A DNA stretch of 37,010 nucleotides from Coriobacteriales bacterium. GTDB lineage: Bacteria > Actinomycetota > Coriobacteriia > Coriobacteriales > UMGS124. Shown here in pieces: positions 1 through 37,010 of the stretch; positions within the stretch are counted from its first letter, which is position 1; each line of letters starts with the position of its first letter. A program made the translations under genes and the position numbers. The stretch covers positions 1-37,010 of the forward strand of contig JAFWFL010000058.1 of assembly GCA_017515595.1 (NCBI GenBank), given 5' to 3'. The notes under the pieces were generated by a model that was given only the letters and a program-made list of their open reading frames with translations, was not told the origin of the DNA and did not search any database.

Positions 1-31
1 GGTGGTTGGTGACCCCGTGTCACCAACCACC
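1..31. repeat. Perfect hairpin at the window edge
   Basis: Two 13-base arms (1-13 and 19-31) are exact reverse complements around a 5-base loop. It may be a terminator or REP-like palindrome belonging to a gene outside the window. No U-tract follows on the plus strand, so a terminator role is uncertain. Confidence 0.5.
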
Positions 32-70
32 AGTCAAACCACCGTCCCCTGTCATATTGTCCCTGAAAAC

Positions 71-97
71 AAAAAAGACCGCCAGGGAGGCGGTCTT
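71..97 (-). terminator. Rho-independent terminator of rpmE
   Basis: A 9-bp stem (AAGACCGCC, 75-83, against GGCGGTCTT, 89-97) has a 5-base loop. Read on the minus strand it is followed by a run of T (TTTTTTG). It lies about 40 bases past the rpmE stop codon. Confidence 0.85.
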
Positions 98-138
98 GGT
101 TTCAAAGCTTAAAGCCTGGTCTGCTGAATTGCAGTGAT

Positions 139-516
139 TTACTCGGCAGCAGGAGCCTCTGCGGCTTCCTCGGCAGCCTTGGCGGCAAACTGAGCAGCGC
201 GCTTGGCCTTCTCGGCAGCCTTCTTCTCGCGATCAGCCTTGGCAGCGGCCTCGGCCTCAGCCTTTGCAGCAGCCTTAGCGGCCTTAGCGGCCTTGTCCTT
301 CTGAAGAGCGGCAGCGGCAGCTCCGCCAAACTTATCGGCAAAGCGCTGAACACGTCCACCGGTGTCAACAAACTTCTGCTGACCGGTATAGAACGGATGG
401 CAAGCATTGCAAAGCTCGACCGTGATCTCAGGCACAGTTGCGTGAGTGGTAAAAGTGTTTCCGCAGGTGCAACGTACAATGCACTCTACGTACTTGGGAT
501 GAATCCCCTGCTTCAT
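139..516 (-). CDS. rpmE: 50S ribosomal protein L31 (bL31) with long Ala/Lys-rich tail
   Basis: This is a component of the large ribosomal subunit. Residues 1-65 match bL31: MKQGIHPKY at the start, then a zinc-binding set of cysteines (C16, C18, C36, C39), so it is the zinc-containing C+ type. The usual protein ends after roughly 70-90 residues. Here residues 66-125 form an extra low-complexity tail rich in Ala, Lys and Glu, probably a charged helix. The start is supported by AAGGAG seven bases upstream. It is transcribed alone, with a terminator just downstream and a leader hairpin upstream. The identification is secure; the role of the tail is unknown. Confidence 0.96.
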
Positions 517-600
517 GGTGGTGCTCCTTCATGGATAGGTATGTGGTTTGGTTTCCGACCAAACCCCTGACAAGCTGACGAATCATAACATGCAGAAGAA
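517..600 (-). promoter_or_regulatory. Candidate L31 leader with hairpin
   Basis: The minus-strand leader of rpmE contains an 8-bp hairpin (545-552 with 558-565, GGTTTGGT/ACCAAACC) about 30 bases before the start codon. A TATGAT -10-like hexamer lies further upstream. L31 genes in several bacterial groups carry autoregulatory leader RNAs that bind the protein. That this is one of them is inference from position and structure only. Confidence 0.4.
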
Positions 601-695
601 ATAAATCTATCGAAAATATATGATTCACGAGGTATCCATTAAAGCACGCTCATTCCGAGCCTTCTCCTCGAGGGGAAGACTAAAAACTCCATGTC

Positions 696-2210
696 TTACT
701 CGGCTGACAACTCTTGTTCTACCAAATCGAGAAGTTCTTGCTTTGAGTGAACACCGAGCTTCTCGTACATGCGGCGCATGTGGGAGCGGATGGTATTCTC
801 GGATACTACAAGCAGATCGGCCACCCAGACAGCGCTGCGGCCTTTGGCTATGTACATAAAGATTTCGCGCTCACGGCGGGACAGCTGGTATTTCTCGGCA
901 ATTTGTTCAAGACGGTTGTCTGTGCTTATGCCAGCTTCTTGGATTTCTGCGGGGGAATCTGGAGTCACAAGAGCCTGGATATTCTCGGCAAAAGCGTCTT
1001 CCATACTGGCTACGTTCATTGAGCCAAGATTACTCTGGGCTGAATCCATAAGATCATTAATAACATATTTATGCTTACCCGTTAAAAGGAATACGGCTGT
1101 ACCCAAAAGGTATAGCGCAATGAGCATCAGCACCACAACCTCGGCCGTGCCAAACTCAACATTTGAGCGCAGATAGAAGCCAAAGAGCGATGCGACCCCA
1201 GAAGCGCCAATGGTCAGACCTCGGGCGACTCCGCCAAGAACCGCGCCGCTCGCTTGATAATCATAGGCCGCCTCTGTTACGAGGCACATAACTATGAGGT
1301 CAAACATGACGCTTCCGCTCATCATGAGCGCAGACGCAAAAGTAGTATTGCTGCTCCAGACAAGCGGGAGCAGCAAGCATCCCAAAAACAGAACGGGCAC
1401 AATGACTCGGTACATTTTTGTCATATCAAACTTGCGCTTGCCTGTCATGAGGAATATAAAGAATACAAGGGCAAACGCGGTCGAGACCAACTGCACCACA
1501 ATCTGCGCATCTTGGAACGACGAGGCATCAGAGCTGATAATAAAGCTTACCGTTGAACCTATGAGCTGGAAGATGATTGCCGCGGCAATGGTTGCCCAAA
1601 TAGTTTTGATAGCTTGGAAATAGCTCGCCATAACATCTTTTGGAGCAGGAGAATCGCTGTTTTTCACGTTATATGCCAAAAGCGCGCCAGAAACAAGCGG
1701 GAATGCGATGAACGCAAACGGAGTAACAGTGCTCAGCAGCCTGGTAAATTCGCCAAATACCAAGAATAAAACACCGCTTAAAACAACATTGAAAGCCAGA
1801 AGCACCGAGCTGCGCTCCGGTCTCATGGTGCCAAATATCTGCAGCCAAAGCACATCAAGCCAGGCAGAACCTATGCCAACTAACGCGGCGCCAATGAGGT
1901 ATAAATACTCGGTTGTCTCGGACGTAAAAACAAAACTTGCTAAAAGCGCTGCAAGAATTCCGGCAGCCTCGAGCACCGCTGCAGCGGCGGCAATCACGGG
2001 GTGCACAGCATTTGGGTATCTCGCAACAATTGCCGCTGCCAGAAAGCGTGTGATGACAGTCATCAAGAGGGACATGAATAAGAACAGCGTTGCATATTGC
2101 AAAGCGTCCGGTCCCGGCACAAAGAGCATGGTGCTCTGAAAGCAAACCAAATTGACGCTCAAACAAAATGCAAACCCTAAATAGCGGGCATTGTCGAGAA
2201 AAAATCGCAT
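696..2210 (-). CDS. Twelve-helix membrane protein with C-terminal LuxR-type HTH
   Basis: This is a one-component regulator anchored in the membrane. About twelve hydrophobic segments fill the first ~380 residues. After a cytoplasmic linker, the last ~65 residues form a LuxR/GerE helix-turn-helix (LSRREREIFMYIAKG, then SENTIRSHMRRMYEKLGVHS). ATG at 2210 is preferred because GGGAG sits five bases before it. Upstream in-frame starts at 2246 (ATG) and 2255 (TTG) have no ribosome site. The result is 504 residues. It is divergent from the exported flavoprotein at 2511, which it very likely controls. Such 12-helix LuxR proteins are expanded in Eggerthella and related anaerobes, where some control substrate-induced reductases. 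The inducer cannot be told from the sequence. Confidence 0.88.
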   Translation of the reverse strand: MRFFLDNARYLGFAFCLSVNLVCFQSTMLFVPGPDALQYATLFLFMSLLMTVITRFLAAAIVARYPNAVHPVIAAAAAVLEAAGILAALLASFVFTSETTEYLYLIGAALVGIGSAWLDVLWLQIFGTMRPERSSVLLAFNVVLSGVLFLVFGEFTRLLSTVTPFAFIAFPLVSGALLAYNVKNSDSPAPKDVMASYFQAIKTIWATIAAAIIFQLIGSTVSFIISSDASSFQDAQIVVQLVSTAFALVFFIFLMTGKRKFDMTKMYRVIVPVLFLGCLLLPLVWSSNTTFASALMMSGSVMFDLIVMCLVTEAAYDYQASGAVLGGVARGLTIGASGVASLFGFYLRSNVEFGTAEVVVLMLIALYLLGTAVFLLTGKHKYVINDLMDSAQSNLGSMNVASMEDAFAENIQALVTPDSPAEIQEAGISTDNRLEQIAEKYQLSRREREIFMYIAKGRSAVWVADLLVVSENTIRSHMRRMYEKLGVHSKQELLDLVEQELSAE

Positions 2211-2255
2211 ATGAACTCCCACTAAAGAATCTTTGTAGTGGTTCATAGTATACAA

Positions 2256-2510
2256 CGCAAAACGATCAAGACAAATGCATAGCCAAACATTGCTTTTGGC
2301 TCCACATTATGTCATGTAACTCATGTAACCAAAACTAATGAATTTTTACTATTTACACAGGTCAGGGAAAATTAGTCAATTACAGTCATTCCTGATTTCT
2401 TGCGCAACTTTTATGATTCTTCTCGTGTTCGTGAGATGTTCTGGTCTTTCTGATCTTTGGGTGTCTGTTAAATCGCAGACAACCTCCGTTTGTCTTGAAA
2501 GGAGCTTTGT
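2256..2510. promoter_or_regulatory. Divergent control region with tandem 9-mer
   Basis: This 255-base intergenic region separates the luxR-type gene from the flavoprotein and must hold both promoters. It contains TCATGTAAC twice back to back (2312-2320, 2321-2329), a candidate regulator site. No convincing -35/-10 pair could be assigned. The ribosome site of the flavoprotein (AAAGGAG) is at its right end. Confidence 0.4.
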
Positions 2511-4682
2511 ATGAGTAATTCCAGCATGAGTCGTCGCAGCTTTGTTGCCGGAGCCTCCGCTATGGCAGCGCTTGCCTTGGCAGGGTCAGCAATTGGAGAA
2601 GAGGCACCAAAGGGTGGTGGCGAAGGCGGCGGAGAGGGCGGCCCTGGCGGCGGTCCTGGCGGCGGTCCCGGCGGCCCCGGCGGCGGTGCACCTAAGGATG
2701 TTCCCGCAGCCCGCGAAGCAGCAAAGGCAGAAGGCCGCACCTTTGGTTACGCAGGCGCAGGCGACTGGCTGGGCGAGCCTGAGGATGTGCCCATTGCCCG
2801 CGAGATTGACGACTTTGACGTAGTTGTCATTGGTGGCGGACATGCAGGTGTACAGGCAACCCTTGCCGCTGCAGAAGGCGGAGCCAAGGTTGCACTTTGC
2901 GAAAAGAATCCCTATATGATGTTCATTGGCGAGGACCTCGCCGCTTGGAATGCCCAGTTCAACCAAAATGCCGGCTTCCCCGCATATAACCTCGGCGAAG
3001 TCATTAACGAGTTTGTCACCCGTACCGGTGGCCGCGTAAGCCAGGAAGTTGTAGCCGCTTATGTCAATAACTCGGGCGAGACCGTTGACAACATGCTTGC
3101 TTGCATGCAGGCAGCCGTTGAAGATGCCGAGACCCGCGCCGTTTATGACCAGATCGTAAGCGACCTCTCGTTCGCAAACAACGAGTACATAGCCGGCGGT
3201 TCATATGAGCAGGAGATTGACTCCTCGTTCTATACCTATGATGTAACCCGCAACGGCAAGATCATTGTTCAGGCCATGTTTGATGCCGAGAAAGTCAAAG
3301 AGCTCACCGCAGACATCGACTGGGCAGGCCTTGCGGTAGACCCCAACTGCGAGACAACAGAAGAGGGTTATCAGGCCTGTTACCAGGCTCTTTATGACGC
3401 CTGCGCATCATTCTATGACAACAACAACCAGTGTCTTGACCACACCGGATACCCCAAAGCTCCCGGCACAAAGACCTGGGCAACCACTGTTCAAATGATG
3501 GGCCATTTCCATGGTCGTGAGGGCCACGGCGGCGTAGCTGCTTCTTCTATTGCCGGTAATGTCGAGATGGCCTGCCTTGCTAAGGCATACCAGCTTGGCG
3601 CACAAGCATTCTTGGGCTACAAGGGCTACAAGGTAGTCCAGGCCGAGGATGGCACCGTGACCGGTGTTGTTGTCTACGACAGCGACGCTGATGAGTATGT
3701 ACAATTCAACTGCAAGGCAGTCATCAGCTGCGGCGGCGGATACGTTCAGAACTCCGACATGTGCTGGGCTCTTTTGAACGAGATCATGGAGAAGTACGAG
3801 CGTTCCGGCGGTCTTAAAGAGGACTTTAACGGCGGCTTTATGGCAGCTTCCGCCGACGGTACCGGCGTCAAGATGTGCTGCTGGGCAGGCGGCTTTGTTG
3901 ACCCGTCACCGCGCGGTCACATGCACCTGGGCGGCGGCCCAAGCGGCACCTGGGGCTGCAACTGCCACCTCTGGCTTGACGAGAACATGCAGCGCTTCTG
4001 CAACGAGGGCAACATCACCGCAGCCGGCGACGCCTGCTACCGCAAGACCGGCAAAACCTATGGTATTCTTGGCGGAGACTACCTCAAGCACATCGCTTCA
4101 TGCGGCCTCGAGCACACCGGCCCCAACTTTGGTCGTCCCGAGTACATCATGGACTTGATGTATGACATCGAAACCGGCGCTATGAACTCTCAGATCAAGA
4201 TCACCGGTATGACCACTGCCGAGCGCATGGGCGGCGGCATCTACAAGGCCGACAGTCTCGAGAACCTCGCCGCAGGTCTCGGCATCGAAGATGTTGAGGG
4301 CTTTGTTGCAGCCATTGAGGCTTACAACGAGCTTTGCTATGGCTGCCAGGACGGCACCTACAGCTGCGACCCGCAGTTTGGCAAGGCCGCAGAGGCCATG
4401 ATCCCCATTGAGGGTCCTGTATACTATGGTTTTACCGGCTCAAACGGCCGCAGCGGCAGCGCACCCGCAATGGTCACCATGAGCGGCGTTATGACCAACA
4501 AGGACCTCAACGTTGAGGATATCGACGGCATGCCCATCCCCGGTCTCTATGCCGCAGGCAATGACCTTGGCGGACGCTATGGCACCGGTTATTGCACCCC
4601 CGCCGCCGGTAACTCCATTGGTATGGCAGTCACCCACGGCCGCTTAGCCGGCAAGAACGCCGCAGCTTATGCGACTAAATAA
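2511..4682 (+). CDS. Tat-exported FAD-dependent reductase (fumarate reductase flavoprotein family)
   Basis: This is a probable extracytoplasmic reductase of an organic electron acceptor. The N-terminus is a Tat signal (SRRSFVAGASAMAALALAG, residues 7-25), followed by an unusual Gly/Pro linker (34-59). The FAD-binding Rossmann motif is VVVIGGGHAG (104-113), and the rest matches the FAD_binding_2 / succinate dehydrogenase-fumarate reductase fold. The C-terminal FAD segment AAGNDLGGRYG...CTPAAGNSIG is visible. Unlike the flavoprotein at 28892 there is no FMN-bind domain, so electrons must come from a separate partner. The substrate is unknown. AAAGGAG lies seven bases before the ATG. It is divergent from a membrane LuxR gene and ends at a strong terminator. 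Confidence 0.88.
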   Translation: MSNSSMSRRSFVAGASAMAALALAGSAIGEEAPKGGGEGGGEGGPGGGPGGGPGGPGGGAPKDVPAAREAAKAEGRTFGYAGAGDWLGEPEDVPIAREIDDFDVVVIGGGHAGVQATLAAAEGGAKVALCEKNPYMMFIGEDLAAWNAQFNQNAGFPAYNLGEVINEFVTRTGGRVSQEVVAAYVNNSGETVDNMLACMQAAVEDAETRAVYDQIVSDLSFANNEYIAGGSYEQEIDSSFYTYDVTRNGKIIVQAMFDAEKVKELTADIDWAGLAVDPNCETTEEGYQACYQALYDACASFYDNNNQCLDHTGYPKAPGTKTWATTVQMMGHFHGREGHGGVAASSIAGNVEMACLAKAYQLGAQAFLGYKGYKVVQAEDGTVTGVVVYDSDADEYVQFNCKAVISCGGGYVQNSDMCWALLNEIMEKYERSGGLKEDFNGGFMAASADGTGVKMCCWAGGFVDPSPRGHMHLGGGPSGTWGCNCHLWLDENMQRFCNEGNITAAGDACYRKTGKTYGILGGDYLKHIASCGLEHTGPNFGRPEYIMDLMYDIETGAMNSQIKITGMTTAERMGGGIYKADSLENLAAGLGIEDVEGFVAAIEAYNELCYGCQDGTYSCDPQFGKAAEAMIPIEGPVYYGFTGSNGRSGSAPAMVTMSGVMTNKDLNVEDIDGMPIPGLYAAGNDLGGRYGTGYCTPAAGNSIGMAVTHGRLAGKNAAAYATK

Positions 4683-4697
4683 CCAATAAACCAGACT

Positions 4698-4730
4698 AAC
4701 CTGACAAAAGGTCCGTCCTTTTGTCAGGTT
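4698..4730 (+). terminator. 33-bp palindromic terminator, copy 1
   Basis: A 14-bp perfect stem (4698-4711 with 4717-4730) with loop TCCGT is followed by TTT, just after the flavoprotein stop codon. The whole 33 bases recur identically at 7429-7461. Confidence 0.85.
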
Positions 4731-4734
4731 TTTC

Positions 4735-4984
4735 CCGCGCGCAGAAATCTCCCAAATGAGTTTCTTGGGCAGCATCATAAACACCCGGTTTCACGCGCGC
4801 GCACAGAAATCTCTGTTTCTTGACAACTCAAATGCGTTTGAGTTGCCTGTTTTGGAAGATAAGAAGAAGTGGCCGAGAAATACTTGCAGGTCGGAAGGCC
4901 AGGGCTTCTCGGCATTCAGAGCCAAGTGTGGGGAACTGACAACTCAAATGCGTTTGAGTTGTCAAGAAACAGAGATTTCTGTGC
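4735..4984. repeat. Nested palindromic repeat element
   Basis: A 45-base unit at 4801-4845 returns in inverted orientation at 4938-4984. Each unit begins GCACAGAAATCTCTG and ends in an internal palindrome, AACTCAAA-TGCG-TTTGAGTT. Between the arms lies a smaller inverted pair, GCCGAGAA (4872) and TTCTCGGC (4906). A truncated unit (GCGCAGAAATCTC) lies at about 4738. A degenerate copy is found at 36925-36970. No gene was seen in this 387-base gap. Confidence 0.7.
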
Positions 4985-5069
4985 ATTCGGGAGTTGGCTA
5001 TCTGACAGGGTCGCGTATCTTTTTCTATGCACGTATCATTTTTATTTTCGTGTTGTCTAAGGGGTTCCT

Positions 5070-6401
5070 ATGAAGGGGTTTTTGTATTATTCAGCTTATG
5101 CCAATATTGCCGAGACAATCCGTATGGATGCAGCATGCGGCAGGCGCGCTTTTGGGAACCCCAATGCGGCGGCAGGATCTTTGGCGACCGCGTCTATGAA
5201 TGCTCAGGCAACTCCGGAGCTCTTTGTACTGGCCGCGCGGCAGTACCTTGCCACAGCCGGAGCTTCTGTATGCAAAGTTGAGATGTATGACCCCGCATAC
5301 GCCGAGTGGTCCTGCGGTTTTACCGCCAAGCGCGAAGATGACTTTTTATATGTCACTTCTGCTGACCCCGCCACAGGCCTTACCCCCGGAATGCGCATTG
5401 TCGCTGTTGGCAAAAACACCATTCCTTTTTTGCTCAAAGACACCGGCGCCGACATCTTTTGGGGAAGAGGCACTGACCGCGAAGACTGGGACCTCGTGTA
5501 TCGCATGTATGACAGCGTTGACGTTTTCCCGGGAGACGGGCACGTTAAGCGGCTTGATCTTTTGCACTTGCCGCGAGGAGAAGAACCGGCGCCTGTTTTC
5601 TCGGCAACATCAGTTACTGACAATGCGGTCTTGGTTCGCGTTGATTCACTTGCGGACTTGTCTTCTGTTCAAAAGACTGTCAGCGAAGTGGAGCGCTTAT
5701 TGGCTACCCAATCTACACCTTACGCCAAGCTTATTCTTGACCTTCGCTCTTGCACGGGCGACGCGGTCCCAGAAGCTTTTTTGGCCCTACTCCCCTACCT
5801 GGTAGATGCCGCCATACCGGCGAAGACTATCATGGGAGACCGCAAAGTTTGGACCATTTATTCAAAACATAATGCAGAACGGCTCATCGACGCCCTTAAC
5901 AAGGCAAGCGGCTCGGCAGACCCCGCGCTTTTGCAGGACATGATTGACGGTATCGAGCAAAAAGCGGCCCAGGTTCTTGAGGCAAAGCGCTCAACTCTTG
6001 ACCAAAAAGAACGCCATTTGCTGGCCGAGCTTCCCGAGGTAATTCCGTCCCCCTTTGAGGACGAACTCGTTGAACCTGTACCTCACGCGCCAAAAGAGGT
6101 GTGCATTCTCGTTGACACAACAACAGGCGCAGGTGCCGAGAAACTCGCCGAGTCAGTCATGCACATGCAAAAAGTCAAGCTTATTGGCCGCACCACACCG
6201 GGCGCGCTTGATTACGAGAATTATCTCACTATTGATTACCCCGACATCATGGCTCGTTTTACCTACCCCATAACCCGGACCGACGCCAACCGCCAAGGTC
6301 AAGGCTACGCGAGCCGGGGCCTCCCTCTTAACATCCACATCCCCTGGACACATAAGGAATGCGTGGAGGATGTCATACTCAAGGCTGCTCTGGATTTGTA
6401 A
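5070..6401 (+). CDS. S41-like peptidase-fold protein, probable nucleophile missing
   Basis: This 443-residue protein has no signal peptide. The C-terminal third resembles the catalytic core of S41 (tail-specific/C-terminal processing) peptidases: a strand ending ILDLRSCTGD, then VCILVDTTTGAGAEKLAES, then KLIGRTTPGA. In active S41 enzymes a serine lies two or three residues before the conserved Glu (SAxE or SSGE types). Here that stretch is Gly-Ala-Gly-Ala-Glu (353-357), so the nucleophile appears to be absent. It may be a binding protein or pseudo-enzyme. AAGGGG precedes the ATG. It stands alone, convergent with thyX. The family call is by motif similarity. Confidence 0.65.
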   Translation: MKGFLYYSAYANIAETIRMDAACGRRAFGNPNAAAGSLATASMNAQATPELFVLAARQYLATAGASVCKVEMYDPAYAEWSCGFTAKREDDFLYVTSADPATGLTPGMRIVAVGKNTIPFLLKDTGADIFWGRGTDREDWDLVYRMYDSVDVFPGDGHVKRLDLLHLPRGEEPAPVFSATSVTDNAVLVRVDSLADLSSVQKTVSEVERLLATQSTPYAKLILDLRSCTGDAVPEAFLALLPYLVDAAIPAKTIMGDRKVWTIYSKHNAERLIDALNKASGSADPALLQDMIDGIEQKAAQVLEAKRSTLDQKERHLLAELPEVIPSPFEDELVEPVPHAPKEVCILVDTTTGAGAEKLAESVMHMQKVKLIGRTTPGALDYENYLTIDYPDIMARFTYPITRTDANRQGQGYASRGLPLNIHIPWTHKECVEDVILKAALDL

Positions 6402-6418
6402 AGATTTATTCGAAGCTT

Positions 6419-6551
6419 GTCTAGGAAAAGATTCTAAAAGAATGGGGCTCAGGTAGGCTGATACGTTGTCCTTCGCTTTAGCCTCATAAAAACGCTACGG
6501 ACAACATATCAGCCTACCTGAGCCCCATTCTTTTAGAATCTTTTCCTAGAC
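6419..6551. repeat. Long inverted repeat between convergent genes
   Basis: The arms 6419-6471 and 6499-6551 are 53 bases each and complementary with a single mismatch, around a 27-base loop. It lies between the 3' ends of the S41-like gene and thyX. It could act as a two-way terminator, but no long U-tract follows. The size is more like a small palindromic insertion. Confidence 0.8.
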
Positions 6552-6605
6552 TTCTCCCATGCTCATAAGTCACAGGGAAAGTTTTGATAACTCATTGGCG
6601 TTGGA

Positions 6606-7286
6606 TTAGTATGCCTCAGCCTTGGGGTAAGGGGTGCCGCAGGTCATTTTGCCTTCGGGGCAGCCGGCCTTTACACAGCCGGGGCCTGCCTGGCGGAAGA
6701 TGAACGGGGCTGTTGGACGGACGAGTTCCAGCATCTTCCAGGCGAGTTCGCGAATCTCCCATTGAGCACGGTTGCAGCAGCGGACTTCAAAGAAGTGGAG
6801 AAGTTCGCGGATGTTCATGGTGACGACTATCTTTGTTTCGCAGGCGTTGGGAAGCAGATAACGGGCATCCTCTGCGGGAATACCGGCTTGTACCAGTTTG
6901 TCGTAAGCCTGCCAAATGGCATCTACCGTTTCATCAAAGAGCTCGGAGAACTCGGGATTCTCGGCAATGGTTTCTGGCTTGATGATTGATGGAGCTTCCT
7001 TAAACTTAACGTAACGCTGGGACTGCTGGTTGTAGCTTGCGACCCTGTGCCTTACGAGCTGGTGTGTTAACGCGCGGCTTACGCCTTCAATGGAGAAGGT
7101 ATAGCTCGCATGCTCAAGCGTTGAGAAGTGCCCCGAACGCATAATGGTTGAGAGAACCTTCTCGATCTTCTCCTGCGTGAGGCCTTCCATAAGCTCCTTG
7201 CCGCCCACCGGCGCGTAACAGAGCCTTGCAGCAGTTGCGACGGCTCGTTCCGGATCAGGCGTATGGTATAAAAGTGTTACCTCCAT
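6606..7286 (-). CDS. thyX: Flavin-dependent thymidylate synthase ThyX
   Basis: The enzyme makes dTMP from dUMP using methylenetetrahydrofolate, with FAD and NADPH, replacing ThyA. The ThyX signature RHRxxSxNxxSxR is complete at residues 79-91 (RHRVASYNQQSQR). At 226 residues the length is typical. The C-terminus carries extra cysteines (GCVKAGCPEGKMTCG), which are not part of the catalytic set. Start ATG at 7286 has GGGAG six bases upstream. It is a single gene, with the 53-bp inverted repeat beyond its stop codon. Confidence 0.97.
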   Translation of the reverse strand: MEVTLLYHTPDPERAVATAARLCYAPVGGKELMEGLTQEKIEKVLSTIMRSGHFSTLEHASYTFSIEGVSRALTHQLVRHRVASYNQQSQRYVKFKEAPSIIKPETIAENPEFSELFDETVDAIWQAYDKLVQAGIPAEDARYLLPNACETKIVVTMNIRELLHFFEVRCCNRAQWEIRELAWKMLELVRPTAPFIFRQAGPGCVKAGCPEGKMTCGTPYPKAEAY

Positions 7287-7428
7287 GGTGCTCCCTCTCT
7301 TGCTCTCAAAAAATATTTCCTAATCGCGCATACTATTATACATTGAAGTTACGTCAAAAAAAGATTGACTCCACCTATGGCATACTGAAATAGGTTAATG
7401 ATCAAACCCTCTTTTCGAGACGTTCCAA

Positions 7429-7461
7429 AACCTGACAAAAGGTCCGTCCTTTTGTCAGGTT
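7429..7461 (-). terminator. 33-bp palindromic terminator, copy 2
   Basis: This is identical to 4698-4730. On the minus strand it overlaps the last codons of the HEAT-repeat gene and supplies its TGA stop, then runs into TTTT. The stem is 7429-7442 with 7448-7461. Confidence 0.85.
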
Positions 7462-8348
7462 CCGAGACGAGTCAAAGCCTCCGCGGCATACTTCTTTTTC
7501 CATGAATCCGGTGAGTCAGACTCTTGCTGTAATATCTCTTTATAATGATCATAATCGCAGGTACTGAGCGGAGCTACAAATCCAAGAGCCCATATAGCGG
7601 TTGCCTGGACATCCTTTGTTGTCACTTCAGAAGGCTCTGTCTCTTCTTCAGCATTAACAACCTCAACGCTTATAAGTGCCTCAATGACCTTGAGTGCCCG
7701 CTCGCAAGTTTCATCCTCAAGTTTTTGCGTCTGCATTTGGTGTACCAGGGCATCAAGTGCTGAAACGTAGACCAAGGGTTTCTCGGCCTTATCTTCTAGA
7801 ATACTCAGCAGCAAATCAACTGCTTTTACACTGGGAATCAACCCAAGGCTTGTGCAGGCTTGGGCGCGCACTTTGGTGCAGTCATCCTCAAGCAACACCA
7901 CCAGGGCGTCAAGGGCTCGCGCATCATGAAGCGTTCCGATGATGGCTGCGGCGTCGGCGCGCACGGCATCATGTGGGTCAAAGGCCATAATTGCAATCGG
8001 TTCAAAAAGTGATGACCGTTCTTTATTGCTCAGATTCCCATGCGCAATAAGGTTCGCTAGAATCCAGAGGATTCCACACTTAACCTGAGGAGACTCGTCA
8101 TGAGTATGAGACAGCACGGCACCTAAGCATCCGGCATCTGTCAAACGGGCAAGCGCCTGGCAGGCAAGAACTCTCACGCCCTCGTCGGCATCATCAAGCG
8201 CCCGGCAAAGCATATCCCGCGCAACACTCCCCTGCATGCGGCCCAAAGCCACAACAGCGCTTTTTCTCGTGACTACCTCAGAATCATGCAACAGGAATTC
8301 CAAAGCCTGTGCGCGATCATCTGCAGAGATATCATTACTCTTGTTCAT
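7455..8348 (-). CDS. HEAT-repeat protein
   Basis: A 297-residue all-helical protein made of repeated ~30-residue HEAT/PBS-lyase-like units. The units are visible as recurring VR..A..ALG patterns (VTRKSAVVALGRM, VRVLACQALARL, VRADAAAIIGTL, VRAQACTSLGLI). Such proteins are scaffolds for protein contacts; no partner or enzymatic residue is visible. An acidic stretch near 238-250 (NAEEETEPSEV) breaks the repeats. The start has AAGGA seven bases upstream. It lies downstream of clpB on the same strand, but 400 bases with a huge hairpin separate them, so it is probably a separate unit. Its stop codon falls inside a repeated terminator palindrome. Confidence 0.85.
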   Translation of the reverse strand: MNKSNDISADDRAQALEFLLHDSEVVTRKSAVVALGRMQGSVARDMLCRALDDADEGVRVLACQALARLTDAGCLGAVLSHTHDESPQVKCGILWILANLIAHGNLSNKERSSLFEPIAIMAFDPHDAVRADAAAIIGTLHDARALDALVVLLEDDCTKVRAQACTSLGLIPSVKAVDLLLSILEDKAEKPLVYVSALDALVHQMQTQKLEDETCERALKVIEALISVEVVNAEEETEPSEVTTKDVQATAIWALGFVAPLSTCDYDHYKEILQQESDSPDSWKKKYAAEALTRLGT

Positions 8349-8427
8349 TCAACATCCTTTTGCCGCATTCACAACACTGTAGAAGTATACCAAAGCCCAG
8401 CCATCTTTATAACAACCTGACATGTCA

Positions 8428-8681
8428 GTTCGTTTCAAAATCTCCGGAGATTACCGTTTACCGGGGTTTAACAGATTGCGTATATTTATTGAGCAGGTCT
8501 TCGAGAAAGCTCCGGCAAAATCAGCAAGCGGGTGCGAGGACTGTTTGAGCCTGCGAAGCGGGTGAGTTCCGCAGCAGCTCGATGATTTTGCCGGAGCGGG
8601 TTTCGAGTCGACCTGCTCAATAAATATACGCAATCTGTTAAACCCCGGTAAACGGTAATCTCCGGAGATTTTGAAACGAAC
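8428..8681. repeat. Giant hairpin with 72-bp perfect arms
   Basis: Positions 8428-8499 and 8610-8681 are perfect reverse complements over 72 bases. Inside them a weaker pairing continues (GCTCCGGCAAAATCA with its complement near 8583-8597). It fills the gap between clpB and the HEAT-repeat gene. The internal ORFs are not convincing genes. Confidence 0.9.
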
Positions 8682-8684
8682 AGA

Positions 8685-8724
8685 CAGGGGGCGAAGAACT
8701 TTGCTCTGTGTTCTTCGCCCCCTG
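8685..8724 (-). terminator. Strong GC-rich hairpin after clpB
   Basis: A 15-bp stem (8685-8699 with 8710-8724) has a 10-base loop and lies about 35 bases past the clpB stop codon. The T-tract on the minus strand is weak, so it may be a terminator or an RNA 3'-end stabiliser for the heat-shock operon. Confidence 0.65.
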
Positions 8725-8757
8725 GGTGTAAATCATATCTTTAGGTTCTGCCTCAGT

Positions 8758-11421
8758 TTACTCAACCGAGTCGGGCTCGAGCGGAACATCCTCAGGAGTC
8801 GCGCTGTGAGTGGCGCGGTTGGCGGCTGAGGCCTCGTTGTCGCGGTCAACGTAGAGCTCGCCCATTGCGTCGACGTCCACAAGCACCACGTCGTTCTCGC
8901 CGAGCTTACCGTCGATAATGAGGTTCGCGATGCCGTCGACAACGCGGTTCTGAATGAGCCTGCGCAGCGGACGTGCGCCGTATACCGGGTCGAGGCCGCC
9001 CATGGCGAGGGCTTCTACCGCGGCGGGCGTTACCTTCATGGTCAGACGCTCGTGAGCAAGACGGTCGCGTACGTCGTCGAGCTGGAGGTCAACAATCTTC
9101 TCGATATCGTCAAAGCCAAGGCTGTTGAACATCACGATGTCGTCAATACGGTTGAGGAACTCGGGCTTAAAGGTTGAGTGCAAGAGATCGTTTACCTGCT
9201 GGCGCGTGGCCTCGGGGTTGCCCTGCTTGGCGGCTTCAAGGATGAACTGCGAACCAACGTTGCTCGTCATAATCACAATCGCGTTCTTAAAGCTTACCAC
9301 ACGACCCTGGCCGTCGGTCAGACGACCGTCGTCGAGCACCTGGAGCAGGATGTTAAATACATCCGGGTGTGCTTTCTCGAGCTCGTCGAGAAGAACAACC
9401 GTGTACGGATGCCTGCGTACTGCCTCGGTGAGCTGGCCGCCTTCGTCGTAACCAACGTATCCTGGGGGTGCACCAATAAGACGCTGGACGCTGAACTTCT
9501 CCATGTATTCGCTCATATCAATACGAACCATGGACTTCTCGTCATCAAAAAGGGCTTCTGCGAGGGCTTTTGCGAGCTCGGTCTTGCCGACGCCGGTGGG
9601 GCCCAGGAACATAAAGCTGCCAAGCGGCCTGTTGGGGTCAGCGAGACCCGCACGGCTGCGGCGAACGGCGCTTGCGACTGCGTGGACGGCAGCATCCTGG
9701 CCAATAACGCGGGCCTTGAGCGTGTCTTCCAGGTGGCGGAGCTTGTCCATGTCGCCCTGCATCATCTTGCTCACGGGGACGCCGGTCCAGGCGCTTACGA
9801 CCTCGGCGATCTCATCTTGAGTTACCTCTTCTTTGAGGGCGCCTCCGGCCTGCTGCTTGTTGCGCAGGTGCTCCTCGGCTTCGCGATACTGCTGCTCAAG
9901 GCTTGGAATGGTACCGTAGCGGAGCTCGGAAGCACGGTAAAGATCGCCTTCGCGGGTTGCGCGCTCTTCCTCGTTGCGGGCGTCTTCGAGCTGGCTCTTG
10001 AGAGACTGTACCTGATTAATGATGTCCTTCTCGTTCTGCCAGGCCGCCTTCATGGCGTCGAGCTTCTCGCGGGCAACCGCAATCTCTCCGCGCAGGGTCT
10101 CAAGGCGCTCCTTGGAGGCGTCGTCCTCCTCCTTCATGAGGGCCTGTTCTTCGATCTGCATTTGTGTGAGCTGGCGGTCTGCGGCATCAATGTCTACCGG
10201 CATGGAGTCAAGCTCCATGCGCAAGCGGCTTGCTGCCTCATCTACCAGGTCAATAGCTTTATCCGGCAGGAACCTGTCGGTAATGTAACGGTCGCTCAGC
10301 TCGGCTGCCGCAACAAGAGCGGAGTCAGTAATACGTACGCCGTGGTGAATCTCGTACTTCTCTTTAATACCACGGAGAATCGAGATGGTGTCTTCTACGC
10401 TTGGCTGGTCAACCAGTACAGGCTGGAACCTACGCGCAAGAGCGGCGTCCTTCTCGATATACTTACGGTACTCATCAAGCGTCGTCGCACCAATTGCGTG
10501 CAGGTCGCCACGGGCAAGGGCTGGCTTTAAGATGTTGCCTGCGTCCATGGAGCCGGTTGTCGCACCTGCGCCAACAATGGTGTGGAGCTCGTCGATGAAC
10601 AGTACCACAGTACCGCCGGCGTCTTCTACCTCTTTAAGGACAGCCTTAAGACGGTCCTCAAACTCGCCGCGGTACTTGGCGCCTGCCACCATTGCGCTCA
10701 TATCGAGCTCAATGATCTCGCGGTCGCGCAGCGTAGAGGGCACGTCGCCCGCAACAATACGCTGGGCCAGACCTTCTACAATGGCCGTTTTACCGGTACC
10801 CGGCTCGCCAATAAGCACAGGGTTGTTCTTGGTACGACGGCTCAGCACCTGAATGGTGTGACGAATCTCCTCAACACGTCCAATAACCGGGTCAAGCTTG
10901 CCTTCGCGGGCAAGGTCGGTGAGGTTGCGGCCGTACTGCTTAAGGGCCTCAAACTGCGGCTTGCTCTCGGCATCGGTCACGCGGCCGTTGCCGCGCAGCT
11001 GTTTGTAGGCATTCTCAACACGCTCGGGTGTAACACCTGCCTGCATAAGGATTTTGCCGGCGTCGGTTTGGTCCTGAGCAAGCGCGCACAACAGATGCTC
11101 GGTTGTCGCGAACGAGTCTTCCATTTTACCGGCGAGTTTTTGGGCGTTTTCAAGGTCGCGGGCAAGTTCACGAGAAACTCCCACCTCTGTGTCTCCGCTG
11201 ACCTTGGGCATCGAAGCGATCTTTGCGTCGGTTGCAGCCTTAAGCTGGGCCGGATCTGCTCCGATTCGTTCAATAATAGCACCTAAATTACGTTCATTTG
11301 AATCAAGCAATGCCTTAAGCAGGTGAATTGGGGCCACCTCGGAAGCCTGGGCATCGCTTGCTATACCTACTGCCTCCTGGATTGCTTCCTGGGCAGTCAT
11401 TGCAAATTTGTCAATCCTCAT
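8758..11421 (-). CDS. clpB: ATP-dependent disaggregase ClpB
   Basis: This Hsp100 chaperone works with DnaK/DnaJ/GrpE to pull proteins out of aggregates. The order is canonical: an N-terminal Clp_N domain (1-150), AAA1 with Walker A GEPGTGKT, the coiled-coil middle domain (about 405-525), AAA2 with Walker A GPTGVGKT, and the C-terminal small domain. It has 887 residues, slightly longer than usual because of an acidic, disordered-looking tail. The start has GAGGTGA upstream and follows hspR by 17 bases, so it is the last gene of the dnaK-grpE-dnaJ-hspR-clpB operon. In actinobacteria this operon is repressed by HspR together with DnaK. Confidence 0.98.
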
Positions 11422-11438
11422 AAACGCTTCACCTCATT

Positions 11439-11870
11439 TCATTCGTCCTTATCTACGGACGTCCCGCGCAAGAGCCCTGCGAGCGGGTTCTTGGGGTTAT
11501 CTTTGCCCTCGTAGGGCATCAAAGCTGTAATGGTCTCGCGCATACGGTACTCGTGCACCTGCTCGCGCAGCGCTTTGTTCTCGGCGCGCAGCTGCTCAAT
11601 CTCCTCATCGCGCTCATCCATACGGCTCTTCATGTCGAGAATACGCACGACACCTGCGAGGTTAATGCCTTCGTCAGTAAGCCTGCCAATGAGGTCGAGC
11701 CGCTCGATGTCTGCCTGAGAATAAAGGCGTGTGTTGCCCTGGCTGCGGCTTGGGTTTACCAAACCTTTGCTCTCGTAAATACGCAGGGTCTGAGGGTGCA
11801 TGCCCGTAAGCTCGGCTGCGACCGAAATCATATATAACGGCCGGTTTTTCTCGTCATCTGACGTTGGCAT
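11439..11870 (-). CDS. hspR: Heat-shock repressor HspR (MerR family)
   Basis: A MerR-type winged HTH (residues about 13-63, YMISVAAELTGMHPQTLRIYESKGL) is followed by a coiled coil (RDEEIEQLRAENKALREQV). The position after dnaJ and before clpB is diagnostic of HspR, the autoregulatory repressor that binds HAIR sites and uses DnaK as co-repressor. At 143 residues the length is normal. The ribosome site GAGGT overlaps the end of dnaJ (10-base gap). No clear HAIR inverted repeat (CTTGAGT-N7-ACTCAAG) could be found upstream of dnaK, so its operator here is unresolved. Confidence 0.94.
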   Translation of the reverse strand: MPTSDDEKNRPLYMISVAAELTGMHPQTLRIYESKGLVNPSRSQGNTRLYSQADIERLDLIGRLTDEGINLAGVVRILDMKSRMDERDEEIEQLRAENKALREQVHEYRMRETITALMPYEGKDNPKNPLAGLLRGTSVDKDE

Positions 11871-11880
11871 GGTGGTACCT

Positions 11881-12822
11881 CTACTTTCTCATATTAGAAC
11901 GTGGGTCGCGCTTGTCGTGGTCGCGCAGGCGCTGGAGCGCCTCGGTTTCCTCGGTGGTAAGGTTCGTGGGAACATCAACGCGAATCTTCACATAGAACGC
12001 TCCCGTGGCGCCTTTGTGCTTAACGTCAGGCGCACCCATATCTTTGAACCTGAAGATTTTACCGGGCTGCGTACCAGCGGGAATCTTAAGCTTAAAGGTC
12101 TTGCCGTTAGGCGCGGGAACATCTATTTGAGCGCCGAGAGCAGCCTCGTAAATGCTTACCGGGAGCTCCATGGTAACGTCGGCTCCGTCGCGGGTGTAAT
12201 ACGGGTGCGTGCCAACGCGCGTTGTGACAACCAAATCGCCGCGCATACCGCCGTTTGTGCCGTATTCGCCGCGTTCACGGTAGCGAAGCTTGCCGCCGTC
12301 AACCGCTCCCGCCGGAATCTTAACCGTTAAGCTCTGGGTTTCTCCGGTAGAAGGAATGCGGTAGCTCACCTTGCGCGTGCCGCCCGCATACGCTTCTTCA
12401 AACGACACATCAATGGCCATATTAAGGTCATTGCCGCGCGACGGCCTGGGCTGTCCCCAGCCGTTGAACCCGCCAAAACCGGTCTGGTCAGGATTCCACT
12501 GCGTGCCAAATGCGCCTTCGCCACGGAGAATGCTCTCAATAATGTCTGACCAGTTCATAGAGCCCATACCGCCCATACCGCCACCGCGGCCGCCCTGTGA
12601 GCCTATAAACGAGCCGTACTTAAGAGCCTGGTCATACTCGGCACGCTTTTGAGAATCCGAGAGAACCTCGTATGCCTGGCTGATTTGCTTAAAAGTCTCC
12701 TCGTCGCCGCCGGCATCAGGGTGGTGCTTAACGGCGAGCGATCTGAATGCTTTTTTGATTTCATCGTCAGAGGCGTTTTGGCTGACGCCCAGAATCTCAT
12801 ACAGCGTTTTTTCTTGTGCCAT
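11881..12822 (-). CDS. dnaJ: J-domain co-chaperone without zinc finger (DnaJ/CbpA type)
   Basis: It stimulates the DnaK ATPase and delivers substrates. The N-terminal J domain carries HPD at residues 34-36 (KHHPDAGG). A Gly/Met-rich linker ([13 protein letters not shown]) follows, then the two C-terminal beta domains. The four CxxCxGxG zinc repeats of DnaJ type A are missing, so this is the shorter CbpA-like type B at 313 residues. This form is common in the heat-shock operon of Coriobacteria. It is third in the operon, 145 bases after grpE, and only 10 bases separate it from hspR. Confidence 0.93.
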
Positions 12823-12967
12823 AACCTTCGCCTCGCTTTCGTAAAAATGTTTGGTATGTGACAGGGAACCTGTTCTCCGTCACAGAGGTACTTGCTTGTA
12901 CATGGGGCCGCACCAAGCAAATACGCCCGGCACGGCCCCCGTGATACCTGTTTCTTAGTCCATCCAA
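12823..12967 (-). promoter_or_regulatory. grpE-dnaJ spacer with two hairpins
   Basis: This spacer is the only large gap in the operon. It holds two stable hairpins: 12857-12884 (TGTGAC...GTCACA, with an inner GAAC/GTTC extension) and 12904-12939 (GGGGCCG...CGGCCCC). These could cause partial termination, RNA processing or stability differences between dnaK-grpE and dnaJ-hspR-clpB. The function is inferred. Confidence 0.35.
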
Positions 12968-13696
12968 CTACTCATTGGCAGCCTTGTCCTGGGCAGCGTC
13001 CTCACCATTCTCTTGCCGAGAAGGACCGCCCTTTGATACGGTTACCATAGCCGGACGAATCACGTGGCCACCCATGCGATAACCCTTTTGATACACATCG
13101 CGTACCGTCGACTCCGGAAGCGTTGGGTCCTCAATATGAGCAACTGCCTGGTGCTCATTCATGTCGAACTCCTTGCCCACCGGGTCAATAACCTCAGCGC
13201 CGGCCTTGGTCAAAACCTCGAGGAACTTGTTGTGCATCGCTTTGACGCCATCAACAAACTGGGCAAATTCACCCTGAGGCTCGCCTTTGGCCGCATGGTC
13301 AAGGGCTCGCTCGATGTCGTCGACAACCGGCAGGAGCTTCTCGACCAGGTTCTCCGAGGCACGAATACGCTCTTCTTCGCGCTCGCGGGCCGTACGCTTG
13401 CGGTAGTTGTCCCACTCTGCCTGAAGCCTCAGATAGCGGTCGTTTGCTTCCTTTGCTTCTTCCTGAGCCTTCTCGATATCTGCAAGAGAGAACACGTCGT
13501 CCTGCTGCTTCTTCTTGCTGCGCTTGGTCTCGATGGGTTCATACTCGGCATCAAGAGCTTCTTCGATATCAGAGACGATCTTCTCGGCTTCATCAACAAT
13601 GGCGGCATCCGCGTCAACACTTGGGTCGACGGCACTTTGAGCCTCTTTTTTTGGCTCCTGCTCAGAGTCTTCGGGCGTTGTAACGTCGACCTTCAT
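12968..13696 (-). CDS. grpE: Nucleotide exchange factor GrpE
   Basis: GrpE releases ADP from DnaK. The first ~90 residues are acidic and disordered. Then comes the long coiled coil (EKAQEEAKEANDRYLRLQAEWDNYRKRTARERE), and the C-terminal beta domain contains the family pattern (HQAVAHIEDPTLPESTVRDVYQKGYRMGGHVIRPAMVTVSKG). It has 242 residues, long because of the acidic N-terminus. It starts two bases after the dnaK stop codon, with AAAGGGA inside the end of dnaK, so the two are translationally linked. Confidence 0.96.
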   Translation of the reverse strand: MKVDVTTPEDSEQEPKKEAQSAVDPSVDADAAIVDEAEKIVSDIEEALDAEYEPIETKRSKKKQQDDVFSLADIEKAQEEAKEANDRYLRLQAEWDNYRKRTAREREEERIRASENLVEKLLPVVDDIERALDHAAKGEPQGEFAQFVDGVKAMHNKFLEVLTKAGAEVIDPVGKEFDMNEHQAVAHIEDPTLPESTVRDVYQKGYRMGGHVIRPAMVTVSKGGPSRQENGEDAAQDKAANE

Positions 13697-13698
13697 GA

Positions 13699-16105
<2,407 letters not shown>

Positions 16106-16133
16106 TTGCATGTTTGTTTAAGTATGCTATAAG
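16106..16133 (+). promoter_or_regulatory. Probable promoter of the ferredoxin gene
   Basis: TTGCAT (16106-16111) and TATAAG (16128-16133) are separated by 16 bases, with a leader of about 105 bases before the gene. Confidence 0.5.
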
Positions 16134-16245
16134 GGCAAAAGTCGTATTTGATGCTGAGGTATCTAAACGAACTTGCAGCGGAATACTCTGCTGCATACGT
16201 ATTGTTAACTATTTGGGCTGAGCCCAGGAGAAGGGGAGTTAACCT

Positions 16246-16437
16246 ATGTCACGTCCTGAAATTGATGTTGATGAATGTATTGCATGCGGCGCCTGTGTTG
16301 ACGCATGCCCCATGGGTGTTCTCGAGATTGAGGACGAAGTAGCAACCGTTGTTGACGAGGACTCTTGCATCGCATGCGCCGCATGCCTCGAAGAGTGCCC
16401 CAACGGTGCTATTACTGATATCGTAGAAGACGAGTAA
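16246..16437 (+). CDS. 2[4Fe-4S] ferredoxin
   Basis: A 63-residue low-potential electron carrier. Two clusters are bound by CIACGACVDACP (Cys 11, 14, 17, 21) and CIACAACLEECP (Cys 41, 44, 47, 51). The rest is short and acidic. AGGGGAG lies seven bases before the ATG, and a strong terminator follows. In anaerobes such ferredoxins serve pyruvate:ferredoxin oxidoreductase and related enzymes. No partner gene is adjacent. Confidence 0.96.
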   Translation: MSRPEIDVDECIACGACVDACPMGVLEIEDEVATVVDEDSCIACAACLEECPNGAITDIVEDE

Positions 16438-16485
16438 AAACGCCTAAGGTATGCGCTTGCATATACCTGCCAAACATAACCTCTT

Positions 16486-16518
16486 AAAGGGCCGGTCTCA
16501 AAAAGAGGCCGGCCCTTT
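16486..16518 (+). terminator. Terminator of the ferredoxin gene
   Basis: The stem AAAGGGCCGG...CCGGCCCTTT has an A-rich loop and ends in TTTT, about 50 bases after the stop codon. Confidence 0.85.
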
Positions 16519-16631
16519 TACTATAACCAGAATCATTAGTTTTTGGCCGAGAAGAAAGTCAGAAGATGCGTGTTGGGCTCTCGCCTTTTGATCAATAATA
16601 AAAAAAGAATCCCCTTGGCCAATAATAAAAA

Positions 16632-16659
16632 AGAACACCCGGTTTTACCCAGGTGTTCT
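16632..16659 (-). terminator. Original tRNA-Lys terminator, now separated from its gene
   Basis: The stem AGAACACC (16632-16639) with GGTGTTCT (16652-16659) is followed on the minus strand by a T-rich run. It lies just past the 47-bp tRNA-Lys remnant, where the terminator of the intact gene stood before the element inserted. Confidence 0.7.
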
Positions 16660-16670
16660 CATAAGATTCA

Positions 16671-16717
16671 AATGGTGCGCCGTCAGGGATTCGAACCCTG
16701 GACCTTGGGATTAAGAG
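16671..16717 (-). repeat. attL: 3' fragment of tRNA-Lys
   Basis: These 47 bases are identical to 23831-23877 and cover CCA, the acceptor strand, T arm and anticodon-loop side of tRNA-Lys. The identity stops inside the anticodon loop, so this copy is a remnant and cannot make a tRNA. Confidence 0.92.
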
Positions 16718-16881
16718 AGTTTGTATCTTGCGTTTATCACAAGTATGCAATGTGATCTGTGGAGATATTATAGCAGGTAATATAGTTGTATTGAGTTGTC
16801 TTAAGCATCTAGTGTAGTATGGCGTTGTCGGAATCCGTCACACAATGTGACGAGTCCGTGTGACGAGAGAGGGGATGCCAT
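16718..16881 (+). promoter_or_regulatory. attL-integrase region with GTGTGACG sites
   Basis: CGTCACAC (16836-16843), TGTGACG (16846-16852) and GTGTGACG (16858-16865) cluster just before int. The 12-mer AATCCGTCACAC (16832-16843) recurs near the other end at 23751-23762. Such words fit arm-type integrase or excisionase sites. The int promoter must lie here too. Confidence 0.45.
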
Positions 16882-18102
16882 ATGTACGACTATTCACTGG
16901 GTTCAGTTTCACAACTTACCGATAAAAAGAATAAGCCGTGGCGTGGTTGGATTCGCTACAAGGACGAGACGGGCAAGTGGAAGACAATTACCAAGGTGTT
17001 TGATTACCACACAGTTAAGAACCAGACAGACGCAGAAAAAGAAGTTGCAAAGTGGCGTGCTGAGCTTATGGTAGCACAGGAGCAGGAACACACTCAACAA
17101 AGTAGTATCTGTGTAGCTGATTATGTAGACTCTTACATTGACAACCTCGAAGCTATGCAGTCAGTGGAGCCGTCAACAATAACTGGGTATCGTGGAAGTG
17201 CAAAGTATATCCGTGAGTATCTCTCAAAAATCAAGCTAAAGGAGCTTGCACCTAGGCAAGTACAAGACTTTGAAACGGCATTGGTTAAACGCGGTTTGTC
17301 ATCTTCTACCGTTGGTAAAGCACACAGATTGCTTAAACAGGTATGTAAGCACGCCGTGGTTATTGATGACCTGGTAAAGAATCCCGTTGATGCAGTCAAG
17401 CCACCCAAACGTAAGAACACAGAACCTAATGCATTAGATGCTCAAAGCAGGGTTAAAGTTGCTGAGTATATCGACACTCACGAAGCTACCCCACAACTTA
17501 CAGCCATTGCATTGGCGTTATATGCCGGTCTTCACGCTGCCGAGTGTGCTGGGTTAAAATGGGTTGACGTTGACCTAGACGCCGCTCAGATTCGCGTTAC
17601 TGAGAGTATAGGCATGGCAAGCGGCGGCACATACACCAAAGAGCCAAAGAACGAAACCAGGCGGCGCACTATTGATATTCCTGAACAGTTGGTTAATGTT
17701 CTACGCCGCCGCCGTGAGCTTATGCAGAGTGAAGCTGCAAGCATTGGCGCAAGGCTTACCCCTAATACCTACGTTCTTTCTTATGACCTCGAACACTATA
17801 TAAACCCAAACAATCTCTCGAAAGCCTGGAAAGTAATCGGTGAAACGTTGGGTGTATGTGGTACCAGAAACAAAATCGTACGTTTTCACGACTTGCGCCA
17901 TACTTTTGCTACTGTCGCAATCGCTGCAGGTATCGACGTTAAAACAGTCTCTAGTATGATGGGACACGCAAACGCCAGTATGACTCTGAACATTTACGCT
18001 AGTAGTGACCCAGATGCTAAGAAAGCAGCAGCGGCAAAGATAGGAGACGTATACAAGAAACAAGCCGATGTTATCCCGTTTAAACGCGCTAGTAACGAGT
18101 AG
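16882..18102 (+). CDS. int: Tyrosine-type integrase
   Basis: This site-specific recombinase would move the element at tRNA-Lys. The N-terminal arm-binding part (GWIRYKDETGKWKT) is followed by a SAM-like core-binding domain (about 75-170) and a catalytic domain. Visible catalytic residues are the beta-hairpin Lys in YTKEPKNETRRR, H336-x-x-R339 (HDLR), H362 (GHANAS) and the nucleophile Y372. The first catalytic arginine, expected in the TGxR motif, is His218 (YAGLHAAECAG, codon CAC). That could disable catalysis. GAGGGG lies before the ATG. At 406 residues it is of normal length for the Tn916/phage type. Confidence 0.93.
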   Translation: MYDYSLGSVSQLTDKKNKPWRGWIRYKDETGKWKTITKVFDYHTVKNQTDAEKEVAKWRAELMVAQEQEHTQQSSICVADYVDSYIDNLEAMQSVEPSTITGYRGSAKYIREYLSKIKLKELAPRQVQDFETALVKRGLSSSTVGKAHRLLKQVCKHAVVIDDLVKNPVDAVKPPKRKNTEPNALDAQSRVKVAEYIDTHEATPQLTAIALALYAGLHAAECAGLKWVDVDLDAAQIRVTESIGMASGGTYTKEPKNETRRRTIDIPEQLVNVLRRRRELMQSEAASIGARLTPNTYVLSYDLEHYINPNNLSKAWKVIGETLGVCGTRNKIVRFHDLRHTFATVAIAAGIDVKTVSSMMGHANASMTLNIYASSDPDAKKAAAAKIGDVYKKQADVIPFKRASNE

Positions 18103-18160
18103 GTTGTAATGTGCGCCGCGCTTTAAGAGTGCGGCGCTAGTCTATTGCAAAGGAGCAATT

Positions 18161-18442
18161 ATGCAAAGTGTTCAACTCCCCATTAATGAGCATATGGACC
18201 TTGAAGAATGTGCAGTTGAGGTTTCACGTATTCATGATGTATTGGCTACTGGAATAAAGATACTATCAGACTCCGACAATAGCAGTAGTATAGCCCCGTT
18301 ACATATAACAGAGAGTGAAGCATGTGGGATGCTGGAATACACGCTTTATTCTGTCATTCAAGGGTTGCAAAACATACATGATAGCTTGGATAACATTTGT
18401 AAAGAGCATTACAGAAAACATTCACCTTGTGAGGCGGTGTGA
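18161..18442 (+). CDS. Small element-borne protein, unknown function
   Basis: A 93-residue mostly helical protein with no recognised domain. It has a good ribosome site (AAAGGAG, five bases before ATG). It follows int by 58 bases and overlaps the next gene (GTGTGA), so it is translationally coupled to it. No membrane segment is visible. It could be a regulator or accessory factor, but nothing in the sequence decides this. Confidence 0.65.
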   Translation: MQSVQLPINEHMDLEECAVEVSRIHDVLATGIKILSDSDNSSSIAPLHITESEACGMLEYTLYSVIQGLQNIHDSLDNICKEHYRKHSPCEAV

Positions 18443-19116
18443 ATATGGATAAAAGAGTTAAAGCTCATCCTCTTCAATGGAATAAGGATGGACAGAGACG
18501 GCTTGTAGAAGCTATCGACGAATATAAACGCGAGTATCACAAAAAAGAACACGGTAAAAAACATGATAAAAAAGACTATAGAGAATCTTTTGCGAAAGAA
18601 ATAAATGCGGCATTAATCGAACTCGATCCCGGAAGAAATAAAGGGTTTAAAAAAGACGCGCTTGCTCACCTGAAAAGTCACCCAGAAAATGCGGAATTAT
18701 GCCACCTTCAAGCCATTGAAAAGGTTATGGGGTGTAAAGGCTTCACTGTTGCATATATTATTTTAGGTGAAGAGTATAAAAACCTCAGCAATGCAAAATT
18801 AAACATAGAGGCACATGAAAAACGAATAGCTGTTATAGATGGGTGTATTGCTAGTGTTGCAATGCTTTTAAGTCTCAACACAGAAGAAATATTAAATATA
18901 TTATTACATATTAGATTATCAATAGAAAACTCAAAAAGTAAACTATTGGATAGTGATTCTTGCACGGGTGCACTCATAGAAATCAAAGAAGAAAGTACAC
19001 TAATCACTAAACTATATCACATAGTATTTGAAAGTATAGACCCAGACAATTCGTCTTGTATAAGCGTTGAGATGCTAAAAGAATATCTTAATAATGCAAT
19101 TCAATCCCTAGTGTAA
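18439..19116 (+). CDS. Element-borne protein, unknown function
   Basis: 225 residues from GTG at 18439 (ATG at 18445 is equally possible). The N-terminal half is lysine-rich and basic (YHKKEHGKKHDKKDY), followed by a segment that could be a helical DNA-binding region (ESFAKEINAALIELDPGRNKG...). The C-terminal half is helical and more acidic. It overlaps the preceding 93-residue gene by four bases, so the two form a pair. A regulator acting on element DNA is possible, but no known family was recognised. Low GC and rare-codon-rich composition mark it as foreign. Confidence 0.65.
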   Translation: MNMDKRVKAHPLQWNKDGQRRLVEAIDEYKREYHKKEHGKKHDKKDYRESFAKEINAALIELDPGRNKGFKKDALAHLKSHPENAELCHLQAIEKVMGCKGFTVAYIILGEEYKNLSNAKLNIEAHEKRIAVIDGCIASVAMLLSLNTEEILNILLHIRLSIENSKSKLLDSDSCTGALIEIKEESTLITKLYHIVFESIDPDNSSCISVEMLKEYLNNAIQSLV

Positions 19117-19166
19117 TAAACAAGAGTAATGAATATTATGTGAATTTAATATTACTTAAATACTGT

Positions 19167-19226
19167 AATGTGTAATGTATCTCTCATTTAAGGGTTTTAT
19201 TTAGGGAGATACATTACACATTTTTG
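19167..19226 (+). terminator. Terminator closing the integrase operon
   Basis: Perfect 17-bp arms (19167-19183 and 19206-19222) are followed by TTTTT. It separates the int group from the replication group. Confidence 0.8.
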
Positions 19227-19314
19227 TTAGTTCAAAAGATAATGCAGATTTACGTATAAAAGAAACCAGTAATTTATGCCTTGCTAATTTATATCTGTTA
19301 TACGTTTACTATGT

Positions 19315-19362
19315 TTGACATGCATATATGTATTCTCTATTCTAATTATGACACGTGTCATA
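19315..19362 (+). promoter_or_regulatory. Promoter with overlapping palindromic operator
   Basis: TTGACA (19315-19320) and TATTCT (19338-19343) are exactly 17 bases apart. Right at the expected transcription start lies the 16-bp perfect palindrome TATGACACGTGTCATA (19347-19362). This is the layout of a repressor-controlled promoter for the xis-like and replication genes that follow. Confidence 0.7.
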
Positions 19363-19393
19363 TTATTACAGTATTAAAGACAGGAGCAATAAA

Positions 19394-19588
19394 ATGCGAC
19401 GTAAATATGAAATAACAAACAAAAGTATTGGAAGCGTCAAAGATGCCGCTGAGCTTATGGGCATCTCTACACGACATGTAAACAATCTCTGTAAAGACGG
19501 CACGCTTAAGGCGGCACGGTTTGGAAGAGTTTGGCGTGTAAACCTTGACGAAATACGTAAACAGCTTGGTATTCAAGGCGGCTACTAA
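19394..19588 (+). CDS. Excisionase-family (HTH_17) DNA-binding protein
   Basis: A 64-residue protein with a MerR-like winged HTH: SVKDAAELMGISTRHVNNLCKDGTLKAARFGRVWRV. This is the helix-turn-helix plus wing typical of excisionase/AlpA-like proteins. AGGAG lies seven bases before ATG at 19394. An upstream in-frame ATG (19355) lies inside the operator palindrome and lacks a ribosome site. As the first gene behind the regulated promoter it could be the excisionase, a repressor or an activator of replication genes. Confidence 0.82.
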   Translation: MRRKYEITNKSIGSVKDAAELMGISTRHVNNLCKDGTLKAARFGRVWRVNLDEIRKQLGIQGGY

Positions 19589-19589
19589 T

Positions 19590-19943
19590 ATGAAGCGAGA
19601 ATTTACCCAAGAGGAACAATTTGAACGTGCAAAGCAGCGTATGCATGAAGCTGATGAATGGATGAATAATAATTGGGATGCATTTTGCTTTATTATCCAT
19701 CTTGCAAGTTTAGACTACAGAAGTAACCGCCCTATGTGCATGACGCGATACTTTGAGCAAGCACGCGCAAAAACTTTTACATCCCAAGACGGATCAAATA
19801 CAAAGTTTAATAACAATCTTAGGGCAGCATTAGCGCGTAAGCTGTTAGAGGCTTGTCCGATGTTCCGAGGTAAGCTCAAACTTAGAAAGTCAATATGTGA
19901 CTCGGTATATGATGCTAATGCAGGAGGCGTTCTAAATGGCTAG
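19590..19943 (+). CDS. Small element protein, unknown function
   Basis: 117 residues from ATG at 19590, directly after the excisionase-like gene and overlapping the VirE gene by eight bases. It is helical and basic towards the C-terminus (NNNLRAALARKLLEACPMFRGKLKLRKS). The middle part (SNRPMCMTRYFEQARAKTF) looks like a small winged-helix or replication accessory domain, but no family was recognised. The tight packing suggests a role with the helicase. Confidence 0.65.
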   Translation: MKREFTQEEQFERAKQRMHEADEWMNNNWDAFCFIIHLASLDYRSNRPMCMTRYFEQARAKTFTSQDGSNTKFNNNLRAALARKLLEACPMFRGKLKLRKSICDSVYDANAGGVLNG

Positions 19944-21257
19944 GGCAACTGTTGAGAATTGTTACAAATGGATACAGTCCGGTCATTACGGTATCTGTGA
20001 CGCTGTTAAACTTAACGACATAGACGGGCGTATTTATGTTACCGGTGGACTACTTGAATGGGAGCGCAATGGCACAAAGCAAGAAATACGCACATGGAAC
20101 GGAGAAGACCAGGCGAATTTTTACCGCCGTATTGAGCGTGAACTAATCGCCAACAAGTCAAACATAAACAGCGTACCACGCGATAGTGCAAACGATGCTC
20201 TTATGATTGTTGCAGGCGAACACAAGTTTAATCCTGTTGTTGACATGCTTGACAAACTACCTAGGTGGGACGGTCAAACCGCGCCATGTGATCCGTTTAC
20301 GCTCTTTCTTGGTGTAGAACCAACAGATTATAACAAACAAGTCGTATCAAATTTTATGCTTGGTGCTGTTCAAAGAGCATATGAACCAGGATGCAAGTAC
20401 GACTACATGATTATTCTAAGAGGTGCGCCGGGTATTGGTAAAGTACGTTTGTGCAACGGCTTGCAATGAATGACGAACTGTATACAGATTCTATAGTTGA
20501 CCTCACGGATGCGAAAGCATCAGAAGAAAGGGCATCAGGTAAATGGTTGGTTGAAATTGGCGAATTGTCTGCGTTATCAGGTAGCAAAAGCGTTGAAGCC
20601 ATCAAAGAAGCAATCACTCGCAGAAGTTGGGATGTGCGTTTACCCTATGACCGGCACACAACAAAAATATTACGCTCTTATGTACTCATTGGCACATCAA
20701 ACAGTGCTGGTATTCCAAACGACCACACGGGTGGCATAGCGCGACGCATGCTCCCTATAAAGTGCGGTGAGGTTGAGTGTTTCTCAGTGAGTGAATGGGA
20801 CGAGCAGGGAATAGACGAGATAATACAACAGGCATGGGCTGGTGTTATCTATTTCTATAAGGAATGTAAGCGAAAAGGCATACAGATTAAACCTACGTTA
20901 CCAGACTACTTATTGAATGACGCACAAATAGCGCGTGATGCAGCAACTATAGAAGACACAGAAGCACCGCTAATTCTAGAGTTCCTGGACAGGGCAAGAC
21001 ATGAGCACGGTGCTACTGGTTGCCCGCGTGTTTGTGTTCGCATGATAGCAGAGAACGCACTGGATATGTCGCCCGAGGAGTTCAGGCGAGGTTCTAAAGT
21101 AACTAACAAAATAACCGATATTCTGAACAATAAGGCTAAAGGTTGGGAATATGCAGGTAAGCAACGTGTCACATATAATAATAAGCAGTACGGCGTATGC
21201 AATACATGGGAGTATACAGCTTCACATGCGCCAAACATAAGCAACAAAGCAACATAA
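19936..21257 (+). CDS. VirE-family replication helicase/ATPase, frameshifted
   Basis: VirE-domain proteins are phage and satellite helicases, often fused to primases. The family signature runs WDGQ..., PGCKYDYMIILRGAPGIGK, then EIGELSALSGSKSVEAIKEAITRRSWDVRLPY, then VLIGTSN...TGGIARRMLPIKCG. The frame breaks in the Walker A motif: GGTAAAGTACG reads GKV, but one more A gives GKSTFVQRLAMND and joins the second frame at about 20443. With it the protein is 440 residues long. No primase domain precedes it. AGGAGG lies eight bases before the ATG. As written it would be cut at 177 residues, so it is either an error or a disabled replication gene. Confidence 0.85.
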
Positions 21258-21455
21258 AGCAACATAGATAATACCTGATAAACCGCAATGTTTTATACAA
21301 ATGTTGCTTTGTTGCTTTATATTCTCTATAAAAAAGTATATTAAATAGTATATATAGGGAAAATGAAGCAACAAAGCAACAAAATGAATATACACTATGC
21401 TTTACCTGGTATTATGTTGTTTCTTCTCTGTTGCTTTGTTGTTTATAAAGCAACA
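21240..21455. repeat. Iteron-like array and AT-rich segment: candidate replication origin
   Basis: The word AGCAACAAAGCAAC occurs at 21240-21253 (+), 21303-21316 (-), 21367-21380 (+) and, with one change, at 21430-21443 (-). Orientations alternate and the spacing is 63, 64 and 63 bases. Additional AAAGCAAC words flank them. Between the second and third lies an A/T-only-like stretch (about 21330-21355). It follows the helicase gene directly. Iterons plus an unwinding element beside a replication gene are the features of an origin. Confidence 0.65.
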
Positions 21456-21493
21456 ATGTATTACCCGTGATTTATATACACTATGGAGTTCCA

Positions 21494-21736
21494 ATGAAAC
21501 CTAACGCAGAAATAGATATAAGAAGACTCAGGCGTGAATTACACGAACATGAAGATAAAGCAAATTTATATAACTCAATAATTGAAGCTGTTCACGAATC
21601 GCAAATGCTAACGGCCACAATGGAGGCACATTTACCTATACACATTGAGAAATACGAAATGCACACCAGAGAAGCCGCCCGCATACGCGCGGAGCTAGAA
21701 GAAGCAGAGGAATCATACTTTATGATCAGCGCATAA
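21494..21736 (+). CDS. Small coiled-coil protein of the element
   Basis: 80 residues from ATG at 21494, with GGAG five bases upstream. It is highly charged and almost entirely helical (RRLRRELHEHEDKANLYNSIIEAV, ARIRAELEEAEESY), so probably a coiled-coil dimer. No known family was recognised. It lies just beyond the iteron region. An upstream in-frame start at 21467 lacks a ribosome site. Confidence 0.6.
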   Translation: MKPNAEIDIRRLRRELHEHEDKANLYNSIIEAVHESQMLTATMEAHLPIHIEKYEMHTREAARIRAELEEAEESYFMISA

Positions 21737-21826
21737 TATGGATGCATCATATTAAGCGGCTTTATGTTTTAACCGGCTTGTTTTGTCCATAAATTGACAT
21801 TCTTGTTTGTCAGCTAATAGTCGAGC

Positions 21827-21865
21827 ATAGAGCACGTCCCAGTATACATAAGGAACGTGCTCTAT
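21827..21865. terminator. Two-way terminator between convergent element genes
   Basis: An 11-bp stem (ATAGAGCACGT, 21827-21837, with ACGTGCTCTAT, 21855-21865) lies between the coiled-coil gene and the opposing zinc-ribbon gene. Confidence 0.7.
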
Positions 21866-21881
21866 ATTATAGAGTAATAGA

Positions 21882-22526
21882 CTACTCAATCTGATAATCA
21901 ATAATATAATATCGGTCATCAGTGCGGCTTATATCAATAACGACCGTAAAATAGGTTCGGATTGTTGCACCAAAACGATTCTGCGAATCTACATAGCTTT
22001 TAACTGTAAACCGTGTGTAATTATCATGAATTGGACTGTCCCCATTATTTTCAATCGTTGCTTGAGGCATTGGTGCAAATTTTGCTGAGCTTGGTGATAC
22101 AAGATGGTCTTCTATAAAGGATTCTGCAATCGCATACGCTTTAGCATCACTAGTATAAGTGCCGCCCCCAATTGAACAGTATCCAATAAATAACAATATT
22201 ATTAATGCAATAATAATACCACATCCAATACTACATCCAGAAGCAGCATTATCTTTTGTAGTACCGATTGATATTGTATTCGAAGCTGATTGATTATCGA
22301 TATTTAGGTTATCAGATTCATTTATCTTATCAGTAGTCTCAGTCAAACGATTGTTCTTAATATTGTATAAGCTGTCTAAACCTGCCGTTAGTTCATCCTG
22401 CTTATACTCAGTTTTATGATGATCATCTGAAACTGTATCATCTGTTAAGTAACTGCCACAACTTGGGCATTTGATTGCATATTCCGAAACGCTCCTATTA
22501 CAATTTGGACAAATCTTATAGTTCAT
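21882..22526 (-). CDS. Zinc-ribbon membrane protein (element cargo)
   Basis: 214 residues. It starts with a zinc ribbon (C6, C9, C20, C23: CPNCN...CPSCG), then a polar linker rich in Asp, Asn and Thr, and one membrane helix (about 99-119, CGIIIALIILLFIGYC). The C-terminal domain, likely outside the cell, contains AKAYAIAESFIEDHLVSPSSAKFAPM and a beta-rich end. AAGGG precedes the ATG. It is the only element gene on the minus strand, which is typical of separately expressed cargo such as defence or host-benefit genes. That role is inference. Confidence 0.78.
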   Translation of the reverse strand: MNYKICPNCNRSVSEYAIKCPSCGSYLTDDTVSDDHHKTEYKQDELTAGLDSLYNIKNNRLTETTDKINESDNLNIDNQSASNTISIGTTKDNAASGCSIGCGIIIALIILLFIGYCSIGGGTYTSDAKAYAIAESFIEDHLVSPSSAKFAPMPQATIENNGDSPIHDNYTRFTVKSYVDSQNRFGATIRTYFTVVIDISRTDDRYYIIDYQIE

Positions 22527-23796
22527 AATTCACCCTTCAGAATAATGCTTGTTTCAATTTGAACAGACTCTGTTCTTAGCAAGTCATTTTACCATAATGG
22601 ATTTTACAGCTTCAGGATATATAACAATATTAATATCTCTATGATAGGACTCTAACATGCTTCACAGAAAAAATCCTCACACTAAAACGGTTAACACGTA
22701 TACCATGGTATTACTGGAAATATGTCAAGCACAGCTCGATACAATCAAGAATATATGTGTATGTAGATGTTGTTAACCGAAAATTCAGTCACTAACTATT
22801 GCCTCATATGTATAAGATAGAAGTAAATATTATCAAACAACAGGAATTATTCTCATAATTATTCAATAATTTGAATAATCTCTCAATATTATGCAATATT
22901 ACGAAATTGAAATTTGATTTTCGCAGAAATCTAGCTGCCCGCGCCGGTCCCTATGGGGTTGTTTCTGTTTTTAAAGGTGGGGGATGGTTTGCGCAGGTCA
23001 TGGCATGTGTTAGTATAGAACATGTGCTCTTACCTGCAGGAATACAAGCGAACACACGAGGTATACGCCCGGCCTCATGGATGACCGGCAGGCCAGGGAG
23101 CAACCAGGGCCAGACGACAGAGCACAGGCACAATGTAAGGACGTAAAATATGCTAACAATAAGTAAGAGTTTTAATGCTAACATTGTGTAAGCTAAGCAG
23201 ACATAAACACATACAGAACGCGGCAAATCTTGCGAGTATAACCCGGCCTCATGGATCACAGTGTACAGCCGATTACAAGCGAGAGATCACTTTGTATTGC
23301 ATTGTGGTTTGTACGTTCTTGTGTGCCCTTGTAGATGGCATGATATAGACAATAAGTAATAGTGCCTATGCATGCTCAAGAAAGAATACATGGCTTTACA
23401 ATAGCATATCAATGCATACTTCTAAACAAGCATAAGCGATGTGTTGCAGCCTATAAAATTGAGTAATACTAGTTGCTCATATACTCCGTAGAATCGCCCA
23501 CAATCCAACTTAGAGCATCGTATACAGTATGAAATGCAACAACCTGTTATGTGTTCACGCAGGAGTTATAGAGTAGCTGAGGGATAAAATACCGCTAACA
23601 GACAACACACAACAAACCTCTTAGTCTCACAAAGCTGGTACGTGTAACTACTTTAACAGCCGTAAAGTGTGACGTGAACAAAGGTAATACCGTAGAAGAA
23701 ATGAGTTCAGAAATCAAACGCTCAACTGGGGTTTTGATAGTTGTGTTAAAAATCCGTCACACGTTTAGTCACACTTGTGTGACATAACAAAAAAAT
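22527..23796. other. 1.3 kb of element DNA without a credible gene
   Basis: No ORF here has both a ribosome site and family-like sequence. Visible structure: an AT-rich zone (22790-22900); an imperfect direct repeat ending in CCCGGCCTCATGGAT (23068-23082 and 23240-23254), each preceded by a CGAG-TATA word; and, towards the right end, GTGTGACG-type words (23667-23674, 23755-23762, 23767-23774, 23776-23783) that match those beside int. It may hold an RNA gene, a packaging or transfer site, or integrase arm sites. Confidence 0.45.
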
Positions 23797-23818
23797 AGGG
23801 AGCCTTTGCAGGCTCCCT
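23797..23818 (-). terminator. Present terminator of the tRNA-His/tRNA-Lys unit
   Basis: The stem AGGGAGCC (23797-23804) with GGCTCCCT (23811-23818) runs into a T-run on the minus strand. It was brought in by the element, replacing the old terminator at 16632. Confidence 0.8.
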
Positions 23819-23830
23819 AACAGGTGTTTC

Positions 23831-23877
23831 AATGGTGCGCCGTCAGGGATTCGAACCCTGGACCTTGGGATTAAGAG
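23831..23877 (-). repeat. attR within tRNA-Lys
   Basis: This is the second copy of the perfect 47-bp repeat, lying inside the intact tRNA-Lys. The element restored the 3' half of the gene on integration. Confidence 0.92.
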
Positions 23878-23909
23878 TCCCCTGCTCTGGCCAGCTGAGC
23901 TAACAGCGC
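23833..23909 (-). tRNA. tRNA-Lys (anticodon CTT)
   Basis: The cloverleaf folds by eye: acceptor GCGCTGT/ACGGCGC, D arm GCTC/GAGC, anticodon loop CTCTTAA, and T arm CAGGG-TTCGAAT-CCCTG. CCA is encoded at 23833-23835. The anticodon stem has one G-A mismatch at its base. The gene is the insertion target of the element and lies three bases downstream of tRNA-His. Confidence 0.95.
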
Positions 23910-23912
23910 ACA

Positions 23913-23990
23913 TGGGGTGGGTGAAGGGATTCGAACCCTCGACCCCCAGAGCCACAATCTGGTGCGCTAGCCAACTGCGCCACACCCACC
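23913..23990 (-). tRNA. tRNA-His (anticodon GTG)
   Basis: Acceptor GTGGGTG/CACCCAC with the extra G at -1 (23990) opposite discriminator C is the identity mark of tRNA-His. The anticodon loop is TTGTGGC with stem CCAGA/TCTGG. CCA is encoded. It is transcribed ahead of tRNA-Lys. Confidence 0.95.
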
Positions 23991-24091
23991 ATGCAAATGG
24001 TTATAATGACACAACAATTCGCTGATTGCAAGCTCTATCTCAAGTACAAAGAAACTCCAAAAGTGTAAACAGAGATGTAATGGTAAGACGG

Positions 24092-24158
24092 GGAATTTGG
24101 GAACAGGGGGATAGTTCTGTTTGTGATTTAGGAACCGTCCCCCGTTCTCGCAAATTCT
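24092..24158. repeat. Imperfect inverted repeat, REP-like
   Basis: GAATTTGGGAACAGGGGGA (24093-24111) pairs imperfectly with 24138-24157. It lies in the 276-base gap between tRNA-His and the htrA terminator. No gene was seen there. Confidence 0.5.
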
Positions 24159-24194
24159 TCTGTTCCTTTTGTCACTCCCCTACCCAACAAAAAA

Positions 24195-24224
24195 GGAAGG
24201 CTGTAGTCTTTGCTACAGCCTTCC
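24195..24224 (-). terminator. Terminator of the HtrA-like gene
   Basis: The 12-bp stem GGAAGGCTGTAG/CTACAGCCTTCC has a 6-base loop and a T-run on the minus strand. Confidence 0.9.
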
Positions 24225-24266
24225 TGCTACTTCTTAATAATCAAGAAGTTATCTCTCAAACAACTC

Positions 24267-25889
24267 TTAGAGTCCGAGGGCCTTACCGAGTTCCTCGAGG
24301 AATTGGCTGAAGTCGCCGTTCCCACTGTTTTGATTACCATAGTTGTCGCCATAACCATAGCCATAGGTACCCTCACCGGGGTTTACATAGCCGTAGCCAT
24401 AGTATCCGGGGTTGCCGTATCCGTTGCCATAACCCGGATATCCGTAACCATAACCATAACCGGGATTACCATAGCCGTAGCCGTATCCGTTGCCATAGCC
24501 GTTACCATACCCATTGCCGTATCCGGGGTAACCGCCATAAGGGCTGTAACCCTGGCCGCCGCCGTTGCCGTAACCATAGTAATCGCCAAGGCCAAGTGCG
24601 TTGATGATGTCATCAATAGTTATGGTATCGCCATATTGCTGCTCATCTTCTCCGCCACGCGGCTCCTGCTGACGCTTGTCGGGCTTCTCGGTATCTTTTT
24701 GCTTATTCTCAATGTCGGTATTGGCCTCGTCCTCAAGACTTGCGGTATCTACGTCCAAGTCACTGCCGAGGGTTACATCGAGGTCCATTTCTTCACCGTC
24801 ACGGAAAATGGTAACCGTTACGGTATCGCCAATAGCGTGCTGACGAATACCCAGGATAAATGAGCTTGGCGAGGTTACGTCTGTGCCGTCAATGGCAATA
24901 ACAATGTCTCCGGGCTTAATACCGGCTGCCTCGGCGCCGCCGCCCTCAACTACCTCCCAAACATAAGCTCCATACAGAAGCGAGTCATCATTGATCTTAT
25001 AGTATCCGCTGTAATAAGCGTACTCAATGGTGGTGGTAACGGTGCCAATGAGCGGGTGGGCTACTGTGCCGGTTTCTTCAATCTGATTGACAATGTTCAT
25101 TACATAATCAACGGGGATCGCGTATGACATACCGGCAAAGTCGCCGTCGGTTGTCGCGTTGAGTGTGGTAATACCAATAAGCTCACCGTATTGGTTGACC
25201 ATTGCTCCGCCAGAAGAACCGCTGTTAATCATGGCGTCAGACTGAATAAGTCCTACATAATACAGAGAGACGTCAGAGGTGTCGAGGTTTGTTGCATAGG
25301 TACGGTTAAGACCAGAAACAATACCCTGCGATACCGACTCGCTCTCGCCCTTGGGCGTACCAATGGTCATAACCCACTGGCCAACCCTCAGGTCAGACGA
25401 GGAACCAATAGCCATTGGCACAAGAGTGTCCTCGCCCGGGTCTATTTGCAGAAGCGCGATGTCGCTACTGGGATCGCTGCCAATAATGGTTGCTTCATAG
25501 GTCGCCTTGCCCAAGTTGACCTGGATCATGGTTGAACCGTCTACCACGTGGTAGTTGGTAATGATCTTACCGTCAGAATCAATAACAACGCAGCTGCCCT
25601 GTGAGATGCCCGAGCTTGTTGCGGTCTCGATCTTGCAATATACGCTGCCAACGCTGGGCAGGCACTTGGAGGCGATTGTCTCGGACAAAGAAAGGTTGGC
25701 ATCTACCTGTGATACAGTAGCTTCGCTTGCAATTGCGTTCTCAGCAGTTGAAGGTAATGCCGAGACACCCGCGAACAGCCCGGCTGCAAGCGCACCGGCT
25801 GCAATGAGGCCGGCCAAGCCAAACTTGACACGCGACCTTGGGCTTGCTACCGATGAGCCCTCGATGTGTTTCATAGTATAGTTCTTCAT
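24267..25889 (-). CDS. HtrA/DegP-type serine protease with Gly/Tyr/Asn-rich tail
   Basis: A membrane-anchored quality-control protease. Residues 1-21 are cytoplasmic and ~22-44 form the membrane anchor. The trypsin-like domain has the triad H114 (TNYHVVDG), D143 (SSDIALL) and S226 (SGSSGGAM). A PDZ domain follows (about 325-395, AAGIKPGDIVIAIDGTDV). The last ~100 residues are a tract of repeated YGNG/YGYG/PGY units, ending in a short amphipathic helix (FSQFLEELGKALGL). Start ATG at 25889 is chosen because GGGGAG lies eight bases upstream. The gene has its own terminator and a palindrome (CGCAATTGCG, 25927-25936) in the upstream region. Confidence 0.93.
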   Translation of the reverse strand: MKNYTMKHIEGSSVASPRSRVKFGLAGLIAAGALAAGLFAGVSALPSTAENAIASEATVSQVDANLSLSETIASKCLPSVGSVYCKIETATSSGISQGSCVVIDSDGKIITNYHVVDGSTMIQVNLGKATYEATIIGSDPSSDIALLQIDPGEDTLVPMAIGSSSDLRVGQWVMTIGTPKGESESVSQGIVSGLNRTYATNLDTSDVSLYYVGLIQSDAMINSGSSGGAMVNQYGELIGITTLNATTDGDFAGMSYAIPVDYVMNIVNQIEETGTVAHPLIGTVTTTIEYAYYSGYYKINDDSLLYGAYVWEVVEGGGAEAAGIKPGDIVIAIDGTDVTSPSSFILGIRQHAIGDTVTVTIFRDGEEMDLDVTLGSDLDVDTASLEDEANTDIENKQKDTEKPDKRQQEPRGGEDEQQYGDTITIDDIINALGLGDYYGYGNGGGQGYSPYGGYPGYGNGYGNGYGNGYGYGYGNPGYGYGYGYPGYGNGYGNPGYYGYGYVNPGEGTYGYGYGDNYGNQNSGNGDFSQFLEELGKALGL

Positions 25890-26090
25890 GTTACATCTCC
25901 CCTTTGAGAGTACTTTGCGCACACTGCGCAATTGCGAACGGCTATGGTTTACCCCATTTATAAATTTATGTACATATGTATTTCACTACTTCATATTTCA
26001 ACAGGCATTCTGTTCTCAAACGCCATATTGCTGAGTGCTCTTTCAGATAAGTGAGCTTCTCTTAGGGTTTTTGCGCGCGCTGCTGTTGTT

Positions 26091-28103
26091 TTAATCGCTC
26101 AGCTCGTACTCAAGTGCGCTCACGCAATCGCGCATTTGACGTGCCATTTCACGCGAAATGAGACCTTCGTCATAAGCTTTGGTAATTTGCTCGCGTTCAT
26201 ACTGCAGGCCAACGCGCTGAACCGCTTCTACGGAGTCTGATTTTACGAGGGCATTCTTCACTTGGGTCTTGTCAGACGTGGGCATAACGGCGGCGCGCTG
26301 GTAGTCATCGCGAACGTGGGTAATTGTTTGCGCAGGGTATTCTTCACCGGGAACCGTGGCATCAAGCTGCTCCAAAACATAGCTTGCGCAGGCACGGCGC
26401 ACTTCTGCGCGGGCTTCTCGGCGTTGTTCGCGGGCTTCTTTTGAAAGACTCAGACTCTCTAAGCCTGCCCGCCTTAAGAAACCAAACCAACCGCTCGCAT
26501 TGCGGATAAACCAGGTTGCACGTCTGTGATGGCGGAGTCTTGAGAGCTTTCGCTCGAGTTCAAGGAGGTATCCGTAGCCTACAATGGGGGTAACGGTTCC
26601 CTCTTTGATTTGATTGTTAACCGAGATCGCTTCCCAGCCAACAGCGCGTTCGCGCAGGCTCAGGTCAGATTCGTCCTCGTAGGCGGTGGTGCGCTGAATA
26701 CGTTCAATGCGCGAATTGTAGCTTGCAATCACACGGCGGACAGCGTGTTTGTCTGTCAGGGACTCGTCATGGCCAAGCTCGTAAATGACGTTTCTTAAAA
26801 CTTGGATACGACCGATGGTATCGTCTGCGAGGGTTCTCGAGACATCCTTTTTTGGCGCAACAAGAGGGACCACAAAGTTCGCGAGCAACAGGGTGACAAG
26901 AATTACTCCGGCGCCCAGGAAGATAATCAGTTCGCGGGAGCTCAGGTAAGCGCCACCTGCTGCGATTGCCGGAATCGAGAGGCAAATGGTTAGCGTAACT
27001 GCGCCTTTAGCACCGGCAAGCGTGATGATGAGCGCATTTCTCAGGTCTTCTTTGGTGAGGGTAAAACGCTTATGATCATCTTTGTCAGAAATCCAGGCAA
27101 AGAAGACGCACCAGATAAAGCGCACCAAAATAAGAACAATAGTAACCATGAGGACATAGAATATGAGCGACTCGTTGGAGTTGACGTCGCTTGCCCATGT
27201 TCTTCTCATAGAAAGCGGCAGAAGTGTTCCCAGGATTACAAAAACTACACCGTTCAGGGCAAATGAGATAACGGTCCAAACGCTGCTGCTCACAATCTTG
27301 AGCTTGGCAACGCTCGGTATCATGGACGGCTCGAGCAATGACTCGACGATCCCTGCTGCTACAACTGCGAGAATGCCGCTCACGCCCACTTCCTCGGCAA
27401 TGAGATAAAAGACAAACGGAGTCAGCAGCTGCAAAAGAACGTGGAAGGTTATGTCCTCAACGCCAAGGCGGCGGACAACATACAAAACGCCAAGCTTAAG
27501 TAAGGCCATGCCAAGACCGAGGCCAATTCCGCCCAGGAAAACCCAGATGAGCGTAGTGGTGGCATCAAAGAGGGAGAAAACTCCCGTTACAATCGCAGCG
27601 GCTGCAAACTGGAACGATACAACACCCGAGGCATCGTTGAGCAGACACTCGCCCTGGAGAAGGTTCTTGACGTCTTTTCTGAAGTTGATGGTTTTAGAAA
27701 GTGTACTCACCGCTACGGCGTCTGTTGGGCCCAGAGCCGCTCCGAGTGCAAACGCAGCAGCCAGCGGGATGGACGGAATAAGCCAATGGGTAAAAAAGCC
27801 AATTACCAGCACAATGAGAATCACAAGACCCAGAGCATAATTAATAATGGGCTTCTTCTGCTTCCAGAGCATCTCTTTGTCTGACTCAATGGAATCCCAG
27901 TACAAAAGCGGCGCAATAAAGAACATCAAAAAGAACTCGGAGTCAATGCCTGAAGTGTTATAGTGGATTTGCGGTAAGAGCACCAAAAGGACACCCAGAA
28001 CAATCTGGATAAGCGAAGCAGGTATTTTGGGAAACATTTGTGATAAGGCCGAGGAAACCAAAACGGCGCCCAGCAGCCAAAACGCAATATAAACAATCCC
28101 CAT
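26091..28103 (-). CDS. CPA1-type Na+/H+ antiporter (NhaP/NhaK-like)
   Basis: An integral membrane exchanger for pH and sodium homeostasis. About twelve hydrophobic segments fill residues 1-420. The CPA1 motifs GAALGPTDAVAVS and ECLLNDASG are present, the latter carrying the ion-binding Asn-Asp pair. The remaining ~250 residues are a charged, helical cytoplasmic tail (ISVNNQIKEGTVTPIVGYGYLLELERKLSR...), as in bacterial NhaP2/YjcE-type proteins. Start ATG at 28103 has AGGA nine bases upstream. It is probably a single transcript. Confidence 0.92.
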   Translation of the reverse strand: MGIVYIAFWLLGAVLVSSALSQMFPKIPASLIQIVLGVLLVLLPQIHYNTSGIDSEFFLMFFIAPLLYWDSIESDKEMLWKQKKPIINYALGLVILIVLVIGFFTHWLIPSIPLAAAFALGAALGPTDAVAVSTLSKTINFRKDVKNLLQGECLLNDASGVVSFQFAAAAIVTGVFSLFDATTTLIWVFLGGIGLGLGMALLKLGVLYVVRRLGVEDITFHVLLQLLTPFVFYLIAEEVGVSGILAVVAAGIVESLLEPSMIPSVAKLKIVSSSVWTVISFALNGVVFVILGTLLPLSMRRTWASDVNSNESLIFYVLMVTIVLILVRFIWCVFFAWISDKDDHKRFTLTKEDLRNALIITLAGAKGAVTLTICLSIPAIAAGGAYLSSRELIIFLGAGVILVTLLLANFVVPLVAPKKDVSRTLADDTIGRIQVLRNVIYELGHDESLTDKHAVRRVIASYNSRIERIQRTTAYEDESDLSLRERAVGWEAISVNNQIKEGTVTPIVGYGYLLELERKLSRLRHHRRATWFIRNASGWFGFLRRAGLESLSLSKEAREQRREARAEVRRACASYVLEQLDATVPGEEYPAQTITHVRDDYQRAAVMPTSDKTQVKNALVKSDSVEAVQRVGLQYEREQITKAYDEGLISREMARQMRDCVSALEYELSD

Positions 28104-28379
28104 CAGGTATGTCCTAACAAAACAACTCTATAAAACGACTCGACTCGCTAATGTAACGTCTTTCTGTACGCGAAACTTCAAATCTTAAACAGAGCAATTT
28201 TATGCCATAGAGCAAAAACATCTATGGATAGATACTGAAGCAATGATAAACACAAAGAAAAGCAGATTATCAAGATGTGAAGACAACCAGAACAGCTTTT
28301 ATGTTTCAAATAACACATCTTTAAGACTCTGATAATCCAATCACAAACAGGCCCATGTCGATTATTGACGAAACCCCGG

Positions 28380-28748
28380 TTTACGGAAAACGCTTTGGCA
28401 CAACTCAAACTTTACGCAATTGTCGGTGGATAAGATCTGGGTTTTCGTAAGGATGGGTGGATAAGATCTGGGTTTTCGTGAGGCGCTCTGCCACAGATCC
28501 TCGTTTTCGAGAGGATTTTTGGGCTTCTCGGCATCTTGCATTTTTAGTACGTAGGTATTTACCAGGTATATTGTAAAATGCCGAGAAACCCTTCTCTTCA
28601 AAATCCTCTCGAAAACGAGGATCTGTGGCAGAGCGTCTCTCGAAAACCCAGATCTTATCCACCCATCCTCTCGAAAAGGCAGATCTGCGCCAAAGAGCCT
28701 CACGAAAACCCAGATCTCATCCAACAACCATTGCGTAAAGTTTGAGTT
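28380..28748. repeat. Palindromic element built on a 31-bp period, copy A
   Basis: The TTTTCG/TTTACG boxes start at 28380, 28411, 28442, 28473 and 28504. On the other side the complementary CGAAAA/CGTAAA boxes start at 28610, 28641, 28672, 28703 and 28734. All steps are exactly 31. The halves are inverted around a core with TTCTCGGCAT (28525) and ATGCCGAGAA (28578). The consensus unit is AGATCTGGGTTTTCGAGAGG plus 11 variable bases. The outer ends (28402-28416 and 28734-28748) are perfect inverted repeats. No coding sequence is supported. Confidence 0.88.
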
Positions 28749-28775
28749 TTACCATTGATTAATTCTCAACATGAA

Positions 28776-28823
28776 AAGAGGATGAGTATTTGTCGCTAGT
28801 AGGTGACCAATACTCATCCTCTT
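28776..28823 (-). terminator. Terminator of the second flavoprotein gene
   Basis: A 15-bp perfect stem (28776-28790 with 28809-28823) is followed by TTTTC on the minus strand, about 70 bases past the stop codon. Confidence 0.8.
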
Positions 28824-28891
28824 ATTTCATTTAGGGATGTTCTTCACGTTCCCTGATGGTTTTAAAGTCTTTATTGAAGTATTCTGTTTGC

Positions 28892-30726
28892 TTATTTCTC
28901 AAGCCCAAAGCCGGCGTTTTGTGCGGCGCGGAGGCCGGCGTTGCGACCAAACGTCATGCAGTCGCAAATCGCGTTACCACCAAGACGGTTGTTGCCATGA
29001 ATACCACCGGTTACTTCGCCTGCTGCGAACAGGCCGGCAATAGGCTCTCCGTCTGCGGTCATTGCCTGAGAATTAATGTTAACACGGACACCGCCCATAG
29101 TATGGTGAACAGTGGGAACCTTCTTACAGGCATACCAGGGACCTTCGACTAACTGGACATCGTTTGAATTGGTAGCCTGGAAGCCAAGCGGGTCTTCAAG
29201 CTCACCGGCAACAACTGCATTGTAGGTATCAATGGAAGCCTGGAGCTTCTTGGCATCCATACCGGTTGCGGCTGCAAGTTTCTCAATGGTATCGGCAGCA
29301 ATAACGTTGCCCAGAGCAATCATGTCGCCCATGCGCTGTCCATCCTTGTCAAAGTCGGTCAGGTTGGGGTAGCGTACCTTATTAACAACAATCCAGTAAG
29401 TAGCGCCGGGCTGTTCAAAGATAGCCTTGCACAGGGTATCGCGCTTGGCGCCTTCGTTTACAAAGCGGTCACCGTCAACGTTTACAAACACACGGTTGCG
29501 GCCAGAGGTACGGACATCCTTCATAAGGCCGGTACCGGGGGTGCCGCATGATGAAGCTGGATGTCGGAGAGGCCAATGAGCTCTGCGCCTACAGCCTCTG
29601 CCAAACCGAGGCCATCGCCCTGTGCGCAGGGGTTGATGTTGGTGCATCCAATGCCGGAGTCAAGGGTAACCTCTGACCATACGCCGTCGTTGACTGACTG
29701 GCGGAACTCAATATTAGCGCCAAAACCGCCGGTAGCAAGCACTACAGAAGCTGCGTGTACTACAACCTCGGAGCCGCTCTTGTGTTCGCCGCGTACTCCA
29801 ATTACGGCACCATTTGCATCAGTGATAAGCTCAACAGCCTTGGTACCACCCACAATGGTTACCTTGTCGGGATACAGATCAAAGTAATCGCGGAAGGTAT
29901 CTGTATAACCAACACCGGCCGGCTTTGCGGTGTAGTGACTGCGCTCGCCAAGGGAGCCGGTTGCTGAGCTGACCTGCAGCTTAAATGCGCAGCCGAGGTT
30001 CTCGAGCCATTCAACTGATTCCATGGCATGATCAGTGAGGAAGTGAATAAGCTCGGGGTCGCCCTTTTCACCGCCACCGGTGAAAGTTGACTCGTAGAAC
30101 TGCTCAACTGAGTCTTCAATGCCCTGCTTTTCCTGACGGTAGGGGTCAACAGCATTAAGTGCACCGCCGGAAACGTTGGTGGAACCGCCAATGATGTCAA
30201 CCTTGTCCATAATGACAACCTTTGCACCGGCTTGTGCAGCGCGGATAGCAGCTACGCACCCGGCTCCACCTCCACCAACAACACAAACATCAGCGGTATA
30301 CTCGGCCTCGGGAACCACGTGCTCTGCTTCGCGATCTAAAAGATATGCATCAGCACCGGCCTGTGCTGCGCAGTCCTCAACGCCCAAAAGCAGGGCAAAG
30401 CTCGAGATGGTTGCGCCGGCAATGGTATCTACATTAAGAGACTGGTTGGCGATGATGGAGCGAGAGAGCTTGCCGAGAGCCCATGCGCCAACGCCGCGCG
30501 ACTCAAGGTTACCGGTTACATCAATATCTGCCAAAGCGCGCTCGGTAAATGTGCAGGTAACGGTAAAGGGAGCATTATGACCGTTAACGGTGGCCTGGTA
30601 TTTACCGGCAATAAAGTCACCGGTCTCATCTGCACCGGCGCTAACTGCTCCGGCCATGCATAAAGCGCTTGCTGCGCTTGCAATACCAAGGTCCTTAACA
30701 AAAGTTCTGCGATTCATCTTTTTCAT
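28892..30726 (-). CDS. Tat-exported FMN/FAD flavoprotein reductase (fumarate/urocanate reductase type), frameshifted
   Basis: A Tat signal (NRRTFVKDLGIASAASAL) is followed by an FMN-bind domain with the flavinylation site DTIAGATIS (T106). Next come the FAD domain (VCVVGGGGAGCVAA, 148-160) and active-site segments (RTSGRNRVFVN, HHTMGGVRVN, GNNRLGGNAICDC). The covalent FMN, attached by ApbE, passes electrons to FAD. The frame breaks at about 29550: ...DIQLH should continue CGTPGTGLMKD, which lies in the other frame. One added C (giving Pro) restores 611 residues. As written it would be truncated in the FAD domain. It is divergent from a membrane LuxR gene. The substrate is unknown. Confidence 0.88.
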
Positions 30727-31102
30727 AGTACCTGCCTACCTTTCTTATGGTTTGCTGTGTGTTGGCGTACCCATGTACGCCTCCGTGATTAACATCAACG
30801 CTTTCTGAAGGTTGTCCTTGCGAACGTTGTGATGATTGAATCTTACGCACTCGGATGGTCATTCCGCTTCCTGCAAGAGGAATGGTTGTGGCAAAAAATG
30901 TCGCCTGGCAGGCATGAATTTATCTCACCTGAAAAGAATGAGATTATGTTAACCTGCGGTTTTGCAATTTGTGGTTGATGAACATTGAGAATCAGTGCAT
31001 TCCACAGGGCTTGAGAAATTGATACAATTCGTTACATAAAAGATTTTGTTTGAACGGTCCATAAGGCCGCATATTGCGAGAGTAGTAGTAGGAGGCAATG
31101 CC
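30727..31102. promoter_or_regulatory. Divergent control region of the second flavoprotein/LuxR pair
   Basis: This 376-base region must contain both promoters. It includes AT-rich stretches and short T/G-rich words. No clear operator or -35/-10 pair was found, and the tandem 9-mer of the first locus is absent. The ribosome site AGGAGG for the LuxR gene is at its right end. Confidence 0.35.
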
Positions 31103-32638
31103 TTGATTCCTCGTTTGCTTTCTTCAAAAGAAGGATGGTTTTTAATTCTCGGCTGGGCGCTTGTGTGGATGGGGCTTGAAAAAGCCTTTTACGGAGAAGC
31201 TGTATTTAGCTATTCGAGTAACACAACCGGGTTGTGGGCTTATGCAGTATTGCTCATAGTTATGGTAATAGCCTCAGTGGCTATTCCGCTGTTAGAGAAA
31301 CCTTTTTTGCATGTTAAAACAGGTTGTTGGGGGATAATCCTTGCGGGCGCATTATCTTCCTGTGCACTTGGCGCATGCATGCTGTTGCTTCGCGATTCAG
31401 AAGACCCAAATCGCGTAGGACTTGTTGCTGCTGTTATAGTCTATGGAATTTCTTCGTGTATTTTGTTTGCGCTTTGGGCTGTACGCCTGCGCGATATGGT
31501 TTTTGACCATGGTCTTCCATCAGTGCTTATTGCCTGCCTGGTAGGTATTGCTCTCAGCTTCCTTTTGGTTCCCAGCTCTTTGCGCATGTCTGCATATGGC
31601 CAGGTTGTTGTTCAGATGAGCGGCTTCTTGTCAAGCATATTCCTGATTTTGCTGGGCAACAGTACGTATAAAGAGCATAACGAAGCATTTGGCAATGACG
31701 CTGAAGCCTCAAGTACTTCTCGTGAAATTGTGCCGGAATCTGCAGGATTCCACATTAATCCTCTGGCATTGAGTGTTGCAATGTTGACTATGCTCTCTTT
31801 TTTGATTCACCTTTTGGGGTACTCCGAGTATATTGGTCCAGGGTATGTTGCGATCCAAGCGGAGGACGCATATTGTTTTGCTGCTCTCTTTGCGGTGATT
31901 TTTATCCTCATAATCGCAGCTTTACGCATGGACAGTCTCTCCTATGCCGGAGACCGGCTTTTGCTGTACCTTTTTACCGCGAGTGTACTCTTTACCTTTG
32001 TAGTATTCTTTATGATGCTTTCTGCGGTAACCGTAAACACACTCTTCTCGTATGCGCTCACCAAGCTTTTGCGCCGTATTATAAAAATAGTAGTATTCTT
32101 CATGCTCGCGTCTGTAGTTTATCAAAGCAATCTTTCTCCAATAAAAGCATTTTGTCTTGCGCTGCTTCTGCCAACCATAGCCGCAAAGCTCACACAAATT
32201 CTTTTGTCTACCTTTATTACGTTTGATACCGGTACTCTGGTCTTGTATTACTCGGTTACCGGGTTTTTGCTCGTATTGTTTTTGTGCCTCTACTTTGTCT
32301 TCTATATCAGAGGAATGCTTGGGTTCTTTGCCCACGAAACTGAAGATACCCAGAGCGAAGCGGTAGTGCAGCAGGACGCTCTAAATACCAATACAGATCC
32401 CCATGAAACCGCGCTCGCACATTGCGTAGACAAGTACAAGCTAACAACCCGCGAAAGTGATGTTATGGGTTTTCTCGCCAAAGGATATAGCATTCAAAAA
32501 ATATCCGAGAAACTCTTTATATCCGAGAATACCGTCAAGACTCATATAGGCTCAATCTATAGAAAAACAGGCCTCCACTCCCGTCAGGAGATCATTGACC
32601 TGGTAAGCGACGCCGGCACCGGTAAAAACAAGAACTAG
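31103..32638 (+). CDS. Second membrane protein with LuxR-type HTH
   Basis: Same architecture as the protein at 696: about twelve membrane helices, then a cytoplasmic linker and a LuxR/GerE HTH (LTTRESDVMGFLAKGYSIQKISEKLFISENTVKTHIGSIYRKTGLHSRQE). TTG at 31103 is preferred because AGGAGG lies seven bases before it; the TTG at 31046 has no ribosome site. The resulting length is 511 residues. It is divergent from the FMN/FAD flavoprotein and most likely controls it. Sequence similarity to the first LuxR protein is clear in the HTH but low in the membrane part, so the two probably sense different ligands. Confidence 0.87.
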   Translation: MIPRLLSSKEGWFLILGWALVWMGLEKAFYGEAVFSYSSNTTGLWAYAVLLIVMVIASVAIPLLEKPFLHVKTGCWGIILAGALSSCALGACMLLLRDSEDPNRVGLVAAVIVYGISSCILFALWAVRLRDMVFDHGLPSVLIACLVGIALSFLLVPSSLRMSAYGQVVVQMSGFLSSIFLILLGNSTYKEHNEAFGNDAEASSTSREIVPESAGFHINPLALSVAMLTMLSFLIHLLGYSEYIGPGYVAIQAEDAYCFAALFAVIFILIIAALRMDSLSYAGDRLLLYLFTASVLFTFVVFFMMLSAVTVNTLFSYALTKLLRRIIKIVVFFMLASVVYQSNLSPIKAFCLALLLPTIAAKLTQILLSTFITFDTGTLVLYYSVTGFLLVLFLCLYFVFYIRGMLGFFAHETEDTQSEAVVQQDALNTNTDPHETALAHCVDKYKLTTRESDVMGFLAKGYSIQKISEKLFISENTVKTHIGSIYRKTGLHSRQEIIDLVSDAGTGKNKN

Positions 32639-32862
32639 TTATAGAAAAGGTATCTGAAAAATCAGAGTACTGGTTTTAAACGATGTTCTACATCCCTTTT
32701 CCCGGCATCTTTATAACAAAATTCACATATTCATATATCCTACAAATACTAAATCTTACTAAGCTGTTTAGCTGTACTGTTAGGTTTCTGTAAAGGTGCT
32801 CTTTATACGGCACGTTTATTGTTATATAAGGATAATTTTGTTTTGTAGTAGCATCCAAGGTT

Positions 32863-33861
32863 ATGGATACTCAACAGTTGATTTTTACGGACAATTCAGC
32901 TCTACGTTTCTGGCGATGGCAAAGATACTCTCTGTCACCGCTCAATATTTCGTATGCCAAAAACGTACCTGATCTAACAAACCTAGCACATACCCGTAAA
33001 GAGATTGATGAATTAACCTTAACCGTAGCCCACACAGCATGCTCATCCCAGGAACAATTATTTACCAACCAGCTTCATGTTGTTGCCCAAGATTGGATAT
33101 CAAGAAATCGCCTACAAAATGTCGCATATCATGTATGTAATTTACCTTGGGTCAAGCAAAGTTTCTGTGAAATACTTCCTAATGTCTTTGTATTGTCTCC
33201 TGAAGCTTGTTATGCGCAAATAATCACAAAACTAAAATTTGAATTTCAACTGATTCTGGGCATGGAATTCTGTGGATCTTATGCGTATGATCTAGAGAGG
33301 AATGCCTATATATATGGTCAAGCTCCCATAACATCAACCAAAAAGCTTAATGATTATAATCAATTAATAGTTCAGAATGGTGATAAAAGGAGTAGTAAAC
33401 TTCCGCTCGAGTTGATCTCTGATGACTCAGCATCATATATGGAAACATGTATAACTTTACTATTGTCTTTGCCATACCGTCGAGGTGGATACGGTCTCAA
33501 ACTTCCATGGTTAAACCCGAGTATTAATAAAAACGGTTTGAGGGTTCCGGATTATACACCCGGTAGTTATAAACCAGATCTATTCTGGCCACAACATATG
33601 ATAGCAATAGAGTATAACAGTAAGGAGTTTCATCAGCAGCGTGATTCATATGCCGATGATACAAAACGGCGGGCATTTCTCGAAAGCCTTGGTATAGAAG
33701 TCATACCGTTGATGAGCACTGATGTATACAACATCCAGGTATTTGATACACTTGCACAATATCTCGCGAAGCGAATGGGCAAACGGTTGCGCTTGCCCGC
33801 AGATTTCTCTGAGCTTCACCAAAAGCTGAGAGCAACAATCCTCAAGAAATCTTCCTACTAA
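32863..33861 (+). CDS. PD-(D/E)xK nuclease-like protein (DUF559/Vsr-like C-terminus)
   Basis: 332 residues. The C-terminal ~100 residues resemble the Vsr/DUF559 nuclease fold: YKPDLFW (P238, D239), MIAIEYNSKEFH (E250, H257), then DDTKRRAFLESLGIEVIPL. The N-terminal two-thirds is a domain seen in many coriobacterial proteins but without a known function. The ATG has only a weak, close AAGG upstream. It stands alone between the LuxR gene and a large palindromic repeat, at lower GC than its neighbours, which suggests acquisition. A role in DNA cleavage or defence is inference. Confidence 0.7.
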   Translation: MDTQQLIFTDNSALRFWRWQRYSLSPLNISYAKNVPDLTNLAHTRKEIDELTLTVAHTACSSQEQLFTNQLHVVAQDWISRNRLQNVAYHVCNLPWVKQSFCEILPNVFVLSPEACYAQIITKLKFEFQLILGMEFCGSYAYDLERNAYIYGQAPITSTKKLNDYNQLIVQNGDKRSSKLPLELISDDSASYMETCITLLLSLPYRRGGYGLKLPWLNPSINKNGLRVPDYTPGSYKPDLFWPQHMIAIEYNSKEFHQQRDSYADDTKRRAFLESLGIEVIPLMSTDVYNIQVFDTLAQYLAKRMGKRLRLPADFSELHQKLRATILKKSSY

Positions 33862-33914
33862 AAATAGCAAAGAACTTGCCTTACGATAGTTTTCTAGATG
33901 AGATTCCGATATAC

Positions 33915-34390
33915 GTAAAACACTCTGTCACAGATCCGGGTTTTCGAGAGGATTAGTGGATAAGCTTGCTGTTTTCGAGAGGTTTGACGGATGAGATCCG
34001 GGTTTTCGTGAGGATCTGTGGATGAGATCTGGGTTTTCGAGAGGCGCTCTGCCACAGATCCTCGTTTTCGAGAGGATTTTTGGGCTTCTCGGCATTGTGC
34101 ATTTTTAATGCACAGGTATTTATCTGGTATTCTGTAAAATGCCGAGAAACCCTTCGCTTCAAAATCCTCTCGAAAACCTAGATTTGCGGCAGAGCGCCTC
34201 TCGAAAACCCAGATCTCATCCACAGATCCTCTCGAAAACCCGCATTTATGACAGAGCAACTCTCAAAAAACTGGATCTCATCCCACAATCCTCTCGAAAA
34301 CTCGGATCTGTGACAGAGAGCCTCTCCCAAACCTGGATCTCATCCAACAATCTTTCGTAAACCGGGAACCTCTCGCAAAGTGTGATTTGT
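33915..34390. repeat. Palindromic element built on a 31-bp period, copy B
   Basis: TTTTCG boxes start at 33941, 33972, 34003, 34034 and 34065. Complementary CGAAAA-type boxes start at 34171, 34202, 34233, 34264, 34295 and 34326. All steps are 31, and a further degenerate box lies at 34356. The ~90-base core (34070-34160) is near-identical to that of copy A and holds TTCTCGGCATT/AATGCCGAGAA and an inner TGTGCATT/AATGCACA hairpin. The unit consensus is the same as in copy A. Short ORFs in it rotate frame, because 31 is not a multiple of 3. Confidence 0.9.
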
Positions 34391-34480
34391 GCCATTGGCG
34401 CGCAACACCAAAAAGAGGTTATAGATGGCTGCTCTGGCAGTATTCTATTCAATTGGTTTCTGATTAGTGACACAAAAAAA

Positions 34481-34508
34481 CCGGGTGCGCCTAGTTAGAC
34501 ACACCCGG
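34481..34508 (-). terminator. Terminator of groES-groEL
   Basis: The stem CCGGGTG/CACCCGG is followed on the minus strand by a run of seven T. It lies about 130 bases beyond the groEL stop codon. Confidence 0.8.
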
Positions 34509-34575
34509 CTATTGTTTGAACTGAGGTTTTGGCTTTAAGGTAGTTTATGCATACATCTTAAAGCCTTGGGTTAAA

Positions 34576-34661
34576 GTCGGCTTTTGTGGATTAGTACATG
34601 CCGCCTTGGCCCTGGTAAAACTCGGCTTTTCTTAGATTAGTACATGCCGCCTTGGCCTTGG
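34576..34661 (-). repeat. Duplicated 3' end of groEL
   Basis: Positions 34589-34615 repeat 34635-34661 with one mismatch over 27 bases. The similarity extends to about 42 bases (CGGCTTTT in both). The downstream copy re-encodes the GroEL tail GQGGMY and a stop codon, after the true stop. Confidence 0.85.
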
Positions 34662-36271
34662 GAGGCGGCTGCGGCTATGGCATCCTCAATGGTGGTGTCC
34701 TTGGGGACATCGGTCACGGTTGCCTCGGTGATGAGGATGAGGCCGGCGATGGAAGCAGCGTTCTGAAGAGTGATGCGGCTTACCTTTACGGGGTCGAGAA
34801 CACCCATCTCAATCATGTCGCCCCACTTGCCGCTTGCGGAGTCAAGACCGCTGCCGGGCTCGAGGCCGCGGACCTTCTCGACTACTACCTGGCCTTCATA
34901 GCCGGCATTTGCGGCGATGGTGGCAACAGGAGCGGTAAGAGCTTTCCTGATGATGTTGATACCAATGATCTCATCAGGATCAGAGGTCTCAATCTTGTCG
35001 AGAGCAGGGAGTGCGTCCATAAATGCGACGCCGCCACCGGCTACAATGCCTTCCTCAACGGCAGCACGGGTTGCCTGGAGAGCGTCCTCGATACGGTGTT
35101 TAACTTCCTTCATCTCAGACTCGGTAGCAGCGCCAACCTTGATCACGGCTACGCCACCGGAGAGCTTGGCCAGACGCTCCTGGAGCTTCTCGCGGTCAAA
35201 GTCGCTCTTGGTGTTCTCCATCTCGCCCTTGATCTGGGCAATACGGCCGTCGATAGCCTCCTTGGAACCTGCGCCGCCAACAATGGTGGTGTTGTCCTTG
35301 GTGATCTTGATGCTCTTAGCGCGGCCGAGCATATCAATGGTAACGTCAGCAAGCTTGGAGCCAAGGTCGCTCATAACGGGCTCAGCGTCGGTAAGGGCAG
35401 CGATGTCCTCGAGCATGCGCTTACGACGGTCGCCATAACCAGGAGCCTTAACAGCAGCGATGTTAAGGGCGCCGCGGAGCTTGTTGAGAATAAGGGTTGC
35501 GAGAGCCTCGCCGTCTACGTCCTCGGCAACAATTACGAGCGGACGGCCTGAGCGCATAACGTCCTCAAGCAGGGTTACGATATCCTGGACGTTGCTTACC
35601 TTTTGGTCAGTTACGAGGATGTACGGATCCTTGAAGTTGGCTTCCATACGCTCGTTGTCGGTTGCGAAATAGGGTGAGATGTAGCCCTTGTCAAACTGCA
35701 TACCCTCAACGGTGTCAATGTCAATACCAAAGGTCTGGGACTCCTCGACGGTGATAACGCCGTCCTTGCCCACAACCTCCATAGCCTCAGCGATCTTGTT
35801 ACCAATGTTATCGTCGCCGGCGCTGATGGTACCAACAGAAGCGATTTGATCCTTAGAAGAAACCGGCTTTGCGGCTTCCTTCATATAGGTAACAACGGCG
35901 TCAACAGCCTTGTCAATACCACGGCGGATAGCAAGCGGGTTTGCACCGGCGGTAACGTTGCGCAGGCCCTCATTCACAATGACCTGGGCGAGAAGGGTTG
36001 CGGTAGTGGTACCGTCGCCAACGAGGTCATTGGTCTTGGTAGCAACCTCTTTTACAAGCTGAGCGCCCATGTTCTCGATGTTGTCGGCAAGCTCGATCTC
36101 CTTAGCAACCGAGACACCGTCGTTAGTGATGGTGGGAGCGCCATAAGAACGCTGCAGTGCAACATAGCGGCCCTTGGGACCCATGGTTACGGTTACTGCA
36201 TCTGCGAGGGTGTTTACGCCCTTTGCAAGCTTTGCACGAGCCTCTGCGTTAAAAGCAATTTGCTTTGCCAT
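34637..36271 (-). CDS. groEL: Chaperonin GroEL (Hsp60)
   Basis: The 14-mer folding chamber. The start [18 protein letters not shown] at 36271 is canonical; an upstream TTG in frame (36295) lies in the ribosome-site region (GAGGAGG, about 11 bases before ATG). [25 protein letters not shown] and [12 protein letters not shown] form the ATP site, and the tail ends GQGGMY. It has 544 residues, the usual length. The stretch [17 protein letters not shown] differs from the common GPKGRNVVLEKSFGAPT. It is cotranscribed with groES. Confidence 0.97.
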
Positions 36272-36353
36272 AATTGTTATTGCCTCCTCAAGCAATCTCT
36301 TTCGAGATGTTGTTTTAAGAATCTTTTACCTTAAACGTTATGCGAAATACGGA

Positions 36354-36644
36354 TTACTCTTCAACAATGGCGTAGATGTCAGAGTCGCGCATAAGCAGGT
36401 AGTCTTCGCCGTCAACCTTAACCTCGTTGCCGCCGTACTTACCATAGATAACAACGTCGCCAACCTTAACATCCATAGGAATACGATCGCCGTCGTCGTC
36501 AAGCTTGCCGGCTCCTACTGCAACAACAGTACCGCGCTGGGGCTTCTCCTGTGCGCCGCTTGAGATGTAAAGGCCTGCAGCAGTTTTTTGCTCAGCTTTG
36601 TCGGGCTTAACCAAAACACGATCTCCTAATGGCCTCAGTTTCAT
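36354..36644 (-). CDS. groES: Co-chaperonin GroES (Hsp10)
   Basis: The lid of the GroEL chamber. MKLRPLGDRVLVKPDKAEQKTAAGLYI begins at 36644, with AAGGAGG nine bases upstream; the longer frame to 36719 is not conserved sequence. The mobile loop region (EQKTAAGLYISSGAQEKPQRGTVVAVG) and the C-terminal YGKYGGNEVKVDGEDYLLMRDSDIYAIVE are typical. It has 96 residues. It is first in the groES-groEL operon, with an 82-base spacer. Confidence 0.97.
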   Translation of the reverse strand: MKLRPLGDRVLVKPDKAEQKTAAGLYISSGAQEKPQRGTVVAVGAGKLDDDGDRIPMDVKVGDVVIYGKYGGNEVKVDGEDYLLMRDSDIYAIVEE

Positions 36645-36719
36645 ATTGAAGGACCTCCTTGTTCTTGTATGCCGCTTTTGTTGCGACAGCCGCATGAAGG
36701 GCTGTGGACCTCTGTTCAA

Positions 36720-37010
36720 TGCGAACCTTTAATTTGACGGTGCACATAGTACCCATATAAACGTTTTCTAACAACCAAGAAAGAAAAAATCTTATAATTC
36801 TTGACTTAGATTATATGATTACCACAAATAGTGCTCTTTTGTGAAGGAATTTGCACATAATTTTGAAGATTCAGTTTTATACTTATATATAGGTAAAGGT
36901 TCAGGTGTCTGAAAACTGTCTTTGTGCACGGAAATCTCCTTTTCATGTCAACGCAAATGCGTTTAAGTTGTGAATCATCAACCCTTTTTACGCAAGGTCA
37001 AAAGGACCCA
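36720..37010. promoter_or_regulatory. Upstream region of groES with inverted repeat and a decayed repeat unit
   Basis: It contains TATAAT on the minus strand (about 36809-36814) and a 6-9-6 inverted repeat CACAAA-N9-TTTGTG (36823-36843), a possible operator. No CIRCE (TTAGCACTC-N9-GAGTGCTAA) or HAIR site was found. At 36925-36970 lies a degenerate copy of the nested palindrome from 4801-4845 (GGAAATCTC, then CAACGCAAATGCGTTTAAG). Confidence 0.4.

Follow-up and report, generated by a model that had tools for sequence, protein, structure and literature searches.

Organization of the two palindromes

The window (the whole stretch of DNA analysed, 37,010 nucleotides from the genome of a Coriobacteriales bacterium) contains two long palindromes composed of 31-bp units, here called boxes, on either side of a core. 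The first of these, copy A (28365-28754), is flanked by two minus-strand genes, one for a sodium/hydrogen exchanger (26091-28103) and one for a FAD-binding flavoprotein (from 28892 onward), and was delimited from a box matrix, the sequence itself and the inverted arms. Its left arm (28365-28519, plus strand) consists of boxes that begin at 28365, 28396, 28427, 28458 and 28489 in the box matrix; its right arm (28600-28754, minus strand), read from matrix and sequence, has boxes at 28600, 28631, 28662, 28693 and 28724, the last of which (28724-28754) is clear by eye with a score under the cut-off. Thus, copy A possesses five boxes per side at a step of 31 bp with no slip, as the preliminary description had it. 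The 80-bp core (28520-28599) holds the inverted pair GGGCTTCTCGGCA / TGCCGAGAAACCC and the loop ACCAGGTA; the core word GGGCTTCTCGGCA occupies 28521-28533 on the plus strand and its inverted partner, GGGTTTCTCGGCA, 28579-28591 on the minus strand. An outer perfect inverted repeat, described earlier as 15 bp long, is indeed present and is longer than claimed, at 19 bp (28402-28420, plus, and 28730-28748, minus, as read from the sequence).

Copy B (33895-34394) sits between convergent genes, ahead of a chaperonin gene, and the box matrix identifies it, as had been proposed, as a second element of the same kind with the same 80-bp core (34081-34160, words at 34082 and 34140). The starts of the innermost boxes are 111 bp apart in both copies. 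Copy B has six boxes on the left, the outermost being weak, and seven on the right. On the right side six boxes follow one another at a step of 31 bp and the seventh comes after 48 bp; copy B therefore has one phase slip. Open frames of 121 amino acids overlie both copies and are treated as chance. Elsewhere in the window, a small island at 16882-21257 encodes a tyrosine integrase and a VapE-like primase/helicase; the gene of the latter is divided, at about 20451, between two frames that overlap.

A dispersed family restricted to one lineage

Copies A and B are members of a family that extends across the genome and has a common core and three classes of box; this family is absent from the preliminary description. 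A BLAST search of copy A against its own genome (3.30 Mb in 134 contigs) returned 30 matches on several contigs, a spaced pattern with three mismatches allowed returned 33 as compared with none for the reversed control, and a joined query of three divergent members revealed further matches. In all, 24 regions of this genome hold boxes, and a core is recognisable by eye in 18 of them. A 31-column matrix, refined on the same 24 chosen regions that it then scored, found 137 boxes in them against 0.2 in shuffled sequence; because of this difference and of the folding of 28427-28724 (z -20 with RNA as with DNA parameters), chance can be excluded. When 60 genomes were searched with a model of box pairs (dimers), built from 43 pairs, the bacterium's own genome gave 58 matches, all of them inside the 24 regions, and the remaining 59 gave none.

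The phylogenetic distribution of the family is narrow. Among 395 genomes of the order, searched with stricter filters and with 13 candidates scored per genome, the family was found in its own genome only, the exception among the 394 others being a single borderline match in G372 (E 9.7e-4). Two exact-pattern scans of a named genome collection, in which the patterns were narrow and records near the window were possibly excluded, returned nothing; neither the plasmid and phage collections nor viral scans with the Y-box pattern gave a match, and a match in viral contig L077 was rejected as an unrelated chance array. The absence of the family from the other genomes searched indicates that it spread within this lineage.

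Every copy lies outside called genes, and tandem, convergent and divergent settings occur alike, some being judged from one neighbour only where the contig ends; such all-intergenic, all-orientation placement is what one would expect if insertions persisted where they had fallen between genes. The pairs of copies that were compared are 67-96% identical, and no two copies are near-identical over their full length, so recent movement is not seen. Together with this divergence, the existence of half copies (C59, C20b, C26) and of a coreless copy (C132) indicates that the family is decaying. Two further partial copies, C57 and C133, are probably the halves of one copy split between contigs. The outer flank of C60 is, by eye, common to C79, and C60 may be an allele of the C79 copy that was broken by an insertion-sequence gene. 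At this locus (L083, near 32214 of contig C60) an IS1634-type transposase gene cuts the box array, as judged by eye, and the flank stands without the insert at the end of contig C79; alleles or a mixture of strains are therefore likely there.

Boxes, cores and symmetry of the arms

Each arm contains one to seven boxes. These are of three classes that grade into one another: X (AGATCYGGGTTTTCGAGAGG), a Z-like class of outer boxes (TGGCACAGATCCCGGTTTACGAGAGG) and Y (TGGCACAAACTCGAGCGTTTGCACAACCCGC). The Y boxes are inner wherever they are present together with X or Z. The outermost boxes often begin 5'-TGGCACAGATC, beside unrelated flanks, and the start of transposon ends resembles this beginning. 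Conservation is uneven along a box: some stretches approach 2 bits, and others next to them vary. The X-type cores are 80 bp long in all four that were aligned and the Y-type cores 108-112 bp in 11 of 11, as delimited here, a delimitation that takes in an extra inner box, decayed in most. Both types carry the inverted pair GGGYTTCTCSG..CSGAGAARCCC, from which single copies deviate, enclosing a loop that reads CCAGGTA or the complement of this. In most Y cores the abundant word discussed below is represented by a variant, GGGTTTCTCCG, and not by the word itself.

The two arms of a Y element resemble each other more closely than they resemble the arms of other Y elements (78.0% against 73.5% over two boxes); of 20000 shuffles, the observed likeness was reached by 23 with two boxes, 95 with three and 1281 with one. 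For the four X elements, where the comparison has little power, the corresponding values are 1 of 24 at three boxes and 18 of 24 at one. This likeness fits repair or conversion between arms as well as a hairpin constraint, two causes that are inseparable here.

Arms that are alike within elements and a very stable fold (z -20) are also what might be seen if a transcribed long hairpin RNA, regulatory or double-stranded, were the selected product. The same z, however, is obtained with DNA parameters, no Rfam match occurs in 28100-34700, the copies lie in all gene orientations, and steps of 31 bp have no obvious meaning for RNA pairing. Thus, an RNA product appears very improbable.

Spacing and divergence

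Of 96 intervals between neighbouring boxes on the same strand, 86 are exactly 31 bp, and the remainder are 32 (two), 33, 38 (two), 45, 47, 48, 52 and 62 bp. Counted outward from the core in core-bearing elements, intervals of 31 bp make up 32/32, 21/24, 15/17, 7/11, 3/3 and 0/1, and the average number of differing positions between neighbours ranges from 8.7 to 13. The phase is thus kept strictly beside the core and is looser outside it. The preliminary description had predicted many substitutions and few indels within units, and this is borne out beside the core, where all 32 first intervals are exact although neighbours there mismatch at 8.7 positions on average, and more weakly farther out, where four of the 11 fourth intervals and the only sixth interval depart from 31 bp (inner two against outer, Fisher p=0.033). 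Raw pairwise alignments speak against the prediction, with 19 gaps to 300 substitutions in X and 201 to 2913 in Y, but these gap counts are judged unreliable as some palindromes are reversed and box numbers differ.

By parsimony on a tree, the inner two boxes of both arms have undergone 208 changes (32 in X, 176 in Y) with no change in box-to-box length and one internal 1-bp deletion, in C91, found by eye; the cores have undergone 171 changes (17 in X, 154 in Y) with six length changes on the tree, lengths being read from the alignment. The contrast between arms and core (Fisher p=0.056 for Y alone, p=0.051 for X and Y together) suggests, without proving it, that the spacing of the boxes is under selection, as had been supposed earlier, and the differences between boxes may predate dispersal. 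A dead element would not require phasing this strict beside the core once its copies had diverged so far, a point against the MITE-like reading given below. A 119-bp palindrome family of the same genome was considered as an unphased control and found unsuitable: among seven listed complete copies six are 119 bp long and one is 118, a second, partly overlapping list again has six of 119 bp, and because its length is kept too, it is no neutral control.

Exact spacing beside the core in 32 of 32 cases and the patterned conservation within the box would also be consistent with a host-maintained nucleoprotein site, at which a chromosomal protein would occupy phased boxes at about 20 places and thereby shape or partition the chromosome. 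Against this, the copies differ in box number, in orientation to genes and in core, some of them are halved or degenerate, relatives among the searched genomes live without the family, and the members of four pairs stand no more than 6 kb apart, which would be a strange arrangement for a site that acts across the chromosome. An origin as a host site is accordingly regarded as unlikely.

The core word

The 13-mer GGGYTTCTCSGCA is found exactly at 4902, 28521, 28579, 34082 and 34140 in the window, where seven more sites have one mismatch. It occurs 234 times in its own genome, and 250 and 240 times in G005 and G037, two distant genomes of one genus in another family; the control count is 1 in each, and the remaining genomes of the 60 searched have 16 copies at most. 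The 9-mer TTCTCGGCA ranks first among all 9-mers in its own genome (127 against 27 expected in a 430-kb sample) and likewise in G037 (143 against 11 expected in 400 kb), with 84 of 127 and 106 of 143 sites, respectively, in called coding sequence. Along the sampled stretches of G037 it stands on both strands in both halves with no strand polarity. A replication-polar (KOPS-like) word was accordingly rejected, a plus-strand-only listing for G037 being taken for an artefact. Being the most over-represented word, dispersed in and between genes and free of replication polarity, the core word looks like a DNA-uptake sequence, a candidate function judged on sequence features. To our knowledge, uptake-like words have been described in Gram-negative families, and literature searches found no publication on uptake sequences in the order of this bacterium.

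The same word is found in other palindromes of this genome. It stands mid-palindrome in both the 119-bp TGCAAGTT..GACGGG family and the TGACTACTCAAATGCG family, and in several copies of the 119-bp family, whose arms are TGCAAGTTNTGACGGG, the word is followed by AAAGNCCAGGTA; it is as if other palindrome families had adopted the same word trick repeatedly. The 119-bp family is the second palindrome family of the genome, present for example at L149, L156 and L239, with arms TGCAAGTTNTGACGGGYGCTAGCATGA and with CCAGGT as well as the word inside. In a third family, copies of the palindromic TGACTACTCAAATGCGTTTGAGTAGTCA flank a hairpin that holds GCCGAGAAGAACCCGCAGGTCAG..GGGCTTCTCGGC, at sites near 4902 in the window and at L130, L132, L084 and L240.

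An abundant word in inverted pairs raises the alternative of REPIN-type mobility, in which a RAYT (Y1 family) would move the core hairpin as single-stranded DNA and the arms would be baggage or stabilise the hairpin. The genome has six RAYT-sized Y1 transposase genes (Y1_Tnp matches above the cut-off), three of the six have exact core words no farther away than about 1.2 kb, the words form inverted pairs near the genes at C105 and C4:23452 (at the latter with two mismatches in one partner), and an element can fold into a single long hairpin through its nearly complementary arms. However, with one exact 13-mer for every 14 kb or so of the 3.3 Mb, the words found near RAYTs are little more than chance would give. 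The repeat is moreover not confined to extragenic DNA, as the coding-sequence sites of the 9-mer demonstrate, and this abundance in genes weakens the REPIN reading. Two of the six RAYTs bear ends of their own (GGGACGGTTCTT/AAGAACCGTCCC), and cores without arms are absent from the sampled sequence except for C110, which has one box. We know of no counterpart of the 31-bp arms in REPINs or BIMEs. As outlined in two accounts of REPINs and BIMEs (PMC3116915, PMC3733652), these resemble the present family in the inverted pairs of an abundant short word and in the presence of RAYT genes; they differ in that the word of the family is also found inside genes. Taken together, REPIN-type mobility is doubtful. 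The RAYT-like Y1 genes flanked by GGGACGGTTCTT / AAGAACCGTCCC are L168 and L169 (C4:10958 and C4:23452), and at L169 the abundant word lies within the flanking hairpin on both sides.

Relation to known mobile elements

The ends of the transposons Mu and Tn7 contain several transposase-binding repeats each, and box sequences such as TGGCACAATCTTGACCG resemble the ends of IS21. A similar organization is described in one account of IS21, whose ends hold the transposase-binding repeats L1/L2 and R1/R2 (PMC11208146). All three share with the family ends that start 5'-TG and are built of repeated boxes, whereas the arms of the family face a short core and not genes. Membership of the arms in IS21 was rejected because istB is absent above the cut-off, with one sub-threshold match in the genome, and because in nine relatives the boxes at the ends of IS21 have other sequences and, where repeats are visible, a step of roughly 20-25 bp by eye. 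At the istB loci of relatives the box matrix found isolated single matches only and no array.

Elements of the FB type carry 31-bp repeats. The Foldback/Galileo-type elements of Drosophila are described as having long inverted arms (PMC3573991). Like those of the present family, these arms are composed of short tandem repeats, but the elements are eukaryotic and much longer, and a relation in sequence is not expected.

With bacterial MITEs the family has more in common: both are short and non-coding, with inverted ends, many dispersed intergenic copies and decayed members. Here the multiple short copies with inverted ends are spread over 24 regions between unrelated flanks, and the family displays recurrent ends, phasing and a common core, as well as decayed and half copies. 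A family that is non-coding, intergenic, restricted to a lineage and variable in length, with recurrent ends and decayed copies, follows a MITE-like pattern. The family differs from bacterial MITEs in that its ends are long arrays of 31-bp boxes and in that neither a target duplication nor an autonomous partner was found. No target-site duplication is visible by eye at the listed outer flanks, the copies being old and their ends decayed, and in the genome, which is 97.7% complete, the box-pair model detected no autonomous element that combines these boxes with a transposase gene; the partner transposase families searched there were IS21 istB and Y1.

The palindromes are thus best read as a new, phased variant of the MITE-like element, that is, as old non-autonomous, non-coding mobile elements whose ends would be phased arrays of protein-binding sites; a probability of about 0.5 is attached to this explanation. 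Each element has one to seven inward-pointing 31-bp boxes per side around a self-complementary core of about 80 bp. As the step is near three helical turns, the repeated sites would face the same side of the helix, and a single DNA-binding recombinase or transposase bound at the boxes would form two facing protein arrays. We infer that the elements once moved, that a protein binds the boxes and that this binding is the cause of the phasing. An extension of the MITE-like reading, in which the phased arms form two facing protein filaments and the uptake-like word of the core aids re-entry by transformation, is quite unlikely; copies from lysed cells would then be taken up preferentially and re-enter the population by transformation.

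Literature searches found no publication on 31-bp phased bacterial palindromes. The presence of the core word in two families of an order judged from gene content to be actinobacterial would make directed DNA uptake directly testable there. A bacterial element whose end repeats keep their helical phase as their sequence changes would offer a natural experiment in the reading of spacing by multi-site recombinases.

Follow-up and report, generated by a model that had tools for sequence, protein, structure and literature searches.

The window (the whole 37,010-nucleotide stretch of DNA that was analysed) harbours two palindromic elements, copies A and B (Table 1), which belong to a family of about 20 palindromic elements, all of them intergenic, in one bacterial species. 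In copy B, a strict 31-bp phase is kept by the forward boxes at 33941, 33972, 34003 (1 mismatch), 34034 and 34065 as well as by the inverted ones at 34166, 34197, 34228, 34259 (2 mismatches), 34290 and 34321 (2 mismatches); a seventh inverted box (34369) is off phase, 48 bp further out. Direct reading and search thus confirmed the preliminary description of five boxes and then six inverted ones, at steps of exactly 31 bp, around a core of about 90 bases. The location assigned to the element (33915-34390) falls a little short of its real span; the outermost units are degenerate. The window contains 17 occurrences of TTTTCGAGAGG with at most one mismatch, whereas 0.64 would be expected, and none of 100 shuffles reached 17. 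A 504-nt stretch of copy B folds with -280.8 kcal/mol, compared to -141 +/- 7 for shuffles (z = -20), and a single strand is bound to give such an extreme energy because any mirrored array must fold so. The sole sizeable open reading frame of the element, a 121-aa frame spanning copy B, shows no Pfam domain. Copies A and B are 85% identical over 300 bp.

Table 1. Features of the two palindromic elements in the window.
Feature	Position	Strand	Basis or remark
Copy B, whole palindromic element	~33895..34394	.	unit scan and inverted-repeat search; fold z = -20
Copy B, outermost (sixth) left unit, degenerate	33895..33925	+	in phase, weak, score 8.8
Copy B, left arm, five 31-bp units	33926..34080	+	PWM scan, every step 31
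Copy B, left-arm unit starts	33926, 33957, 33988, 34019, 34050	+	consensus TGGCACAGATCccgGTTTTCGAGAGGnnnnn
Copy B, core	34076..34165	.	90 nt separating innermost boxes
Copy B, core inverted pair GGGCTTCTCGGCAT / ATGCCGAGAAACCC	copy B core		flanks ACCAGRTAAAT segment, read on - strand
Copy B, right arm, six inverted 31-bp units	34161..34346	-	unit scan
Copy B, right-arm unit 5' ends	34191, 34222, 34253, 34284, 34315, 34346	-	
Copy B, outer terminal unit TGGCACAAATCACACTTTGCGAGAGG	34364..34394	-	48 bp past preceding unit
Copy A, whole element	~28396..28752	.	in-phase units: 3 on the left, 4 on the right; both ends carry a divergent outer unit
Copy A, core	28515-28604	.	unit and box scan

The unit profile gave a repeat length of 31 bp with TGGCACAGATCccgGTTTTCGAGAGGnnnnn as its consensus. 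In this type-1 unit, the information content is ~1-1.7 bits per position in TG, AGAT and most of GTTTTCGAGAGG and mostly 0.1-0.5 in the spacers; box positions are conserved across copies, while spacers are variable. A second box sequence, TGGCACAAACTCGASCGTTTGCACAACC, which occurs alone or within the first, keeps the same phase. Considering all loci, successive units follow each other at exactly 31 bp in 84 of 96 steps, transitions from type 1 to type 2 included, and elements carrying both unit types have type 1 outermost and type 2 innermost. Throughout the family, an arm consists of 2-7 units of 31 bp each. The outer edges tend to TGGCAC...GTGCCA, that is, a TG...CA terminus, with TGGCAC being the usual edge in the other copies.

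When the genome (3.3 Mb in 134 contigs) was searched for the unit and the core by pattern, DNA and model searches, many further copies were recovered, so the element is not confined to the window. At least 18 palindromic loci with a recognisable core were found, along with a degenerate core at C110 and solo, half and decayed units; the census is a lower bound, since it is based on pattern and model searches. Five elements constitute class 1: copies A and B, contig C34 40715-41121, contig C79 68098-68487, and one whose two parts lie at the end of C133 and at the start of C57, two contigs that both terminate within the palindrome, as expected if assembly breaks down there. Decayed relatives of these elements were recovered in the same searches. 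The core measures 90 nt in all five class-1 copies (75-90 nt across the family), and core plus adjoining boxes show 95% mean column identity across the five. Mixed elements at C65, C105 and C20 revealed a second unit, TGGCACAAACTCGAcCGTTTGCACAaCCCGc, and a search with it uncovered mirrored elements of another class, which is the larger of the two (13 loci by core model in the whole genome). The class-2 core reads GCAAGGGTTTCTCCG...TTATTAAAANACCAGGTAATAA...CGGAGAAGCCCTTGC and has GGGTTTCTCGGC and the ACCAGGTAA segment in common with the class-1 core. Furthermore, the class-2 core model matches the core of copy B on the - strand (E = 3.4e-4), and copy A was also matched.

Certain individual loci offer additional details. 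The same flank and outer units are present on two contigs, at C60 32159-32532 and C79 68425-68549 (L062, L066); the C79 element is complete, while the C60 version is interrupted after two units by foreign DNA, which opens a transposase-like reading frame. One of the units on C60 resembles a hybrid of two C79 units. These versions suggest that the population is mixed or that units have recombined. Four pairs of elements (on C79, C65, C132 and C88) lie 1-5 kb apart, whereas random placement of about 25 loci over 3.3 Mb would give about one pair by a rough estimate. The core-arm motif TTTCTCGGCATTTT is enriched genome-wide, with 54 matches (at most one mismatch) against four for the reversed control. 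Some of these matches fall inside genes; the sites include, for example, L033, L046, L048, L055, L056 and L059, as well as 34086-34148 in the window. At several intergenic sites the motif forms small outward-facing hairpins, TGCCGAGAAACCC..GGGTTTCTCGGCA, and it is possibly a REP-like repeat.

Among the genomes searched, the family is restricted to one species. Related genomes had been expected to carry the element, an expectation that failed in all relatives searched, including both genomes of the same family. With up to three mismatches, the unit pattern gave 49 matches in the host genome, and none of 396 others from the order had more than two, a near-control level. Of 99 other order genomes, none contains the strict double box; the second unit gave one weak match among 119, and the core model gave a single marginal match (E = 0.0068) among 149, which is about chance level. 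Across ~85,000 species, the box pair yielded 16 isolated single matches, which are attributed to chance since none of them has further in-phase units. Plasmids, phages and viral contigs returned no match to unit or core; a plasmid or phage origin was rejected, as neither unit class matches there. As no copies occur in the other genomes searched, the family is young or private as far as the data reach.

Over 200-360 bp the elements share 70-87% identity, but more than 60 bp outside them the flanks are unrelated, and the few matches there are short or beside paralogous flavoprotein genes. Since such alike copies with unrelated flanks are present in divergent, tandem and convergent regions, the element has spread as a discrete unit; the dispersal pattern is what copy-and-insert spread gives. 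Dispersal of this kind and inverted terminal arms with no recognisable coding capacity are the marks of a MITE, and long inverted arms built of tandem subrepeats are those of a foldback-type element. Against transposition, no consistent target-site duplication was found in 13 elements (the best is 4 bp with end slip), and the ends may be decayed. Nor did searches for rve-domain and IstB proteins in the genome yield a candidate transposase above the cut-off. No longer, gene-bearing version of the element was seen in the genome. The neighbours are ordinary genes (flavoprotein reductases, transporters, regulators) of no consistent class, adjoining the ~20 loci in every orientation, and the earlier suggestion of a partition or replication role is thus unsupported.

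A protein-binding array and a non-autonomous mobile element had been put forward as alternatives. The evidence fits the two taken together, because the dispersed copies with unrelated flanks consist of phased, position-conserved units. The family is best explained, with a probability of roughly 55%, as a species-private, non-autonomous mobile repeat of the foldback type, the arms of which are phased, putative transposase-binding sites. The units would thus be protein sites, the protein presumably a transposase and the movement a transposition. The units would be bound on one helix face by a transposase, or by an equivalent recombinase, provided in trans; with the bound units three helical turns apart, the protein could multimerise on each arm, join both arms and move the element as a block. 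The number of units may shift by slippage or unequal exchange inside an arm.

A host architectural or regulatory array is the less likely alternative that deserves the most serious consideration. Here, a nucleoid or regulatory protein would bridge the arms in a BIME- or insulator-like manner, and dispersed copies would be retained for that role, however they spread. Maintenance of a strict 31-bp phase despite divergence of the units to ~70% identity, the presence of two box types on one phase and the selective conservation of box positions are all in keeping with such a role. Nevertheless, absence from the two same-family genomes and from up to 396 genomes of the order is odd for a core host function, and the lack of a consistent orientation or class of neighbouring genes, as well as the many decayed and solo remnants, argue against it. 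A more doubtful proposal is that the mirrored, three-turn-phased arrays serve synapsis by an unrecognised recombinase or architectural protein, with helical register rather than sequence identity defining the site; such a protein would accept either of the two unit sequences, provided that the 31-bp phase is kept.

Transcription of the palindrome into a very long hairpin, acting as a 3' UTR structure, terminator or RNase III substrate, could account for the extreme fold energy and for the ordinary terminator-like hairpins that adjoin many copies. However, such a structured RNA is improbable in view of the pairing statistics. Core pairing amounts to 83.5% as against 83.4% in shuffles, with fewer double changes than in shuffles and hence no excess of compensatory change in the core pairs. 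Class-1 arms pair with their own partner no better than with the arm of another copy (4178 of 20000 permutations), while class-2 arms show a modest excess over swapped arms (32 of 20000). Moreover, Rfam provides no match for the element, and several copies lie between divergent genes. Conserved box positions, variable spacers, the lack of compensation and the arm-swap result therefore favour sequence-specific DNA sites over structured RNA, the conserved property being unit sequence together with phase. A protein would be expected to read these units from one face of the helix. Within an element, mirror-positioned units resemble each other somewhat more than under shuffled pairing (0.78 versus 0.74; 2 of 5000), so mirror symmetry is partly maintained, perhaps by conversion between the arms. 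Two narrower candidates were rejected: a terminator-only role, on account of the copies between divergent genes, and a known RNA, for which there is neither an Rfam family nor covariation.

Descent from an IS21-type transposon, since lost, whose ends had multiple transposase repeats, is likewise hard to credit. An IS21 parent was considered on account of the TG...CA ends and several terminal repeats, features shared with IS21-family ends, which carry at least two transposase-binding repeats each (PMC11208146). However, the genome gave no match to rve-domain proteins and one IstB-like hit below the cut-off, so the istA/istB pair was not found, and this candidate was rejected. Furthermore, IS21 ends have few repeats compared with up to seven here, the present family has no coding region, and plasmids and phages contain no matching ends. 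A CRISPR array was dismissed, as the units mirror each other across a core and the stretches between them, far from being unique, recur as variants of the same sequences. The preliminary view that the element is neither a CRISPR array nor a known insertion sequence stands as far as it was tested (Rfam, plasmids, phages, rve/IstB).

To our knowledge, mirrored arrays in which two unit types share one 31-bp phase are absent from Galileo, BrickBuilt and BOX; we know of no description of mirrored 31-bp arrays for BOX, which differs in sequence and layout, nor of REPINs with long phased arms. No bacterial report of mirrored arrays with two unit types on a 31-bp phase was found in the literature searched. 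REPINs and BIMEs are nonetheless similar in being short, inverted, intergenic repeats with many copies, and the inverted-pair motif of the core recurs as small hairpins elsewhere in the host genome. The Foldback/Galileo elements of Drosophila are alike in that long, internally repetitive inverted arms flank a short middle. The tandem repeats within the long inverted repeats of Galileo are transposase-binding sites, containing the sites for the THAP domain of the transposase (PMC3688188). Unlike the short-armed family described here (2-7 units), Galileo is a eukaryotic transposon of the P superfamily, and there is no sequence kinship. In Porphyromonas gingivalis, tandem repeats are harboured within intergenic MITEs, 23-nt repeats in BrickBuilt (19 copies, near species-restricted) and 41-nt repeats in MITE464/PgRS (PMC4596501); like Galileo, BrickBuilt is a precedent for the proposed reading and resembles the family in architecture. 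BrickBuilt, however, is a one-direction array flanked by a leader and a tail, with IS5-type ends, whereas the present family has two 31-bp arrays facing each other across a core, two unit types on one phase and no sequence kinship to it. The BOX elements of Streptococcus pneumoniae resemble the family as modular intergenic repeats with strong secondary structure, and are thought to be parasitic (PMC3049150).

The family is real, apparently undescribed and, among the genomes searched, private to its species; it belongs with the bacterial interspersed repeats or MITEs, its architecture being of the foldback type. If the transposase-site reading is true, bacteria own foldback elements in which helical phase partly defines the end, as predicted by models of multi-site synapsis. 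The ~20 natural copies, in which the arms have 2-7 units and the units are of two types, would provide a ready test set for addressing how site number and phasing govern the function of transposon ends or architectural arrays.

Regarding the genes around the elements, four copies (copy A and those on C34, C65 at 39431-39852, and C105) lie 3' of genes for FAD_binding_2-type or similar flavoprotein reductases, an adjacency that possibly reflects merely the large size of this gene family here. One flavoprotein reductase gene in the window (28892-30726) is split over two overlapping frames of 251 and 401 aa, likely by a frameshift or an assembly error. Elsewhere in the window, 20451-21254 encodes a protein with a VapE-like domain, which suggests that a phage satellite or island has left a remnant here.
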